Source of the DNA: Candidatus Aquabacterium excrementipullorum | Lineage (GTDB): Bacteria; Pseudomonadota; Gammaproteobacteria; Burkholderiales; Burkholderiaceae_C | Assembly: GCA_019112875.1 (NCBI GenBank) | Contig: DXIO01000086.1 | Location: 1 to 64,000 of the forward strand | Length of the DNA stretch: 64,000 bases | Direction: 5' to 3' | Notes under the pieces: generated by a model | What the model was told of the DNA's origin: nothing | Seen by the model: only the letters and a program-made list of their open reading frames with translations | The model's database searches: none | Program-made: the position numbers and the translations under genes | Shown: in pieces, positions 1-64,000 of the stretch | How positions within the stretch are numbered: position 1 is the first letter of the stretch | Layout: every line of letters begins with the position of its first letter

Positions 1-504
1 CACCGGAGCTACGACCTCGCGGCCCTCGTTCAATCGAGTTGCGAGCACCATCAGCCGCAAGCCCGCCAGCAAGGCCTGGAGCTGATGCTGCAATTGCCAT
101 CGGCCACACCGGCCGACGATGGCGTGGCCCGCCCCTGGCACCACGCCCAGGGCGATCCCGACCGCGTGCGCCAGGTGCTCGACAACCTGATCGTCAACGC
201 ACTGAAGTACACGCCGCGCGGCCGCATCACCGTGTCCCTGCAGGACGACCCGGCCCGTGCCGGCTGGGCCAGCATCGAGGTTTGCGACACCGGTCCCGGC
301 ATCGACACCGAGCAACGCGCCCGCATCTTCCAGCCTTTCGTCCGGCTGGAGGGCGCACGCCAGGGCGGCCGCGAAGGCAGCGGCCTGGGCCTGGCCATCG
401 CCGCGCGCCTGACCGAAAGACTGGGCGGCGAGATCCACGTGGACAGCGCCACGGGCCAAGGCAGTTGCTTCACCGTGCGCCTGCCCTTGAACGTGCGGCA
501 TTGA
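1..504 (+). CDS. Sensor histidine kinase, C-terminal part (5' end outside window)
   Basis: The reading frame is open from base 1, so the gene begins upstream and only about 167 C-terminal residues are seen. They form a HATPase_c ATP-binding domain. The N box is NLIVNALKYTP, the G1 box is DTGPGID, an FQPF segment follows, and the G2 box is GSGLGLAIA. The first residues (HRSYDLAALVQ) look like the link from a phosphoacceptor helix to the ATPase domain. The protein would autophosphorylate and pass phosphate to a response regulator not visible here. The sensor domain and signal cannot be judged. The family call is secure and the exact kinase is unknown. Confidence 0.85.
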   Translation, partial: HRSYDLAALVQSSCEHHQPQARQQGLELMLQLPSATPADDGVARPWHHAQGDPDRVRQVLDNLIVNALKYTPRGRITVSLQDDPARAGWASIEVCDTGPGIDTEQRARIFQPFVRLEGARQGGREGSGLGLAIAARLTERLGGEIHVDSATGQGSCFTVRLPLNVRH

Positions 505-598
505 CGCCCCCCGGCCTGTGGGCCTGCCACCCAGCCAGGCGCCATCGCCCTGCCGCTAGACTGTGACCTTGCCTGGCATTTTCAAGACCGCACGCACC

Positions 599-1858
599 AT
601 GAGCCGCCCCACCCTGCCCGCCCCCACCGCGCCTTTCCAACCTGCCACGCTGGGCACGCCGCTGAGCCCCAGCGCCACCAAGGTGATGCTGCTGGGCTCG
701 GGCGAGCTGGGCAAGGAGGTGCTGATTGCGCTGCAGCGCCTGGGCATCGAGACCATCGCCGTCGATCGTTATGACAACGCCCCTGGCCACCAGGTGGCCC
801 ACCACGCACGCACCATCGCGATGAGCGATGCGGCCCAGCTGCGCGCGCTGATCGAAGCCGAGCAGCCACTGCTGGTGGTGCCCGAGATCGAGGCCATCGC
901 CACGCCCGAACTGGAAAAGCTCGAAGCCGAAGGCCGCGTGCGCGTCGTGCCCACGGCCCGCGCCGCGCGCCTCACGATGGACCGCGAAGGCATCCGCCGC
1001 CTCGCCGCCGAAACACTGAAGCTGCCCACCAGCCCCTACGTGTTCGCCGATTCGCTGGCCGAGCTGCAAGCCGCCATCGACGGCGCGAACGGCCAACCTG
1101 CCATTGGCTACCCCTGCATCGTCAAGCCCGTGATGAGTTCGTCCGGCAAGGGTCAGAGCAAGCTCAACGGCCCGGATGACGTCGCCAAGGCCTGGGACTA
1201 CGCCATGGCCGGTGGCCGCGTCAGCCACGGCCGCGTCATCGTCGAAGGCTTCATCGACTTCGACTACGAGATCACCCAGCTCACCGTGCGCGCGCTCGAT
1301 GCCCAAGGCCAGATCACCACGCACTTCTGCGAGCCCATCGGCCACGTGCAGGTGCAGGGCGATTACGTCGAGAGCTGGCAACCCTGCCGCATGGCGCCGC
1401 AAGCGCTGCAGCGCGCCCGCGAGATCGCCAAGGCCGTGACCGACGACCTGGGCGGCCAGGGCCTGTTCGGCGTGGAGCTGTTCGTGAAGGGCGATGACGT
1501 GTGGTTCAGCGAAGTGAGCCCACGCCCGCACGACACCGGTCTGGTCACGCTGTCCACGCAAGTGCAGAGCGAGTTCGAACTGCACGCACGCGCCATCCTC
1601 GGCCTGCCGGTGGACACCTCGCTGCGCTCGCCCGGTGCCTCGGCCGTGATCTACGGTGGCGTGGAAGCCGAAGGCATCGTGTTCGAAGGCGTGGCCGATG
1701 CCCTGCGTGTGCCCGGCGCCGATGTGCGCCTGTTCGGCAAGCCCGAGAGCTTCGCGCGCCGCCGCATGGGCGTGGCCCTGGCCGTGGATGCCGACATCGA
1801 CACCGCTCGCGCCCGTGCCAAGGAAGCTGCCAGCCGAGTGAAACCGCGCAAGGCTTGA
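599..1858 (+). CDS. purT: Formate-dependent phosphoribosylglycinamide formyltransferase (GAR transformylase 2)
   Basis: PurT makes formyl-GAR from GAR, formate and ATP in purine synthesis, in the cytoplasm. The 419-residue product has the ATP-grasp layout. An N-terminal Rossmann part carries [12 protein letters not shown], followed by VPEIEAIAT, the glycine-rich loop [12 protein letters not shown], and the C-terminal metal/ATP site LFGVELF and [11 protein letters not shown]. The length fits the family (392 residues in E. coli) plus a short Pro/Thr-rich N-terminal extension. I chose the ATG at 599; an in-frame GTG at 563 would add 12 residues that look non-coding. It stands alone and converges on the Crp/Fnr gene with about 24 bp between stops. 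Confidence 0.96.
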
Positions 1859-1882
1859 GCAGGCAAAGGGCCCAGGCCCGGG

Positions 1883-2686
1883 TCAGCCGCGGGAGGCGTC
1901 CTGCTGCCCCTGCCGCATGCTGCGGTCCGCGCTCTGGCCCATCGCCTTCAGGCTGTCGATGAACGCGGAGTTCACCGGCCCGGCGCGCTGCACCAGCGCC
2001 GGGATGTCCAGCAGCTCGATGTCGGCATAGCGCACGGCGATCACGCCCTGCTCCGCCAGCACCTTCAAGGCCCGGTTGATGGTCTGGCGTGACACCCCCA
2101 TCATGCGCGCCAGGTACTCCTGCGGCAGGCGCAGGTGGCGCTTGAAGGACATCGGGTAGTTCATCGCGAAGTTGGTCGATGTCATCAGCAGGCGCCGCGC
2201 GAGCTTCTGCTCCAGCGCCAGCGTGGCGTTGTCCTCCATCATCACCACCAGCACACGCAATTTCAGGCAGGCCAGCCGCGCCACGTCGCGCCAGTGCTGG
2301 GGATGCTTGTTGAGCCAGGGCTCCAGCATCGAGCGCGAGGCCACCAGCACGCTGCTGGCCCCATCGGCCACCGCATCCTGGCTGCGCGGCAGCTGGTCGA
2401 TCAGCGCGATCTCGCCGAACCACTGGTAGGGCTCGACATACAGGCTCAGCAGGTGGGATTCGTCGTCCGGGTTGAACGAGCCTAGCTTGAGCGCCCCCGA
2501 GAGCACACAGCACAGGGCCTCGTCATTCTCATTCTTGGCGAACAGCCGATCACCGCTGCGCAGGTGCACGACACGTGATCGATCGACCAGAGCCTCCTGG
2601 AATTCAGGGCTGCAAGACGCAAACCACACGTGGGAACGCAGGGCAGGGATGAGGTGCAGGGGAGACAGCTCAGGGGTGCGGCTCAT
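1883..2686 (-). CDS. Crp/Fnr-family transcriptional regulator
   Basis: The 267-residue protein has an N-terminal cyclic-nucleotide-binding-like barrel (about residues 20-135; GDRLFAKNENDEALCCVLSG and WFGEIALID). A long dimer helix follows, then a C-terminal winged helix with the recognition segment EYLARMMGVSRQTINRALK (about 195-215). There is no Fnr-type four-cysteine cluster, so oxygen sensing through Fe-S is unlikely; the ligand is not known. A tail of about 35 residues follows the HTH. The gene is divergent from the HigA-like antitoxin gene and shares its AT-rich promoter region. The family is clear and the target genes are not. Confidence 0.9.
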   Translation of the reverse strand: MSRTPELSPLHLIPALRSHVWFASCSPEFQEALVDRSRVVHLRSGDRLFAKNENDEALCCVLSGALKLGSFNPDDESHLLSLYVEPYQWFGEIALIDQLPRSQDAVADGASSVLVASRSMLEPWLNKHPQHWRDVARLACLKLRVLVVMMEDNATLALEQKLARRLLMTSTNFAMNYPMSFKRHLRLPQEYLARMMGVSRQTINRALKVLAEQGVIAVRYADIELLDIPALVQRAGPVNSAFIDSLKAMGQSADRSMRQGQQDASRG

Positions 2687-2770
2687 GGGCCTTGGATGCT
2701 GCCCGGCATGGCGCGGGCCTGCAAGCTTTCAAAAAGGATGGAATCTATGGGAAAACCCTGGCATATTTAA

Positions 2771-2798
2771 TACAATTGTCTGTATTCGTACAGTTTTT
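2771..2798 (+). promoter_or_regulatory. Stacked inverted repeats in the AT-rich divergent promoter region upstream of higA-like gene
   Basis: A perfect 8-bp palindrome ACAATTGT (2771-2778) abuts CTGTA-TTCG-TACAG (2779-2792), which is followed at once by six T residues (2793-2798). The site is about 60 bp upstream of the antitoxin start in a stretch much richer in AT than its surroundings. It could be the autoregulatory operator of the HigA-like protein. Stem, UUCG loop and T-run also resemble a very short terminator or attenuator. The two readings cannot be separated from sequence. Confidence 0.45.
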
Positions 2799-2860
2799 TA
2801 ATCGGTACGGGTATAGCATCAAACGATTCACCAACATTCTGCGGTTTACCCCGGTCATCC

Positions 2861-3196
2861 ATGAGCAGCACCAGCAGCACCAAGCCCCCTGTTCACCCTG
2901 GCGCCATTCTGCGTACCCAGTTCATGGAGCGCTACAGCCTGTCGGCCAGCGCCCTGGCGATCCGTCTGCACGTGCCAGCCCCTCGCGTGAACGACATCGT
3001 GCGTGAGCGCCGTGGCATCAGCCCCGATTCGGCCCTGCGCCTGGCGCGTTTCTTCCGCACCACCGCCCAGTACTGGATGGACCTGCAGACCGCCTATGAC
3101 CTGTCCCTGGCGCAAGCCCAGGCTGGTGAGCAGATCGTGCGCGAAGTGCTGCCCGTGGCCGTCGACGCCAACGAGCCGGCGCCCATCGCGGCCTGA
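2861..3196 (+). CDS. HigA-family addiction-module antitoxin (XRE-type), without adjacent toxin
   Basis: This 111-residue DNA-binding protein has the HigA layout. It starts with PPVHPGAILR, then an HTH (about 28-60; SLSASALAIRLHVPAPRVNDIV) and the ISPDSALRLARFF/YWMDLQ segment typical of the family. HigA proteins bind and neutralise HigB mRNA-interferases and repress their own operon. No HigB-like gene is present on either side, so this is an orphan. Orphan HigA proteins often act as plain repressors. The ATG at 2861 has no strong ribosome-binding site. The downstream neighbour is amn, convergent, separated by a strong hairpin. Confidence 0.85.
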   Translation: MSSTSSTKPPVHPGAILRTQFMERYSLSASALAIRLHVPAPRVNDIVRERRGISPDSALRLARFFRTTAQYWMDLQTAYDLSLAQAQAGEQIVREVLPVAVDANEPAPIAA

Positions 3197-3239
3197 AGCA
3201 CACGGCCAGCCGCGCGACGCGGCATGGCCTGATTCAAAC

Positions 3240-3268
3240 AAAACGCGGTGCCCTGAGCACCGCGTTTT
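3240..3268. terminator. Bidirectional Rho-independent terminator between higA-like gene and amn
   Basis: There is a perfect 12-bp stem, AAAACGCGGTGC at 3240-3251 and GCACCGCGTTTT at 3257-3268, with a 5-nt loop. The A-run and T-run flank it symmetrically, so it can stop transcription from both convergent genes. Confidence 0.9.
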
Positions 3269-3286
3269 GCTTTCCCCCACTGATGA

Positions 3287-4801
3287 TTACTGGAACGCCA
3301 CCTCGGCGAAGCTGCGCAGTTTGCGGCTGTGCAGCTGTTCCGTGCGGTTGTGGCGCAGCCGCTCGATGGCGCGCAGGCCGATGCGCAGGTGCTGGTCCAC
3401 CCGCTCACGGTAGAAGGTGTTGGCCATGCCCGGCAGCTTGATCTCGCCGTGCAGCGGCTTGTCGCTCACGCACAGCAAGGTACCGTAGGGCACGCGGAAC
3501 CGGAAGCCGTTGGCCGCGATGGTCGCGCTTTCCATGTCCAGCGCCACGGCACGGCTCTGGCTGAAACGCCGCTCCGGCTCGCGGTGCGGCATCAGCTCCC
3601 AGTTGCGGTTGTCGGTCGATGCCACCGTGCCCGTGCGCATGATGCGCTTGAGCTCGTAGCCCTGCAGCTGCGTCACGTCCTCCACCGCGCCTTCCAGCGC
3701 CAGCTGGATCTCCGCCAGCGGCGGGATGGGCACCCACAGCGGCAGGTCTTCGTCCAGCACGTGGTCTTCGCGCACATAGCCGTGGGCCAGCACATAGTCG
3801 CCCAGTTGCTGCGAGGTGCGCAGGCCGGCGCAGTGCCCCAGCATGATCCACGCGAGCGGCCGCAGCACGGCGATGTGGTCGGTGATCGTCTTGGCGTTGG
3901 AGGGGCCCACGCCGATGTTGACCATCGTGATGCCGCTGCGGTCGCGGCGCACCAGGTGGTAGGCCGGCATCTGCGGCAGGCGCGGCGGCACCACGCCCAG
4001 GCCGTCGAAAGCCTCGGGCGGCACGCCCACGCGGCGCGTGAGCACGTTGCCCGGCTCCACGAAGGCGATGCAGTCGTCGTCGTCACGCGGGTTGGCCGGG
4101 TCCACCGGCGTCTTCATCAGCTCGTGCGAGAGCTGCACGAACTGGTCGATGTAGAACTGGTAGTTCGTGAAGAGCACGAAGTTCTGGAAGTGCTCGGGCG
4201 AGGTGCCCGTGTAGTGGCGCAGGCGGTGCAGCGAGTAGTCCACGCGCGGTGCCGTGAACAGCGCCAGCGGCTTGGCAGCGCCGGCCTTCACGTTGTGCGT
4301 GCCGTTGGCGATGCCGTCGTCCATCGCGGCCAGGTCGGGCAGGTCGAACAGGTCGCGCAGCAGCAGGCGGCGCTCGGGCGGCAGGCTGCCTTCGATGTGG
4401 TCGTTGTCGGCCAGCGAGAAGTGCACGGGGATGGCCTCGCTGCTCAGGCCCACCTCCAGCGTCACGCCGTGGTTGTTGAGCAGCAGGCTGAACTGCTCGC
4501 GGTAGTAGTCCTCGAACAGGTCGGGCCGCGTCAGCGTGGTCTCGTAGGTGCCGGGGCCGGCCACGAAGCCGTAGGACAGCCGCGAATCGGCGCGCGCCAC
4601 CGTGTCGGTGTGGATGCGCACGAAGGGGTACTTGGCCCGCACGGGCTCGTCGAACGGCTCGCCCGCGACGAAGCGCTTGAGCGACTCGCGCAGGTAGGCG
4701 ATCTGCCCGTTGTAAAGCGCCAGCACCTGGTCGTAGGCGGCCTGCGCGTTGTCGAAACGTTGCGAGGCGCTCTTGGGCGCCTCCTTGGAACCTGCACTCA
4801 T
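3287..4801 (-). CDS. amn: AMP nucleosidase
   Basis: Amn hydrolyses AMP to adenine and ribose 5-phosphate, balancing adenylate pools. The 504-residue product matches the family in length (484 in E. coli). It has an N-terminal regulatory region (about 20-190, with RIHTDTVARADSRLSYGFV) and a nucleoside-phosphorylase-like catalytic domain (about 270-480) with NIGVGPSNAKTITDHIAVLRP and ALDMESATIAANGFRFRVP. The start is the ATG at 4801. The frame stays open further upstream, but that extension is low-complexity Arg/Gly/Pro sequence with no family resemblance. A GGAAAA ribosome-binding site precedes this ATG. The gene is transcribed alone. Confidence 0.93.
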   Translation of the reverse strand: MSAGSKEAPKSASQRFDNAQAAYDQVLALYNGQIAYLRESLKRFVAGEPFDEPVRAKYPFVRIHTDTVARADSRLSYGFVAGPGTYETTLTRPDLFEDYYREQFSLLLNNHGVTLEVGLSSEAIPVHFSLADNDHIEGSLPPERRLLLRDLFDLPDLAAMDDGIANGTHNVKAGAAKPLALFTAPRVDYSLHRLRHYTGTSPEHFQNFVLFTNYQFYIDQFVQLSHELMKTPVDPANPRDDDDCIAFVEPGNVLTRRVGVPPEAFDGLGVVPPRLPQMPAYHLVRRDRSGITMVNIGVGPSNAKTITDHIAVLRPLAWIMLGHCAGLRTSQQLGDYVLAHGYVREDHVLDEDLPLWVPIPPLAEIQLALEGAVEDVTQLQGYELKRIMRTGTVASTDNRNWELMPHREPERRFSQSRAVALDMESATIAANGFRFRVPYGTLLCVSDKPLHGEIKLPGMANTFYRERVDQHLRIGLRAIERLRHNRTEQLHSRKLRSFAEVAFQ

Positions 4802-5234
4802 TCGGGTTTTCCGGGGCGTCTGTGGATGAACCCATTGTCCACCCGGCGCGCGCGGTGCGCCATCGGCTCGCGCACCCGCCCTTCGGGTGTTCTGGCGTTT
4901 GTGGTCAATGGCCGACAGGGCCCGCACGCCAGGAACTTCGCTTTGGATTCCCATGTTGTGCAATATGACCTCCGATTTGCGCCCATTTGCCCCGCGGGGA
5001 GGGTGACAAGCCGCCTGGTTTGCGCTGAAATGGCCGAACGCTGTCTCACGGTGTCTTGGCCCGGTCGTTTCAGGGCAGCGTGCCCCCGGCCAGGCTCGAC
5101 GGCCGCCATCCCATGGCTCGGCCGACACCCCATTACAGAACCAGGTGGATGTGAAGTGATGTTGATGTGATGCGGGCGCCCCTCCCAGCGCGGGAGGGGC
5201 CGCCACGCCAAGGCATCACCGCAGCAGGATCAAC
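4802..5234. other. Intergenic region upstream of amn
   Basis: No convincing gene lies here. It should hold the amn promoter. A perfect 9-bp hairpin GCCCCTCCC/GGGAGGGGC (5178-5200) stands 35 bp beyond the end of the exbD-like gene. It lacks a T-run on either strand, so it may stabilise the operon mRNA end or act in termination with Rho. Confidence 0.5.
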
Positions 5235-5684
<450 letters not shown>

Positions 5685-5703
5685 GGCGCCTGATGCCTCG
5701 CGC

Positions 5704-6375
5704 TTACTCGTCCAGCGCCGGGCGCTCGCGCCGGCTGCCGAGCAGTGTCTCGCGCAGGTCGTGCGCGAAGCCTTCCAGATCGGCCTCGCAGGACGACACC
5801 AGCAGGCCGAACACGTTGTAGGCCAGCACGGCCGGGATGGCGACCGCCAGGCCCACGGCCGTCATGATCAGGGCCTCGCCCACAGGGCCGGCGACCTTGT
5901 CCAGCGTGGCCGCGCCTTCGGCGCTGATGGCCATCATCGCGTGGTAGATGCCCCAGACGGTGCCCAGCAGGCCGACGAAGGGCGCCACCGCCCCCACCGA
6001 GGCCAGCAGCACCTGGCCAGCGCGCAGGCGGCTCAGAACGCGGTGCAGGCTGTCGCGCAGGGCGCGGGTCAGGCGGGCCTCCGGGTCGGCACCGGCGCCG
6101 ATGGAGCCAGCCGCTGGCGGTTGGGCCGCGGCATCGACCAGCGGCAGCAGCACGCGCTCACGGTCCTGCGCCAGCAACTGCGTGCGTGCGGCAGCCATGT
6201 CGGCCGCATCCCAGAAGCGGCTCATGCCGCTGGTGAGGTCTCGACGCGCGCGCGCCAGCACCCAGCCCTTCCAGAGGATGACCACCCAGGCCGACACCGA
6301 CATCGCCAGCAGCAGCAAGGCCACTGCCCGCGACACCACATCGCCTTGGGACCACAGGTGCTGAAGACCGTCCAT
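5704..6375 (-). CDS. exbB: MotA/TolQ/ExbB-family proton channel protein
   Basis: The 223-residue protein has the three-helix pattern of ExbB/TolQ. The first helix is near residues 15-37. The second and third (about 115-140 and 160-185) carry the family signature ASVGAVAPFVGLLGTVWGI and GPVGEALIMTAVGLAVAIPAV. It forms the stator channel with the ExbD/TolR protein directly downstream. The gap to dapB upstream is 22 bp and to exbD downstream 19 bp, so the three are probably one transcript. ExbB is preferred to TolQ only because no Tol-Pal genes accompany it. Confidence 0.9.
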   Translation of the reverse strand: MDGLQHLWSQGDVVSRAVALLLLAMSVSAWVVILWKGWVLARARRDLTSGMSRFWDAADMAAARTQLLAQDRERVLLPLVDAAAQPPAAGSIGAGADPEARLTRALRDSLHRVLSRLRAGQVLLASVGAVAPFVGLLGTVWGIYHAMMAISAEGAATLDKVAGPVGEALIMTAVGLAVAIPAVLAYNVFGLLVSSCEADLEGFAHDLRETLLGSRRERPALDE

Positions 6376-6397
6376 CGAACTGCGCGGCCTTCAGGTG

Positions 6398-7225
6398 TCA
6401 GCGCAGGCCAAGCACGTCGTCCATGCCGAACAGGCCGTGCGGCTGGTGCGCCAGGAAGCGCACCGCACGCAGGCTGCCCTGCGCGTACGTGGAGCGGCTG
6501 GACGACTTGTGCGTGATCTCGATGCGCTCGCCGATGCCGGCGAACAGCACGGTGTGGTCGCCCACCACGTCACCACCACGGATGGTGGCGAAGCCGATGG
6601 TGCTCGGATCGCGCTCGCCGGTCACGCCTTCACGGCCGTAGACGGCGCAGTCTTTCAGGTCGCGGCCCAGGGCCTCGGCCACCACCTCGCCCATTTTGAG
6701 CGCGGTGCCGCTGGGGGCATCGACCTTGTGGCGGTGGTGGGCCTCGATGATCTCGATGTCGTAGCCCTCGTTCAGGGCCTTGGCGGCCTGGCGCAGCAGG
6801 GTCAGCACCACGTTCACGCCGACGGCCATGTTGGGGGCCATCACGATGGCGATGTCGCGCGAGGCGGCTTCGATCTCGGCCTTCTGCTCAGGCGTGAAGC
6901 CGGTGGTGCCGATGACCAGCTTGATGCCGTGGTCGCGGCAGTGGCGCAAGTGCGCCAGCGTGCCCTCAGGGCGGGTGAAATCGATCAGGAACTGGGCATT
7001 GGCCAAGCCCTGGCCGAGATCGGAGGCGATGGCCACGCCGCTGTTCTGGCCCAGGAAGGCCGTGGCATCCAGGCCGACGGCCGGGCTGCCGGGCACATCG
7101 AGCGCACCGGCCAGCGTGGTGTCGGGCGCGGCCAGCACGGCCTCGACCAGCATGCGACCCATGCGGCCGGACGAGCCCGCGATGCCCACGCGGTAAGGGG
7201 TGTCGGTGATCAGCGGGTTTGGCAC
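6398..7225 (-). CDS. dapB: 4-hydroxy-tetrahydrodipicolinate reductase
   Basis: DapB reduces the dihydrodipicolinate-level intermediate with NAD(P)H in lysine and meso-diaminopimelate synthesis, feeding peptidoglycan. The 275-residue product has the N-terminal nucleotide fold with [10 protein letters not shown] (about 13-22). The catalytic segment [15 protein letters not shown] (about 155-170) contains the proton-donor His and substrate-binding Lys. [15 protein letters not shown] lies near the C terminus. Length and motifs are standard. It lies 54 bp after bamE and 22 bp before the exbB-like gene, so it links outer-membrane assembly and cell-wall precursor supply in one strand run. Confidence 0.97.
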
Positions 7226-7279
7226 GGTCGGCTCTTCTGTGGTCTTTGTATCGGGTCGGTCAGCGGGGTGACCGAGGCA

Positions 7280-7852
7280 TCAAGGGCGGCCAGCCTCGAG
7301 GGGCGGATAGTCGCGCACGGCGCCCTGCGGCACGCTGGGCTTGACGTCCGTCTTGGCGGGCACAGGCAGCTTGGCGATCTGCTCGGGCGTCAGGTCGGGC
7401 TCGACCTTCTTGAGCTTCTGCTCGCGCGTGATGGCGGCCACGAACTCGCGCTCGGACGGCAGCGGATCAGCCTCGAAGCGCTCGACCACGTCGTTCTTGA
7501 AGAAGATGCTGACGCGGCGACGCTGGGGCTCGATGCCCTGGCGCGCGATGGTGAAGACGTAATCCCAGCGGTCGCCGTGGAAGATGTCGGCCAGCAGCGG
7601 CGTGCCGAGGATGTCGCGCACCTGGGTACGGCCCAGGCCCGGCTGGATCTGCGCCATCACCTCTTGCGTGACCACGTTGCCCTGCACCACCTCCATGCGG
7701 TAGGGCTTGAGCAGGCCGAACAGGGTTTCAGGGCTGGACAGCGCGCTGCGGCCATTGCTGCCCGGCGTGGAACTGCAGCCCGACAGGGCCACCAGGGCAC
7801 CCAGCACGGCCAACCCGGCCCCGGGCCGGCGGATAATGGAGGTCAAAGACAC
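7280..7852 (-). CDS. bamE: Outer membrane protein assembly factor BamE (OmlA/SmpA lipoprotein)
   Basis: BamE is a lipoprotein of the BAM complex that inserts beta-barrel proteins into the outer membrane. A signal peptide ends in the lipobox LSGC, and the following mature part has the BamE core: GNVVTQEVMAQIQPGLGRTQVRDILGTP and DIFHGDRWDYVF. After the core comes a Pro/Lys-rich tail of about 50 residues. I chose the GTG at 7852 because AAGGA lies about 9 bases upstream and it gives a normal lipoprotein signal. An ATG at 7918 would add a 22-residue Arg-rich leader. Divergent from fur, as is common in Burkholderiales. Confidence 0.9.
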   Translation of the reverse strand: MSLTSIIRRPGAGLAVLGALVALSGCSSTPGSNGRSALSSPETLFGLLKPYRMEVVQGNVVTQEVMAQIQPGLGRTQVRDILGTPLLADIFHGDRWDYVFTIARQGIEPQRRRVSIFFKNDVVERFEADPLPSEREFVAAITREQKLKKVEPDLTPEQIAKLPVPAKTDVKPSVPQGAVRDYPPLEAGRP

Positions 7853-8004
7853 AGGACGTCGTCCTTTCAGGCGGAAAATGGAGGCTGCGGGCCTACTGCG
7901 AACGAATTGCGAACGCATCGCTTTCGCTGGACAAGGCCAAGCCCGATATCATCTGCCCATTCTAGCGGGGCCGCCAGGCTTCGCCCCGATTTGCGAGTAC
8001 CGCC

Positions 8005-8442
8005 ATGAACAACGCTGAAGAGCTCAAGAACAGCGGCCTGAAGGCCACGCTGCCGCGCATCAAGATCCTGGAGGTCTTCCAGCAGTCCAGCCAGCGGCAC
8101 ATGACGGCGGAAGACGTCTTCAAGATCCTGCTCAACGAAGGATCGGACATCGGCCTGGCCACGGTGTACCGCGTGCTGATGCAGTTCGAGCAGGCCGGCA
8201 TCCTCAGCCGCAACCACTTCGAAGCCGGCAAGGCCGTGTTCGAGCTGAACGAAGGCAAGCACCACGACCACATGGTCTGCGTGGTGTGCGGCCGCGTCGA
8301 AGAGTTCTACGACGCCGAGATCGAGCGCCGCCAGCAGGCCATCGCCAAGGAGCGCGGCTACGCCCTGCAGGACCATGCCCTGGCCCTGTACGTGGTGTGC
8401 AACCGCCCCGAGTGCCAGAAGAGCCACCAGCATCACCGTTGA
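8005..8442 (+). CDS. fur: Ferric uptake regulator Fur
   Basis: Fur represses iron-uptake genes when bound to Fe(II). The 145-residue protein has the N-terminal winged helix (about 1-80; LKATLPRIKILEVF, DIGLATVYRVL). The C-terminal dimer and metal domain carries the HHDHMVCVVCGRVEEF segment and the CxxxxC pair near the end (CNRPEC). These are the expected regulatory and zinc ligands. It is monocistronic, divergent from bamE, and ends in a terminator shared with convergent hprK. Confidence 0.97.
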   Translation: MNNAEELKNSGLKATLPRIKILEVFQQSSQRHMTAEDVFKILLNEGSDIGLATVYRVLMQFEQAGILSRNHFEAGKAVFELNEGKHHDHMVCVVCGRVEEFYDAEIERRQQAIAKERGYALQDHALALYVVCNRPECQKSHQHHR

Positions 8443-8475
8443 TGCGCCATCGTTGATGGCCAACGGCTGAAACAC

Positions 8476-8499
8476 AAAGGCCCCTGCGAAGGGGCCTTT
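8476..8499. terminator. Bidirectional Rho-independent terminator between fur and hprK
   Basis: The stem AAAGGCCCC (8476-8484) pairs with GGGGCCTTT (8491-8499), with a 6-nt loop. An A-run lies on one side and a T-run on the other, and convergent genes flank it. Confidence 0.88.
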
Positions 8500-8532
8500 T
8501 GTCATTCAGTGCAGTGGTGTTCAGGGCCCCGC

Positions 8533-9498
8533 TCAATCCAGCGTGCCACGCTCCATCGCCCGCTGGTGCCGGTCGATGAACTCCTTGTAGGTGTCGATGC
8601 CACGCAGCTGCAGCACCGTGTTGCGCACGGCGGCCTCGACCAGCACGGCCAGGTTGCGACCGGCGTCCACGGCGATCACCACCTTGCGCACCTGCACGCC
8701 CAGCACCTCTTCGTACAGGGGCTCGTAGGGCAGGCGCTCGAACTCGCGCTCCATGGTCTCCTTGCGGACCAGGTGCACCATGAGCTTGAGGCGCATCTTG
8801 CGGCGCACGGCCGTCTCGCCAAAGATGGCCTTGATGTCCAGCAGGCCGATGCCGCGCACCTCGAGCAGGTTGCTCAGCAGCTCGGGGCAGCGCCCTTCGA
8901 TGGCCGAGCGCGACACGCGGTACAGATCGACCGCGTCGTCGGCCACCAGGCCATGACCGCGCGAGATCAGCTCCAGGCCGAGTTCGCTCTTGCCCAGGCC
9001 GGATTCGCCGGTGAGCAGCACGCCCAGCCCCAGGATGTCCATGAACACGCCGTGGCGCGTGATGCGCTCGGCGAAGTGCTGCGTGAGGTAGCTGCGCAAC
9101 ACGTCGATCACGTGGCCGGCGGGCTCCTGCGTCACGAACAGCGGGATGCCGGCGCGGCCGCACATGGCCACCAGGCGATCGGAGGGGTTCTGGCCATCGG
9201 CCACCACCACCACGGGCGGCTCCAGCGTCACGATGCGCTGGATGCGGCGCTCTTGGTCCTCGACCGTGGAGTTCTCGAAGTAGGCGTGCTCGCGCCGCCC
9301 CACGATCTGCACGCGGTAGGGGTGGATGTAGTTCAGGTAGCCCACCAGGTCGGCGGCCGACTGGGCCGTCTGCACAGCCTCTTCGTCGAAGCGGCGTTCC
9401 GGATGGGCGTGTCCGGCGATCCATTCCCAGCGCAAGGCTGCGCGGTTGGCTTCGAACAGGACTTCGGCGCTGACGATGGCGAGGTCTTGGGCGCTCAC
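8533..9498 (-). CDS. hprK: HPr kinase/phosphorylase
   Basis: HprK phosphorylates and dephosphorylates Ser46 of HPr or its NPr relatives. In proteobacteria it sits with the regulatory nitrogen PTS. The 321-residue protein has the N-terminal domain (about 1-130) and a C-terminal kinase domain with the Walker [16 protein letters not shown]. The following [10 protein letters not shown] and [15 protein letters not shown] segments are the HprK signature. It lies downstream of ptsN with a gap of about 47 bp on the same strand. HPr and enzyme I are not in this window. Confidence 0.96.
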
Positions 9499-9545
9499 GT
9501 TGGCCTGGGATGGTTTTTTATGTGTGCGCTGCGCCGTCGTGGGGC

Positions 9546-10016
9546 TCAGGCCACCGACTTCAGCGGCTGCCAGCGCTCGATCAGATCGTGCACGGTCTTG
9601 GCGTCCGATTCCGTCTTGAGGCGCTCGCGCAGATCGCGGTCGGAGAGCAACTCGGCGATTTCGGACAGTATCTCGAGGTGGCGTTGCGTGGCCGCTTCGG
9701 GCACCAGCAGGAAGATCAGCAGGTTGACGGGCTCGTCATCCGGCGCATCGAACGGGATGGGCTGCCCCAGCCGGATGACGGCGGCCAGCGGATTCTTGAG
9801 GCCCTTGATGCGGCCGTGCGGAATGGCCACGCCATGGCCGAGGCCGGTCGAGCCCAGGCGTTCACGCGCGAACAGGTTGTCCGTCACGGTGGCGCGGGCG
9901 ATGGCGTGCTGGTTTTCGAACAGCAGGCCCGCATGCTCGAAGACGCGCTTCTTGCTGCTGGCGTCCACATCCACCAGCACTTGGCCGGCGGGCAGGATGG
10001 CGGAGAGTCTGTTCAT
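9546..10016 (-). CDS. ptsN: Nitrogen-regulatory PTS EIIA (PtsN)
   Basis: PtsN is the EIIA-Ntr phosphocarrier that adjusts potassium transport, sigma-54-linked and stress functions according to its phosphorylation state. The 156-residue protein contains the phosphorylation site in [14 protein letters not shown], with the active His about two thirds along the first half. It also has the fold segments [11 protein letters not shown] and [13 protein letters not shown]. The gene order hpf, ptsN, hprK is the usual Burkholderiales order. Confidence 0.95.
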
Positions 10017-10250
10017 CGTGTTTCAGCGGGGGCGACGGTCATGACCTTGTCCCCCACTCCCGAGACGGCTGAGCGGCGGATTATAGGAAGCCAAAGGTCC
10101 CTCCAACAGTACTGCGGTACCACTGGATTGGGGGATTCTGCACCGATTGCTGCACCGCAGCAAGCACAAGAAGTTCCATTCTGAGCACAAATCCGCCTAC
10201 TGCTGCAACGCAAGCGCAGTATGCACGGATGACACGGGGGTCCAGGCATG

Positions 10251-10272
10251 AAAAACGGCCCCGAAGGGCCGT
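10251..10272 (-). terminator. Rho-independent terminator of hpf
   Basis: Read on the minus strand, ACGGCCC-TTCG-GGGCCGT is a 7-bp stem with a stable UUCG-type loop, followed by a run of five T. It lies 84 bp after the hpf stop. The rest of 10017-10355 holds no convincing gene; ptsN upstream signals are expected next to 10017. Confidence 0.85.
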
Positions 10273-10355
10273 CAATCGCTTGGTGCCTCGCCGTGCGGGC
10301 GACCCACTACCAGGTCACACCAAGCAGTGCATTGTTTGTGTGCGGCTTGTGTGAC

Positions 10356-10706
10356 TCATTGCGTGGCATCCCAGGCTTCTCCCTGACGCTTGAGCGAGGT
10401 GTGATGGTGATCCTGCACGCGATCCTTGTGGCGGCAGACCTGGCGGTCCAGCTTGTCCATCAACTGGTCGATGGCGGCGTACAGATCTTCGTGGGAGGTC
10501 TCGACGAAGATGTCCTTGCCCTTGACGTGAAGATTGACTTCAGCCTTCTGGCGGCGCTCCTTTTCCTTCTGCTTCTCAACCGTGAGTAGCACCGTCACGT
10601 CCACCACCTGGTCGAAATGTCGTGTGACGCGATCGAGCTTGGTGAGCACGTATTCGCGCAGCGCGGGGGTCACTTCCAGATGATGGCCACTGATCGTCAG
10701 ATTCAT
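10356..10706 (-). CDS. hpf: Ribosome hibernation-promoting factor (HPF/RaiA family)
   Basis: HPF binds the small ribosomal subunit and silences ribosomes in slow growth. The 116-residue product is the short form, with the conserved start [19 protein letters not shown], then [30 protein letters not shown] and [18 protein letters not shown]. It lacks the long C-terminal dimerisation domain. A strong AAAGGAGG ribosome-binding site precedes the ATG. Burkholderiales usually have rpoN just upstream of hpf, but here a PEP-CTERM gene on the other strand is found instead. A terminator separates hpf from ptsN, so ptsN may have its own promoter. Confidence 0.94.
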
Positions 10707-11073
10707 ACTGCCTCCTTTAGGAGCAGGGGTTGATACAGACCCGGCGACCGTTTGGCAGCTGTCAGAAAGCGCTTTCTGGCGCTGCTGAAAACCGTCAACC
10801 GGAAGGTCAGTGTGCCCCCGATTCAGGTGGGAGACAAGCCCATGAGATCAGTGTTTGTATCGACCCGTTGACCCTCGTGAAGGAACGCCGAAATGCACTG
10901 CTTTGGCGTGTTTTCACGGGCTTTCCCGGTGAGATAGAACAAGGCGACATGCCTGGCTTGTGCTAAGGGCTCACCCCATCATGGCGGCTGTCACCGGGTG
11001 GCACAATTTGTTCACCGGAAGGCAAGGCATGCAGCCTCTGAACTTGCGGGCAACCAACCCAGAGAGACCAAGC
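10707..11073. other. Divergent intergenic region between hpf and the PEP-CTERM gene
   Basis: There is no convincing gene in these 367 bases. A perfect 16-bp palindrome is listed separately. A TGGCAC element near 11000 was considered as a sigma-54 site, but its spacing to a GC dinucleotide is wrong. Confidence 0.5.
10763..10778. promoter_or_regulatory. Perfect 16-bp palindrome upstream of hpf
   Basis: CAGAAAGC directly followed by GCTTTCTG forms an uninterrupted 16-bp palindrome 57 bp upstream of the hpf start. The position and perfect symmetry suggest a binding site for a dimeric regulator. The regulator is unknown. Confidence 0.4.
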
Positions 11074-11958
11074 ATGAACACACCGTCCCGACTGGGCCGC
11101 TGCGGCCTGGCATATGCCGCGCTGATCCTGAGCCTGTGCCAATCGCCAGCCCACGCGGAGGCCCTGGCCACCTCGACCATCGGCGCCTACCAGTACAACC
11201 TGATCGACCTGGATCCCGATGACGGCATCGAGGCCGCCATCACCTGGGGCAACGGACAGGTGAGTCAGAGCCTGGTCGGCACACTGTCCACCGGCGTGGG
11301 CAACGGTGGCGGGCCGAACATGGTGGACAGCAAGACCCTGTCGCAGACGAGCACGCTGCCGCTGAGTGGTACACCATCGCTGAACTATGCCGGCTACAGC
11401 GTCTCATCGGGATCATCCGGCAGCAGCACGACGGCCAGCATCACCACGGGCGGACAGTGGAGCCTGAGCGCCATCCTTACCCAAGGCTTCACGCTCAGCG
11501 CGAACACGGCGGTGACCTTCACGGCGCTGGCCAAGAGCTCACTGGGGGTGACCGTGCCGGCCGGGTCTGTCGTGACCACCCCTTGGGGCTCTCAGGACAA
11601 CGGTTATTTCGATTGGGCGCCGCTGCAGGCTGACACCAAGGCCATCCTGTTCATCGGGCAGTTGCCCGAGTACTGGTGGAACCTGAGCGCTGACTGCGCG
11701 GGCCCATGTGTGGCCTCGTCATGGCTGCGCAGTTACGCCACGACCACGGAGTCAGAAGAAAAGCTGCTGCAGGTCACGCTCACCAATGCCACCGGCAATG
11801 CCGTGAGCAGCCAGATCGGCACGCTGGCCTACACCGGCGGCTATGCCGCTGCGCCGATCTCTATGGTGCCTGAGCCATCGATGTCGGCACTGATGCTGAT
11901 GGGCCTGGGCGGCCTGGGGCTGATGCTGCGCCGAGCACGGCACGCAGTGAACGGCTGA
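11074..11958 (+). CDS. PEP-CTERM sorting-domain protein, secreted
   Basis: The 294-residue exported protein begins with a signal peptide (about 1-28, ending SPAHA). The body is Ser/Thr/Gly-rich with predicted beta character. It ends with a PEP-CTERM signal: VPEPS near residue 267, then a hydrophobic helix rich in Leu/Gly/Met and the basic tail RRARH. Such signals are read by exosortase and are linked to exopolysaccharide-producing betaproteobacteria. I chose the ATG at 11074, preceded by AGAGAG. The frame is open to 10960, but that part shows no signal peptide. A CAGPC pair may form a disulphide. The function of the body is not recognised. Confidence 0.85.
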   Translation: MNTPSRLGRCGLAYAALILSLCQSPAHAEALATSTIGAYQYNLIDLDPDDGIEAAITWGNGQVSQSLVGTLSTGVGNGGGPNMVDSKTLSQTSTLPLSGTPSLNYAGYSVSSGSSGSSTTASITTGGQWSLSAILTQGFTLSANTAVTFTALAKSSLGVTVPAGSVVTTPWGSQDNGYFDWAPLQADTKAILFIGQLPEYWWNLSADCAGPCVASSWLRSYATTTESEEKLLQVTLTNATGNAVSSQIGTLAYTGGYAAAPISMVPEPSMSALMLMGLGGLGLMLRRARHAVNG

Positions 11959-11978
11959 GCAGGATCGCCGCAGACATG

Positions 11979-12004
11979 AAAAACGGGCCCGAGGGCCCGT
12001 TTTT
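11979..12004. terminator. Rho-independent terminator, bidirectional
   Basis: AAAAACGGGCCC (11979-11990) pairs with GGGCCCGTTTTT (11993-12004) around a minimal loop. It ends the PEP-CTERM gene. On the other strand it stands just after the tRNA-Ser 3' fragment at 12010-12026, where a tRNA terminator would be expected. Confidence 0.88.
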
Positions 12005-12009
12005 GCTTT

Positions 12010-12026
12010 TGGCGGAGAGGGTGGGA
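12010..12026 (-). other. 3'-end fragment of a tRNA-Ser gene (probable attachment-site scar)
   Basis: On the minus strand the bases read TCCCACCCTCTCCGCCA, the 3' half-arm, acceptor strand and CCA of a typical bacterial tRNA-Ser. The next bases inward (GACGAGGGAC) do not continue into the expected T-loop GGTTCGAA, so the gene is cut here. A terminator follows its 3' side at the distance expected for a tRNA gene. This is what remains at the distal end of an element that integrated into a tRNA 3' end. No intact tRNA-Ser is visible in the window. Confidence 0.55.
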
Positions 12027-12327
12027 GTCCCTCGTCTCGCTCGAAAAATGTATCTCAGCCCTTGACGCACCAATGACTTGTGAGGCGCGGCAGTCGTCCG
12101 AAGCACTGCACTTGGACTTTTGGATTGGACGTCCAAGTGGATACATGGACTATAGCGTTGGAACCTCACAGCGCCAACTGCTGTGGTCGAAAATTTTTGC
12201 ATCACAGGTCAACGCGGCCGTCGTGCCGTGTGCTCGTGCCGTGGCAGTTGCGCCGCTGAAGGTCTGGCGCTTGAAACGCCTTCCACCTCACCAAGGCCAT
12301 CGGCTGACGACCCATGTCCTGCCTCGC
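12027..12327. other. Gene-free region between tRNA-Ser fragment and the ars promoter
   Basis: No recognisable coding sequence is seen on either strand. The region contains the inverted repeat ACTTGGACTTTTGGATT/GGACGTCCAAGT near 12110-12140 (arms ACTTGGAC and GTCCAAGT). Its base composition is less GC-rich than the flanking core genes. It may be the edge of an acquired segment. Confidence 0.4.
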
Positions 12328-12360
12328 TTGACAGCCCCAATTATTCAACTATTATTGAAA
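12328..12360 (+). promoter_or_regulatory. arsR promoter with overlapping ArsR operator
   Basis: A consensus -35 box TTGACA (12328-12333) is followed after 16 bases by TATTAT (12350-12355). An imperfect dyad ATTCAA...TTGAAAT (12343-12361) covers the -10 box, as expected for an ArsR repressor site. The predicted start point coincides with the arsR ATG at 12362, implying a leaderless or nearly leaderless message. Confidence 0.7.
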
Positions 12361-12361
12361 T

Positions 12362-12703
12362 ATGGAAGAGAAAACCGTTGTGAAGTCTTTAGCGGCTCTG
12401 GCCCAGCCGGTTCGTCTACGAGTGTTCCGAGCCCTGGTTGTCGCAGGCCCCGAGGGACTCACCCCCAGCACCGTCACCGAAGAGCTTGGAGTCCCCGCCA
12501 CCTCTCTCTCGTTCCACCTCAAGGAGCTGATGAACGCCGGGCTGGTGACTCAGGAGCGCAATGGTCGCCACCTCATCTATCGGGCCGCCTATGAGCACAT
12601 GAACGGTTTGCTTGGCTACCTGACTGAGCACTGCTGCCAAGGCAGCCCGTGCGCGACGGTTCCGGACCCCGATCAACCAGCCCGAGGCTGCACCACCTGC
12701 TGA
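12362..12703 (+). CDS. arsR: ArsR-family arsenite-responsive repressor
   Basis: The 113-residue winged-helix repressor has its HTH at about 36-60 (STVTEELGVPATSLSFHLKEL). The metal site is at the C-terminal end: C91-C92 and C97 in EHCCQGSPC, like the Cys-Cys...Cys As(III) site of the Acidithiobacillus-type ArsR and unlike the ELCVC helix site of the plasmid type. Two more cysteines lie at the very end (GCTTC). It would repress its own operon until arsenite or antimonite binds. If translation does not start at 12362, the next option is the GTG at 12380. It is the first gene of arsR-arsI-arsC-acr3. Confidence 0.92.
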   Translation: MEEKTVVKSLAALAQPVRLRVFRALVVAGPEGLTPSTVTEELGVPATSLSFHLKELMNAGLVTQERNGRHLIYRAAYEHMNGLLGYLTEHCCQGSPCATVPDPDQPARGCTTC

Positions 12704-12714
12704 AGGAGAACCCC

Positions 12715-13218
12715 ATGAAGCGCTTTCACGTTCACGTCCATGTGGATGACCTGGCCCGCAATGTCGCCTTCTATTCGGCGATGTTCGGCACTCAACCGGC
12801 TCGAGTCGAACCAGACTATGCGAAGTGGATGCTGGATGAGCCGGCGGTGAACTTCGCCATTTCCACGCGTGGCCATGGGCACCTTGGGGTGGACCACTTG
12901 GGCATCCAGGTGGACAGCGAAGACGACCTGCGCGCGATGAAGGCACAGGCTCAAGCAGCCGACATGGCGTTCATTGATGAAGGGGCCACCTCCTGCTGCT
13001 ACGCGCGCAGCGACAAGCATTGGATCGTGGATCCTCAGGGCCTGCCGTGGGAGCATTTCCGCACGCTCGGGACCATCCCTGTCTTCAGCGAAGGCGAACC
13101 CGCCCAGGGGGACACGAAGGCAGCAAAAGCGCCCCAGGCTTCGGCCTGCTGCGCACCCAAGACCACAGGCAAGCCCATTGGGATTCCTGTGAAGGCTGCC
13201 TCTACAGGTTGTTGCTGA
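12715..13218 (+). CDS. arsI: ArsI/CadI-family C-As lyase (organoarsenical demethylase)
   Basis: This 167-residue vicinal-oxygen-chelate protein carries the residues known in ArsI: H5 and H61 as metal ligands, E113 (WEHF), and the vicinal pair C94-C95 in SCCYARSD that binds trivalent arsenic. ArsI uses Fe(II) and oxygen to cleave the C-As bond of methylarsenite or trivalent aromatic arsenicals. The related CadI proteins are known as cadmium-induced. A Cys-rich tail (ACCAP, TGCC) may bind metal as well. The start is ATG 12715 behind AAGGAGA. It lies 11 bp after arsR and 8 bp before arsC, in the same operon. Confidence 0.85.
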   Translation: MKRFHVHVHVDDLARNVAFYSAMFGTQPARVEPDYAKWMLDEPAVNFAISTRGHGHLGVDHLGIQVDSEDDLRAMKAQAQAADMAFIDEGATSCCYARSDKHWIVDPQGLPWEHFRTLGTIPVFSEGEPAQGDTKAAKAPQASACCAPKTTGKPIGIPVKAASTGCC

Positions 13219-13226
13219 GGCTGGCC

Positions 13227-13730
13227 ATGACCGTCCATGTTCTGATCCTGTGCACCCACAACTCGGCCCGTAGCGTCCTGTCGGAAGGGATGCTGAACCA
13301 CTTGGCGGCCCAGCGCGGCAGTGACGTGAAAGCCCATAGCGCGGGCAGCGCCCCGAGTGGCCGCATCCATCCCTTCGCTGTCGAAGCGCTGCAAGGCGCT
13401 GGCATCGAGACAGCAGGCTATCGAAGCAAGAGTTGGGATGAATTCACAGGGCCTGATGCACCTCCCCTGTCCATCGTGATCACCGTTTGCGACAGTGCGG
13501 CAGCCGAAGCCTGCCCCGTATTCTTCGGAGGGAGCGGCCAGCCGGTCAAGGTCCACTGGGGCTACCCGGATCCATCCAATGCCGAAGGTGGCGACGATGG
13601 CAAGCGCAGGGCCTTTGAACTGACCCGCCAAGCCATCGGCTTCAAGATGCTGCAACTTCTGGCGCTGCCGCTGGAGACCATGGACCGATCCGCGCTGGCC
13701 GACGCCCTGGCCGTGATTGACAAGAGCTGA
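13227..13730 (+). CDS. arsC: Arsenate reductase, thioredoxin-coupled low-MW phosphatase type
   Basis: ArsC reduces arsenate to arsenite for export. The 167-residue product has the CX5R loop at C9-R15 (CTHNSAR). A second and third cysteine at C88 and C96 (VCDSAAAEAC) match the three-cysteine relay of the pI258-type enzyme. The VHWGYPDPS motif carries the catalytic acid. The ATG at 13227 gives a standard N terminus; the frame is open upstream, overlapping arsI, but without family similarity. It is followed by acr3 after 8 bp. Confidence 0.93.
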   Translation: MTVHVLILCTHNSARSVLSEGMLNHLAAQRGSDVKAHSAGSAPSGRIHPFAVEALQGAGIETAGYRSKSWDEFTGPDAPPLSIVITVCDSAAAEACPVFFGGSGQPVKVHWGYPDPSNAEGGDDGKRRAFELTRQAIGFKMLQLLALPLETMDRSALADALAVIDKS

Positions 13731-13738
13731 GGGGCGTC

Positions 13739-14791
13739 GTGTCGCAGCCCAAAGCTCAACCGATGAGCGTCTTTGAGCGCTATCTGACAGTCTGGGTCTT
13801 CTTGTGCATCGTGGTCGGCATCGGGCTGGGCCAACTCGCTCCCGGACCATTCCAGGCCATCGGGCGCATGGAAGTCGCCCAGGTCAATTTGCCGGTGGGA
13901 CTGCTCATCTGGGTGATGATCATCCCGATGCTCATCAAGGTGGACTTCGGGAGCCTGTCGCAGGTCAAGGGCCACTGGCGGGGCATCGGCGTGACCCTGT
14001 TCGTGAACTGGGCGGTGAAGCCCTTTTCAATGGCATTCCTGGGCTGGCTGTTCGTTCGTGAGGTCTTCGCCCCTTGGCTACCTGCGGATCAGCTTGACAG
14101 TTACATCGCCGGCCTGATCCTCCTCGCGGCGGCGCCCTGCACGGCCATGGTGTTCGTCTGGAGTCGGCTGACGAATGGACATCCCCTGTTCACACTCAGT
14201 CAAGTGGCACTGAACGACACCATCATGGTCTTCGCCTTCGCTCCCGTAGTGGGCCTGCTGCTGGGGCTGTCGTCCATCACGGTGCCATGGGGCACGCTGG
14301 TGACTTCCGTGGTGCTCTACATCGTGGTGCCGGTCATCCTGGCGCAGATCATTCGCCGGGTACTGCTGCAACGCGGGTCGGCCGCGCTTGAGGCTGCATT
14401 GGCGCGCATAGGCCCTTGGTCCATCACTGCGCTGCTTGCCACCCTGGTGCTGCTGTTCGCCTTCCAAGGGCAAGCCATCATGGATCAGCCGCTGGTGATT
14501 GCCATGCTGGCCGTGCCGATCCTCATCCAGGTGCTGTTCAATTCGGCGCTGGCCTACTGGCTCAATCGCCAGCTCGGAGAGGCGCACAACGTGGCCTGTC
14601 CATCAGCGCTCATCGGCGCGAGCAACTTCTTTGAGTTGGCCGTGGCCACTGCTGTCAGCCTCTTCGGGTTCCAGTCAGGGGCAGCGCTGGCGACTGTCGT
14701 GGGGGTCCTCATTGAGGTGCCCGTCATGCTGCTCGTCGTTCGGGTCGTCAATCAGACGAAACCTTGGTACGAGAGACCTGAAGCGCCATGA
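13739..14791 (+). CDS. acr3: ACR3-family arsenite efflux permease
   Basis: The 350-residue inner-membrane protein with about ten transmembrane helices exports arsenite. Family landmarks are VGLLIWVMIIPMLIKVDF, the substrate-site segment AAPCTAMVFVWSRLTNG with its essential cysteine, LNDTIMVFAFAP, and the conserved ASNFFELAVATAVSLFG helix. It starts at GTG 13739 (an in-frame ATG lies at 13763) and closes the arsR-arsI-arsC-acr3 operon. No arsH, arsM or arsA gene is seen. Confidence 0.94.
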   Translation: MSQPKAQPMSVFERYLTVWVFLCIVVGIGLGQLAPGPFQAIGRMEVAQVNLPVGLLIWVMIIPMLIKVDFGSLSQVKGHWRGIGVTLFVNWAVKPFSMAFLGWLFVREVFAPWLPADQLDSYIAGLILLAAAPCTAMVFVWSRLTNGHPLFTLSQVALNDTIMVFAFAPVVGLLLGLSSITVPWGTLVTSVVLYIVVPVILAQIIRRVLLQRGSAALEAALARIGPWSITALLATLVLLFAFQGQAIMDQPLVIAMLAVPILIQVLFNSALAYWLNRQLGEAHNVACPSALIGASNFFELAVATAVSLFGFQSGAALATVVGVLIEVPVMLLVVRVVNQTKPWYERPEAP

Positions 14792-15097
14792 TGTTGGTAT
14801 ACCGACCAAGGCAACTTGTCTGACCGACCACGGTGCTGGTCTAGCTGCCCAATCTCGATGGAATGCGCATGCCGTGCGACATAAGCACGCGGTCAGTCGA
14901 TTCGCGAAATAAGTCCCTCTCGTACAAGTTCGTCGGCAACGCTATCAGCAACGGCTAGTCCGCTGGACAGCTTCCTGCTGAGTAAGCACCTCTCGATGGG
15001 CGCCATTTCAGCGTCAACTGACACGAAGAGGGGAGGATACTGATATCTCCTTAGTGAATCCTGAAGCAAGGTTGACGAAAGACATAGGAGGTATTCC
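14792..15097. other. Intergenic region between acr3 and the DUF3606 gene
   Basis: No gene is supported here. The minus strand has an open stretch ending at 14893 whose last 40 codons look partly protein-like (ADSVADELVREGLI), but it overlaps the next gene and has no ribosome-binding site. A strong AGGAGG sequence at the right end belongs to the DUF3606 gene. Confidence 0.4.
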
Positions 15098-15283
15098 ATG
15101 AGCGATGACAAGACCAAGGCCGGCGGCCAAGACCGCTCGCAAATCAATGTGAACGAGGAATACGAGTTGAGGGACTGGAGTAAAAAGTTTGGTGTGACAC
15201 CAGACGAGCTCAAGGCCGCCGTCAGCGCCGTGGGCACCAACGCGGACGCAGTGGAAGCCCATTTGAGCGACAGGAAGCGCTGA
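15098..15283 (+). CDS. DUF3606 domain protein
   Basis: The small 61-residue acidic protein has the DUF3606 pattern: INVNEEYELRDWSKKFGV (about 16-33), then TPDELKAAVSAVG, a compact helical domain of unknown function. It has a very strong ribosome-binding site (TAGGAGGT). Its stop codon lies 4 bp before the start of the exonuclease III-LigD gene, so the two are almost certainly co-transcribed and translationally coupled. That context suggests a DNA-repair or stress role, which is inference. A second DUF3606-like gene is at 21642-21854. Confidence 0.8.
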   Translation: MSDDKTKAGGQDRSQINVNEEYELRDWSKKFGVTPDELKAAVSAVGTNADAVEAHLSDRKR

Positions 15284-15287
15284 TGTC

Positions 15288-18200
15288 GTGCGAGTCGCTA
15301 CCTGGAACGTCAACAACGTCCTCAAGCGGCTCGATCAACTGCTGGCCTGGCTTGAGCGCACCGAGCCCGACGTCGTAGCGCTGCAGGAGCTCAAAGCAAC
15401 GACGGACGCCTTCCCCGTCGATGCACTGAGACAGGCCGGTTATGAGTCGATCGCCGTAGGGCAGCGCACTTGGAATGGGGTCGCGCTCTTGGCGCGTGGT
15501 CATACGCCCATTCCTGCGCTGAAAGCCCTGCCCGGGGATCCAAGCGACAAAGAGGCCCGGTACCTCGAGGCCGCGATCGATGGCGTGCTGTACGCCTGCT
15601 TGTACCTGCCCAATGGCAATCCGTGCCCAGGGCCGAAGTTCGAGTACAAGCTCGCCTGGTTCGAACGACTGCGTACGCGCGCGGAGGCACTGTGGGCGAG
15701 CGGCCAGCCGGTGGTGCTTCTGGGTGACTGGAACGTCGTTCCCACCGACGGGGACATCTACAAGCCCGACACCTGGCGCGATGATGCCTTGCTGCAGCCC
15801 GAGCCCCGCGCGGCTTTCGCCGCCATCCTTGCTCAGGGCTGGACCGACGCGTTGAAGGCAGTACCGCTGAGGACCGCGCCATTCACGTTCTGGGACTACC
15901 GCCGAAAGCGCTGGGAACGAGACGCAGGGCTTCGCATCGATCACATCCTCACGAGCGCGGCGTTGAAGGTGCTCGATGCCGGCGTCGACCGAGAAGAGCG
16001 GGGGCGCGAAAGCCCAAGCGACCATGCGCCTGCATGGGCCGAGCTGTCATTGGCCAAGGGCCCACGGCGCCGCGCGCCCAAGGCCGACGGCCCGCCATCG
16101 CCGAAGCGCAGCAAGCCTGCCGCCAAGCCCCCGTCGCCCGAGGTACTTGCGCTGTACAACGCGAAGCGTGATTTCGCGAAGACGCAGGAGCCTTCCGGCG
16201 AAGCCCCCCGGCGCAAGAAGGCAAGAGGAGAACAGCCCCTGAGCTTCGTCATCCAGAAGCACTGGGCCAGCCGCCTCCATTACGACTTCCGGCTTGAACT
16301 GAACGGCGTTCTCCTGTCCTGGGCCGTACCCAAAGGCCCCTCCTTCGATCCAGCGGTCAAGCAGATGGCCATCCAGGTCGAAGACCACCCGGTCAGCTAT
16401 GGCACCTTCGAAGGAAAGATCCCGGCCAGACAATACGGTGCCGGCGATGTCATCGTCTGGGACAACGGAACCTGGGAGCCCACCGTCGATCCGGTGGAAG
16501 GCTTGGCCAAGGGCAAGCTGATCTTCAAGCTGCATGGCCAGAAGCTGGCCGGGTTGTGGGAGCTTGTCCGCATCTCCAAGCCCGGCACCGTGAAGCAGCC
16601 CCAATGGCTCTTGCTCAAGAAGCGCGGTGATGCGTGGTGCAGGCCACAGTCCGAGTATGACGTCATCACTGCCCTGCCTGACAGCGTGCTGAAGGAACCA
16701 CTCGGGCTGATCGAAGAGCGCGAGCCCCGCGAAGCTCCGCCGTCACGTCAGCCGACCGCTCTTGAGCCTGATTTGTCTGGTGCGCGCAAGGCAAAGCTTC
16801 CCGAAACGCTTTCTCCCCAGTTGGCCACGCTGACGGCCGCCGCTCCCGCGGGCGACTGGATCGTCGAACCCAAGTGGGACGGCTACCGGATCCTGGCCCG
16901 GCTCAATGGCGACGACGTGCGGCTGCTCACGCGCAATGGCCATGACTGGACCCACAAGCTGCCAGCCTTGCATCGCGCCCTGGTCGCCATGTCGGTCAAG
17001 GGTGCCTGGCTCGACGGCGAGATCGTGGTGATGGGAGAAGACGGCGTGCCGGACTTCAACAGGCTGCAGAACGCGATGGACCGCTCGCGAAGCGACGACG
17101 TACGCTTCTATGCGTTCGACGTGCCCTTCCTGGCCGGCATGGACCTGCGTGAAGTGCCCCTGCGATCCCGGCGTGAACTGGTGCGAAAGCTGCTGGAAGA
17201 GAGCCCGCAAGACAACATCTTCTTCAGCGAGTCCTTCGACGTGCCGGCCAGTCAGTTGCTGGAGGCCGCCTGCAACATGCGGTTGGAGGGCGTCATGCTC
17301 AAGCAGTCGGATTCGCCATACGCCACCGGCAGGCGCAGCGAATCCTGGCTCAAACTCAAGTGCCAGCAGCGTCAGGAGTTCGTCGTGGTGGGCTACAGCC
17401 TGCGCAAGGGCACAGCCTCCCATGTGGGCAGCATCATGCTGGGCTATCACGCCGATGGCGAACTGAAGTACGCGGGGTCCTGCGGAACAGGGTGGGACAC
17501 GGAGATGTCCGCTGTGCTGTACGGCAAGCTTCACAAGCTCGAATCGGACACGCCCGCGGTCGATCCAGAAACGGTGAAGCCTGGACGATGGGGGCGCCGC
17601 ACCGAAGGCAAGGAGATCTGGGTCAAGCCGAAGCTCGTTGTTGAAGTGGGCTTTGCGGAATGGACACCGGACGGCAGTGTCAGGCAGGCCACCTTCAAGG
17701 GCATCCGCTCGGACAAGCCCGCCACGGCCATCTCACGGGAAGTGGCCAAGGTACCGGCCAAGCCGCAGGCAGCCTCGAAGCCGAACGTCAGCGTCAAGGT
17801 CAGCCACCCTGATCGCGTCATTGACCCGTCCACAGGGATCAAGAAGATCGAGCTGGTGCACTACTACGAGAGCATCGCGCCCTGGATCCTGCCGCACCTG
17901 AAGGACAGGCCGGTGTCACTGGTCCGGGCACCCACTGGCATCACAGGGCAACTGTTCTTCCAGAAGCACCCCGAATCCAAGATGCCCGGCCTGCGGGAGC
18001 TGGATGCTGCCTTGTGGCCAGGCCATGCGCCGTTGATGGTGGTCGACAGCGTGCAGGCGCTTCTGTCTGCCGCCCAAATGAACGTGGTCGAGTTTCACAC
18101 CTGGAACTCGGTCGCCAAGCGGATCGACACGCCTGACCGCATGGTGTTCGACCTGGACCCCGGCGAGGGCGTCGCCTGGAAAGAGGTACAGGAAGCGGCG

Positions 18201-18668
18201 GAACTGATGCGGGCCTTGCTGCTTGAGCTCGGCTTGGAGAGCTGGCTCAAGACATCGGGCGGCAAGGGGCTGCATGTCGTGGTGCCCCTGGCGCCCAAAT
18301 TGAGCTATGAGGTGGTCAAGGCTTTCTCTCAGGCCGCCGTGCAGCACATGGCCAAGACCATCCCGTCCAGGTTCGTGGCGAAGTCGGGCGGCACCAACAG
18401 GGTGGGCAAGATCTTCATCGACTACCTGCGCAACGGTCATGGCCAGACCACGGCCGCGGCGTTCTCAGCTCGGGCCAGACCTGGCATGGGGGTGTCGATT
18501 CCCGTGTCATGGGGCCAACTGGCGTCTCTCAAAAGTGGCGCGCAATGGACGATTCGCACGGCCCGCGAGTATCTGTCCTTCCAAGCCGATGACCCATGGG
18601 CTCAGTTTTGGGCCACGAGACAGACCCTCAGCAAGCCGATGAAGGCCCTGGGCTTCACATCCAAGTAA
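15288..18668 (+). CDS. ligD: Exonuclease III (XthA-type)-LigD fusion: AP endonuclease/3'-phosphoesterase/DNA ligase/polymerase
   Basis: A single open frame of 1126 residues joins four repair activities. Residues 1-255 are an exonuclease III/AP-endonuclease domain with all catalytic positions (N7, E34, D147 and N149 in GDWN, D218, D245-H246). A Lys/Pro-rich linker follows (255-315). Residues 316-475 are the LigD 3'-phosphoesterase (H325, H331, D333, H367, Y371). Residues 500-815 are the ATP-dependent ligase with nucleotidyl Lys529 in EPKWDG. Residues 835-1126 are the primase-like polymerase with D955 and D957 in FDLDPG. Usual LigD (about 840 residues in Pseudomonas) has only the last three and works with Ku in end joining. 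No ku gene is in the window. The start is GTG 15288 with AGGAAG upstream. Confidence 0.95.
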   Translation: MRVATWNVNNVLKRLDQLLAWLERTEPDVVALQELKATTDAFPVDALRQAGYESIAVGQRTWNGVALLARGHTPIPALKALPGDPSDKEARYLEAAIDGVLYACLYLPNGNPCPGPKFEYKLAWFERLRTRAEALWASGQPVVLLGDWNVVPTDGDIYKPDTWRDDALLQPEPRAAFAAILAQGWTDALKAVPLRTAPFTFWDYRRKRWERDAGLRIDHILTSAALKVLDAGVDREERGRESPSDHAPAWAELSLAKGPRRRAPKADGPPSPKRSKPAAKPPSPEVLALYNAKRDFAKTQEPSGEAPRRKKARGEQPLSFVIQKHWASRLHYDFRLELNGVLLSWAVPKGPSFDPAVKQMAIQVEDHPVSYGTFEGKIPARQYGAGDVIVWDNGTWEPTVDPVEGLAKGKLIFKLHGQKLAGLWELVRISKPGTVKQPQWLLLKKRGDAWCRPQSEYDVITALPDSVLKEPLGLIEEREPREAPPSRQPTALEPDLSGARKAKLPETLSPQLATLTAAAPAGDWIVEPKWDGYRILARLNGDDVRLLTRNGHDWTHKLPALHRALVAMSVKGAWLDGEIVVMGEDGVPDFNRLQNAMDRSRSDDVRFYAFDVPFLAGMDLREVPLRSRRELVRKLLEESPQDNIFFSESFDVPASQLLEAACNMRLEGVMLKQSDSPYATGRRSESWLKLKCQQRQEFVVVGYSLRKGTASHVGSIMLGYHADGELKYAGSCGTGWDTEMSAVLYGKLHKLESDTPAVDPETVKPGRWGRRTEGKEIWVKPKLVVEVGFAEWTPDGSVRQATFKGIRSDKPATAISREVAKVPAKPQAASKPNVSVKVSHPDRVIDPSTGIKKIELVHYYESIAPWILPHLKDRPVSLVRAPTGITGQLFFQKHPESKMPGLRELDAALWPGHAPLMVVDSVQALLSAAQMNVVEFHTWNSVAKRIDTPDRMVFDLDPGEGVAWKEVQEAAELMRALLLELGLESWLKTSGGKGLHVVVPLAPKLSYEVVKAFSQAAVQHMAKTIPSRFVAKSGGTNRVGKIFIDYLRNGHGQTTAAAFSARARPGMGVSIPVSWGQLASLKSGAQWTIRTAREYLSFQADDPWAQFWATRQTLSKPMKALGFTSK

Positions 18669-18925
18669 TGCGAATGCGCGCCTGGCGCTGGCTATTTGGT
18701 AACTGAACCATTCAACAACTGAACAAAAAACGCATTCCCGCTAGGATGCTTTGCTGTTGTTGGGTTTATTCCTCACCTCTTCGCCAGAGCCACTCGTGCT
18801 CTGAGGCCTGGGCGCCAGCCATCTGGTGTGCAAGCCGGATGTCCGGTTCGCGCTGTCCAGGGTTGTCCATTCCCTTAGGAATGCGGCAGCACGGCACCGT
18901 CGTGCCATGAAAGACAGGACCATCA

Positions 18926-21157
18926 ATGACTGACACCCCTGAGAGCAGCCCCGTGGCGGATGCTTCCCGCCGCCGTTTCCTTGGCACCGCAGGCGTGACC
19001 ACCGCCGGAGCCGTCGTGGCACCGATGCTGGCCAACAGCGCCACAGCGCAGCCAGCTGCGCTCGCCCCGACGGGCAGCGCGATCACGGGCAAGGCTGAAG
19101 ATCTGGCGAGGGAAACCGCTATGGACGCAGGGCAGGCCCTCACGACCAACCAAGGCGTGAAGATCGCGGACAACCAGAACACCCTGAGGGCAGGCCTGCG
19201 TGGCCCCAGCCTTCTCGAAGACCAGCTGTTTCGCGAGAAGCTCACCTCGTTCGACCACGAACGCATCCCTGAACGCGTGGTCCATGCGCGCGGTGCCGCG
19301 GCGCACGGCGTGTTCGAATCCTACGGGTCGCAGGCCCAGCTCACCAGGGCCAGCTTTCTGGCTTCTGCTGGCAAGAAGACGCCTGTCTTCGTGCGCTTCT
19401 CGACCGTCGCCGGCTCGCGAGGCTCTGCCGACACCGCGCGCGATGTGCGCGGCTTCGCGGTCAAGTTCTACACCGATGAAGGCAACTACGACCTCGTCGG
19501 CAACAACATCCCGGTCTTCTTCATTCAAGACGCCATCAAGTTCCCTGACCTGGTCCATGCGGCCAAGCCCGAGGCAGACCGAGAGATCCCGCAGGCTTCG
19601 ACGGCCCACGACACGTTCTGGGACTTCATCTCCCTGATGCCTGAGTCCACGCACATGATCATGTGGATCATGTCGGACCGCGCCATCCCCCGCGCCTACC
19701 AGATGATGGAGGGCTTCGGTGTGCATACCTTCCGGATGATCAATGCGCAGGGCAAGAGCCGCTTCGTCAAGTTCCACTGGAAGCCATTGAAGGGCGTTCA
19801 TGGCCTGGCCTGGGACGAGGCGCAGAAGCTGGCCGGTAAGGATCCTGATTACCACCGCCGTGAACTTGCCGATGCCATCGCGGCGAAGGACTTTCCCGAG
19901 TGGGAGCTGGGGGTGCAGGTCGTCGAGGAGGCCGATGCAGGCCGCTTCGGCTTCGATCTGCTCGACGCCACCAAGCTCATCCCCGAAGAGCTCGTGCCCG
20001 TGCGCCCCATCGGCAAGATGACGCTCAACCGCAACCCCGACAACTATTTCGCGGAGACGGAACAGGTCGCATACCACACCGGCAACCTCGTTCCCGGCAT
20101 CGACATCACGGACGACCCGCTGCTGCAAGGGCGCATGTTCTCGTACGTCGACACGCAACTGACGCGGCTGGGTGGTCCCAACTTCCACGAGATCCCCATC
20201 AACCGACCCTTGTGCCCCTTCCACAACCTTCAGCGCGATGGCTTCCACCGGCAAACCATCGCCAAGGGTCGGGTGAATTACGAGCCCAGCTCGATCGACG
20301 TTCCGCCGATACAGGAAGTGCCAGTTGCCAGGGGCGGTTTCGTGTCCTACCCCGAGCAGATCTCTGGCACCAAGGTGCGCCACAGGTCTGAAACCTTTGC
20401 GGACCACTACTCTCAAGCCACGCTGTTCTGGCAAAGCCAGACCAAGCCTGAGCAACAGCACATCGTTGAAGCCTTGCAGTTCGAACTCGGCAAGGTCACG
20501 GTGCCAGCCGTGCGTCTTCGCATGCTGTCCAACCTAGTCAACGTCGACCGGGATCTTGCTGCCCGCGTCGCCGCCGTGTTGGGGGTACCTGTGCCTGCAC
20601 CCAGCTCCCGTACCGGCAACAAGCGTTACGCCGCCTCACCCGGCCTGAGCATGATCGCGCGAGGCAACCCGAAGACCATCGTCGGCCGCAAGATCGCCTT
20701 CCTGGCGACCGATGGTGTTGACGAGGCAGGGCTGCAGGCGATGAAGGCCGAATTGAACAAAGCGGGTGCGGTTGTGAAGGTACTGGCGCCTCACCTGGGC
20801 ACCCTGCGCGGTGCGGGCGGAGGTGCTGTCAAGGTGGACGACCTGATCGTCACCATGCCGTCTGTTGTGTTCGATGCCGTGTTTGTCCCTGGCGGGGCGG
20901 AAAGCGTGAAGGCGCTCAGAGCCTCGGGTGACGCGGTTCATTTCGTGCGTGAGGCGTTCAAACATTCGAAAGCGATTGCGGCATTGAGCAATGGCGGCGA
21001 CCTGCTCGGAGTTGCTGGGGTGCTCAGCCCGACGCCTGAGGGCGCAGTGGCCGGTGTAAGAACCTCAGCAGATGTCGGGGCGCTGGCGCGAGGCTTCATG
21101 GCCGACATCGCGGTTCACAGGCACTGGGAACGTCCTAAGGATGGCATGCCCGCTTAA
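18926..21157 (+). CDS. katE: Large-subunit catalase (KatE/HPII type) with Tat signal and DJ-1/PfpI-like C-terminal domain
   Basis: The 743-residue monofunctional haem catalase decomposes hydrogen peroxide. The catalytic His is at H120 (ERVVHARG), the distal Asn in [10 protein letters not shown], and the haem-ligand Tyr in RMFSYVDTQ. The clade-2 C-terminal domain starts near residue 590 ([22 protein letters not shown]). Unlike E. coli HPII, the N terminus carries a twin-arginine signal ([10 protein letters not shown], then an Ala-rich stretch to about 42), predicting export to the periplasm after folding. It stands alone after a 257-bp gap in which I see no gene. Confidence 0.93.
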
Positions 21158-21270
21158 CTTGATCGGCCAGCGCGGGTCACAGTGCCCGCGTGGTTGTGCT
21201 CAACCCCTTCCGGCCCCCACGCTCTGCCTTTGGTGACTCCGTTATAGGGTCATCGATTGTTCTGAATCCG

Positions 21271-21319
21271 TTGACCTTGTATCGTGTCTTTTCAGAATTT
21301 TAAAGCGTCTGAAGACGCT
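21271..21319 (+). promoter_or_regulatory. Promoter-like element with 7-bp-arm palindrome
   Basis: TTGACC (21271-21276), 17 bases, then AGAATT (21294-21299) resembles a sigma-70 promoter. Directly downstream AGCGTCT-GA-AGACGCT (21304-21319) is a perfect inverted repeat at the expected start point. It is placed as an operator for the small gene at 21339. Confidence 0.4.
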
Positions 21320-21338
21320 AATCCGTCAAGGGGTGCGT

Positions 21339-21566
21339 ATGTCCGATCACCGCAAGCTCTCGCGGCAAGAATGGATTGACAGGTGTGCGCTGGAAATCGG
21401 CGTGCTTATTCCGTTGCACCTTCACGACTACGTTGAAGAGTTTTCTCCTGCCCTTGTCGTGGACTGGGCCGGTGCGATTTGGGCTGATACGCAAGGATCT
21501 GAGGTGCCCGAAGAGGCGGCTTGGCATGCCATAGATGAAGTCCGAAACGTTAAAGCTCTGGGCTGA
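21339..21566 (+). CDS. Small hypothetical protein
   Basis: The 75-residue soluble, acidic protein (LSRQEWIDRCALEIGVLIPL; VVDWAGAIWADTQG; AWHAIDEV) has no recognised domain. A balanced composition and a promoter with palindrome just upstream support a real gene. The start is ATG 21339, with an in-frame GTG two codons earlier. It lies in a less GC-rich stretch between the catalase and a DUF3606-like gene on the other strand. Confidence 0.55.
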   Translation: MSDHRKLSRQEWIDRCALEIGVLIPLHLHDYVEEFSPALVVDWAGAIWADTQGSEVPEEAAWHAIDEVRNVKALG

Positions 21567-21641
21567 ACAAGTCGGCAATCTCGCCATAAGAAGATCAAGG
21601 CCAAAGTTCCAATGTGTTCGAACAACGGCGACTCGGGAGCC

Positions 21642-21854
21642 TCATGTGCCAACAGACGCTATTGCGTTGAAACCTAGGTTGCTCAGGCTGAGTTTGCGGC
21701 CCACACGCCGCGCGATGATGCGGACATCAGGAACGAGCAATGCTCTCGCCGTCTGACGGAGCTCCCTCGTAGACACCCCTAGCAATCGTGCCCAGTAGCG
21801 CACTTCAAACTCTTGGTCGGCGTCTACGAGGAATGGTGTATGCCTGCTGTCCAT
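21642..21854 (-). CDS. DUF3606-like small protein
   Basis: The 70-residue protein has a segment DADQEFEVRYWARLLGVS that aligns with the DUF3606 core seen at 15098-15283 (VNEEYELRDWSKKFGVT). A good GGAGAAC ribosome-binding site precedes the ATG at 21854. Its C-terminal third (after about residue 40) does not follow the family and might be altered by a frameshift. Function unknown. Together with the LigD-linked paralogue it brackets the repair/catalase segment. Confidence 0.6.
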   Translation of the reverse strand: MDSRHTPFLVDADQEFEVRYWARLLGVSTRELRQTARALLVPDVRIIARRVGRKLSLSNLGFNAIASVGT

Positions 21855-22076
21855 GATGTTCTCCTTGACAGCCAGCTTGGGCCTTCTCGCCCAGGAGCAA
21901 CATCAGCCGACTGCTGAAGCTGATGGCAGCGATCCCTTACGTCAGGTCATACGGCTTGCGGAGCGCCACACCGTTTCGTAGGGCTTGCTCACGGTAGACC
22001 GACCCTCAACACAGAAAGTTGAGCTCCGGGTCGATCATCTGACAAGGCACAGGTCGCCGGTGAAGAAGGTTTCAGG

Positions 22077-24356
22077 TCAAAGTGCCATCACCTTGTCCGG
22101 CGTCATAGGGGTACTGCGGACCCGCCTTCCGGTGGCGTGGTAGATGGCATTGCTCACTGCCGCCGCCACGCCCACCAGGCCTATTTCGCCGACGCCCTTA
22201 GCACCCAGGCGGCTCACGATGCGGTCGTCTTCTTCGACGAAGACCACATCAATGTCCTCGATGTCGGCATTCACGGGCACGTGGTATTCACCGTAGTTGT
22301 GGTTCATGAAACGACCCAGCGCGTGGTCTGCCAGGGTCTCTTCATGCAGCGCCTGGCTGATGCCCCACACCACGCCACCAATGACCTGGCTGCGCGCCGT
22401 CTGCGGATTGATGATGCGGCCCGCCGCCACGGCGCTCACCACGCGCGTCACGCGCACGGTGCCAAAGTCTTCATCCACCTTCACCTCGCAGAACACAGCG
22501 GAATGGGTCGAGCGCACGTACTTTTTCTGCTTGAGCATGTTGGGCAGCATCAGGTATTTCTCTTCGATGCTGGCCTGCCCCAGGCTGGCCATGATGTCGA
22601 CCAGTCGCGCGCCCACGGCCGGGTCGGCCCGCCGCCACACCGCGCCGTCCTTGAAGAAGACCTGTGCGAAGCGGTCCTTTGAAAACGGTGAGCCAGGCAT
22701 CTTGCGAGCCGCCTTGAAAAGCGTCTTCTGCAGCTTCTCGCACACGCCCTCCACGGCCGACCCCACGGTGGTGACGTGGGACGAGCCGCCTTCGATCGGC
22801 GCAACGGGCAAGGTGGAGTCGCCCAGGCGGAATGTCACCTTCTCCAGCGGCAGCCCCATGGCCGCAGCGGCGATCTGCGCCATCACGGTGTAGGTGCCGG
22901 TGCCGATGTCAGTGGCGGCGCTGCTCACCTCCAGGTGGCCGTCGGCCGACAGCACTGCGCGGGCGCGGGCGAACATCTGCAGGGCATCCCAGATGCCGGT
23001 GGCCATGCCCCAACCCACCAGCTCATGGCCTTCACGCATGGCGCGCGGTTCGGCCGGGCGTCGGGCCCAGCCGAAGCGCTCCGCGCCTTGTTCGTAGCAG
23101 GCCCGCAGCGCCTTGGTGGAGTAAGGCAGGTCTTTCGAGGCGTCGTGGTCGGTGTAGTTCTTCAGGCGCAGGGCCAGCGGGTCCATCTTCAACTGGTAGG
23201 ACAGCTCGTCCATGGCCACCTCCAGCGCGTGCACGCCGTGGGCCGCGCCCGGCGCGCGCATGTCGATGGGCGTGTACTGGTCCAGGTGCACCAGCTTGTA
23301 GCCAAGCCTGACGTTGTTGCAGCGGTAGAGTTGCCCCGACCAGTTCACCACCACCTCCACATACTCTTCCTTCTGCGAGGTTTCGGCGATGGCCTCGTGG
23401 GCGATGGCGGTGAGCGTGCCGTCGGCCTCGGCCCCCAGGGCCACACGTTGCCAGGTCTCCGGGCGGTGGCCAAAGGTGAACATCTGCTGGCGCGTCAGCA
23501 TCACGCGAACGGAGCGATTCAGGTGCAGGCTGCCCATCACCGCGAGCAGCAACTGATACTGCGGTCGCAGGCCCGAGCCGAAGGCGCCGCCCACATAGGG
23601 ATTGCGCACGGTGACCTTGTCCTTCGGCAGGCCGAAGGCGTGCGACACCACCCAGCGACAGTTCTGCGAGCCTTGCGTCTTGTCGTAGATGGTGAGGTGT
23701 CCGTCCGGCGCGCGGATCACGGTCGATGCGAACATCTCCATCGGATTGTGGTGCTCGACGCCGCTGTAGTACTCGGCCTGGTGTTTGACCGGGGCCAGCG
23801 CGAAGGCGACATCGGCATCGCCACGCGGCTTGGGCGGCGGCGAGTACCCCGCCTTCAGGCTGCCGGGCTCGAAGGCCTCGTCCATGTTCGACAGCAGGTG
23901 CGTCTCGTGTGGCTCTTGTTCGTAGGACACGCGCACCAGCGCGGCTGCGTGTCGTGCCGCTTCGAAGCTGTTCGCCAGCACGAGCGCCACGGGCTGGCCG
24001 CTGCAGTACACCTTGTCGTCATGCAGGGGCTTGAAGGGCGAGCCCTTGGGCGCGGTCATGTCCTTGTACATGAAGCCCAGGGAGCGCATGTGGGGGCGGT
24101 GATCGTGTGTGAGCACATCCAGCACGCCAGGCACCGACAGCGCCTCCGTGGTGTCGATCTCGGCGATGCGCCCCTTGGCGATCGTGCTGTTCACCACCAC
24201 ACCCCAGGCCAGGTCGGCCACGGGGTGCTCGGCGGCATAGCGAGCCTCACCGGTGACTTTCAAAGGCCCATCGATGCGGTGCAATGGCATGCCGATGGCC
24301 ACTTGGCCCGTGCCGGGCGTGGCGATCGGCTGTTGGGTGTCGACTGTTCGGTTCAT
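22077..24356 (-). CDS. paoC: Xanthine dehydrogenase-family molybdopterin-binding subunit (PaoC-type aldehyde oxidoreductase)
   Basis: The 759-residue large subunit of a three-part aldehyde oxidoreductase binds the molybdenum cofactor. Seen are the N-terminal hammerhead domain (GMPLHRIDGPLKVTGEARYAAE), cofactor-binding stretches (YVGGAFGSGLRPQ; MRAPGAAHGVHALEVAMDEL) and the C-terminal RLGAKGVGEIGLVGVAAAVSNA with the catalytic Glu. It oxidises aromatic or aliphatic aldehydes to acids in known relatives; the substrate here is unknown. The start is ATG 24356, overlapping the end of the FAD-subunit gene by 4 bp, so the three genes are translationally coupled. Confidence 0.92.
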   Translation of the reverse strand: MNRTVDTQQPIATPGTGQVAIGMPLHRIDGPLKVTGEARYAAEHPVADLAWGVVVNSTIAKGRIAEIDTTEALSVPGVLDVLTHDHRPHMRSLGFMYKDMTAPKGSPFKPLHDDKVYCSGQPVALVLANSFEAARHAAALVRVSYEQEPHETHLLSNMDEAFEPGSLKAGYSPPPKPRGDADVAFALAPVKHQAEYYSGVEHHNPMEMFASTVIRAPDGHLTIYDKTQGSQNCRWVVSHAFGLPKDKVTVRNPYVGGAFGSGLRPQYQLLLAVMGSLHLNRSVRVMLTRQQMFTFGHRPETWQRVALGAEADGTLTAIAHEAIAETSQKEEYVEVVVNWSGQLYRCNNVRLGYKLVHLDQYTPIDMRAPGAAHGVHALEVAMDELSYQLKMDPLALRLKNYTDHDASKDLPYSTKALRACYEQGAERFGWARRPAEPRAMREGHELVGWGMATGIWDALQMFARARAVLSADGHLEVSSAATDIGTGTYTVMAQIAAAAMGLPLEKVTFRLGDSTLPVAPIEGGSSHVTTVGSAVEGVCEKLQKTLFKAARKMPGSPFSKDRFAQVFFKDGAVWRRADPAVGARLVDIMASLGQASIEEKYLMLPNMLKQKKYVRSTHSAVFCEVKVDEDFGTVRVTRVVSAVAAGRIINPQTARSQVIGGVVWGISQALHEETLADHALGRFMNHNYGEYHVPVNADIEDIDVVFVEEDDRIVSRLGAKGVGEIGLVGVAAAVSNAIYHATGRRVRSTPMTPDKVMAL

Positions 24357-25441
24357 GCAGGCTGCTCCCCGCGGCAACGCGCGCCGTCTTCACCGGTGTT
24401 GCTCGGGATGCCTGCGGCGGCCATCTCGAGGGCCCGCACGATGGCACGGTGCGCCATCGGAATTTTCCAGCTGTTGCCGTGCGAACTCTCCGGCACGCCC
24501 GGACCGCCGGCCGCGCGGGCATCGGCCATCACGGCATCGGCCAGCACCTTGAACGAGGCCTTGTCGGCCGGCTGACCGACGAGCAGCGACTCCGCCGGCA
24601 CGTTGCGCCAGGGTTTGTGGGCCACGCCGCCCAGGGCCACCCGCACCGCGCGGACACGGCCGTCTTCGCCGATGTCCAGCGCCGCGGCCACCGACACCAG
24701 CGCGAAGGCGTACGAGGCGCGCTCGCGCAGTTTCAGGTAGGTGCTGTGCGCCTCGAAGCCGCGTGGAGCCGGTGGCAGCTGGATGTGCGTGATCAGTTCG
24801 TCCGGCGCCAGCGTGGTGTCCAACTCGGGTTGCGTCCCCGGCAGGCGATGGAATTCGGCGAAGGCAATGGTGCGCGGACCGCGCACGGATCGCACATGCA
24901 CCATGGCGTCCAGCGCCGCCAGGGCCACGCACATGTCGGACGGATGGGTGGCGATGCAGTGCGCGCTGGCCCCGAAGATCGCGTGCTGCCGGGCCAGGCC
25001 TTGCGTGGCGGGGCAACCGCTGCCCGGCGTGTGCTTGTTGCAAGGAACGTTCGCGTCGTAGAAGTAGTAGCAGCGCGTGCGCTGCAGCAGGTTGCCGCCA
25101 TTGGTGGCCATGTTGCGCAACTGCGGTGATGCGCCTGCCATGATGGCCGCGCGCAGCAGCGGATAGTGCGTGCGCACCAGAGGGTGGTCGGCGGTGTCGG
25201 CATTGCGCGCCAGTGCCCCCAGGCGCAGGCCGCCATCGTCGGTCGGTACGATGTCTGCCAGGGGCAGGCCATTGATGTCGATGAGCGTGGCGGGATGGGC
25301 CAGGCGCTCCTTCATCAAATCGATGAGGTTGGTGCCACCGGCCACGAACCTGGCCTGGCAATGCGCCGCATCGCGGTGGCTTGCCATGGCGGCCAGGGCC
25401 GAGTCGATGTCCGTGCAGGTGGTGTATTGAAAAGGGTTCAT
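24353..25441 (-). CDS. paoB: FAD-binding subunit of PaoABC-type aldehyde oxidoreductase
   Basis: The 362-residue middle subunit passes electrons from the Mo site through FAD. The FAD-binding motif is FVAGGTNLIDLMKE (about 32-45), with RNMATNGGNLLQRTRC near 105-120. A cysteine-rich insert, CNKHTPGSGCPA, matches the extra 4Fe-4S site known in E. coli PaoB. The C-terminal CO_deh_flav_C domain follows. I chose ATG 25441, which overlaps the stop of the upstream 2Fe-2S gene (ATGA-type overlap). Confidence 0.92.
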   Translation of the reverse strand: MNPFQYTTCTDIDSALAAMASHRDAAHCQARFVAGGTNLIDLMKERLAHPATLIDINGLPLADIVPTDDGGLRLGALARNADTADHPLVRTHYPLLRAAIMAGASPQLRNMATNGGNLLQRTRCYYFYDANVPCNKHTPGSGCPATQGLARQHAIFGASAHCIATHPSDMCVALAALDAMVHVRSVRGPRTIAFAEFHRLPGTQPELDTTLAPDELITHIQLPPAPRGFEAHSTYLKLRERASYAFALVSVAAALDIGEDGRVRAVRVALGGVAHKPWRNVPAESLLVGQPADKASFKVLADAVMADARAAGGPGVPESSHGNSWKIPMAHRAIVRALEMAAAGIPSNTGEDGARCRGEQPA

Positions 25442-25983
25442 GCCGCACCGGCCTTCTGGCGGTGCACCAGCACTTGCGACACGGCCTGCACGATCTGCGG
25501 GTAGGCGCCGCAGCGGCACAGGTTGCCGCTCATGCGCTCACGCAGTTCTTCGATGTTGGCAGGCGGTCGCTCGTTGAGCAGGCCCGCCGCCGAACACAGC
25601 TGCCCCGGGGTGCAGTAGCCGCACTGGAAGGCATCATGGTCGATGAAGGCCTGCTGCAAAGGGTGCAGACGACCGTCGCTTTCGCCCTCTCGGGATGCCA
25701 GGCCTTCCACCGTCGTGATCTCCGCGCCGTTGTGCATCACGGCCAGCGTAAGGCATGAATTGATCCGCCGCCCATTCACGAGCACGGTACAGGCGCCGCA
25801 TTGGCCGTGGTCACAGCCCTTCTTGGTGCCGGTCAGATCCAGCCTGTCACGCAGCAAGTCCAGCAGAGTCGTCCATGTTTCGACGTCGACCTGATGAGCT
25901 CGACCGTTGATGCGCAATTGAACGGGGCGGGTAGGACATCGCGCCGCCGACGGGCAGGCAGACGAGTCGGTGTGGTTGGGCAT
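25438..25983 (-). CDS. paoA: 2Fe-2S subunit of PaoABC-type aldehyde oxidoreductase
   Basis: The 181-residue iron-sulphur subunit has two clusters: plant-type CDHGQCGACTVLVNG plus C of INSCLTLA, and the helical domain FQCGYCTPGQ and SGNLCRCGAYP. E. coli PaoA has a twin-arginine leader; this protein starts with a short Ser/Pro-rich stretch and no Tat motif, so the complex is predicted cytoplasmic. The start is ATG 25983 behind AAAGAG; a GTG at 25989 is possible. It is the first gene of the paoA-paoB-paoC order. A PaoD/XdhC-like chaperone is not adjacent. Confidence 0.92.
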   Translation of the reverse strand: MPNHTDSSACPSAARCPTRPVQLRINGRAHQVDVETWTTLLDLLRDRLDLTGTKKGCDHGQCGACTVLVNGRRINSCLTLAVMHNGAEITTVEGLASREGESDGRLHPLQQAFIDHDAFQCGYCTPGQLCSAAGLLNERPPANIEELRERMSGNLCRCGAYPQIVQAVSQVLVHRQKAGAA

Positions 25984-26047
25984 GGGCACTCTTTGGGGCT
26001 GCAGGCCCTTGGCAAATGCTGTGCCGCCAAGCCATGGCAGCCGGCAT

Positions 26048-26278
26048 TCAGCGCCTGCGAAGCGCCGACGTGACGGGATGCCGCCGCCTCACCGACGTGG
26101 CGGCCCACACCAGGGCCGTCACCGACAGCAGGATCCCGCAGACCAGGCCGCCGGTGGCGAGCAATCCGGAGGGCGTCACCCGCGCCTTCAAGTGCGCAGA
26201 GGCACCAGCAGCGCCAAGCGCCAAGTCGGCCGTCTGCGCTTTGTCGTGGAACTGTGGGATGACGGAGGGCAAGGCCAT
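26048..26278 (-). CDS. Possible small membrane protein upstream of paoA
   Basis: The 76-residue open frame has one clear hydrophobic helix near its C-terminal third (SGLLATGGLVCGILLSVTAL), ending in a basic tail (SVRRRHP), suggesting a tail-anchored or single-pass inner-membrane protein. It sits 64 bp before paoA on the same strand and fills an otherwise empty gap. No known family is recognised. The start could also lie upstream. Moderate to low certainty. Confidence 0.4.
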   Translation of the reverse strand: MALPSVIPQFHDKAQTADLALGAAGASAHLKARVTPSGLLATGGLVCGILLSVTALVWAATSVRRRHPVTSALRRR

Positions 26279-26340
26279 GGCAGCTACCTGAAGTGATGGA
26301 GACACGTCGATGGCAATGTGCGTTCCTGGCGGCCGGGATG

Positions 26341-26367
26341 AAAAAAGCCGGTGCTGTAGCACCGGCC
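26341..26367 (-). terminator. Rho-independent terminator of the lipase gene
   Basis: On the minus strand GCCGGTGCT-AC-AGCACCGGC (9-bp stem) is followed by six T. It lies 34 bp after the lipase stop codon. Confidence 0.9.
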
Positions 26368-26400
26368 TGATGTGGGGTTGACGTCAACCGAGGCGTCGAA

Positions 26401-27306
26401 TCACAACCCCTTGCCCTTGAGGCGGTTGGCAATGTTGACGTAGTAGGCCTTGGGATCAGGCGCGCCCTTGCCGATCGTGCCCAGCACCTGGTTGATTTCA
26501 TCCAGGTGGTTCCAGGGCAGGGCCAAGTCGATGGGCTTGCCCCAGGTGGCTTCGGCCGGCGAGACCAGGCCGTCGTTGGCTTCGGTGCCGTAGTACTTGC
26601 CGGTATAGGCCAGCAGCAGGTCGGAGATGTCCCAGCCGTTGGTCTTGACCACATTGCCGGCGTACGAATGGAAGTACTGGCCGTTCTCGAACTCGGCGGT
26701 GCGGCCGGCGGGGAACTCGTTGTTGAAGCGCTCGGAATCCTCGTGCGTCAAGGCCTTCAGAGCGATCTTCAGGTCCGCGTTCTTGTAGGTGCCGTTGCCG
26801 GTCAGCCAGCCGATCAGTTGCAGGCCGCCCGTGGCCAGTTTGTCGAAGCCGCCGTCCGGCGTGGTGTTGGCCAGGATCTCGTCGGCCACCTTGGAGCCGT
26901 GGTGGGTGCCCGAGATCGAGGACACGCTGACGATGTCGTTGCGCGTGCCGGCGGCATAACGCACGGTCGGGCCGCCATGGCTGTGGCCGATCAGGTTGAA
27001 CTTCTTGACGCCGTCCTTCGCCTTCCACGAATCGAGCTGGCGGTTCAGCTCTTCACCGCGCCACTCGGTCGTCTGCGACGGGTTGACCGAGGCGATGTAG
27101 ACGGTGGCGCCTTCGTTGCGCAGCGCACCCGGAATTTGGTAGAAGTAGTTGACCACGCCCAGGATGTTGTCGAAGCCGATGAAGCCATGCACCAGCACGA
27201 TGGGGTATTGCGTCTTGGCGGCGGTGCCGGCGGCCTGGGCCGGGGCGGCGGCCACGGCCATGGCGGCGATGGCGGCGGCAGCGATGTGTTGAAGCTTCGT
27301 GCGCAT
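26401..27306 (-). CDS. Secreted triacylglycerol lipase (family I), without disulphide cysteines
   Basis: The 301-residue alpha/beta hydrolase has a Sec signal peptide (about 1-26, ending AQA). The oxyanion segment VHGFIGF is at 39-45 and the nucleophile is S109 in GHSHGG. The acid and His lie in the C-terminal ANDGLVSP and PWNHLDEIN segments, as in Pseudomonas/Burkholderia family I lipases. No cysteine is present in the mature part, so the disulphide of the Pseudomonas LipA type is missing. No lipase foldase gene is adjacent. The second lipase at 54440-55354 is a clear paralogue. The gene has its own terminator and is not in an operon. Confidence 0.92.
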   Translation of the reverse strand: MRTKLQHIAAAAIAAMAVAAAPAQAAGTAAKTQYPIVLVHGFIGFDNILGVVNYFYQIPGALRNEGATVYIASVNPSQTTEWRGEELNRQLDSWKAKDGVKKFNLIGHSHGGPTVRYAAGTRNDIVSVSSISGTHHGSKVADEILANTTPDGGFDKLATGGLQLIGWLTGNGTYKNADLKIALKALTHEDSERFNNEFPAGRTAEFENGQYFHSYAGNVVKTNGWDISDLLLAYTGKYYGTEANDGLVSPAEATWGKPIDLALPWNHLDEINQVLGTIGKGAPDPKAYYVNIANRLKGKGL

Positions 27307-27493
27307 GTCTGACTCCGTTTCCTTGGTTGATTTGACTTGTCGTGATCAATTATTCGAAGTTCGTTCAGGGCTCCCACGAGGAACAACCCTTGAGAGACCC
27401 TGTTTGCGGGCCCCCTGTCTGCGTGGGTTGATGGCATGCCTTGTGAAAGAATGAGTCTGCTTGGACGGCAGTCCTCTCCACCCAACCGACCTC

Positions 27494-27844
27494 ATGACCA
27501 AGAAACTTCACCTGCCCGCTGACGAGATCAAACCCCTGGCGACGGGCCTGGGCACCTGCATCGTCACCGACAAGATCACCGTGCAGGGGCTGCCTGTCCG
27601 CTTCATGTACCGCGAGGGGCCGATTGGCGGCACCGACAGCGGCTGGCGCTTCCTGGCTGGCACCGAAAGCGATGCGTACATGGAGAACGCCAACAACCAG
27701 GGCGCCTTCGACGTCAACATCGTGGCCAACATCGATCCGTCCATCATTCCCTTCCTGAATGCGCCCGTCGGCGCGGCCTTCGAGAAGTTCGAAGAGGGCG
27801 GCGACTTCCAGGAAGCGGGCGATTGGGAGCCGGACGAAGACTGA
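27494..27844 (+). CDS. DUF2185 (Imm33-like) protein
   Basis: The 116-residue acidic soluble protein has the DUF2185/Imm33-like pattern: CIVTDKITVQGLPVRFMYRE and GGTDSGWRFLAGTESDAYMEN, followed by PSIIPFLNAPVGAAFEK. Relatives include predicted immunity proteins of polymorphic toxins as well as stand-alone housekeeping copies. No toxin gene is near, so a stand-alone role is more likely. It is divergent from the lipase gene, and the start is ATG 27494. Confidence 0.75.
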   Translation: MTKKLHLPADEIKPLATGLGTCIVTDKITVQGLPVRFMYREGPIGGTDSGWRFLAGTESDAYMENANNQGAFDVNIVANIDPSIIPFLNAPVGAAFEKFEEGGDFQEAGDWEPDED

Positions 27845-28005
27845 CGGTGGCAACCCGGACGGAATGGGCCGCGGGCTTCCCCGTGCTTTCCCCAGGATTT
27901 GCCGCTCCAGCCAATACATGGCCGCTTCGGCCATAGGACCGGCGGCTGTCGATCCATAACCTTGTGCCATCAGGCCCCACATGGCCTCAAGCCAAGGAAC
28001 AACAG

Positions 28006-29643
28006 ATGGACAGCTTCAACAGGCGGAAATTTCTCAGCGGCGCCGCCGCGGCAGTGGCTGGCGCCTCGGTGGGCCCCGCGGCCCGCGCAGCCAGCCTCGG
28101 CACCCCCACGACCCGGTCGACGGAGCGCGTGGTGGTGATCGGCTCCGGCTTCGGCGGCGGCGTGGCCGCGCTGCGTCTGGCCCAGGCGGGCATCCCCGTG
28201 CTGGTGCTGGAGCGTGGCCGCTGGTGGCAGACCGGCCCGAATGCCGAGACCTTTCCCCACGCCACCGTGCTGGACAAGCGCGACCTGTTCTACAGCATCT
28301 GGCCCGAGGTGAACGGCAAGCGCATCGGCCTGAGCCCCTACGTGGGTCTGCTGGAGCCCATCTTCGGTTCGGGCATCACGGCCATCGCGCCGGCGGGCGT
28401 GGGCGGTGGTTCGCTGGTCTACCAGGGCATGACGCTGCAGCCTTCTGAAAGTTTGTTCAAGGCCTGCTTCCCCGCTGGCATCGACTACGCCGAGATGAAC
28501 GCCACGTACTACCCCCGCGTGGCCGAGATGCTGCAGGTGCAGACCGCCCCGGATGCACTGATCAACAGCGCCACCTACAAGGCCGCCCGCTTGTTCGCGG
28601 CGAAGGTGCAGGCTGCGGGCTACGATCTGTCGAAGATCCCGATGCCCATCGACTGGAACTATGCGCTGGCCGAAGTGGCCGGGCAGATGAACCCGTCGTA
28701 CATCAACGGTGACTGCGCGCTGGGTGTCAACAACGGCGGCAAGCACTCCGTGGATGTCACCTACATCGCGCAGGCCGTGGCGACGGGCAACGTGAACGTG
28801 CAGGCGCAGCACAACGTGACCAGCATCGCCCGCAATGCCAATGGCACCTGGGTGGTGTACGCCGACCGCACCGACGAGACGGGCACGGTGCTGGAGCACA
28901 AGGTCATCACGACGAAGTCGCTGATCGTGTCGGCCGGTTGCATCAACACCACCAAGCTGCTGGTGCGCGCCGGCGCCCGCAAGGACATCACCGGCTTGCC
29001 GGCCACGCTTGGCCAGGGCTATGGCACCAATGGCGACCAGATCTACATCTGGGGCGACAAGACGCAGAACGTCGGCGTGCCGCAAGGTGGCCCCGTGATC
29101 TACGGCAGCAAGGACTGGGGCACGCCCGCGACGGCCAACACCGTGATCCAGGCCTCGATCCCGCCCTGGATCAAGAACTCCAGCTCCACGGCGATGTCGG
29201 CACTGATCCCGGGCCTGAAGTCGACCAGCTCGGACGACACCGCGCACACCACAATGCTGGTGGGCTTCGGCATCAGCAGCGGCCGCGGCAAGTTCACCTA
29301 CAACGCGCTCACCGACAAGGTCGAGCTGAAGTGGACCAAGGGCGGCGATGCGGCCATTGCCGCGAAGATCAAGGAGCGCCTCAAGGCCATCGCCGGCCCA
29401 TCGGCCACGCTGATCAACACCAACGATGTCGTCAACTCGACCTGGCATTCGCTGGGCGGGGCCTGCATCGACTCCGTGTGCGACCTGGAAGGTCGCGTCA
29501 AAGGCCAGCGTGGGCTTTATGTGCTCGATGGGGCCCTGATGCCAGGCACCACCGCCGCGTGCAACCCGTCGATGACGATCGCGGCCGTGGTCGAGCGCGC
29601 GCTGGACCGCATCGTGCAGGACGACATCGGCACGATCATCTGA
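28006..29643 (+). CDS. GMC-family FAD oxidoreductase (cholesterol-oxidase-like), Tat-exported
   Basis: The 545-residue flavoprotein carries a twin-arginine signal (NRRKFLSGAAAA, to about residue 30). The FAD-binding GSGFGGGVAALRLAQAG (about 46-62) is followed by VGGGSLVYQGM and the C-terminal GMC_oxred_C motif NSTWHSLGG with the active His, then LYVLDGALMPGTTAACNPSMTI. The layout resembles cholesterol oxidases and related alcohol oxidases. It would oxidise a sterol or other alcohol outside the cytoplasm. The substrate is not certain. ATG 28006 follows an AAGGAA site. The earlier frame extension is not a signal peptide. Confidence 0.88.
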   Translation: MDSFNRRKFLSGAAAAVAGASVGPAARAASLGTPTTRSTERVVVIGSGFGGGVAALRLAQAGIPVLVLERGRWWQTGPNAETFPHATVLDKRDLFYSIWPEVNGKRIGLSPYVGLLEPIFGSGITAIAPAGVGGGSLVYQGMTLQPSESLFKACFPAGIDYAEMNATYYPRVAEMLQVQTAPDALINSATYKAARLFAAKVQAAGYDLSKIPMPIDWNYALAEVAGQMNPSYINGDCALGVNNGGKHSVDVTYIAQAVATGNVNVQAQHNVTSIARNANGTWVVYADRTDETGTVLEHKVITTKSLIVSAGCINTTKLLVRAGARKDITGLPATLGQGYGTNGDQIYIWGDKTQNVGVPQGGPVIYGSKDWGTPATANTVIQASIPPWIKNSSSTAMSALIPGLKSTSSDDTAHTTMLVGFGISSGRGKFTYNALTDKVELKWTKGGDAAIAAKIKERLKAIAGPSATLINTNDVVNSTWHSLGGACIDSVCDLEGRVKGQRGLYVLDGALMPGTTAACNPSMTIAAVVERALDRIVQDDIGTII

Positions 29644-29740
29644 TCCGCCGCGTATCCCTAGAACGATGGCGCACAACCCCTGTTCCTGCGGGTGATTGAC
29701 CGATAACATCCCGGCATGACCTGATCACAAGGGGGATGCC

Positions 29741-30481
29741 ATGGGTGTTGGAACATCGGCCGCGCGCATGGGGTGGCTGCTGGGGGCTGTGGCATCACTG
29801 ACGGCTTCGCCGGTGGCCGCACAGGAGGCATCGTTCACGCCGTTCACCTTGGTGGAGGTGACCACCGACGAGGTCCTGGAGCGCATCGGCAATGACGATG
29901 CGGTGGTGCTGACCTACGAGCGCGCTGTGCATTCGAACTTCGCGCAAGTGGGATCGTCGCCATCGCTCTACGCCAAAGGGCGCGCAGGCTTCGGCGAGAC
30001 CGGCGCCTACGCCATTGCCTCCGGGCAGCGCCCGAACGTAGGCGCCTATGCGGAAACCAGTTGGAGCGATGCCTTCACCATCCTGGGCGGTGAAGGCGAG
30101 GGCGTGCTGACGGTCAATGTGCGCGTGGACGGCCACTTCGTGGGCACGGGACAGCCAGGTGGGCCTGGTCCCAATGCCCTCTACGCGCTGTTCCGGAGCG
30201 ACTCGCCCGTCACCGTCAGCGGCATGCTGGGCTACCTGGATGAAGGCGATGCCCCGCCGGACGGCAGCAGCGCCGTGATCGGGCTGCACGAAGCGTTCTC
30301 GGGCACCCAGGTGTACACGGCCGACATCCATTTCACTTACGGCAAGACTTTCTACCTGGCCAGCTACCTGGGGGCCGAAGTGCTGGGTGATGGTGTGGCC
30401 GATTTCTATGGTTCTGCGCATTTCGGTGCCACGGCGCCGGGCGGTGCGTCCATCCAGGGCCTGTCGGGGACCACCTATTAG
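29741..30481 (+). CDS. Secreted PEP-CTERM-type protein body, truncated by an in-frame amber codon
   Basis: The 246-residue exported protein has a signal peptide (about 1-27, ending VAAQ) and a beta-rich Gly/Ala/Val body with no known domain. It ends at TAG (30479-30481) after SGTTY. The same frame continues for 39 codons and encodes a complete PEP-CTERM sorting signal, listed next. The body is intact, so the protein is probably still made and secreted but no longer sorted, unless the amber is read through. The start is ATG 29741 after AAGGGGG. Confidence 0.75.
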   Translation: MGVGTSAARMGWLLGAVASLTASPVAAQEASFTPFTLVEVTTDEVLERIGNDDAVVLTYERAVHSNFAQVGSSPSLYAKGRAGFGETGAYAIASGQRPNVGAYAETSWSDAFTILGGEGEGVLTVNVRVDGHFVGTGQPGGPGPNALYALFRSDSPVTVSGMLGYLDEGDAPPDGSSAVIGLHEAFSGTQVYTADIHFTYGKTFYLASYLGAEVLGDGVADFYGSAHFGATAPGGASIQGLSGTTY

Positions 30482-30601
30482 CTGAGCGCCGCCGTGCCGG
30501 AGCCGTCCATGCTGGCGCTCGTGGTGGCCGGGTTCGGGGTGATGGCACTGTGGCGGCGTCGATCATCGAGGCCGGGCGACGGGGCGGCCCAGGCTTCATG
30601 A
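30482..30601 (+). pseudogene. Detached PEP-CTERM sorting signal, in frame with the preceding gene
   Basis: Directly after the TAG, the same frame reads LSAAVPEPSM, then a hydrophobic helix (LALVVAGFGVMALW) and RRRS, ending at TGA 30599-30601. This is a textbook PEP-CTERM: VPEP, helix, basic cluster. One base change (TAG to CAG, TAC or TAT) would restore a 286-codon gene. It overlaps the convergent SDR gene by 6 bp. Confidence 0.75.
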
Positions 30602-31426
30602 GCCGGCGATCACCTGCTCCGAGCGGGCATCGATGATCCTGGCCGCGAGGTGGCTGATGCCGCGTCCGATGGCCGGCAACTCCAGGGGCAGCCATGAGCT
30701 GGCCGGGTGAACCACCCGCTGTGAGCCCTTGACGATGCCGCGCATGATCGCCTCGGCGGTGCTCTCCGGGCTCACCAGAGGCATCGCGGGCAGCTTGCGG
30801 CGCAGGGGCAGCATCTTGTCCTGATGGCGTGTGGGCGTGTCCGTGCCGCCGGGGATCACCTCCATCACCCGCACGCCGGCTCCTTGCAGCTCATGCCGCA
30901 AGGCCTGGGTGGCGCGTGCCAGTGCCACCTTGGAAGCGCTGTAGCAGCCCAGCAAGGGCACGGGCACCGCCTGCAGTGTCGAGGTGACGTTGACAAGGCA
31001 GCCGAGCCCGCGTTGCCGCATGCCGGGGGCGAGGGCCTGGATCAGCGCCAGGGGCGACCAGTAGTTCGCCTCGAACAGCGCACGGGCCCTTTCGTCATCG
31101 CCGGTCAGGTGCTGCGCGCCGATGAGGCTCATGCCCGCGTTGTTGACGAGGATGTCGATGCCGCCCCATGCCTGTTCCGCCTGTGCAGCAACCTCGCTTG
31201 CCACGCCGCGCTGCGCGAGGTCCGCGGCCAGCACGAGGGGGCGCACGTTGCCTTGTGATGCGATGGTGTCCGCCAGGGCCTGCAATGTCTGCTCACGGCG
31301 GGCCACCAGCACCAGGGACGCACCTTGCCGTGCCATGGCGATCGTGGTGGCGCGGCCGATGCCGCTGGAGGCCCCGGTGACCAGGATCCGGGCGCCTGCC
31401 AGGCGCATTCCCTTGTTCGCTGCCAT
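30596..31426 (-). CDS. Short-chain dehydrogenase/reductase
   Basis: The 276-residue classical-type SDR has the cofactor loop TGASSGIG (about 17-24), NNAG (about 94), catalytic Ser in NVTSTLQ, and YxxxK as YSASKVA (about 162). An Arg after the first strand (VARRE) favours NADPH. The C-terminal extension after VIPGGTDTP is typical of classical/divergent SDRs acting on lipids or ketones. AGGAG precedes the ATG. The methyltransferase gene lies 27 bp upstream on the same strand, so the two are likely co-transcribed. Confidence 0.9.
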   Translation of the reverse strand: MAANKGMRLAGARILVTGASSGIGRATTIAMARQGASLVLVARREQTLQALADTIASQGNVRPLVLAADLAQRGVASEVAAQAEQAWGGIDILVNNAGMSLIGAQHLTGDDERARALFEANYWSPLALIQALAPGMRQRGLGCLVNVTSTLQAVPVPLLGCYSASKVALARATQALRHELQGAGVRVMEVIPGGTDTPTRHQDKMLPLRRKLPAMPLVSPESTAEAIMRGIVKGSQRVVHPASSWLPLELPAIGRGISHLAARIIDARSEQVIAGS

Positions 31427-31453
31427 GTGCTGCTCCTGTTGACAGAGGCTGGC

Positions 31454-32125
31454 TCAAGCCAGCGGCTTCACCGCGCGGTAGATGGAGATGGAGCCGCCCA
31501 CCGTGGGGATGACATTGGTTTCCTGCACGTGCCTGAATCCGACCTCGGCCATCAGCACGGGCAGGATGCCCTCCGCATTGGGCTGGGTGTCCGCGAAGCC
31601 GTCCACGAGCTGCACCCACTTGAACAGCCATCGCATCAGCCAGCCGCGCTGCAGCCCGTAATCAGCCACGTGCAGTTCTCCACCTGGTGGCAGGGCGGCC
31701 AGGATGGCCGCGAGGCCGGCGCGCTTCTCCGCCATCGGGACTTGGTGAAACACGAGGCTGGAGACGATTTTGTGAACGCCCTGCGCCGCCAGCAGGGCCT
31801 GTGCATCGCGAAGGTAGCCCATCTGCAATGCCGCGGGCACGCCGGCCTGGCGCAGTTTGCGCTCGGCGCGCTGCAGGATGGCGGCGTCGGGATCGACGCC
31901 GATCAATGTGCTGCCGGGGACTTGACGGCCCAGCAAGGCCAGGAAGGATCCGGTGCCGCAGCCGAGGTCGGCGATCACGTCGCCGGGTTGGGCTGCCAGC
32001 TGCCGCAGCAGGGCGCCTCGCCACCGGGCTTCACGCGTGCCCACGGCAATCACGACGTCATAGATCGACAGGAAGGGCGCGGCGGGTGTGAAGTCGCGTC
32101 GGGCGTTGGCGGGCAGGGTGTCCAT
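31454..32125 (-). CDS. Class I SAM-dependent methyltransferase
   Basis: The 223-residue Rossmann-type methyltransferase has motif I VIADLGCGTGSFLALLG (about 53-69), motif II GVDPDAAIL and a later VADYGL segment. It resembles ubiquinone/menaquinone or small-molecule methyltransferases, but the substrate is not known. It forms a pair with the downstream SDR and is divergent from the TetR gene, which may control it. Confidence 0.85.
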   Translation of the reverse strand: MDTLPANARRDFTPAAPFLSIYDVVIAVGTREARWRGALLRQLAAQPGDVIADLGCGTGSFLALLGRQVPGSTLIGVDPDAAILQRAERKLRQAGVPAALQMGYLRDAQALLAAQGVHKIVSSLVFHQVPMAEKRAGLAAILAALPPGGELHVADYGLQRGWLMRWLFKWVQLVDGFADTQPNAEGILPVLMAEVGFRHVQETNVIPTVGGSISIYRAVKPLA

Positions 32126-32204
32126 GGCATCAGATGTCTGTGGTATGGCCTGATTGTGAACAAAGGCTCACAATTCGCCTACTCGCATTGCGTGGGCACC
32201 CGAC

Positions 32205-32867
32205 ATGGTCAGGAAAGCACGGACATCTCCCAGGAAACAGGCGTCGCAAGAGCGCTCACGGATCACCGTGGATGCCTTGCTCGAAGCCACTGCTCGCATT
32301 CTGGTCAAGGAAGGCTACGAGGGCGCCAGCACCAACAAGATCGCCCAGACAGCGGGTGTCAGCATCGGATCGCTCTACCAGTACTTCCCTGCGAAAGAGG
32401 CCTTGGTGGCGGCCGTGATCGACCGCCATATGCAGGCCATGCTGGAGGTGGTGCGGGATGCCCTGGTGACGGTGGCCGACCAGCCCATCGAGGTGGTGGC
32501 GCGCCAGCTGGTGACGGTGATGATCGATGCGCACCGCGTGAACCCCACGCTGCACCGGGTGCTGTTCGAGCAGATCCCGCAGACGGGCCGGGTGCGTCAC
32601 ATCGAGGCGCTGGACAATGCCGCCTTCGCCATGGTGCGCGCCTACCTGGAGGCGCATCGTGACGAGGTGGCGGTGGAAGACCTGGACCTGGCGGCCTTCA
32701 TCTGCGTGAAGACGGTGGAGGTGCTCACGCACACGGCCGTGCTGAACCAGCCCGAACGTGTGAAGGGGGGCAAGGCGGCGGCCCTGATCGAGGAGATCAC
32801 CCGGCTGCTGGTTGGATACTTGAGGGGTGGGCATCTGCCCCGACGCACAACAGGGAGTGAGCCATGA
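32205..32867 (+). CDS. TetR/AcrR-family transcriptional regulator
   Basis: The 220-residue repressor has the N-terminal HTH at about 20-65 (ALLEATARILVKEGYEGASTNKIAQ, GVSIGSLYQYFPAKEALV) and a helical ligand domain (TetR_C) after. Divergent placement, 79 bp from the methyltransferase-SDR pair, suggests it represses that pair. It is followed by a 48-codon frame whose ATG overlaps its TGA. Confidence 0.92.
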   Translation: MVRKARTSPRKQASQERSRITVDALLEATARILVKEGYEGASTNKIAQTAGVSIGSLYQYFPAKEALVAAVIDRHMQAMLEVVRDALVTVADQPIEVVARQLVTVMIDAHRVNPTLHRVLFEQIPQTGRVRHIEALDNAAFAMVRAYLEAHRDEVAVEDLDLAAFICVKTVEVLTHTAVLNQPERVKGGKAAALIEEITRLLVGYLRGGHLPRRTTGSEP

Positions 32868-33010
32868 CATCCATCGACGCTGACGCCGTCGTCGAATTCC
32901 TTCACCGCTTCGAGGCCCTCGCGGAGCAGGAGGATTTCGCGCTCATCGAGCCCATGATTGCCCCGCTGGCCTGCCGGCCAGCCTTGACAGAGGAGGCTCC
33001 ATCAGCATGA
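32864..33010 (+). CDS. 48-residue micro-ORF coupled to TetR and to the following membrane gene
   Basis: The ATG overlaps the TetR stop (ATGA at 32864-32867), and its own stop overlaps the ATG of the next gene (ATGA at 33007-33010). The peptide is acidic, with FLHRFEALAEQEDFALIEPMI, which resembles the first helix of SnoaL/NTF2-like proteins. It may be a remnant of such a gene, or a coupler. The double stop-start overlap is the main evidence. Confidence 0.4.
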   Translation: MTSIDADAVVEFLHRFEALAEQEDFALIEPMIAPLACRPALTEEAPSA

Positions 33011-33348
33011 AGCTGCTTCGCTCTGCATCACTGGCCTTCTCGGCCTTGTCCGTGGCGGCACCGCTCGGCCTGTTGCTGTTGGCCGAGATCGGCACGCACG
33101 AGGCAGACATCGCCACCGGTGGCAAGGTCTGCGGCATGGGCATCATGGCCGCCTTCTTCGTGGGCGCCATGGTGTCCGTGGCGGGGACCATCGTCGCGGT
33201 GGCATTGGGATTCGCCAGCCGCCGTTGGAACGGGGCCTCCGCCATCTCCCTGAAAGCCATCGCCGTGATGGCGCTGGGGCCTGCCTGGTGCTTCCTGCTG
33301 AGCCTCGCCATGGGGTTCGTGCTGCGCCTGATGTGGGGCCAGTCATGA
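33007..33348 (+). CDS. Small inner-membrane protein, unknown function
   Basis: The 113-residue protein has three hydrophobic segments (about 9-27, 45-68 and 83-106) and short loops. No known family is recognised. The second segment begins with KVCGMGIMAAFFVGAM. It is translationally coupled to the preceding micro-ORF, so it belongs to the TetR transcript. Confidence 0.6.
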   Translation: MKLLRSASLAFSALSVAAPLGLLLLAEIGTHEADIATGGKVCGMGIMAAFFVGAMVSVAGTIVAVALGFASRRWNGASAISLKAIAVMALGPAWCFLLSLAMGFVLRLMWGQS

Positions 33349-33485
33349 CCCGGGTGCACGCCTAGCCGTTCACCTTCGGATCAGGCCAGGCCACGGGCGG
33401 CGGCGCGTCATGGATCTGTCATGAGGCTCTGCAAGCATGGGGCCCGTTGGGCCTTGCATGGCCTTTTGCGGAAAGTGCGGCGCTC

Positions 33486-35114
33486 ATGGCTTCCTTGTTG
33501 AACGATACAGGCACCCCGATCGTATTGACCCCGGCAGGCGTGTCTTCACGCCCGAAGATGGACCACAAGCCGGGCCCCCTGGCGGCCGTGATCTTCTTTG
33601 GCCTGCTGGCCGCGGGCCTGCTGTTCTCGGGCTACAGCCTGGTCTCGGACATCAGTGATGCCGGCACGCGTGTCACCACCTACCTGCCTTTCATCCTGCT
33701 GGGCGTGGCGCTGCTGATCGCGCTGGGCTTCGAGTTCGTCAACGGGTTCCACGACACGGCCAACGCGGTGGCCACCGTGATCTACACCCACTCGCTCCCG
33801 CCCAACTTCGCGGTGGTGTGGTCGGGCTTCTTCAACTTCCTGGGCGTGCTGACCTCCAGCGGCGCGGTGGCCTTCGGCATCATCTCGCTGCTGCCGGTGG
33901 AACTGATCCTGCAGGTGGGTTCGAGCGCGGGCTTCGCGATGGTGTTCGCCCTGCTGATCGCCGCCATCATCTGGAACCTGGGCACGTGGTGGCTGGGCCT
34001 GCCGGCCTCGTCATCGCACACGCTGATCGGCTCGATCATCGGCGTGGGCGTGGCCAATGCGCTGATGCATGGCCGTGATGGCACCAGTGGGGTCGACTGG
34101 GCGCAGGCCACGAAGGTCGGCTACTCGCTGCTGCTCTCGCCGCTGGTGGGTTTCGGCTGTGCGGCGCTGTTGCTGCTGGCCCTGCGTGCCTTCGTCAAGA
34201 ACAAGGCGCTGTACCAGGAGCCCCATGGCAAGACGCCGCCGCCGTGGTGGATCCGCGGTCTGCTGATCCTGACGTGCACGGGCGTGTCCTTCGCGCACGG
34301 TTCGAACGATGGGCAGAAGGGCATGGGCCTGATCATGCTGATCCTGGTGGGCACGGTGCCGATGGCGTATGCGCTGAACCGCGCCATGCCGGTGGATCAC
34401 ATGACGCAGTTCGTCGCGGTGGCCCAGGTGACGCAGACTTCTCTGGCCAAGGCGGCCCCATCGGCATCGGTGGCCGATCCCCGCCAGGTGGTCTCGACCT
34501 ACGTGCGCACCAAGACGCTGACACCCGAGGTGATCCCCGCCCTGGCGGCGCTGGCCGGAAGCGTCGGTGAGCAGGTCAAGTCGCATGGCTCGCTGGCGCG
34601 CGTGCCGGCCGAGGCCGTGGGCAACGTGCGCAATGACATGTACCTGGCCTCGGAAGCCATCCGCTTCATCGAGAAGGATCCCAAGATCACGCTCGATGCC
34701 GACACCAAGGCCAACCTGAAAGCCTTCAAGAAGGAGATCGACGATGCGACCAAATTCATCCCGCTGTGGGTGAAGGTGGCCGTGGCGATCGCCCTCGGCC
34801 TGGGCACGATGGTGGGCTGGAAGCGGATCGTGGTCACCGTGGGCGAGAAGATCGGCAAGACGCACCTGACCTACGCGCAGGGCGCTTCCGCCGAGGTGGT
34901 GGCCATGCTCACGATCGGTGCGGCCGACATGTACGGCCTGCCCGTGTCCACCACGCACGTGCTGTCGTCGGGCGTGGCGGGCACCATGGCGGCCAACAAG
35001 TCGGGCCTGCAGATGTCGACCATCCGCAACCTGGCCATGGCCTGGGTGCTGACCATGCCCGTGGCCATCTGCCTGTCCGGTGGGCTGTACTGGCTCTTCG
35101 TGCAGGTGTTCTGA
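33486..35114 (+). CDS. pit: Inorganic phosphate transporter, PiT family
   Basis: This 542-residue multi-helix permease performs low-affinity, proton- or metal-coupled phosphate uptake. The duplicated signature is present: FVNGFHDTANAVATVIYT in the N-terminal half and the second copy ADMYGLPVSTTHVLSSGVAG in the C-terminal half. ASSSHTLIGSIIGVG and FAHGSNDGQKGMG are further landmarks. A hydrophilic loop of about 100 residues divides the halves. I chose ATG 33486; an in-frame start at 33447 would lengthen the N terminus by 13 residues. A ZntB-like gene follows after 21 bp. Confidence 0.93.
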   Translation: MASLLNDTGTPIVLTPAGVSSRPKMDHKPGPLAAVIFFGLLAAGLLFSGYSLVSDISDAGTRVTTYLPFILLGVALLIALGFEFVNGFHDTANAVATVIYTHSLPPNFAVVWSGFFNFLGVLTSSGAVAFGIISLLPVELILQVGSSAGFAMVFALLIAAIIWNLGTWWLGLPASSSHTLIGSIIGVGVANALMHGRDGTSGVDWAQATKVGYSLLLSPLVGFGCAALLLLALRAFVKNKALYQEPHGKTPPPWWIRGLLILTCTGVSFAHGSNDGQKGMGLIMLILVGTVPMAYALNRAMPVDHMTQFVAVAQVTQTSLAKAAPSASVADPRQVVSTYVRTKTLTPEVIPALAALAGSVGEQVKSHGSLARVPAEAVGNVRNDMYLASEAIRFIEKDPKITLDADTKANLKAFKKEIDDATKFIPLWVKVAVAIALGLGTMVGWKRIVVTVGEKIGKTHLTYAQGASAEVVAMLTIGAADMYGLPVSTTHVLSSGVAGTMAANKSGLQMSTIRNLAMAWVLTMPVAICLSGGLYWLFVQVF

Positions 35115-35135
35115 CAGGGCTGACCGAACACGCGC

Positions 35136-36143
35136 GTGGTGGAGCTCAGCTACGGCCCGGACAAGCACGGGCTCATCTGCGGCTATCTGTTCGAAGCGGG
35201 TCAGCCTGGTGCGCCCATCAGCCTCGACGACACCGTCGCGTGGTTGCGGTCGCGCGAAGGGCAGGGCGGCCCCGGCTTCGTCTGGCTGCACTTCAACCTG
35301 ACGACCGCGGGCGCCGAAGCCTGGATGCAGCACAACCTCCCCGTGGTGCCGGAGTTTTTCCAGGCGTTGCGCGAGGGATCGCGCTCCACCCGCATCGAAG
35401 ACGCCAGCGACACGCTGGTGGCGGTCGTCAACGACGTGGCCTTCGAGTTCTCGTTCGATCCGTCGGAGATCGAGACCCTCTGGCTGAACGTCGGCCCCCG
35501 CATGGCGATCAGTGCCCGTGTGCACCCGCTGCAGTCCATCGACCGCCTGCGGCACTCGGTGCGGCAAGGCTGCTGCTTCGATTCGCCCGTCGCCTTCCTG
35601 AACCACCTGATGCACGACCAGGGCGATGTGCTGGTGCGCATCGTGCGTGAAGCCACGGTGCAGGTCGACCGCGTGGAGGATGGCTTGTTGCTGGGCCGGC
35701 TCAAGAACAAGCGCGCCGACCTGGGCAAGCTGCGGCGCGTGCTGGTGCGCCTTCAGCGCCTGCTGGCGCCAGAGCCCGGCGCCCTGTTCCGCCTGCTGCG
35801 CCAGCCGCCGCCCTGGTTGACCAGCAAGGACCTGGAAGAGCTGCGTCAGGCCACCGAGGAGTTCTCGCTGGTGATCCGCGACATGGCCGAATTGCAGGAG
35901 CGCATCAAGCTGCTGCAAGAAGAACTTGCCGCGCAGGTGGGCGAGCAGACCAACCAGAGCGTCTTCACCCTGACGGTGGTCACGGTGCTGGCGCTGCCCA
36001 TCAACATCGTGGCCGGCCTGCTCGGCATGAACGTGGGCGGCATCCCGCTGGCGCAGAGCCCGCACGGCTTCTGGGCGATCGTGGCGCTGGTCGTGACCTT
36101 CACGGTGCTGGCGGGCTATCTGGCGTTCCGACGTAAGGACTAG
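35136..36143 (+). CDS. CorA/ZntB-family divalent metal transporter
   Basis: The 335-residue protein has a large N-terminal cytoplasmic domain, a long stalk helix (about 215-270), two C-terminal transmembrane helices, and the pore motif GMNVGGIP. The GG-I-P continuation matches the ZntB branch (GVNVGGIP) more than CorA (GMNxEY), suggesting zinc or similar transport. The start is GTG 35136. It probably shares a transcript with pit 21 bp upstream; metal-phosphate co-uptake would explain the pairing, which is inference. Confidence 0.9.
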   Translation: MVELSYGPDKHGLICGYLFEAGQPGAPISLDDTVAWLRSREGQGGPGFVWLHFNLTTAGAEAWMQHNLPVVPEFFQALREGSRSTRIEDASDTLVAVVNDVAFEFSFDPSEIETLWLNVGPRMAISARVHPLQSIDRLRHSVRQGCCFDSPVAFLNHLMHDQGDVLVRIVREATVQVDRVEDGLLLGRLKNKRADLGKLRRVLVRLQRLLAPEPGALFRLLRQPPPWLTSKDLEELRQATEEFSLVIRDMAELQERIKLLQEELAAQVGEQTNQSVFTLTVVTVLALPINIVAGLLGMNVGGIPLAQSPHGFWAIVALVVTFTVLAGYLAFRRKD

Positions 36144-36219
36144 CCCCGGTCGCCGGGGCCCGGCTTCGGCGTTATTCTCGATACCCATGCCTTGGTGCAC
36201 GGGTTCAACGGGGAGAGGG

Positions 36220-37761
36220 ATGTCCATTCGCCAGATCAAGGGGGCTGCCGCCTCCGGGAGCGCCATGGCCTCTGGCGTCCCGCCAGGCGCACGACCCGAC
36301 GCCATCATCATCGGCGCCGGCTTCGGCGGGATCGGCATGGCGGTGGCCCTCAGGAAGGCGGGTTTCGAGTGCCTCATCCTGGAAAAACAGCACGACGTGG
36401 GCGGCGTGTGGCGGGACAACACCTACCCCGGGGCGGCCTGCGACGTGCCTTCCCACCTGTACTCGTTCTCGTTCGAGCCGAACCCGAACTGGTCGCGGGT
36501 CTTCGCCACACAGGCGGAGATCCACCAATACCTGCGGCATTGCGCGCGCCAATATGGGCTGCTGCCCTCGATCCGCTTCGGCGCCGAGGTGGCCCAGGCC
36601 TGCTATGACGAGCACCAGGCCCGGTGGACCGTCAGCCTGACGGATGGACAGGTGCTGCAGGCGCGCTTTCTCATCACCGCGACAGGGCAGCTCAGCCGGC
36701 CCGTGTATCCCAAGCTGGACGGCATGGCGCAGTTCGAAGGCCGCGCCTTCCATTCCGCGTGCTGGGACCACGACCATGACCTGCGGGGGCGGCGTGTCGC
36801 GGTGATCGGCACCGGGGCTTCGGCGATCCAGTTCGTGCCGGCGATCGCGGACAAGGTGGACACGCTCACCGTTTTCCAGCGTTCCGCCGCCTACATCCTG
36901 CCGCGGCCGGACAGACCCTATGCCGCGTGGCGAAAGCGTCTGTTCGCGGCGATGCCCTGGACGATGGCGCTGCACCGGGCACGCATCTACACGCAGTACG
37001 AAGCCCGGGCCCTGGGGTTCTCGCATGTCAAGGCGCTGATGGATGTCCTGGGTCGCTGGCCCTTCATGGCCATGCTGCGCCGTCAGGTGCCCGATCCGGG
37101 CTTGCGTGCGCGCCTGCTGCCCGATTACCCCATCGGGTGCAAACGCATCCTGTTGTCCAGCGAGTACCTCGCCACGATGGCCCGGCCCCATGTGCATGTG
37201 GTCGCGGACGGCATACGGCGCATCACCGCCCGCGGCATCGAAACGGCGGATGGCCGTCATCACGAGGCCGATGTGATCGTGTACGGCACCGGCTTTGCGG
37301 CGACGGAGTTCCTGGCGCCGATGAAGATCACCGGCCGGGAAGGGCGCGATCTGAACGAGGCCTGGCGCAGTGGTGCGCAGGCCTACCTGGGCATCACCGT
37401 GCCAGGCTTTCCCAACTTCTTCATGCTCTATGGCCCCAACACGAACCTGGGCCACAACTCCATCGTCTACATGCTCGAAAGCCAGATCGCGCATGTGCTG
37501 CGGTGCCTGGAGAAGGCGCGTGCCGCAGGGGGCGATGCGATCGAGGTGGGCGAAGGGCCCCACAGCCGCTTCAACGCGGCGGTGCAGCGGCGCCTGGCGG
37601 GCACGGTGTGGCAGGGCTGCAAGAGCTGGTACGTGGACGCCAATGGCCACAACAGCACGAACTGGCCCGGCTTCACCTTCACGTACCGCTACCTGACGCG
37701 GTATGCGTCGCTCGGTGTGTACAGCTTCAAGGCCCCGATCACGGCGCCTGGCCAGGCCTGA
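36220..37761 (+). CDS. Flavin-containing monooxygenase, Baeyer-Villiger type
   Basis: The 513-residue FAD/NADPH enzyme has an N-terminal GAGFGGIGMA (about 29-38) and a second Rossmann motif GTGASA (about 197). The Baeyer-Villiger fingerprint FxGxxxHxxxW occurs as FEGRAFHSACW between them. YPGAACDVPSHLYSFSFE is also typical of this class. It would insert oxygen next to a ketone or oxidise a heteroatom; the substrate is unknown. ATG 36220 follows GGGAGAGG. An upstream in-frame ATG at 36187 lacks a ribosome-binding site. A 7-bp hairpin (37761-37783) separates it from infA. Confidence 0.9.
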   Translation: MSIRQIKGAAASGSAMASGVPPGARPDAIIIGAGFGGIGMAVALRKAGFECLILEKQHDVGGVWRDNTYPGAACDVPSHLYSFSFEPNPNWSRVFATQAEIHQYLRHCARQYGLLPSIRFGAEVAQACYDEHQARWTVSLTDGQVLQARFLITATGQLSRPVYPKLDGMAQFEGRAFHSACWDHDHDLRGRRVAVIGTGASAIQFVPAIADKVDTLTVFQRSAAYILPRPDRPYAAWRKRLFAAMPWTMALHRARIYTQYEARALGFSHVKALMDVLGRWPFMAMLRRQVPDPGLRARLLPDYPIGCKRILLSSEYLATMARPHVHVVADGIRRITARGIETADGRHHEADVIVYGTGFAATEFLAPMKITGREGRDLNEAWRSGAQAYLGITVPGFPNFFMLYGPNTNLGHNSIVYMLESQIAHVLRCLEKARAAGGDAIEVGEGPHSRFNAAVQRRLAGTVWQGCKSWYVDANGHNSTNWPGFTFTYRYLTRYASLGVYSFKAPITAPGQA

Positions 37762-37791
37762 CACCCCAGGCGACCCGGGGTGTGGTGTCGC

Positions 37792-38055
37792 TCAGTACTT
37801 GCGCGGCGGGCGTGCCGGTGCACCGCCGGCGCGTGGTTCGAGATGCCGGAAGGTGATGCGGCCCTTGCTCAAGTCATAGGGCGACAGTTCGAGCGACACC
37901 TTGTCGCCCGCCAGGATGCGGATGTGGTGCTTGCGCATCTTTCCGCCCGTGTAGGCAATCAGCGAGTGACCATTCTCCAGCGTCACGCGAAATCGGGAGT
38001 CGGGCAGGACTTCGATGACTTCGCCGCGCATTTCAATGAGTTCTTCTTTGGCCAT
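37792..38055 (-). CDS. infA: Translation initiation factor IF-1 (long betaproteobacterial form)
   Basis: The 87-residue S1/OB-fold protein is recognised by [22 protein letters not shown], the [21 protein letters not shown] core, and [13 protein letters not shown]. The usual IF-1 is 72 residues; this one has a C-terminal tail of about 15 residues rich in Arg, Pro and Gly. Burkholderiales commonly carry such a stand-alone second copy beside the one in the ribosomal operon. It is monocistronic here. Confidence 0.95.
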
Positions 38056-38327
38056 GGCACCAGGTTGGCGTGGATTTGGATAATCGGACGGTCAAGCCCG
38101 AAAGGCAAGGGCCCCCGGCACTGCCCGAAGGCGCGATGAGGGGCAAACGGAAAGGCGATAAAAGAGGCAAGGCGGTTCGTCAGCGGACGATGCTTGCCTG
38201 GAGGCGGGATGATCGCGCCATGCTGGGAGATCTTCCCTGTTGAGAATGCACGCGTGGGACGCTGCACATCGACAAAGTGCTGCGGAGGTAAGCAAAGCTG
38301 CAGCAATCTTGCGATTATAACAGGATC

Positions 38328-40613
38328 GTGGCGTACGCCAGCGGGCGGGCCGCAGCCCCACCGCCGCTGCCGTTGTGGTGCTACGCTTGCTGGCACAAAC
38401 ATGTCCTTCGCACCTTGAAGATCCAGAGTCGCCTCTTCCGGTTGGTGTTTGTGGCCTGGCTGCCGGCGGCACTGGCCATCGGGATCATTGCGCGATCGAC
38501 CTATGTCGATCAGGAAAGCGCCGCCCTGGAAGAGGTGCGAAAACTGGCGGACAACGTGGGGGTCATCGTGGAGCGAGAGCTCGACACCCGGGCCGTGATG
38601 GCCAGGACCCTGAGCGCCTCGAGCGCGCTCGAGTCCGAAGACCTGGGGCGCTTCTACGGCGAGGCTGCCACCGCCACCCGAGGCAGCGGCAGCTGGTCCT
38701 TGCTGGTGACGCCGACCCATCAGGTGCTCAACACCGTCCTGGCTTTCCAGCCGGGGCTCTCGGTGCCAAGGGTGCAGGAGGCACCCTGGCTGCCGAGCGG
38801 CGAGGGCGTGTTCTTCTCCATGCACGGCCCCCTGGTCGACAAGCCCATCATCACCGCCTATGTGGCCCAGCCGGGACGGCCGGCGCGCTACAACGTCGGC
38901 ATCGCCTTCGATCCATCGGTCATCCAGGCCATCGTCAGCCGGCAGGTGCCGCCCCATGGCGCCGTGGTGACGGTGATGGATCAGCAGTTGCGGGTGGTGG
39001 CCCGCAGCAGGAGCCCGCAGACCTGGATCGGCCGCCATGCGACCGGCCCCCTGCAGGACCGGGCGATGGCGAAACATGAAGGCTTCGCGCCCAGTGTCAC
39101 GCTGGACAAGGTGCCTTCGCTGACCTACCTGAGCCGTCCGAACCGCTACGGGTGGTATGTGGTCGTGGCCGTTCCCACGGCCGCCATGGATCGGCAGGCC
39201 AGCCGGGCAGTGGTGGATGCGGTGAGCCTGGCGGCCATCCTTCTGGGCTCCAGTCTGCTGTGCGCGCTGTACATCGCGCGCACCATCAGCCAGCCGGTGC
39301 TCGACCTCAAGGACGCGGCCGACGTGCTGGGCCAGGATCTCGTGCCCTCCGCCCTGAACACCGGCCTGTTCGAAACGGACGAGGTGGCCAAGGCCTTGCG
39401 GGCCGCGGGCCTGCGTGCGCGTGAATCGGCCGATGTGCTCGAAGCGAGGGTGCAGGATGCCGTGGCCAGGACCGCCCAGGTCCAGGAGCGCCTGGCGGCC
39501 GCCGAGAAGCATGAGGCGGTGGGGCGGCTGGCTGGCGGCATTGCCCACGATTTCAACAACCTGCTGCAGACGATCAGCACGGCGCTGCATCTGCTGGGGC
39601 CGACCACGCCTGAAGGCCCGCCCAAGCGGATGCTGGAGGCGGCCACCCGGGCCAGTGGCAAGGCCTCCGGCCTGGTCCGGCAGATGCTGGCGTTCGGACG
39701 GGTGCAGCCACTCAAGCCCGAACCGGTGGATCTTCATGACTTCCTGTTGAAGGCCAGTGAGCTGACCAGCAAGGCCGCCGGTGCGAATATCGCGCTCCAT
39801 GCCGTGATCCCGCCAGGCCTTCCCGCCGTGTACGCCGACCCGACCCAGCTGGAACTGGCCTTGCTGAACCTGATCTTCAATGCACGCGATGCCATGGAAG
39901 GGCAGGGGCACATCGAGATCAGGGCCTCGCTGATGGAGGTGTCCGACGCCGGCCTGCCTTCGACGCCTGCGTTCTCGCACTGTGTGCGCCTGGAGGTGCA
40001 GGACGACGGGCCGGGCATGGACGCGGGCACGCTCCACAAGGCGTTCGACCCGTATTTCACGACCAAGCCAGTGGGCTCCGGATCGGGCCTGGGCCTGCCG
40101 CAGGTGCTGGCCTTTGCCCGGCAGTCGGGCGGCGATGCGCGCATCCTCAGCGAGGTGGGCGTCGGCACCACGGTGCAGCTCTTGCTGCCCATCACGACGC
40201 AATCGGCGCTCGTGTCACCAGAGAAACAGCGTCACGCGCAGGCCCCCGCGCGGCCGCTGCACGTGTTGATGGTGGAAGACGATCCCCTGGTGTCCTCTGT
40301 CGTGGCGCCGGCGCTGCGGCATGCCGGCCACAGCGTCACGCAGTGCGTCAATGCCGACGAGGCCAAGGCCATGCTGTCCCGCAATGGGGTGGGGGCCTTC
40401 GATGTGGTGTTCAGCGATGTCGTCATGCCCGGCACGATGACGGGCTTCGATCTGCTGCAGTGGTGCAGGGCGCAGGCCCCGGACCTCCCGGTGGTGCTGG
40501 CCACGGGCTACAGTGCCCAGGCCCCGCAAACCGACGCCACGCTGCTGCGCAAGCCGTATCACATCGACGAGTTGCTGGACACGCTGCAACAGGTGGCTGG
40601 CGAATTGGCCTGA
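38328..40613 (+). CDS. Hybrid sensor histidine kinase with C-terminal receiver domain
   Basis: The protein of up to 761 residues is membrane-bound. TM1 is at about 36-55 and TM2 at about 293-315 flanking a periplasmic dCache-like sensor region, with a HAMP-like linker and a coiled coil. The HisKA box is GGIAHDFNNLL (His near 406). The HATPase has NLIFNARDAM, DDGPGMD and GSGLGLPQV. The receiver (about 643-758) has VEDD, the phospho-Asp in VVFSDVVMPG, and LRKPYH. The AHDFNN type belongs to the HWE/NtrB-like hybrid group. The start is uncertain: GTG 38328 gives a 20-residue Ala/Pro leader, and TTG 38416 may be the true start. Confidence 0.88.
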   Translation: MAYASGRAAAPPPLPLWCYACWHKHVLRTLKIQSRLFRLVFVAWLPAALAIGIIARSTYVDQESAALEEVRKLADNVGVIVERELDTRAVMARTLSASSALESEDLGRFYGEAATATRGSGSWSLLVTPTHQVLNTVLAFQPGLSVPRVQEAPWLPSGEGVFFSMHGPLVDKPIITAYVAQPGRPARYNVGIAFDPSVIQAIVSRQVPPHGAVVTVMDQQLRVVARSRSPQTWIGRHATGPLQDRAMAKHEGFAPSVTLDKVPSLTYLSRPNRYGWYVVVAVPTAAMDRQASRAVVDAVSLAAILLGSSLLCALYIARTISQPVLDLKDAADVLGQDLVPSALNTGLFETDEVAKALRAAGLRARESADVLEARVQDAVARTAQVQERLAAAEKHEAVGRLAGGIAHDFNNLLQTISTALHLLGPTTPEGPPKRMLEAATRASGKASGLVRQMLAFGRVQPLKPEPVDLHDFLLKASELTSKAAGANIALHAVIPPGLPAVYADPTQLELALLNLIFNARDAMEGQGHIEIRASLMEVSDAGLPSTPAFSHCVRLEVQDDGPGMDAGTLHKAFDPYFTTKPVGSGSGLGLPQVLAFARQSGGDARILSEVGVGTTVQLLLPITTQSALVSPEKQRHAQAPARPLHVLMVEDDPLVSSVVAPALRHAGHSVTQCVNADEAKAMLSRNGVGAFDVVFSDVVMPGTMTGFDLLQWCRAQAPDLPVVLATGYSAQAPQTDATLLRKPYHIDELLDTLQQVAGELA

Positions 40614-40695
40614 TCAAGACGGCCGGAAGACAGGGGCGATGCGGGAGGGCACACGGTTTGCCCATTGGGGGCATTCTGACTTCCGGGAGAGCAGC

Positions 40696-41484
40696 GTGTC
40701 CGCATTCGATCATCAGCGTGGCCGCCCCATCGAGGTGTCGGGCGCCCGCATCTACACCGAGACGCTGGGCGCGGGCGACGCCCCCGTTCTCGTGCTGCTG
40801 CATGGCGGGTTCGGCAACATCGAGGATTTCAACCGTCTGCTGCCGGCCCTGGAAGGCTGGCGGGTGGTGGGCATCGACAGCCGGGGACACGGCAAGTCCA
40901 CGCTGGGACAGGCCGGGTGGTCTTACCAGCGCGCCCAGGAAGACGTGGAACAGGTGCTGGCGGCCTTGGGCGTGACCCGATGCACGGTCCTGGGTTTCAG
41001 CGATGGCGGCATCGTGGCGCTGCGCATGGGCGCCGCGGGCCGGGTGGAGATCGAGCGGATGATCGTGGTGGGCTCGAGCTGGCACCACAAGAACCTGGCC
41101 TCCACCAAGCGCATCCTCCGAAGTGTCACGGCACAGAGCTGGCAGCACAAGTTCCCGGACACCTACGAGGCTTATCAGCGCCTGAATCCCGAGCCGGATT
41201 TCGAGCGTTTCGCGCAAGCGCTGGTGGCCGGATGGCTGGATGAAGGGCCTTCGGGCCACCCGGATGAATCCGTTTCGAAGATCCAGGCCCCCGTGCTGGT
41301 GGTACGCGGCGACGAGGACCATCTGACGGGCCGCGAGGACGCGGTCGAGCTGTGCCGCAGCCTGCGCCAGGCCCACTTCCTCAGCATTCCCTTCGCCGGA
41401 CACGTTGCCTATGCGGAGGGCGAGGACATCTTCCTGCCGGCGCTGCGCCGCTTCCTCGCCCAACCCGTCCACCGGTCGTCCTGA
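40696..41484 (+). CDS. Alpha/beta-fold hydrolase
   Basis: The 262-residue hydrolase has the oxyanion motif LLHGGFGN, DSRGHGKS, the nucleophile elbow GFSDGG with Ser in the centre, VVRGDEDHL for the acid and AGHVAY for the His. It is similar to esterases and bromoperoxidase-like hydrolases; the substrate is unknown. I prefer GTG 40696 with GGGAG seven bases upstream. ATG 40639 would add 19 residues. It starts 82 bp after the hybrid kinase on the same strand. Confidence 0.85.
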   Translation: MSAFDHQRGRPIEVSGARIYTETLGAGDAPVLVLLHGGFGNIEDFNRLLPALEGWRVVGIDSRGHGKSTLGQAGWSYQRAQEDVEQVLAALGVTRCTVLGFSDGGIVALRMGAAGRVEIERMIVVGSSWHHKNLASTKRILRSVTAQSWQHKFPDTYEAYQRLNPEPDFERFAQALVAGWLDEGPSGHPDESVSKIQAPVLVVRGDEDHLTGREDAVELCRSLRQAHFLSIPFAGHVAYAEGEDIFLPALRRFLAQPVHRSS

Positions 41485-41628
41485 GCCGCGTCGCTGGACG
41501 CTCGAATCGCTCCCGCACAGGGGGCGGGCGTCGCCGCCGCAGTGCCTGCGGTTACGCTAAGCCGGGGACAATGCCGGCTGGCCACCGATGACGGAGGCCT
41601 GGCCTACACATTTCCCCCGCTTCGCTCC

Positions 41629-43074
41629 ATGAAAACCACCCCCCGTGCCGACGTCCTGGCCGGACTGACCACCGCCTTCGCCCTCGTGCCCGAATGCATC
41701 GCTTTCGCGCTGGTCGCCCAGCTCAATCCGCTGATGGGCCTGTACGGCGCCTTCATCATCTGCACGCTCACCGCCTTGCTGGGCGGCCGACCGGGCATGA
41801 TTTCCGGTGCGGCCGGCTCGATGGCCGTGGTGATCGTGGCGCTGGTGGTGCAGCATGGGGTGCAGTACCTGCTGGCCACCGTGTTGCTGGGGGGGCTGCT
41901 GATGATCGCGTTCGGCGCCCTGCGCCTGGGCAAGTTGGTGCGCATGGTGCCGCACCCCGTGATGCTGGGCTTCGTCAACGGCCTGGCCATCGTCATTGCC
42001 CTGGCCCAGCTGGCGCACTTCAAGGAGGGCGGGCATTGGCTGCACGGGACCTCGCTGTGGCTGATGCTGGGCTTGGTGGCACTGACCATGGCCACCGTTC
42101 ACCTGCTGCCACGTCTCACGCGCAGCGTGCCGCCTGCGCTGGTCGCGATCCTGGGCGTGGGGCTGCTCACCAACCTGCTGGGCCTGCCCACCCGCACCCT
42201 GGGCGACATGGCACACATCGCGGGCGGCCTGCCGAGCCTGGCGCTCCCCGAGGTGCCCTGGACGCTGCAGACGCTGCGCATCATCGCGCCCTATGCGGTG
42301 CTGATGGCGCTGGTGGGGCTGCTGGAGACACTGCTCACGCTGAACCTCACCGATGAGATCACCCAGAGCCGGGGCCGCACCAACCGCGAATGCATGGCGC
42401 TCGGCGTGGCCAACGTGGCTTCCGGACTGGCGGGCGGCATGGGCGGCTGCGCCATGATCGGGCAGACCATGATCAACCTCGAGTCCGGCGGGCGGGGCCG
42501 CCTGTCGGGCGTGGTGGCCGGCGTGATGATCCTGCTTTTCGTGCTGTTCCTGTCACCCCTGATCGAACACATTCCGCTGGCCGCGCTGGTCGGGGTGATG
42601 TTCGTGGTGGCCCAGCAGACCTTTTCCTGGGGATCGCTGCGGGTGTTCAACAAGGTGCCACGCAGCGATGTGCTGGTGATCGTGGCCGTGACGGTGATCA
42701 CCGTGTTCACCGACCTGGCCACCGCCGTGCTGCTGGGCGTGGTCATCGCCGCGCTGAACTTCGCGTGGCAGCATGCCCGCGACCTGTATGCCGACCAGCA
42801 TGTCCAGCCCGACGGCAGTAAGCTGTACTTGGTTCATGGCACCTTGTTCTTCGCCTCGGCCAAGCCCTTCCTGGGGCTGTTCGATGCGGCGGGAGATCCG
42901 CTCCAGGTCACGCTGGACTGCCGCCACCTGAGCTTCGTGGATTACTCCGCCATCGAGGCGCTCACCACCTTGCGCGATCGCTATGCCAAGGCAGGCAAGC
43001 ACTTGCGCGTGGTGCACCTGTCGGAGCGCTGCAAGCAACTGCTCCGGCGCGCCGGCCACCATCACACGGCCTGA
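41629..43074 (+). CDS. SulP-family anion transporter with STAS domain
   Basis: The 481-residue permease (about 10-12 helices) begins with the SulP signature RADVLAGLTTAFALVPECIAFA and has GMISGAAGSMAVV, CAMIGQTMINLESGGRGRLSG and VPRSDVLVIV. A C-terminal STAS domain follows (about 395-481; LDCRHLSFVDYSAIEAL). It imports sulphate, bicarbonate or another anion; bacterial members vary, so the substrate is open. The start is ATG 41629; 29 upstream in-frame codons do not look coding. Confidence 0.92.
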   Translation: MKTTPRADVLAGLTTAFALVPECIAFALVAQLNPLMGLYGAFIICTLTALLGGRPGMISGAAGSMAVVIVALVVQHGVQYLLATVLLGGLLMIAFGALRLGKLVRMVPHPVMLGFVNGLAIVIALAQLAHFKEGGHWLHGTSLWLMLGLVALTMATVHLLPRLTRSVPPALVAILGVGLLTNLLGLPTRTLGDMAHIAGGLPSLALPEVPWTLQTLRIIAPYAVLMALVGLLETLLTLNLTDEITQSRGRTNRECMALGVANVASGLAGGMGGCAMIGQTMINLESGGRGRLSGVVAGVMILLFVLFLSPLIEHIPLAALVGVMFVVAQQTFSWGSLRVFNKVPRSDVLVIVAVTVITVFTDLATAVLLGVVIAALNFAWQHARDLYADQHVQPDGSKLYLVHGTLFFASAKPFLGLFDAAGDPLQVTLDCRHLSFVDYSAIEALTTLRDRYAKAGKHLRVVHLSERCKQLLRRAGHHHTA

Positions 43075-43078
43075 GCGC

Positions 43079-43999
43079 TCAGCGATGTTCTGAGAGCGCC
43101 ATGGCGGTGATGAACAAGCCCTGGGCCGTCGCGTGAAAATCCGAGCCCGTGTGGGCCTGGAAACGTGAAGGCCACCAGGCCGCGAGTTGGCTGCGGATCT
43201 GCCAGGGCTGCAGCCGCCGAGGCAGCTCGGGCAACTGCCGCCCTCCGATCCAGCCGCCGTCGGGCTGTTGGGCCATCAGCACGCGCCGCAGCCAGACTGC
43301 CTTGATCTGTTCAGGCTTTCCCTGCCACATCAGCATCACCATGCGCTGCAGGTAGGCGTCCTTGACGACGATATCCCACTGCATCTGCTGCTCGATGTCG
43401 CCCAGCAGGTTCACCTGCAAGGGCGATAGCTGTGCTGCCGGCGCGCATGCTTCCCGCGCCATGAGCATCACCCCGATGAGTTGATGCGTGGTGCAGGCCG
43501 GGTCGTTTTGCGTGAGTGCCGGGCGGCAGGCGCGCTCGTCCAGGAAGGCACGTGTATCGCCCGTGGACAGTTCCACGGGCTGGCAGGTCAGGGCGTGAAG
43601 GAAGAAGCGCTGGTAGGGCGCCAGTGCCTGAACCTGCACGGAGTCCGGCGACACCGATGCTTGGGCGTCGATCATCCGCCACCAGAGCAGGCGGGAGACG
43701 CCTTCCCGCGCCGCCATGGCCCTGTACCGTTCCATCAAGGCCACCAGGTAGGGGTCAGCCGTTTCGGTGGCCGCGGCATGGACGAACCACCACAGCGCGA
43801 TGTTCGGCTCTTTGAGGATTTCGGCCTCGTGCTGGCGCAGCCATGTCACAGCGCGCCCGTAGGCCTGTTCTCTTTCAGCCCGGGTGGCTGGCGCCACGTC
43901 CCGGTTGCCCAGCCAAAGCGCCCCTCCTGCCAAACCGGCCACTGCCAGCACCACGAGCAGCATGGCGCGCACCATGCGCAGCCGCCATTTGCGGTTCAT
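43079..43999 (-). CDS. Hypothetical protein with N-terminal membrane anchor
   Basis: The 306-residue protein has one hydrophobic segment near the start (about 9-28, MVRAMLLVVLAVAGLAGGAL), then a Trp/Arg/Ala-rich helical region. Four cysteines lie in the middle (TCQPVE, RACRP, PACTTH, EACAP), probably paired in the periplasm. The C-terminal segment QQPDGGWIGGRQLPELP resembles helical alpha/alpha-barrel repeats of terpene-cyclase-like or prenyltransferase folds. No family is assigned. The start ATG 43999 is preferred over a more distant start. It is convergent with the SulP gene, with 4 bp between stops. Confidence 0.65.
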   Translation of the reverse strand: MNRKWRLRMVRAMLLVVLAVAGLAGGALWLGNRDVAPATRAEREQAYGRAVTWLRQHEAEILKEPNIALWWFVHAAATETADPYLVALMERYRAMAAREGVSRLLWWRMIDAQASVSPDSVQVQALAPYQRFFLHALTCQPVELSTGDTRAFLDERACRPALTQNDPACTTHQLIGVMLMAREACAPAAQLSPLQVNLLGDIEQQMQWDIVVKDAYLQRMVMLMWQGKPEQIKAVWLRRVLMAQQPDGGWIGGRQLPELPRRLQPWQIRSQLAAWWPSRFQAHTGSDFHATAQGLFITAMALSEHR

Positions 44000-44111
44000 C
44001 CCCGCCCCCTGTGTGATTTGCGTATGTTTGACGCGCAGGGGTTGATTCCCTGCGCGTGGCCGCATTGTCACACGAGGGGCAGCCCCTCGTCGGTGAGACC
44101 CGCGTGCCTGG

Positions 44112-45101
44112 TCAGATGGCGCCGACGCTGCCCGTCACCGGCAGCACGATGCCCGTGATGTAGCCGGCACTCACCGGCGAGGCCAGGAACACATAGGCCG
44201 GCGACAGCTCTTCGGGCTGGGCCGCCCGCTTCATGTCGGTGCTTTTGCCGAAATCCTTCACCTTCTCGGCCGGAGAGTCCGCCGGGTTCAGCGGCGTCCA
44301 TACCGGGCCGGGGGCCACGGCGTTCACTCGGATGCCCTTGCCGATCACGCTTTGCGCCAGCGATTTGGTGAAGGCGTGGATCGCGCCCTTGGTGGTGGCA
44401 TAGTCCAGCAACTGGGCATTGCCGCGCAGGCCCACCACGGAGCCCGTGTTGATGATGCTGCTGCCCTGGCGCAGGTGGGGCAGGGCGGCGCGGGCCATGT
44501 ACATGTAGCCGAAGATGTTGGTGTGGAAAGTCTCTTCGATGCGCTCGTCCGTCAGGTCTTCCAGCGAGGCGGCATGTTCCTGGAAGGCGGCGTTGTTGAC
44601 CAGGATGTCCAGCTTGCCGAAAGCCTGCACGGTTTGCTCGACGGCCTGCCTGCAAAACGCCGGGTCCTTCACATCGCCAGGGATCAATGCGCAGCGGCGG
44701 CCTTCGGCCTCCACGGCACGCCGGGTGTCCTCGGCATCCTGGTGCGAAGACAGGTAGACGATCGCGACATCGGCACCTTCGCGGGCGAACAGGACGGCCA
44801 CGGCGCGACCGATGCCGGAGTCGCCACCGGTGATCAGCGCCGCCATGCCCTTGAGCTTGTCGCTGCCCTTGTAGTCGGGGGCCTGGTAGCGTGGCTGCAG
44901 GTCCAGGTCCTGTTCGCTGCCGGGTTTGGTCTGGTGTTGCGCAGGCAGGTCCGTGGGCTGGGGGCGGGCACCAGCCTGCACGCCCTGGCTGTCATTGGCG
45001 CCTGTGCCGGCGCTTTGCTGCCGGCTGGCTTCGTCCTTCTGGTCCTGCGCCTGCTGGATGCTGCGTTGCTTGTCGCGTGTGTCTTCTGCGGTGGTGGGCA
45101 T
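44112..45101 (-). CDS. YghA-like SDR oxidoreductase (general-stress type)
   Basis: The 329-residue protein has a Gln/Asp/Lys-rich hydrophilic N-terminal stretch (about 1-75), then a complete SDR fold: ITGGDSGIGRAVA (about 90-102), NNAA, catalytic Ser in NTGSVVGL, YATTKGA, and the C-terminal GIVLPVTG. This matches the YghA/GspA-39 group found in stress regulons; the substrate is not defined. A good AGGAG site precedes ATG 45101. The frame is open far upstream, but that part reads as antisense of the MltB gene. Confidence 0.9.
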   Translation of the reverse strand: MPTTAEDTRDKQRSIQQAQDQKDEASRQQSAGTGANDSQGVQAGARPQPTDLPAQHQTKPGSEQDLDLQPRYQAPDYKGSDKLKGMAALITGGDSGIGRAVAVLFAREGADVAIVYLSSHQDAEDTRRAVEAEGRRCALIPGDVKDPAFCRQAVEQTVQAFGKLDILVNNAAFQEHAASLEDLTDERIEETFHTNIFGYMYMARAALPHLRQGSSIINTGSVVGLRGNAQLLDYATTKGAIHAFTKSLAQSVIGKGIRVNAVAPGPVWTPLNPADSPAEKVKDFGKSTDMKRAAQPEELSPAYVFLASPVSAGYITGIVLPVTGSVGAI

Positions 45102-45213
45102 GGTGTGGCTCCTCATGAGAAAGCGGTTGCTGCCCCTGCCAGCAGCCGGCGTGCCTGCCCGGGCTCGACCGGAGAACCCGTGCGGGTACCAGGGGCGCAG
45201 TACATTGGCGGCT

Positions 45214-46491
45214 ATGCCCAATTGCTTTGACCTCGATGCCCGCCGGTTCGTGGGGAGACCCGCCTTGCTGGCCCTCGCCGTGCTGGCCGGCTGCGCCTCC
45301 GGCCCGGCGACACCACCGCGCTCGGCAGAGGGCGGGGTGCCAGCGGCCGTCGATGGACAGGCCCTGACCGAGCAGCGCTTTGCGCAATGGGTGGCTGGCT
45401 TTCGCGAATCCGCCCGTGCGGCCGGCATCGACGAGGCGACGCTGCATGCCGCGCTGGACACGGTGCAGCTGCATCACCGTGCCGTGGTGGCCGACCGCGC
45501 CCAGCCCGAGTTCACGCGTGCATTGTGGGAGTACCTGGATGCGGTCATTTCGGAGCGGCGTGTGGCCACGGGCCAGCAGAAGCTGGCCGAGTTCCGCGCA
45601 GAGGCCGATGCCGCCGCCACGCGCTATGGCGTGCCGGGCCAGGTACTGATGGCCGTGTGGGGCATCGAGAGCAATTTCGGTGGCAATTACGGTGATGTGC
45701 CGGTGTTCGATGCCCTGGCCACACTGGGCTTCGAGGGCCGCCGCGAGGCCTGGGCCAAGAGCGAGCTGATGGCCGCCTTGAAGATCGTGCAACGCGGCGA
45801 CGTCGATGCGGCGCGCATGGTGGGCTCCTGGGCGGGCGCCATGGGGCAGACGCAGTTCATGCCCTCGTCTTACCTGAGCTATGCCGTGGATGCCGATGGC
45901 GATGGTCGCCGCGACATCTGGGGCAGCATGCCCGATGTGCTGGCTTCCACCGCGAACTTCCTGGCCCGTTCGGGTTGGCGTGCCGACGAGCCTTGGGGCG
46001 TGGAGGTGCAACTGCCCTCGGGCTTTGATCCTGCCCGCGCCGATGCGTCGGTGTGCCAGAACGCGGCGCAGTGGGCGCAGGAGGGTGTGCGAACCATGGA
46101 TGGCGCCGCCTTGCCGGCCATGGCCGATGCCATGGTGCTGCAACCGGCGGGCGCGCGCGGGCCGGCCTTCCTGGTGGGGCGCAACTACCGCGCCATCCTG
46201 CGTTACAACAACTCGATGAGCTATGCGCTCACGGTGGGTTTGCTGTCACAGCGCATCGCGGGCGGCCCTGGCGTGCAGGGGGCTTGGCCACGTGATTTGC
46301 GGGCGCTGACGCGAGGCGAGATGATCGCCCTGCAGACGGCGCTGAACCAGCGCGGCTTCGACAGCGGCACGCCCGATGGGCAGATGGGGCCGGCCACCCG
46401 GGGTGCGCTGCGGGCCTTCCAGCGCAGCGTGGGTCAGCCTGCGGACGGATTCCCCACGGCGCAATGGCTGCGCTTGCTGCAATCACCGTGA
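45214..46491 (+). CDS. mltB: Lytic murein transglycosylase B, lipoprotein with peptidoglycan-binding domain
   Basis: The 425-residue lipoprotein (lipobox LAGC, Cys27) would cleave the glycan strands of murein to anhydro-muropeptides from the outer-membrane side. The catalytic Glu is in VWGIESNFGGNYG, with GSWAGAMGQTQFMPSSYLSYAVD typical of the MltB (SLT_2) domain. The C-terminal 60 residues form a PG_binding_1 domain (LQTALNQRGFDSGTPDGQMG, ATRGALRAFQ). The start ATG 45214 gives a proper lipoprotein signal. It is divergent from the YghA-like gene. Confidence 0.93.
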   Translation: MPNCFDLDARRFVGRPALLALAVLAGCASGPATPPRSAEGGVPAAVDGQALTEQRFAQWVAGFRESARAAGIDEATLHAALDTVQLHHRAVVADRAQPEFTRALWEYLDAVISERRVATGQQKLAEFRAEADAAATRYGVPGQVLMAVWGIESNFGGNYGDVPVFDALATLGFEGRREAWAKSELMAALKIVQRGDVDAARMVGSWAGAMGQTQFMPSSYLSYAVDADGDGRRDIWGSMPDVLASTANFLARSGWRADEPWGVEVQLPSGFDPARADASVCQNAAQWAQEGVRTMDGAALPAMADAMVLQPAGARGPAFLVGRNYRAILRYNNSMSYALTVGLLSQRIAGGPGVQGAWPRDLRALTRGEMIALQTALNQRGFDSGTPDGQMGPATRGALRAFQRSVGQPADGFPTAQWLRLLQSP

Positions 46492-46673
46492 CGTTTTGCG
46501 CATTTGGCGCCTGGATGCACCATCGATAAGCCTGGCCAGATGCCGATAAACGGACTGCGCTTGAGAATAGCCATGGCCGTTCGGCATTCATCGGAGCGCT
46601 GCCCCGGCTCGGTCTGAGGTCTCATAGGGACTGCGTCGAGCCTTCGACGCCCTCTCTCCTTTGCCTGCCCGAC

Positions 46674-48548
46674 ATGAAGCGTTTCAAGACCTGGCCCCGC
46701 TGGCTGCAGATCGCCAGCATCCTTTTGATCACCGTGGCCAGCATCGCCGCCCTCGTGGCGGCGGACCTGCTGTCCAGCCGCCCCACCAGTGCCAGCCGCA
46801 CCGACCTGGCCGCCCGATTCGAGGCAGATCCCCAGGCCTGGCTGCACCACCCCATGAACGTATCGGCTTTCGAGCGTGCCCTCATGGAAGGGCGCGTGCG
46901 CGAGGTGGGTGTCGATGGTGTCCGTGTGTTGGTCACCACCCGCACCGGCGAGCGTTTCAGCACCCACCTGCTGGCCCGCTCCGACGGCCTGGGCAGCCGC
47001 CTGGAATCCCTGAGCCGCGACAAGGGCTTCGACCTGACGCCCATCAGCATCGACGAACGTGACCTGGGCATGCGCATCACCGACAGCCTGGGCGTGGTGA
47101 TGCAGCGCGTGCTGGCCGTGGCCTCCGTGGCCATCACCGCCTTCCTCGCTTTCTATCTCGTGCGCCAGGGCGGCGGTTTCGGCGGCAGCAAGCCGCAACT
47201 GGCCGAGACGCCGACGACGGGTTTCGATGACGTGATCGGCGCGATGGAGGCCAAGGCCGCGCTGCAGCAGGTCACCGCCTTCATGAAGTCGCCCGACAAG
47301 TACCTGGCCCTGGGCGCCAAGCCGCCGCGTGGCGTGCTGCTCGAAGGCCCGCCCGGCACGGGCAAGACCCTGCTGGCCCGCGCGCTGGCCGGCGAATGCG
47401 GTGCCAACTTCATCGCGGTCGATGGCTCGCACTTCTCCAGCATGTTCTATGGCGCCGGCATCGCCAAGGTGCGCGACCTGTTCGCCACCGCGCGCAAGAA
47501 CGCGCCGTGCATCGTGTTCATCGACGAGTTCGATGGCATCGGCCAACGCTCCAACGGCTCGGGCAAATCCAACGGCGGCGGTGTCTCGGAAGAGAACCGC
47601 ATCATCAACAAGCTGCTGGTGGAGATGGACGGTTTCGCGGCGATGGAGAACGTGATCGTGATCGGCGCGACCAACCACGTCGGCAACATCGACGAGGCGC
47701 TGCGCCGCCCGGGCCGCTTCGACCTGGTGGCCCGCATGACCCTGCCCACGCTGGGCGATCGCCGTGCGCTGTTCGATCTGTGCCTGGGCCGCGTCACGGC
47801 CGATGCGGCCATCGACACGGAATCGCTGGCCCGCGCCAGCAGCACGCTCTCGCACGCCGACATCACCAACGTGGTCAACCGTGCCACGGTGCTGGCGGCC
47901 GAGCAGGGCGCCGAGGCCGTGGGCCACGAGCACGTGCGCCGCGCGCTGGAATCGCACCAGCTGGGCGGCGAGGTCTCGGGCATGAAGGATCTGATGACGC
48001 CCGAGGACCGCCACCGCATCGCCGTGCACGAGAGCGGCCACGCCATCGTGGCGCATGCGCTGAAGGCCGGCGTGGTCGAACGCGTGACCATCGAGCCGCG
48101 CGGTCAGGCCCTGGGCGTGACCTTCGTGACCCGCGCCAACGAGCTGCCGCTGTACGGCGAGCAGGAGCTGCACGGCCGGCTGGGCATGCTGCTGGCGGGC
48201 CGCGAGGCCGAGTTGCTAGTGTTCGGCAACACGACCTCGGGCGCATCGGACGACCTCAAGCGTGCGTCGGAGCTGGCCATCGACATGGTCAGCAGCCTGG
48301 GCCTGAGCGAGGCCTTCGGCCTGCTGAGCATCAAGGGCGTGCCCGACAAGCTGGTCGGCCCGCACATCCAGGACCGTGTGCTGTCAGAGGCCAAGGCCCT
48401 GCTGGAGCGCGCACAGGCCGCCTGCCGCGAGGCGCTGGAGCGCCAATCAGGCGTGCTGCACGCCATGACGGCCAGCCTGCTGAAGGATGAGACCATTTCC
48501 GGCGATGGCCTGCGCGACATGCTGGACGGGCAGGTCGCCAACGGGTGA
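46674..48548 (+). CDS. FtsH-family AAA ATPase/zinc metalloprotease paralogue
   Basis: This 624-residue membrane protease has two N-terminal helices (about 9-32 and 145-163) around a short periplasmic domain. Next are Walker A GPPGTGKT (225-232), pore loop SSMFYGAG, Walker B IDEFD (283-287; FtsH has IDEID), SRH RPGRFD, zinc motif HESGH (452-456) and third ligand D526 in SGASDD. All active-site residues are present. It differs from housekeeping FtsH in the pore loop (FVGV replaced by FYGA) and lacks the usual C-terminal tail. It is probably a second, specialised copy; targets are unknown. It faces the coiled-coil gene tail to tail. Confidence 0.88.
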   Translation: MKRFKTWPRWLQIASILLITVASIAALVAADLLSSRPTSASRTDLAARFEADPQAWLHHPMNVSAFERALMEGRVREVGVDGVRVLVTTRTGERFSTHLLARSDGLGSRLESLSRDKGFDLTPISIDERDLGMRITDSLGVVMQRVLAVASVAITAFLAFYLVRQGGGFGGSKPQLAETPTTGFDDVIGAMEAKAALQQVTAFMKSPDKYLALGAKPPRGVLLEGPPGTGKTLLARALAGECGANFIAVDGSHFSSMFYGAGIAKVRDLFATARKNAPCIVFIDEFDGIGQRSNGSGKSNGGGVSEENRIINKLLVEMDGFAAMENVIVIGATNHVGNIDEALRRPGRFDLVARMTLPTLGDRRALFDLCLGRVTADAAIDTESLARASSTLSHADITNVVNRATVLAAEQGAEAVGHEHVRRALESHQLGGEVSGMKDLMTPEDRHRIAVHESGHAIVAHALKAGVVERVTIEPRGQALGVTFVTRANELPLYGEQELHGRLGMLLAGREAELLVFGNTTSGASDDLKRASELAIDMVSSLGLSEAFGLLSIKGVPDKLVGPHIQDRVLSEAKALLERAQAACREALERQSGVLHAMTASLLKDETISGDGLRDMLDGQVANG

Positions 48549-48568
48549 CGGCCTGCCGCGCCCCAGCC

Positions 48569-50404
48569 TCATGCCAGCAACGGCGCGAACTTCTCCGCCT
48601 GGTTCTTGACCCGCTTGGCCAGCCGCGCGGCCTTGCTCGGAGAGCCAGCCTTGGCCTGCGCGGCGATCATCAGTTCTGATTCGAGGAATTGAAGTGCCTG
48701 GTAGGCCTCCTGTTCCTTGGCATCCTCTTCCGCGAAGCCTTTGTTGATCAGTTCGCTTGCGAGGTCGGAGATCGCCTGCCGGGCCTGGTCGAACTGACGC
48801 TTCTCGATCAGGGATTTGGCCAGGTCGATCCGCCTGGAGATGAGCATGACGTTGTCGGGTTGCCGCTCGCCTTTTTGAAACTGCTCCATCTCCTGCTTCT
48901 CCGTGGTCCCACTGCTGTGGTCTGAGATATCGCGCCGAAGGAGATCCGTGCCGATGGTCAGGGTTTCGATCTTCTCATCGAGTTCCCGCTCCAGTTCCTG
49001 GCGCTCATCCTCGGGTTCTGGACCAAATTCCTTCAACTGGACACGCAGCTTGTCGACCTCTTTCTCCAGTTCCTTCATGGACACGCCGCGCTTGCGCAGC
49101 GCGGCTTCCCGCTCCTGGGCGCGTTTGGAGGCCAGCATCGTGAAATCCTCGATGGCCTTCTTGTCAGGCATGGCCTTGCGGGCATTACCCAGCAGCGTCT
49201 GAATCTGCTTGCGCAACTCGCTGCATGCGTCTGCAAGCTCTGCAGGCGACTTGTTGCTGGACAGGGTGGCCGAGATCTTGCCGAACTCTTCCTGGTAGGC
49301 TGACAACAACTCCTGCATCGCGTAGATGGCCTTGGCACGTTCGGGAAACTGGCCATCGGACTCATCGGCATGCGCGGCGACCCGGTTGATCATGTCGCTG
49401 ATGTCGCCCGTCAGGTTCCCCAGCTCAAAGATGTCCACCTGCTCTTCCTTGAGCAGTCCCATCACCTGGTCAAGGCCGCCCACGACCTTGGATTTCCACT
49501 CCGCCGGCTTGACGGGCAAGGCGTACGACACGTTGCCGTCTTCTGTCAGGCCGAAGCCCTTGTCCTTGCTGCCCTTGCGAATCTGCTTGACCTCATCCTT
49601 CGCGTAGTGCTTGTCCATGCGATCGCTGGTGGCCTGGGCGTAGACCTCATCCTCCTTCATGCTCTGGTGCTTGACCTCCGCACGGGCGGCCTCTTCGCTC
49701 TTGACCATGCGGGCCAGGCGGGCCAGGGTGGCCAGCGCCTTGTCGAACTGGCCGGCTTTGGCTTCCTGGACCATCTGCGCGAAGTTGCTGTCCAGATCGT
49801 CGGCCCAGGTGCCCTTGGTCTGGGCCTTGGCCTTCTTGAGCGCATCGTCGAAGGCGGGGCGCAGTTTCTTGAGCTTTTCCTGAAAGTCCTTGGCGAGCGG
49901 AGAGACCTGGCCTGAAGGTGCCGTCACGGGGGGCTTGGGCACATTCTGCTGGGGAGCCTTGTTCTCGACAGGCACCGTTTTGGCCGCGGGGCCATTGGGC
50001 TTGGGCGGCTCGACACTCGGTGCATCTTCCTGCTCGTTCTCGGTTTCAGCCTCGTCTTCCTCGCCGTTGAACTTGACGACGCTCTTGATGCCCGAAAGCT
50101 TCAGGGCGGCGCTCACCAGCCGGGGCTGCAGCTTGCCGGTCTCGCGTTCGAACACGATCTCGTTGTCCTTGACCGTGCACACGCCCATGGCGTACGCGGC
50201 CTTGGGGGCGGCCTTCTTGAGGTCGCCGATCAGCGATTTGGCGACGTCACCCACCAGCACCAGCGGCGCTTCCTTCTTGTCGAAGGGATAGGCGTCGAAA
50301 TAGTGGAAAGGCTCCTGACCTGGTTTGTCCAGCGCCTTGCGCAGGATCTTGTCGTAGTCGGCGCGGCTGTTGATCTGGCCGATCATCTTGAAATAGGTCG
50401 TCAC
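48569..50404 (-). CDS. Large coiled-coil protein of unknown function
   Basis: The 611-residue soluble, highly charged protein has several parts. A compact N-terminal domain (about 1-115; FKMIGQINSRADYDKILRK, YAMGVCTVKDNEIVFE) is followed by an acidic/Pro-rich linker (about 120-170). A helical block comes next (175-300), then a middle domain with GFGLTEDGNVSYALPV. Long coiled coils run from about 330 to 611, including ELEKEVDKLRVQLKEFGPEPE. No signal peptide or membrane helix is seen, and I recognise no family. The GTG at 50404 follows GAGGGGA and is preferred to an upstream ATG at 50497. Possibly a scaffold or a partner of the convergent FtsH paralogue; this is only a guess. Confidence 0.7.
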   Translation of the reverse strand: MTTYFKMIGQINSRADYDKILRKALDKPGQEPFHYFDAYPFDKKEAPLVLVGDVAKSLIGDLKKAAPKAAYAMGVCTVKDNEIVFERETGKLQPRLVSAALKLSGIKSVVKFNGEEDEAETENEQEDAPSVEPPKPNGPAAKTVPVENKAPQQNVPKPPVTAPSGQVSPLAKDFQEKLKKLRPAFDDALKKAKAQTKGTWADDLDSNFAQMVQEAKAGQFDKALATLARLARMVKSEEAARAEVKHQSMKEDEVYAQATSDRMDKHYAKDEVKQIRKGSKDKGFGLTEDGNVSYALPVKPAEWKSKVVGGLDQVMGLLKEEQVDIFELGNLTGDISDMINRVAAHADESDGQFPERAKAIYAMQELLSAYQEEFGKISATLSSNKSPAELADACSELRKQIQTLLGNARKAMPDKKAIEDFTMLASKRAQEREAALRKRGVSMKELEKEVDKLRVQLKEFGPEPEDERQELERELDEKIETLTIGTDLLRRDISDHSSGTTEKQEMEQFQKGERQPDNVMLISRRIDLAKSLIEKRQFDQARQAISDLASELINKGFAEEDAKEQEAYQALQFLESELMIAAQAKAGSPSKAARLAKRVKNQAEKFAPLLA

Positions 50405-50589
50405 GGTCTTTCCCCTCGGGCTGCTGGTGTGCCGCGGATTGTGATCAGTTGTTTCCCAGTTGGACACCCTACTAATTGCTTGTTTCAACCCGTTCAAGGG
50501 GGTGGATCACCTGATCCGAAGGGTCTCTCCGTGGCGGCCGGGTTATCCCTGTGCCTTCATGCCAACAGCGTCGGTATGCACGCCGTTCC

Positions 50590-51687
50590 TCAAGACCTCC
50601 TGCCCGGCGCGGCAAAGCGTCTGCGCGACCACTGGTGGATCGGGTCCTCGATCCAGCGGTGCATGGCATGGGCCGTTGCCAGCGTCAGCACCATCGACCC
50701 CGCCATCACGGCGGCGGTTGGCATCGAGGGCATGGCATGGACAAGGAATTCGATGACCGTGCTATGGACGGCGTAAAGCGGATACGAGATCGCGCCCAGC
50801 CATCTGAGCCAAGCCTTGTCGAGCCGGCTGCGCAGTACCGGGCTGTACACGCAGGCCAGGAAGAGAACCAGGGCGACGGTCCATGCGGCCAGGTTCTTCC
50901 GTGTCGTGATGCCTGCCTCCGGAGCGAAGAACAGCACGACCAGGAACAGCCCTGCCAATGTCCAGATGCGGCTTGGCGTCAGCGTGCGGCGGTAGGCCAG
51001 GCAGGCCACCGTGCCCAGGAAGAGCACGGGCAGGCAACTGACGGCGAGTTGAAGGTCGGCTGTGGTCTCCACCGGCGGCGCGTACTTGACGATCCAGCGC
51101 GGAAAGCGGCTCGCACACCAGCCCAGGAGACAGGCCATCAGCGTGAGAAGCGGAAACATCCGCGCCTGTGGCCTGCGGCCGGCGACAGTGAACACCAAGG
51201 CCATCAGCAGGTAGAACTTCACCTCGATGTTCAGCGTCCACACAATGGGCTCGATGTTCTTCTCGATCCCCATGAACAGGTTGCCGAACAGGCTGATGTT
51301 GAGCAGGAAGATCCCCAAGGTCTCCGCATCGCAGGCCCTCATGTCCAGTGCAAGCTGGGAGACCAGCCGCAGGGCCACCGCAGTGATGATCACGGGATAC
51401 AGGCGGAACACGCGCTGGAGCAGGAAGCGGGCAGGGGGTGTTCTCTCCAGGCTGATGAAGATGACGAAGCCGCTTAGCAGGAAGAATGCGCCCACGCCAA
51501 AGGCGCCCATGAACGTCGCGACCTGGAAGAGGCCGCTGTCCGGAGTCGGCCGGCTTCCCAGCAGAATGGTGTGGTCCAGCGCAACCAGCAATGCCGCCAA
51601 GCCGCGGAGGGCATTGAGCGATTCAAGCTTTGCAGTGCTTTCGTGGCTGGGAAACGCCGTACTCCGGGGGGTGGTGAGTTTGTGCAT
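50590..51687 (-). CDS. Acyltransferase family 3 (OafA/YrhL-type) membrane protein
   Basis: The 365-residue integral membrane acyltransferase has about ten helices. It begins with the family pattern LNALRGLAALLVALDH (catalytic His at about 39) and has GAFGVGAFFLLSGFVIF, RVFRLYPVI, WTLNIEVKFYLLMA and LGAISYPLYAVHS. Such enzymes O-acetylate surface polysaccharides, lipids or antibiotics. No polysaccharide cluster is next to it, so the acceptor is open. Monocistronic. Confidence 0.9.
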   Translation of the reverse strand: MHKLTTPRSTAFPSHESTAKLESLNALRGLAALLVALDHTILLGSRPTPDSGLFQVATFMGAFGVGAFFLLSGFVIFISLERTPPARFLLQRVFRLYPVIITAVALRLVSQLALDMRACDAETLGIFLLNISLFGNLFMGIEKNIEPIVWTLNIEVKFYLLMALVFTVAGRRPQARMFPLLTLMACLLGWCASRFPRWIVKYAPPVETTADLQLAVSCLPVLFLGTVACLAYRRTLTPSRIWTLAGLFLVVLFFAPEAGITTRKNLAAWTVALVLFLACVYSPVLRSRLDKAWLRWLGAISYPLYAVHSTVIEFLVHAMPSMPTAAVMAGSMVLTLATAHAMHRWIEDPIHQWSRRRFAAPGRRS

Positions 51688-52081
51688 GCAGATTCAAGGC
51701 GTCCCCTGTGGCCATGGCACACAAGGGTGAAACGGGGCGTCCGTGCTTGTCGCCCGACGGTAGGCGAGTTTAGGTGCTTCATTGCCACATCAAGGGTGGC
51801 GGCTGTACGCCGAGCGCCTGTGTGCCGCGGTTCGGCGCCACAAAGGTCTTCCCTGTGCCGCTTCGCCAACACACGCTCCGGGCTAACCCGCATCTCTCTG
51901 TGCAGGGCAAAAATGGCCGTCAATGCCAATGCGCTCAGCGTCCGGGATCCCCGGCATGGTGCGACGCCTAGGGTAATTCCTGGGCAGGGTCTCTTCTTGT
52001 CCGTACGTAAAGACATCAGACTATCGGCTTTGCCGGCCGGCACGGTATTCCCAGGTCCAGCAATCACCGCCCCTGCTGCGT
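51688..52081. other. Divergent intergenic region (acyltransferase / AraC regulator)
   Basis: There is no convincing gene in 394 bases. A 12-bp palindrome TGCCGGCCGGCA (52031-52042) lies 40 bp before the AraC-family start. In DNA this GC-rich it may be chance. Confidence 0.4.
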
Positions 52082-53095
52082 ATGCGTGTCTCTCCACTGA
52101 ACCTCAAGATCCTGGCCTACACACTGGACGTGGAGGGCCACAGCTCCGTCAATGTGCTGCAGCGTTGCGGGCTGGAGAGCCTCGACGATCTGGAGGAAGA
52201 TGGCGACTGGCTGCCCGTGGAACTGTTCGACCGGATGATGGCCTATGCTGTCGAGGAGACGGGCGATCCAGGCTTCGCGCTGGTGGCGGGCAAGAGCCTG
52301 GCGCTGATGCGCTATGGCCACATGGTGCCGCTGGTGATCAGTTCCCCCAGTCTGCGTCAGGCCCTGACGGACGTGCAGCGCTTCGCCCAGTTGGTGCTGC
52401 CGTCGTCGGAACTGCAACTGGTGGAAACGGCCAAGGGCACCCGCATCGACGTGCACCCCGTGGTCACGCAGGGCCTGAGCGGGCGCTTTCGCACCGAGTT
52501 CGCCGTGATGAGTGCTGTGCAGATGCTGCGTTTTGCGGGTGGCGATTGGCGGGATATCCACCGCGTGGATTTTCCCTATGCCGCTCCGCATGCCCTGCAA
52601 AGCCGCTATGCGGCCTGCTTCGGCGAGCAGACATTCTTCTTGCAAGGCGAGTGCGGCGTGAGCTTCGATGCGCGGCTGCTCGACAAGCCGCTGCCATCGC
52701 ACGACCCGCTGGCTTACGTGGCCGCGCGCACACGGGCGGAATCGGCGCTGGCGGCGATGCAGAACCGTTCGGACACGGCAGAGCGTGTGCGCCAGTGGTT
52801 GCTCGATGCGTTTCCGCGCCAGCCATCCATGGCCGACACGGCAAAGCATCTTGGCATGACTGAACGCACGCTGCGGCGTCACCTGGCCTTGCTCAACACG
52901 TCCCACATCGAGGTGGCTCAGGACTGCCAGCGCCTGATGGCCGAGCGCCTGCTGGCAGAAGGGGTGCTGTCGATCAAACAGGTGGCCGACGAACTGGGAT
53001 TCGCATCGGTGAGCACTTTCCACCGGGCGTTTCGGCGGTGGACAGGGGCGACCCCGTCCACCTGGCGCGCGGAGCGCCTGGCGCCCCAACGCTGA
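52082..53095 (+). CDS. AraC-family regulator with arabinose-binding-type (AraC_arabinose_bd) sensor domain
   Basis: The 337-residue regulator has an N-terminal ligand domain of the group seen in OruR/ArgR-like and catabolic AraC proteins (about 15-200; GHMVPLVISSPSLRQAL). The C-terminal double HTH (about 230-330) has PSMADTAKHLGMTERTLRRHL and the conserved ISIKQVADELGFASVSTFHRAFRRW-like segment. The inducer is unknown. Members of this group often activate lipid or aromatic catabolism genes, which would fit the SRPBCC/lipase surroundings; this is inference. Confidence 0.92.
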   Translation: MRVSPLNLKILAYTLDVEGHSSVNVLQRCGLESLDDLEEDGDWLPVELFDRMMAYAVEETGDPGFALVAGKSLALMRYGHMVPLVISSPSLRQALTDVQRFAQLVLPSSELQLVETAKGTRIDVHPVVTQGLSGRFRTEFAVMSAVQMLRFAGGDWRDIHRVDFPYAAPHALQSRYAACFGEQTFFLQGECGVSFDARLLDKPLPSHDPLAYVAARTRAESALAAMQNRSDTAERVRQWLLDAFPRQPSMADTAKHLGMTERTLRRHLALLNTSHIEVAQDCQRLMAERLLAEGVLSIKQVADELGFASVSTFHRAFRRWTGATPSTWRAERLAPQR

Positions 53096-53122
53096 TCGGG
53101 CGTCCGAGCACCGCCTTCAGGT

Positions 53123-53806
53123 TCAGGCCTGCAGCGTGGAGGCCGCGTCGACGACTTCTTCCTTCTGCCGCTTGGCCTGCACAGCCAGCAGAGGTCCGGC
53201 TGCATCGTGCTCCTTCGCCAGGGTAGACCACATCGTCGGGTTGAGCAGCTTCATGGAGTCGGTCATGGAGCGGGCCCATGCATTGGCGGCGTCTGACAAG
53301 GTGGCTTGCAGCGCCTCGGCCGAATCGACGACCTGGGCCAGAACTTCCTCCGTCGGCGCTGCCACGGCCTGAGTGGCCAGCGTGGCGGGCACCTCGATGA
53401 GGTCCTCGGAGCGGTCCAGAAGGCCGGCAGAGCGGCGCAGCGTCGTCAGCATATCGGCTTCTATCTCTTGCACCACGGCGTCGTCACCCACACCATTTGG
53501 ATAGTGCAGGGTGTAGACGAGGCGGGTGCGTCGACCGCCATCGAGCGGCGTGAACAGCACGGTCGCACGGCAATCGACGTCCCCACAGCGCGCGTGCCAG
53601 CTGATGAGTTGGCCCGGGCGCTGCTGGACATCATCGATGAGCCATTCACCGTCGTCCTTCAGCCACTTCCAGCCTTGTTCGCCGAGCGAGCGCACCTGGC
53701 GCACGCTGGGCATGATGTCGGCATACAGCGCGACATGGGCCCAACGGGCCTGGATCTCCGGCAGCGGGGTGTCGGTTTCGAGGGTCTTGACCAGCTTGGT
53801 CGCCAT
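53123..53806 (-). CDS. SRPBCC-family (START-like) protein with phasin-like C-terminal tail
   Basis: Of 227 residues, the first 145 or so form a polyketide-cyclase/START-like SRPBCC domain (LPEIQARWAHVALYADIMPSV near the start; GQLISWHARCGDVDCRATVLF). The last 80 or so are helical, with EALQATLSDAANAWARSM and LLNPTMWSTLAKE, which looks like a phasin segment that coats polyhydroxyalkanoate granules. SRPBCC domains bind hydrophobic ligands. The fusion suggests a granule-surface or lipid-binding protein. The two-domain reading is mine and needs a profile search. Confidence 0.65.
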   Translation of the reverse strand: MATKLVKTLETDTPLPEIQARWAHVALYADIMPSVRQVRSLGEQGWKWLKDDGEWLIDDVQQRPGQLISWHARCGDVDCRATVLFTPLDGGRRTRLVYTLHYPNGVGDDAVVQEIEADMLTTLRRSAGLLDRSEDLIEVPATLATQAVAAPTEEVLAQVVDSAEALQATLSDAANAWARSMTDSMKLLNPTMWSTLAKEHDAAGPLLAVQAKRQKEEVVDAASTLQA

Positions 53807-53943
53807 GATGGTTCCCTTTCGTTCAGTGCGTGACAGCGGGCTGTCACCTTGAACTCATGGTCCCACCATGGCGGCTTGTATACAGCCGGCACACGCCGAT
53901 GCGTATTGTCGGCACGTGCCTACGTCCACGCCGAGCGATCGGA

Positions 53944-54354
53944 TCAGCGCGTGCCGCTGCCGGCCGGGCTGCCGGTACCCAGCCCGGCGCCTGAACCCGA
54001 GCCTGCAGAGCCCGAGCCCGAGCGCGGCGTGGTGCTGTCATTGCTGCTCGGCGATCCCAGGGTGTCGCTGGGCGAGCGGTTGCGTTCATCCACCGAACGC
54101 GAGAGCGAGCCGGCATCGGGCGAGACCGGGCCGCTGGCGCCAGGCAATGGGCTGGCCGCGCTCGTGCCGCTGTCGGTAGCGCCCGGCACGTTGGGTGTGG
54201 GCGAACCGCCGCCGCCCGGCGTGGTGCTCACGCCCGGTGCCACGATGGTGCCGGGTGGCGATGTGCTGCCGGAGGCGCTCGATTGCGCTTGCACCAGGCC
54301 CATGCCTGCGGCCAGCAAGGTGGCCAGGCCAGTGTGGATCAGGGATGTCTTCAT
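53944..54354 (-). CDS. Small secreted Ser/Gly/Pro-rich protein
   Basis: The 136-residue protein has a Sec signal peptide (about 1-24, LIHTGLATLLAAGMGLVQA). The mature part is low complexity, Ser, Gly, Thr and Pro rich, without cysteines. No fold is expected and the function is unknown. ATG 54354 follows GGAGA. It lies 85 bp downstream of the lipase gene on the same strand. Confidence 0.6.
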   Translation of the reverse strand: MKTSLIHTGLATLLAAGMGLVQAQSSASGSTSPPGTIVAPGVSTTPGGGGSPTPNVPGATDSGTSAASPLPGASGPVSPDAGSLSRSVDERNRSPSDTLGSPSSNDSTTPRSGSGSAGSGSGAGLGTGSPAGSGTR

Positions 54355-54439
54355 GGGGTCTCCTTTCCATGAGAGGGGGGGAACCTTCACTGGGCAAGCG
54401 GCATGCCCCGGGCTCTTCTCACACCCCTGATCCTCTGCT

Positions 54440-55354
54440 TTACAGACCCTTGAGCTTCAGCCGGTTCGCCTGCGTGCGGTAGAAGGCCACCGGATCGGGG
54501 GCGCCCTTGCCCAGCAGGCCGAAGATGTGGTTCATCTCGTCGATGTGGTTCCACGGGTAGTCGTCGCGCAGCACCTTGCCGAAGTGGGCCGAGCACACGG
54601 CGATCACGCCGTCGCTGGGCGTGGCACCTTCCAGCATGGCCGCGTCGGAGAGGTCCCAGGCATTGGTCTTGGGCTTGTTGCCGGTGACGGAATAAAAGTA
54701 GATGCCGCCTTCATATTCCTTGCCGTCCAGGCCGCAATAGGTGCTGGGCACGCCCAGCGGGAAGCGCGTGGCGAAGGCGTTGACCTCGTCAGCGAAGTTC
54801 TTGATGGCGTCCACGTCCTGGGGCAGCTTGGACTGGCCCGAGATCCACGCGACGAACGAGCCGAATCCGCTGGTGAGCTGGCTGTAGTTGTTGATCAGGT
54901 CGTTGACGCTGTTGTCGGCGTCCGAGGCCGTCATGCGGGCGGGGCTGGCCACCGTGGTGATGCTGGCCACCAGTTGCGGCGCGACGCCGGCCACGTAGCG
55001 GGCCGTGGGTCCGCCCTGGCTGTGCCCGATGAGGTTGAACTTGGTGACGCCGTCTGCGGCGGCCCACTGCTGCATTTGCTTGAGCAGTTGCTCGCCACGG
55101 ACCTCGCTGCTGTTGACCTGCGAGACGGCGGCCACGTAGACCTTGGCGCCGTTCTTGCGCAGGTCGTCGGGCACCTGGTAGAAGTAGTCGACGCCCAGGA
55201 TCTCCTTGAAGCCCATGAAGCCGTGCACCAGCACGATGGGGTATTTGGTCTGCGCAGTGGTGCTGGTGGCCGTGGCCGCGTGGGCTGCCGGGGTGGCGCC
55301 AAGCAGCAGGGGCAGGGCGATGCTGGTGGCCAGCAGCAGAGAGCGAATGGTCAT
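54440..55354 (-). CDS. Secreted triacylglycerol lipase (family I), with disulphide cysteine pair
   Basis: The 304-residue lipase has a Sec signal (about 1-27, ending AHA), oxyanion VHGFMGF, and S112 in GHSQGG. The acid and His are in GATPSDGVIAVC and PWNHIDEMN. Two cysteines (STYCGLD and IAVCSAH) match the positions of the disulphide in Pseudomonas LipA. It is a paralogue of the lipase at 26401-27306; both end in a closely similar GKGAPDP...NRLK-KGL tail. No foldase (lif) gene is visible. The start ATG 55354 is preferred; a 12-codon upstream extension is possible. Confidence 0.92.
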   Translation of the reverse strand: MTIRSLLLATSIALPLLLGATPAAHAATATSTTAQTKYPIVLVHGFMGFKEILGVDYFYQVPDDLRKNGAKVYVAAVSQVNSSEVRGEQLLKQMQQWAAADGVTKFNLIGHSQGGPTARYVAGVAPQLVASITTVASPARMTASDADNSVNDLINNYSQLTSGFGSFVAWISGQSKLPQDVDAIKNFADEVNAFATRFPLGVPSTYCGLDGKEYEGGIYFYSVTGNKPKTNAWDLSDAAMLEGATPSDGVIAVCSAHFGKVLRDDYPWNHIDEMNHIFGLLGKGAPDPVAFYRTQANRLKLKGL

Positions 55355-55429
55355 GTCGTGTCCTCCGGGGGGGCGCCAAAAATTGTTCAATTGGTGAACT
55401 ATTGTTGGCTGCAGCCGGCTCCTCGTGAA

Positions 55430-56608
55430 TCAGGACAAGTACGGACCACGTTCAAGGGGGAGGGGCGGCCGGGTGGGCCAGGGCGCCTGGATGGACCGGT
55501 CGCGGCCCTGGTGCTTGGCCTCGTAGAGGGCGGCATCGGCCCGGTCGATCAGCTGGTCAATGCTTTCGTCCTGCGCCCATTCGGCCACGCCGGCCGAAAA
55601 GGTCACGCGCATCTGGGGCTCTTCTTCGCTGAAGGGCGTCTGGCGCAGGCTGGCGCGCAGGCGGCCCAGCGCGATGCCGGCCTTGTCCACCGGTTCGGTG
55701 TCCGGCAGCATGATCAGGAACTCCTCGCCGCCCCAGCGCGCGATGGTGTCGGTCTCGCGCAGTACGGCCTGGGCCTGGCGCGCGAAGGTGGTCAGCACGT
55801 CGTCGCCCATGGCGTGGCCGTGGCGGTCGTTGATGAGCTTGAAGTGGTCCAGGTCGATCAGGGCCACGCAGAAGCGGTGGCCACCGGCCCGGGCGCGTTC
55901 GCGCTCGGCCTCCAGGCGTGTCTGCAGGTGCTGGCGGTTGTACAGGCCTGTGAGCGGGTCGTGCTGCATCAGCACTTCGACTTCCTTGAGCGTGGCGGCC
56001 AGTGCCTTGCGGTCGGCCGACATGCGCTGGCGCCGTCTGGCGAAGCCGTGCGATTGCCAGCTCAGCAGGCCCAGCGTGAAGCAGGTGGTGAGGATGATCA
56101 GCGTCTGCAGGCGCGGGTCGAAGTGCGGCTGCCCGGTCAGGATGCACCAGGCCAGCATCGTCAGCAGCATGGCGACCATGCCGATGCCTGACCACATCGC
56201 GGCGCGCGGCGTGAGGCTCAGGAAGCCGAACACCATGATCAGCGCCATGGTCTGCAGGCTGACGGCTCGCCCCACGGGCGACACGGCGTAGCCCACCACC
56301 AGCACCAGGCAGGCCCACACGATCTGCGGCACGACGAGGCCCGGATCGGCCCAGTGGCGCGTGAGGCCGCTGCGCACCAGCGGGTAGAAGGTGACCAGTG
56401 CGATGAACTGATGGGCCATGAAGAACTGGCCCACCTCGCGCGAGACCAGGCCGCGCGGGATGATGAAGAGCGGGATGAAGATGAACCAGCCCAGGTACAG
56501 CGCGTTGGCCAGCAGGCACATCACCAGGCGGTTGCGCAGGCGGCGCTCGGTGCCCAGCAACGCATCGCCCAGGCGGCGTCGGAGTTGGGGCAGGCTCATC
56601 GCGCTCAT
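55430..56608 (-). CDS. Membrane diguanylate cyclase (GGDEF) with inhibitory site
   Basis: The 392-residue protein has six or so membrane helices (about 25-200), a short coiled coil and a GGDEF domain (about 225-385). The active motif is RWGGEEFLIMLP. RxxD (RETD) stands five residues upstream of GGEEF, giving a product-inhibition I-site. It makes cyclic di-GMP, controlling attachment and motility. ATG 56608 overlaps the stop of the upstream cyclase gene (ATGA), so both are translated from one message. Confidence 0.92.
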   Translation of the reverse strand: MSAMSLPQLRRRLGDALLGTERRLRNRLVMCLLANALYLGWFIFIPLFIIPRGLVSREVGQFFMAHQFIALVTFYPLVRSGLTRHWADPGLVVPQIVWACLVLVVGYAVSPVGRAVSLQTMALIMVFGFLSLTPRAAMWSGIGMVAMLLTMLAWCILTGQPHFDPRLQTLIILTTCFTLGLLSWQSHGFARRRQRMSADRKALAATLKEVEVLMQHDPLTGLYNRQHLQTRLEAERERARAGGHRFCVALIDLDHFKLINDRHGHAMGDDVLTTFARQAQAVLRETDTIARWGGEEFLIMLPDTEPVDKAGIALGRLRASLRQTPFSEEEPQMRVTFSAGVAEWAQDESIDQLIDRADAALYEAKHQGRDRSIQAPWPTRPPLPLERGPYLS

Positions 56609-57753
56609 GCCGGCTCCTTGGCGACGGTGCGGTCGCGGCCAGTGGCCTTGGCCTCGTACAGGGCCTGGTCGACGCGCTCCAGCGTGCGATGGATCTCGTC
56701 GGTGGGCACGCTCTGACAAAGCCCGGCCGAGAAGGTGACGGCTTGCAGGCCGTTGGCCAGCGCGTGCCAGTCTGACTGGGCCATGGCCTGGTGCAGGCGC
56801 TGCAGCACCCCATGCGCCGGTGCCAGCGTGGTGTCGGGCAACAGCAGCAGGAACTCCTCGCCGCCCCAGCGCGCCAGCACGGCCGTGGGCGGCAGCAGCG
56901 GGGGCAGCAGGCGGGCCACTTCCCGCAGCACGGTGTCGCCGGTGGCGTGGCCATGGCGGTCGTTGATTTGCTTGAAGTGGTCGATGTCCAGCAGCCCGAC
57001 GCAGAAGGGCCGATGGTTGCGGCGCTGGCGCAGCAGCTCTTCACCCAGGCGTTGCTGCAGGTGGCGGCGGTTGTACAGGCTGGTCAGGCCGTCGCGGATG
57101 GCCAGGGCCTGCGTGCGCTCCAGGGCCTGGGCCAGTTCGGCCCGGGTCTCCAGCATCTGGCGGCGCACGCGGCGGGCCGTGCCCGACACGATCAGCAGCA
57201 CGGGCACCATCACGGCGGCCATGCCCAGGTTCACCACCTCGGTGTCGACATCCACTGTGGCCAGGCCCAGCCTCCAGGTCAGCAGCAGCGTGGCCACGAT
57301 CAGCAGCGGCGCGGCGATGGCCGCCATGCGCACCTGCCGCGTCGTGAGCCGGTTCATGTCGAAGACCAGGATGATGCACAGGTACTGCAGCGCCAGGCCG
57401 CGCGCGGGCTCCAGCAGGGCATAGGCCAGCGCCACGCAGCCAATGCTGAAGAGCACCCGGGCGAAGGCCAGCGTGGGCTCCTGTCGGCGCAGGGACCAAC
57501 CGCTGCGCATCAGCACGTAGAACACGGCCAGGCCGGAAAAGCTGCCCGTGGCCAGAAGGATGATCTTCCAGGCAGGCATCAATCCCATCCACGAGGCCAT
57601 GCCCAACACGGCGCAGCTGAAGGCATAGGCAGGCACCAGCCAGGCCAGGCGCGCGAGGGCCTGCCGAGTGAGCGGGTGAGTACCCAGCAACCAGACCAGC
57701 CCCGTGGCGGCCGGTTCGTCGCCAGGCAGGGGAAGATCGTGGCTGCTCGCCAT
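56605..57753 (-). CDS. Membrane diguanylate cyclase (GGDEF) lacking an inhibitory site
   Basis: The 382-residue protein has about six membrane helices (about 30-195), a coiled-coil linker (LAQALERTQALAIRD) and a GGDEF domain with RWGGEEFLLLLP. The I-site position upstream of GGEEF is LPPT rather than RxxD, so product feedback is not expected. It is the first gene of a two-cyclase operon, with a 4-bp overlap to the next. It has the same overall layout as the downstream enzyme; a duplication origin is plausible. Confidence 0.92.
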   Translation of the reverse strand: MASSHDLPLPGDEPAATGLVWLLGTHPLTRQALARLAWLVPAYAFSCAVLGMASWMGLMPAWKIILLATGSFSGLAVFYVLMRSGWSLRRQEPTLAFARVLFSIGCVALAYALLEPARGLALQYLCIILVFDMNRLTTRQVRMAAIAAPLLIVATLLLTWRLGLATVDVDTEVVNLGMAAVMVPVLLIVSGTARRVRRQMLETRAELAQALERTQALAIRDGLTSLYNRRHLQQRLGEELLRQRRNHRPFCVGLLDIDHFKQINDRHGHATGDTVLREVARLLPPLLPPTAVLARWGGEEFLLLLPDTTLAPAHGVLQRLHQAMAQSDWHALANGLQAVTFSAGLCQSVPTDEIHRTLERVDQALYEAKATGRDRTVAKEPA

Positions 57754-57888
57754 GGGGCCCTGGGTTCCGGTTCCGTTTGACTGCGGATATGCCGGTTTTT
57801 CGGCGGGTGTGCAAGCCGGCTTGAGCGCAAGGCCCTACAGGCTGCGTGGAGGGCTCAGGTCCGCGTCAGATATGACGGCCCGGCCTTG

Positions 57889-58845
57889 TCAGGCCGCGGC
57901 GGCGGGGCGGCTGCTGAACTGCACGAAACGGCGGATCGCGCCGGCCATCTCGCCCGGATGCGAAGCAGGCATCCAGTGCCCGGCGGTGTACTCGCGGCGC
58001 CAGAGCTTGTCGGTCCAGCGGTGCAGGTCTTCGGTCAGCCAGGGGCTGACGTACAGGTCGCGGCGGGGCACCAGCACCTGCACGGGCACGGTGGTATAGC
58101 GGCTGCGCGGGCGCAGCAGGCGAGGCAGCATGTTGGCGCGGTACAGCTGCACGCCGTGCACGCCGTCGGCCACCTGCGTGGGATTGGTTTCGACCTTCGT
58201 GCCTTCAAGCAGGCGCACCAGCTTTGGCCAGGCGCGGCCTACACCGGCACGCCACAGCAGCCCGGGCAGCAGCGGCAACTGGAAGAAGTAGATGTACCAG
58301 GACTTGACCGACTGGATCAGCAACTGCTTGACGTTGCGCCAGGTGGGGTGCGCCAGGCGCTGGCGGAACCAGTGCCCGATGTGGTCCAGGCAGGGGCCGG
58401 AGCAGCTGGTGAAGGACAGAATGCGTTGCTGCAGGGCCGGCTCGGTCACGGCCTCCCAGCTCTGGATCGAGCCCCAGTCGTGCGCCACCAGGTGAACGGG
58501 CCTGCCGGGCGCCGCGTGGTCGATCACGGCGACGAAATCGTCCTTGAGCTTGTCGAGCTTGTAGTCCCGGATGCGGCTGGGGCGGTCGGACTGGCCGGCG
58601 CCGCGCACGTCGTAGGCCACCACGTGGAAATCACGCGCCAGCAGCTCGGCCACCGGGTGCCACACGGCGCTGTTGTCCGGGTAGCCGTGCACCAGCACGA
58701 TGGTGGGGCGGCGGGGGTCACCCCATTGCTTGACGGCCAGCCGCACAGGGCCGGACATCACCGTGGACAGGCGCGGGACCGGGCCGGATGCAGGGGCGTG
58801 GGTGGCGGTGCCGGAGGGCAGGGCGGCGGACATGGCGGGTGGCAT
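57889..58845 (-). CDS. Alpha/beta hydrolase, epoxide-hydrolase/dehalogenase-like
   Basis: The hydrolase of about 318 residues has LVHGYPDNSAVW, YDVRGAGQSDRP and the nucleophile elbow VAHDWGS with Asp in place of Ser. The Asp nucleophile marks epoxide hydrolases and haloalkane dehalogenases. A C-terminal AGHWMPASHP holds the His. The segment FTSCSGPCLDHIG and the overall pattern also resemble hydrolase domains fused to SDRs in actinobacteria. The start is unsure: ATG at 58908, 58845 or 58833, with none having a strong ribosome-binding site. The substrate is unknown. Confidence 0.82.
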   Translation of the reverse strand: MPPAMSAALPSGTATHAPASGPVPRLSTVMSGPVRLAVKQWGDPRRPTIVLVHGYPDNSAVWHPVAELLARDFHVVAYDVRGAGQSDRPSRIRDYKLDKLKDDFVAVIDHAAPGRPVHLVAHDWGSIQSWEAVTEPALQQRILSFTSCSGPCLDHIGHWFRQRLAHPTWRNVKQLLIQSVKSWYIYFFQLPLLPGLLWRAGVGRAWPKLVRLLEGTKVETNPTQVADGVHGVQLYRANMLPRLLRPRSRYTTVPVQVLVPRRDLYVSPWLTEDLHRWTDKLWRREYTAGHWMPASHPGEMAGAIRRFVQFSSRPAAAA

Positions 58846-59010
58846 GGCAGTCGGATCGTGTTGGATCAAGAGCCGCGACTGTAGGAGCTTGCCTGAACCC
58901 TCGTCCATGATGCGAGGCGACAGCAAGGAACACCCCGCGACAGGCAGGGGTGTTCACGGAGGGCTGTTTGCCGCAACGCGAATCGCGCCAGGGCTGCGTC
59001 ACCGTTCGTG

Positions 59011-59913
59011 TCAGGCCGCCGCGGCTTCGGGCGCGCCCACGCCGTGCTGGCTGGCGTCCTTCAGGCCCAGCAGTTGGCGGGCTTCGGCCGGGCTGGCGAT
59101 CTCGCGGCCGGCGTTGCGGGCGCATTGGGCCAGCGCCTCGATCAGCTGGCCGTTGCCGGTGGTGCGGGCGCCGCCGGGCAGGTAGAAGGTGTCTTCCACG
59201 CCGGTGCGCAGCATGCCGCCCAGATCCGCCGTGGCCTGATGCACGGCCCAGATTTCTTCACGGCCGATCAGCGTGGTCTGCCACACGGTGCCGGGCTCGC
59301 GGTACTTGACCAGCAGGGCCAGCAACTCGGCATCGACCGGCATGCCCGAGGCCACGCCCATCACGAAGTTGTACTCCAGGTGGTCGGTCATGCCGGCCTT
59401 GCGGTACATGCCCACCGAGCGCACGATGCCCACGTCGAAGCACTCGAACTCGGGGCGCGTGCCGGTTTCATGCATCACGTCGATCATGGACTTGACCTTG
59501 TCGACCGTGTTGTCGAACAGCATGGGAGGCCAGGCCCACTGGCCGTTGTCCTTGATCTTGAGGTAGTTCAGGCTGCCGGCGTTGCAGGCGGCGATCTCGG
59601 GGCGCACGCGGCGGATGCAGGCCACGGGGCCGGAGATGTCCTTGCCGACCACGCCGGTGGTCAGGTTGATGATGACGCCGGGGCAGGCGGCGCGGATCGC
59701 GGTGTCGATCTCGGCGGCGACGTCCGGATCCCAGCTCGGGAAGCGCCCCATGCCGGGCGTCTGCTGGCGCAGGTGCACGTGCATGATCGAGGCGCCGGCA
59801 TCGAAGGCCTCGCGCGCGGCGGCGGCCATTTCGGCGGCCGTGACGGGCACGGGGTGCTGGGCGGGGTCGGTGAGCACGCCGGTCAGCGCGCAGGTCAGGA
59901 TGGCCTTGTCCAT
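59011..59913 (-). CDS. BKACE-family (DUF849) beta-keto acid cleavage enzyme
   Basis: The 300-residue TIM-barrel enzyme of the 3-keto-5-aminohexanoate cleavage (Kce) superfamily has Zn ligands H45 and H47 in IMHVHLR. INLTTG, NAGSLNY and the C-terminal VGVEDTFYLP-like segment (GMLRTGVEDTFYLPGG) are also present. BKACEs react a beta-keto acid with acetyl-CoA, giving acetoacetate and a new acyl-CoA. It is the last gene of the acyl-CoA operon, separated from the carboxylase by 4 bp. ATG 59913 is preferred to an earlier in-frame start. The specific substrate is not known. Confidence 0.9.
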   Translation of the reverse strand: MDKAILTCALTGVLTDPAQHPVPVTAAEMAAAAREAFDAGASIMHVHLRQQTPGMGRFPSWDPDVAAEIDTAIRAACPGVIINLTTGVVGKDISGPVACIRRVRPEIAACNAGSLNYLKIKDNGQWAWPPMLFDNTVDKVKSMIDVMHETGTRPEFECFDVGIVRSVGMYRKAGMTDHLEYNFVMGVASGMPVDAELLALLVKYREPGTVWQTTLIGREEIWAVHQATADLGGMLRTGVEDTFYLPGGARTTGNGQLIEALAQCARNAGREIASPAEARQLLGLKDASQHGVGAPEAAAA

Positions 59914-59917
59914 GGTG

Positions 59918-61912
59918 TCAGTCCTTGTTCGTCTCAAGTTCGATGTCGATCAGCAGGGCCTTGGCCTGCACCTGGTCGCCCACCTTGGCGTGCACGGCCT
60001 TGACGGTGCCGGCGGCCTGGGCGGTGAGCCACATTTCCATCTTCATGGCCTCGATGCTCAGCAGCTGCTGGCCTTCGGCCACGGTGTCGCCGGGTTTCAC
60101 CAGCACCTGGGCGACGGTGCCGGCCACGGGGGCCAGCGCGCGGCTCGGGTCCTGCGCCGCGTTCTGGTCGGGCCAGGGCGAGGCCTCGGTGAACACGAAG
60201 GTGGCTGCGTCGATCACCAAGTGCAAATCGGTGCCAAGTTGCACAGCCAGCACCTTGCGCTGCACGCCGTTCAGTTCGTAGCGCACCAGGCCGCCACGGA
60301 TGTCCGCGCCCTGGTCGATCAGGCGCAGCGCTTTTGCTGCCTCGGTGGGTGAGGGCTGCACGTGCACCACGCCGTTCGCATCGGGGCGGGTGCGCAGCGT
60401 GCGGCGCTCGCCTTCGTGCACCAAGGGCAGGTCGTAGGCGGTGACGCTGTCGGCGCGCAGGGTGCGGGCGGGGGCTTGGCCTCCAGCCTGCCGGGCGGCG
60501 AACAGCGCGGCGGCCAGCAGCCAGGCGTCTTCCGGCGCCTGCGGCTTGTTCAGCAAGGCCTCGCCATCGGTCTGCCACTGGTCGATCAGCGTGGTGGTCA
60601 TCGTGCCGGCGCGAAAGCGCTGGTGGTCCACCAGATCGCGCAGGAAGCGGGCATTGTTCTTCAGGCCCAGCAGCGGCGCGTCGTCCAGCGTGGCGATCAG
60701 GCGGCGGATGGCGTCGGCACGGTCGCGGCCGTGCACGATCAGCTTGGCCACCATCGGGTCGTAGTGCGGCGAGACCTCGCCACCCTCGCGGATGCCGTCG
60801 TCGATGCGCACGCCGTCGTACAGCGCAGCGGCGGGGCGCCACCAGGCGATGGGGCCGGTTTGCGGCGCGAAGCCGGTGTACGGATCTTCCGCGTACAGAC
60901 GGGCCTCGATGGCGTGGCCGGTGTAGGTGATCTGGTCCTGCGTCACGGGCAGGGGCTGGCCGTCGGCCACGCGCAGCTGCCACTCCACCAGGTCGAAGCC
61001 GGAGATCATCTCGGTGACCGGGTGCTCTACCTGCAGGCGGGTGTTCATCTCCAGGAAGTAGTAGTTCAACTCCTGGTCGACGATGTACTCGATGGTGCCG
61101 GCGCCGCAGTAATTGATCGACTTGGCGGCCAGCACGGCGCTGTCGCCCATGGCCTTGCGCAGCGCGGGGCTCACCACCGGCGAGGGCGATTCCTCGATCA
61201 CCTTCTGGCGGCGGCGCTGCGCAGTGCAATCGCGCTCGCCGATGTACACGGCATTGCCATGGCCGTCGGCGAAGACCTGGATCTCGATGTGGCGGCCGTT
61301 CTCGACCAGGCGCTCCAGCATCAGCGTGCCGTCGCCGAAAGCGCTCTGCGCCTCGCGGCGCGCGCTGGTGATGGCCTGGGCCAATTCGCTGTCCTGGTGG
61401 ACGAGGCGCATGCCACGTCCGCCACCGCCGCTCACGGCCTTGACCAGCAGTGGGTAGCCCAGGCGCTTGGCCTCGGCGATCAGCGTGTCGTCGTTCTGGT
61501 CGGCGCCCAGGTAGCCAGGCGCGGTGGGCACGCCAGCCTTGATCATCTCCTTCTTGGCGCCGGCCTTGTCGCCCATCACGCGGATGGCTTCGGGCGAGGG
61601 GCCGATGAAGGTGACGCCGGCATCCGCACAGGCCTGCGCGAAGCCCGCGTTCTCCGACAGAAAGCCGTAGCCGGGGTGGATGGCGTTGGCACCGGTGCGG
61701 CGGGCCGCATCGAGCAGCGCATCCACCTTCAGGTAGGACTCGGACGCGGCGGCCGGGCCGATGCACACGGCCTCGTCGGCCAGCGACACGTGCGGCGCGT
61801 TGGCGTCGGCCTGGCTGTAGACGGCCACGGTGCGGTAGCCCAGCTTGCGGGCCGTGCGGATCACGCGGCAGGCGATCTCACCCCGGTTCGCGATCAGGAT
61901 CTTGGTCAGCAT
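59918..61912 (-). CDS. Acyl-CoA carboxylase alpha subunit (biotin carboxylase plus biotin carrier)
   Basis: The 664-residue protein has a biotin carboxylase domain (about 1-450; KILIANRGEIACRVI, GGGGRGMRLV, FLEMNTRLQVEHPVTE). A linker domain follows, then a C-terminal biotinyl domain with Lys624 in EAMKMEM. It belongs to the propionyl-, methylcrotonyl- or geranyl-CoA carboxylase alpha type. The carboxyltransferase beta subunit is not in the window and may lie beyond 64000. Neighbours (acyl-CoA dehydrogenase, enoyl-CoA hydratase) fit a leucine/isovalerate-like or branched acyl-CoA route. Confidence 0.92.
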   Translation of the reverse strand: MLTKILIANRGEIACRVIRTARKLGYRTVAVYSQADANAPHVSLADEAVCIGPAAASESYLKVDALLDAARRTGANAIHPGYGFLSENAGFAQACADAGVTFIGPSPEAIRVMGDKAGAKKEMIKAGVPTAPGYLGADQNDDTLIAEAKRLGYPLLVKAVSGGGGRGMRLVHQDSELAQAITSARREAQSAFGDGTLMLERLVENGRHIEIQVFADGHGNAVYIGERDCTAQRRRQKVIEESPSPVVSPALRKAMGDSAVLAAKSINYCGAGTIEYIVDQELNYYFLEMNTRLQVEHPVTEMISGFDLVEWQLRVADGQPLPVTQDQITYTGHAIEARLYAEDPYTGFAPQTGPIAWWRPAAALYDGVRIDDGIREGGEVSPHYDPMVAKLIVHGRDRADAIRRLIATLDDAPLLGLKNNARFLRDLVDHQRFRAGTMTTTLIDQWQTDGEALLNKPQAPEDAWLLAAALFAARQAGGQAPARTLRADSVTAYDLPLVHEGERRTLRTRPDANGVVHVQPSPTEAAKALRLIDQGADIRGGLVRYELNGVQRKVLAVQLGTDLHLVIDAATFVFTEASPWPDQNAAQDPSRALAPVAGTVAQVLVKPGDTVAEGQQLLSIEAMKMEMWLTAQAAGTVKAVHAKVGDQVQAKALLIDIELETNKD

Positions 61913-61925
61913 GGTCGTGTGTGGT

Positions 61926-62768
61926 TCAAGCGGTCTGTGGGACCCACTTGGGTTTGCGTTTCTGCATGAAGGCGCTGGTGCCTTCCTGGCCTTCGTCGCT
62001 GAGCACGGCGCGCGAGAAGATCGCGGCGGCTTCGTCGATCAGGGTGTCGGCTGGCTCCAGGCGTGCGCGCGACAGCAGCGCCTTGGTGGCGGCGATGGCA
62101 CCCGGAGCGCAGGCCTGGATGCTGGCGATGGTGCGTTGCAGCGCGTCGTACAGCGCAGCGGTGTCGGGCGCCACTTCGTGCACCAGGCGGATGGTGAGCG
62201 CCTGCGCGGCATCGACCTTGGCGCCGGTCACGGCCAGGCGCTTGGCCTCGGCATAGCCGATGCGTTCGACCAGGAAGGGCGCGATCTGCGCGGGGATCAC
62301 GCCCAGCGCAGTCTCGGGCAGGCGGAAGGCCACGTTCTCGGCGGCCAGGCTCACGTCGGACACGCACGCCAGACCAAACCCGCCACCCATCACCGTGCCT
62401 TCGAGCACCGTGATGATGGGCAGGGTGGAGCGGGCATAGGCCAGGCACAGGCGGCCGAACTGCGCGTTGAAGGCAGCGACCGGATCGGGTGCATCACCCG
62501 CCAGCGAGCCATCGGCCTGGGCCTGCGCCAGCTTCATGCGGGCCTGGGCCATGTCGGAGATGTCGCCGCCGGCACAAAAGTGCCCGCCCGCGCCGCGCAG
62601 CACGACCACGCGCACGGCGCTGTCGCTCTCGGCCTGCTTGAGCGCATCGAGCAGCTCGTTGACCATGGCCAGCGACATGGCGTTGCGCACCTCGGGCCGG
62701 TTCAGCAGCAGCGTGCAGACGCCGGCATCGACCGTGGCCTGGATGGTCTTGAAGGACGAGGCATCCAT
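61926..62768 (-). CDS. Enoyl-CoA hydratase/isomerase family protein
   Basis: The 280-residue crotonase-fold enzyme has NRPEVRNAMSLAMVNEL, the oxyanion-hole strands GGHFCAGGDISDM and GTVMGGGFGLAC, and PETALGVIPAQIAP. The position and type fit a methylglutaconyl-CoA or isohexenylglutaconyl-CoA hydratase, which would act next to the carboxylase. It lies 3 bp from the acyl-CoA dehydrogenase gene and 13 bp from the carboxylase gene, in one operon. Confidence 0.9.
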   Translation of the reverse strand: MDASSFKTIQATVDAGVCTLLLNRPEVRNAMSLAMVNELLDALKQAESDSAVRVVVLRGAGGHFCAGGDISDMAQARMKLAQAQADGSLAGDAPDPVAAFNAQFGRLCLAYARSTLPIITVLEGTVMGGGFGLACVSDVSLAAENVAFRLPETALGVIPAQIAPFLVERIGYAEAKRLAVTGAKVDAAQALTIRLVHEVAPDTAALYDALQRTIASIQACAPGAIAATKALLSRARLEPADTLIDEAAAIFSRAVLSDEGQEGTSAFMQKRKPKWVPQTA

Positions 62769-62771
62769 GGT

Positions 62772-63926
62772 TCAGCGCACCTTCTTGGGCAGCGTGCCTT
62801 CGAGCTTGGCGATGATGCCCAGCATGATCTCGTCGGCGCCGCCGCCGATGGACACCAGGCGGCCGTCGCGGTAGGCCTGCGAGATCGGGTTGTCGTAGGT
62901 GAAGCCCATGCCGCCCCAGTACTGCAGGCAGCTGTCGGCGACTTCGCGGATCAGGCGGCCGCACTTGAGCTTGGCCATAGAGGCCAGGCGGGTCACGTCC
63001 TTGCCGCCCACGTACTCTTCGACGGCGCGGTAGGTCAGCGAGCGCAGGGCCTCGACCTCGGTGCGCAGCTCGGCCAGGCGGAAGTGGATGACCTGGTTGT
63101 CCAGCAGGGGCTTGCCGAAGGTGTGGCGCTCACGGCAGTACTCGATGGTCAGGTCGATCAGATTGTCGAGCATCTTCAGCGAGTTGGAGGCACCGTACAG
63201 GCGCTCTTCCTGGAACTGCAGCATCTGCATCATGAAGCCGGTGCCTTCGATGCCGATCAGGTTGCGCTTGGGCACGCGCACGTTGTCGAAGAAGATCTGC
63301 GCCGTGTCCGACGAGTTCATGCCGATCTTCTTGATCTTCTGCTTGGTGATGCCCTTGGCATCCATCGGCACCATGATCAGCGACTTGTTCTCGTGCACCT
63401 TGCCTTCGGAGGTGTTGGCCAGCAGGCAGCACCAGTCGGCCTGCATGGCGTTGGTGATCCACATCTTGCTGCCGTTGATCACGTAGTCGCCGCCTTCGGT
63501 GCGGGCCGAGGTCTTGAGCGCGGCCACGTCGGAGCCGCCACCGGCTTCGGACACGCCGATGCAGCCGACCATGTCGCCAGCAATCGCCGGTGCCAGGTAT
63601 TCCTTCTTCAGCTCATCGGAGCCGAAGCGGTGCAGGGCCGGGGTGCACATGTCGGTCTGCACGCCGATGGCCATGGGCACGCCGCCGCAGGGGATCGCGC
63701 CCAGCTCTTCGGCCACCACCATCGAGTATGAGAAATCCAGGCCCATGCCGCCATAAGCCGTGTCGTACTTGACGCCCAGCAGGCCCAGGTTGCCCATCTT
63801 CTTGAACAGTTCGTGCGCCGGGAAGATCTCGGCTTCTTCCCATTCCTTGATGAAGGGGTTGATCTCCTGCTCGCAGAAGCGCTTGACGGTTTCGCCCAGG
63901 GCGCGGTGTTCGGCGGTGAATTGCAT
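62772..63926 (-). CDS. Acyl-CoA dehydrogenase (citronellyl-/isovaleryl-CoA dehydrogenase-like)
   Basis: The 384-residue flavoenzyme has the ACAD signature GCIGVSEAGGGSDVA and KMWITNAMQADW. GGVPMAIGVQTDMCTPAL resembles the citronellyl-CoA group (AtuD). The usual MCAD-type catalytic Glu site near the C terminus reads SIGGGADE with no Glu at the expected YEGT place, so the base is probably in the helix QEERLYGA, as in isovaleryl-type enzymes. It is the first visible gene of the operon; upstream genes may be outside the window. 63927-64000 contains no gene. Confidence 0.9.
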   Translation of the reverse strand: MQFTAEHRALGETVKRFCEQEINPFIKEWEEAEIFPAHELFKKMGNLGLLGVKYDTAYGGMGLDFSYSMVVAEELGAIPCGGVPMAIGVQTDMCTPALHRFGSDELKKEYLAPAIAGDMVGCIGVSEAGGGSDVAALKTSARTEGGDYVINGSKMWITNAMQADWCCLLANTSEGKVHENKSLIMVPMDAKGITKQKIKKIGMNSSDTAQIFFDNVRVPKRNLIGIEGTGFMMQMLQFQEERLYGASNSLKMLDNLIDLTIEYCRERHTFGKPLLDNQVIHFRLAELRTEVEALRSLTYRAVEEYVGGKDVTRLASMAKLKCGRLIREVADSCLQYWGGMGFTYDNPISQAYRDGRLVSIGGGADEIMLGIIAKLEGTLPKKVR

Positions 63927-64000
63927 GGTGTGTCTCCTCGGTTGCCCGTCGTGGCGGGACGTGTGTCGTGTGGGGTGGTGGCCGATCGCCTGGTTCAGAG

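Follow-up and report, generated by a model that had tools for sequence, protein, structure and literature searches.

What does an exonuclease of the ExoIII family do when it is joined to a complete LigD? The question is raised by one gene of Candidatus Aquabacterium excrementipullorum, found in the 64,000-nucleotide stretch of contig DXIO01000086.1 that we analysed (hereafter the window). Bacterial NHEJ is usually described as consisting of Ku and LigD, the ends being processed by LigD's own domains (PMC7719229, PMC1378119). We therefore asked whether the gene is real, how often it recurs, and which activity its additional domain is likely to provide.

Organisation of the fused gene

The gene (15288..18668, + strand, as all features given here) is a single frame of 1126 amino acids with a GTG start and without internal stop, as proposed in the first-pass annotation. 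Pfam and NCBIfam support its division into domains. An EEP nuclease of the ExoIII/XthA family (amino acids 1-255, 15288..16052; PF03372, TIGR00633, TIGR00195) is followed by a basic linker rich in K, R, P and A (256-285, 16053..16142), and then by a complete LigD, i.e., the 3'-phosphoesterase domain (PE, 286-446, 16143..16625; PF13298, 142 bits, TIGR02777), the ATP-dependent ligase domain (LIG, 510-820, 16815..17747; PF01068, PF04679, TIGR02779) and the primase-polymerase domain (POL, 830-1126, 17775..18665; PF21686, TIGR02778). All five Pfam matches exceeded the curated cut-offs: Exo_endo_phos (4-246), LigD_N (323-428), DNA_ligase_A_M (520-691), DNA_ligase_A_C (710-810) and LigD_Prim-Pol (853-1104). 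Among the NCBIfam profiles, xth (TIGR00633) scored 200.8 bits against a cut-off of 99.05 and NF004628 scored 1121 against 895; TIGR00195, LigD_PE_dom, NHEJ_ligase_lig, ligD_pol and NHEJ_ligase_prk were also above their cut-offs.

The key residues are conserved. LIG has Lys529 within its KxDG motif, identical in 17/17 aligned rows, and is in one chain with POL, as in other LigDs. The PE residues H331, D333, R335 and H367, which we take to be catalytic, are identical in all 16 PE-bearing rows of these 17, so that the His, Asp and Arg of PE are all in place. Besides the xth equivalog score, the EEP has the seven residues listed in the first-pass annotation (N7, E34, D147, N149, D218, D245 and H246), which are identical in the 16 Burkholderiales rows (13 intact fusions, one protein without PE and two broken copies). 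The 17th row, a decayed Mycetohabitans gene, deviates at three of the seven. Four nucleotides upstream of the fusion lies a gene for a DUF3606 protein of 61 amino acids (15098..15283; PF12244, 80.4 bits). The downstream gene, given for context only, encodes a long catalase of 743 amino acids (18926..21157; PF00199, PF06628, PF18011); a relative of this catalase adjoins the unfused EEP of genome G010.

Recurrence and origins of the fusion

The search for the same architecture in relatives, suggested with the first-pass annotation, showed that the fusion recurs. We found 13 intact copies of EEP-PE-LIG-POL in 9 of the 399 family genomes searched, only one of the 42 genomes of the window's own genus having it, and further copies in 6 of the 149 genomes of a Pseudomonas-like genus (g302). 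The 18 intact fused genes that we aligned, from different genomes, all share the in-frame junction, and an assembly error is therefore very unlikely; linker length across the 18 fused genes compared was 13-35 amino acids. The assembly is a draft of 147 contigs, and a frameshift in Mycetohabitans B12 does put xth and ligD into one frame, and the SDHAP motif is lost; this is a genuine case of read-through. Yet the repetition of the in-frame fusion, with conserved residues, across many separate genomes leads us to reject an assembly artefact or a chance read-through of two genes, to which we give a negligible probability.

None of the six plasmid regions examined had an intact fusion (the full protein matched 1600 records of the plasmid collection, and in at least 14 of the matches listed a single place covered 80% or more of the query). 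The long open frames at G698, G1186, G960 and G810 had no LigD match; the 20 loci of this check were picked for their long frames or as top rows and are not a sample, with G902 (508 amino acids) left out. The portions of the open-licence literature covered here contained no EEP-LigD fusion; subscription papers, preprints and the supplementary table of PMC7719229, on 20 domains that accompany the usual ones of Ku and LigD, were outside this scope. We regard EEP-LigD as a new, recurrent variant of LigD, of which a prior description is possible.

The Burkholderiales and Pseudomonas-like fusions form sets that lie apart both in the EEP trees and in the LIG-POL tree. A single origin, with all fused LigDs in one clade, was rejected (AU p = 2.65e-99, a test made on LIG-POL only, with a quick tree). 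Judging from these phylogenies, the fusion has two or more separate origins, in different bacteria, and this repeated combination of EEP and LigD suggests that joining both jobs is useful. The LIG-POL of G418 groups with plain LigDs in the LIG-POL tree; a third, separate origin for this protein was unsupported (AU p = 0.18). On the same LIG-POL data, a single clade of fused Pseudomonas-like LigDs was not rejected (AU p = 0.058). Many fused rows had been lost from the first EEP tree by collapsing identical sequences, and the tree was rebuilt with them. Unfused EEPs nest inside the Burkholderiales fused group in the EEP tree, and the EEP-less LigD of a Methylibium plasmid nests among fused LigDs in the LIG-POL tree, which argues that the EEP was at times lost or split off.

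Each set of fusions also includes one EEP-LIG-POL protein without LigD_N match (G418 and G1253), and for this reason the EEP may stand in for PE, the 3'-end-healing domain of LigD itself. In the nine gene pairs analysed, some of which share genes, purifying selection acts on each of the four domains. The dN/dS was 0.02-0.19 for the EEP in the nine pairs, and 0.10-0.64 for the linker in the eight that gave a value.

The EEP domain and its AP-pocket gate

The best PDB match of the EEP was the same by sequence (8.8e-52) and by fold (TM 0.93, using an AlphaFold model with mean pLDDT of 93.8): NExo of Neisseria meningitidis, a 3'-phosphatase/exonuclease of the ExoIII family, which is thus the closest solved structure. 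NExo is reported to act as a 3'-phosphatase and to leave native AP sites uncut, and the role of its N108 is treated in the same work (PMC6294502). The equivalent Asn is present in the EEP (N109), in 179/179 sequences of its subfamily, and also in 20/21 control EEPs.

The two proteins differ at the gate of the AP pocket, besides the fusion of the EEP to LigD. Leu168 of the EEP (codon 15789..15791) aligns, using HMMER, with NExo His167, ExoIII Ser178 and APE1 Gly231. In the AP endonucleases known so far, the pocket for the abasic ribose is gated by Gly or Ser (PMC3731287), e.g., by Gly198 in one of them (PMC7548837). The EEP therefore has neither the Gly/Ser gate of AP endonucleases proper (ExoIII, NApe and APE1 type) nor the His gate of NExo. 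This is a feature of its subfamily: 178/179 EEPs that share 50% or more identity with that of the window have Leu, and the 21 controls have Leu (11), His (9) or Gly (1). The census is a non-random sample that includes near-copies; identical EEPs were collapsed, matches with a stop or shorter than about 225 amino acids were excluded, and five rows fell below 50% identity. We found no activity of a Leu-gated enzyme in the portions of the open-licence literature covered. At each metal or catalytic position checked, 178 or 179 of the 179 subfamily sequences have the conserved residue, and the EEP keeps the Trp equivalent to ExoIII W212.

It was initially proposed that the fusion couples abasic-site incision and 3'-end trimming to gap filling and sealing. 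The coupling itself is supported, in that an EEP-LigD chain would link 3'-end processing to both later steps. AP incision as the leading activity fares less well, being weakened because the gate is Leu in a domain closest to NExo. Sequence comparison thus makes it likelier that the EEP clears blocked 3' ends ahead of the filling and sealing steps. The window's genome encodes a separate, Gly-gated XthA homologue (contig C147), which could handle abasic-site incision; there was no match to endonuclease IV in this genome.

Ku context and probable function

The observation that no ku gene is nearby holds for the window, with none within 6 kb of the fusion, but it is misleading, since several relatives have ku close to the fusion. 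The search for ku and a second ligD elsewhere in the genome returned one ku on contig C34, where a second ligD, of the plain type, is divergent from it. Ku was encoded within 6 kb at 8 of the 16 Burkholderiales fusion loci (six of the 13 intact ones), and at none of the seven Pseudomonas-like loci. Three loci have the order ku-DUF3606-fusion (G678, G615 and, with a broken copy, G575). The 4-nt gap after DUF3606 seen in the window is also found in G678 and, before an unfused EEP, in G645. Some unfused kin of the window's EEP sit in ku/ligD clusters. Among the 80 subfamily loci ranked highest by similarity out of 594 relatives, 8 had such neighbours, and among 20 housekeeping xth loci none did; seven of these 20 controls come from genomes without a LigD match. 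Taken by itself, the difference falls short of significance (p about 0.16, calculated by hand).

We propose, with a probability of about 0.55, that the protein is a four-domain LigD whose NExo-like EEP cleans 3' ends, most likely in end joining that depends on Ku and follows damage by oxidation or desiccation. In LigD generally, LIG seals and POL fills gaps. The PE of the fusion would remove some 3' blocks, and the EEP, on its flexible basic tether, would clear broken duplex DNA of 3'-phosphates, 3'-phosphodiester remnants or faulty 3' nucleotides, handing a clean 3'-OH to POL and LIG. Ku would be supplied from the gene beside the fusion in several relatives, and in trans in the window's genome. 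What we infer in this scheme is which substrates are used, in what order the steps follow, that Ku is required and what kind of damage is repaired. Speaking against it are the presence of the fusion in a single genome of the window's genus and the occasional loss or splitting off of the EEP. A broader proposal is tentative, and we hold it slightly less probable than its opposite: that an NExo-like XthA paralogue is a dedicated, hitherto unrecognised end-processing part of end joining in Pseudomonadota, one that several lineages encode in clusters with ku and ligD, that has joined LigD independently two or more times, that can take the place of PE, and that follows Ku in frame in Bosea-like genomes.

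The same healing of 3' ends might instead serve mainly single-strand gaps and breaks independently of Ku, in a one-chain enzyme for oxidised single-strand breaks. Since Ku is absent near the window's and the Pseudomonas-like fusions, and in G000 and G1270 it is a second LigD, of the plain type, that adjoins Ku, the fused protein might not need Ku. The catalase genes after the window's fusion and beside the unfused EEP of G010 fit such a role, as does the reported repair of gaps by mycobacterial LigC and Prim-PolC with ExoIII, XthA or EndoIV (PMC5663958). The Ku genes near half of the Burkholderiales loci, and the ku-DUF3606-fusion order, make us regard it as clearly less probable than Ku-dependent joining. 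Somewhat more doubtful is a whole short-patch BER in one chain, where the EEP would cut 5' of the abasic site, a 5'-dRP lyase of LigD remove the sugar, POL fill and LIG seal. LigDs of B. subtilis and P. aeruginosa are reported to have 5'-dRP lyase activity, and BsuLigD to finish repair in vitro once an AP-endonuclease has incised (PMC4770248); the conserved catalytic residues and Trp of the EEP, and the lack of an endonuclease IV match, also agree with this. However, the Leu gate differs from that of known AP endonucleases, the genome has a Gly-gated XthA homologue, and in the LigC system EndoIV was reportedly better suited than ExoIII and XthA, owing to the strong exonuclease activity of these two (PMC5663958). 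That the EEP is a non-catalytic domain for DNA binding or docking seems very improbable: Crc shares its fold and has no known nuclease role, but hardly any subfamily sequence has lost a metal or catalytic residue, and dN/dS is low.

The preferred reading, 3'-end cleaning within a LigD, has partial parallels. The Pseudomonas-type LigD has the same order and motifs of PE, LIG and POL, but lacks the 255-residue N-terminal EEP on its flexible linker, and the fusions lack PE in one protein per lineage. That LigD is joined to a nuclease of different fold in two or more lineages, and that two of the proteins are devoid of PE, amounts to a natural experiment suggesting that same-chain healing of 3' ends is beneficial. 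The fusion proteins are also ready material for asking whether NHEJ ligases also bring repair to completion at abasic sites or at oxidative single-strand breaks. A nuclease that processes 3' ends or AP sites also works with an NHEJ-type ligase and polymerase in the BER proposed for B. subtilis spores (LigD with Nfo/ExoA, PMC4770248) and in mycobacteria (LigC/Prim-PolC with ExoIII, XthA or EndoIV, PMC5663958), but these are separate proteins acting in trans. PolX with its PHP exonuclease, proposed to compensate for LigDs without their nuclease domain, is likewise a separate protein, of another fold than the EEP (PMC9226535). A nuclease N-terminal to an ATP-dependent ligase is described in Opitutus terrae and an Antarctic metagenome; this RMMBL (metallo-beta-lactamase) nuclease is of an unrelated family, and its ligase has DNA_ligase_A_N, without LigD_N or POL (PMC10140301).

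Architecture and distribution of the fusion

The first-pass annotation described a single frame at 15288-18668 (+) joining an ExoIII/XthA-family nuclease to a complete LigD, and both points held. The frame is intact (1126 aa), and the nuclease domain (EEP, aa 1-255) is followed by phosphoesterase (PE), ligase (LIG) and polymerase (POL) domains, each above its curated cut-off (Pfam, NCBIfam), in the PE-LIG-POL order of Pseudomonas LigD. A DUF3606 gene (15098-15283) ends 4 nt upstream, and a long catalase gene (18926-21157) adjoins the fusion downstream; a relative of this catalase in another genome (G010, L046 6559-8805) adjoins an unfused EEP. Just upstream (12362-14791) lie ArsR-like, glyoxalase-like, ArsC-like and ACR3-like genes, by eye a putative arsenic cluster. 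Following the suggestion to look for ku and a second ligD elsewhere in the genome (147 contigs, 4.75 Mb), we found a single ku match; on contig C34 it is paired with a divergently oriented plain ligD of 847 aa.

In the genus, the fusion was present in one of 42 genomes, that of the window (G000). The family has 13 intact EEP-PE-LIG-POL genes in 9 of 399 genomes (1122-1143 aa, measured from where the EEP begins): three in G603 (L190, L191, L192), two each in G799 and G505, and one each in G000, G513, G678, G615, G742 and G806. G418 encodes EEP-LIG-POL without PE (923 aa), and G492 and G575 carry broken copies. Across the phylum, EEPs of this kind (E up to 1e-70) occur in 103 of 398 genomes, nearly all unfused as judged by open-frame length; fusions were confirmed for the frames of G000, G418 and G1046. 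The genus of the last (g302) is probably Pseudomonas, since the tree places EEPs from named Pseudomonas records among its own. Six of its 149 genomes have the full fusion (G1046, G1216, G1244, G1315, G1270, G1269); G1253 encodes an EEP-LIG-POL protein that lacks PE, and the copy in G1252 is broken. The proteins of G418 and G1253 gave no Pfam match to LigD_N.

LigD layouts in the available text of earlier studies are PE-LIG-POL, POL-PE-LIG, LIG-POL and separate genes (PMC1378119, PMC7719229, PMC5052709). No description of an EEP-LigD fusion was found in the available text of the openly licensed literature, and it may therefore be a LigD variant new to the literature searched, although it may already be listed among the 20 additional Ku and LigD domains that PMC7719229 mentions in a supplement.

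Origins of the fusion and selection on its parts

In the EEP tree, 16 Burkholderiales fused rows and four unfused EEPs form one group (support 100/100), and seven Pseudomonas-like fused rows fall in a separate group with nine unfused Pseudomonas-like EEPs (100/99); a second tree with fewer rows gave the same picture. In the LIG-POL tree each fused set lies beside its own relatives, and a single clade of all fused LigDs was rejected (p 2.65e-99). There were thus at least two fusion events, with the EEP N-terminal in each. The LIG-POL of G418 groups with plain LigDs (support 98); a third fusion event for this genome was not supported on the same tree (p 0.18). The EEP was likely lost from a Methylibium plasmid LigD (L040), which lacks it and nests among the Burkholderiales fusions.

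We computed dN/dS for nine pairs of fused genes, some of them non-independent and one (L291/L292) saturated in dS. EEP gave 0.02-0.19, PE 0.07-0.22 (eight pairs with a value), LIG 0.05-0.23 and POL 0.02-0.21. For the K/R/P/A-rich linker of 13-35 aa the range was 0.10-0.64 (eight pairs with a value). A flexible tether joining working enzymes would look like this.

Predicted activity of the nuclease domain and proposed mechanism

The closest solved protein to the window EEP is NExo, the ExoIII-family 3'-phosphatase/exonuclease of Neisseria meningitidis, both by sequence (8.8e-52, against 5e-36 for ExoIII and 1.3e-16 for the NApe entry 2jc5) and by fold (AlphaFold model, mean pLDDT 93.8; TM 0.93, and 0.87 for 2jc5). 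In the available text, NExo is a 3'-phosphatase that leaves native AP sites uncut, its specificity set by H167 and N108 (PMC6294502), and the gate of the AP pocket, the His167 position, is Gly or Ser in known AP endonucleases (PMC3731287). The window EEP has Asn109 and Leu168 at these positions. Among EEPs sharing 50% identity or more with it, Asn occurs in 179/179 and Leu in 178/179, and 21 control EEPs have Leu (11), His (9) or Gly (1) at the gate and Asn in 20, so that neither residue is special to the fused kind. The first-pass annotation had proposed abasic-site incision alongside 3'-end trimming; with Leu168 in place of Gly or Ser, incision is less likely as the leading activity, and the bulky gate would favour 3'-end healing over it. 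Elsewhere in the genome lie a His-gated xth (C142) and a Gly-gated XthA homologue (C147). The latter is putatively NApe-like, judged by its motif and by the 50% identity it shares with a further protein of this type rather than by comparison with NApe; endonuclease IV had no match in this genome. Two EEP-bearing LigDs lack PE, which fits an EEP with a similar task.

Oxidative or desiccation damage frequently leaves broken ends with 3' blocks. On its tether to LigD, the EEP would clear the blocked 3' end of a duplex, after which POL would fill and LIG would seal; Ku, where involved, would hold the ends. The domains, their recurrence and the selection on them are observed; the substrates, the order of steps and any Ku dependence are inferred. 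The protein might instead be a Ku-independent single-strand repair enzyme, or a one-chain short-patch BER enzyme using the 5'-dRP lyase of LigD. This lyase is reported in the available text of PMC4770248, where LigD also completes BER in vitro after AP-endonuclease incision, and LigC is described as acting with ExoIII/XthA/EndoIV (PMC5663958, available text).

Neighbourhoods of fused and unfused genes

Of the 16 Burkholderiales fusion loci, 8 have Ku within 6 kb (6/13 intact genes and both broken copies), as against 0/7 Pseudomonas-like ones; the Ku near L190 is only 31% identical to that of the window's genome. DUF3606 lies equally close to 13/16 and 0/7 loci, respectively (the window, L160, L190, L191, L193, L194 and L196-L202), directly upstream in several. 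The order ku-DUF3606-fusion on one strand occurs in G678, G615 and, with the broken copy, G575. DUF3606 has four matches in the window's genome.

Some unfused relatives of the EEP also occur in NHEJ clusters, as in a Variovorax MAG and Mesorhizobium. A Rhizobium sp. TH2 plasmid has ligD, a second ligD, two ku and xth; G1270 and G1236 have ku, ligD and xth; Mycetohabitans megaplasmids have xth then ligD; ligD and xth overlap by 4 nt in Rhizorhabdus wittichii pSWIT01, and xth overlaps a ligase gene in Sphingomonas BN140010. Ku or ligase matches lay within 6 kb of 8/80 genome contig loci of the EEP subfamily versus 0/20 housekeeping xth loci, a difference that is weak taken alone (p about 0.16, calculated by hand). 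LigD had no match in 7 of the 20 control genomes.

A conjugative plasmid cluster (pSWIT01, L207 4028-8520; also L208) comprises DNA ligase D, xth and two further genes, one conserved hypothetical and one for a putative topoisomerase I; a like cluster in Sphingobium pSES220 is annotated with cupin and topoisomerase IB. In Mycetohabitans rhizoxinica B12 (L035 4001-7531) a frameshift joins xth and ligD and destroys the SDHAP motif, the annotation giving ligD alone; strains B5 and B49 have separate genes. In Bosea sp. Tri-44 (L153 5140-6774) the C-terminal part of Ku continues in frame into a subfamily EEP; further upstream, Ku contains an in-frame stop. In G1340 (L346 6713-8317) such an EEP immediately follows a Ku match and shares its frame, with a TAG between, and in G1304 (L301 6170-9439) Ku and plain LigD matches share a frame, about 60 nt separating them, with one TAA inside the LigD match.
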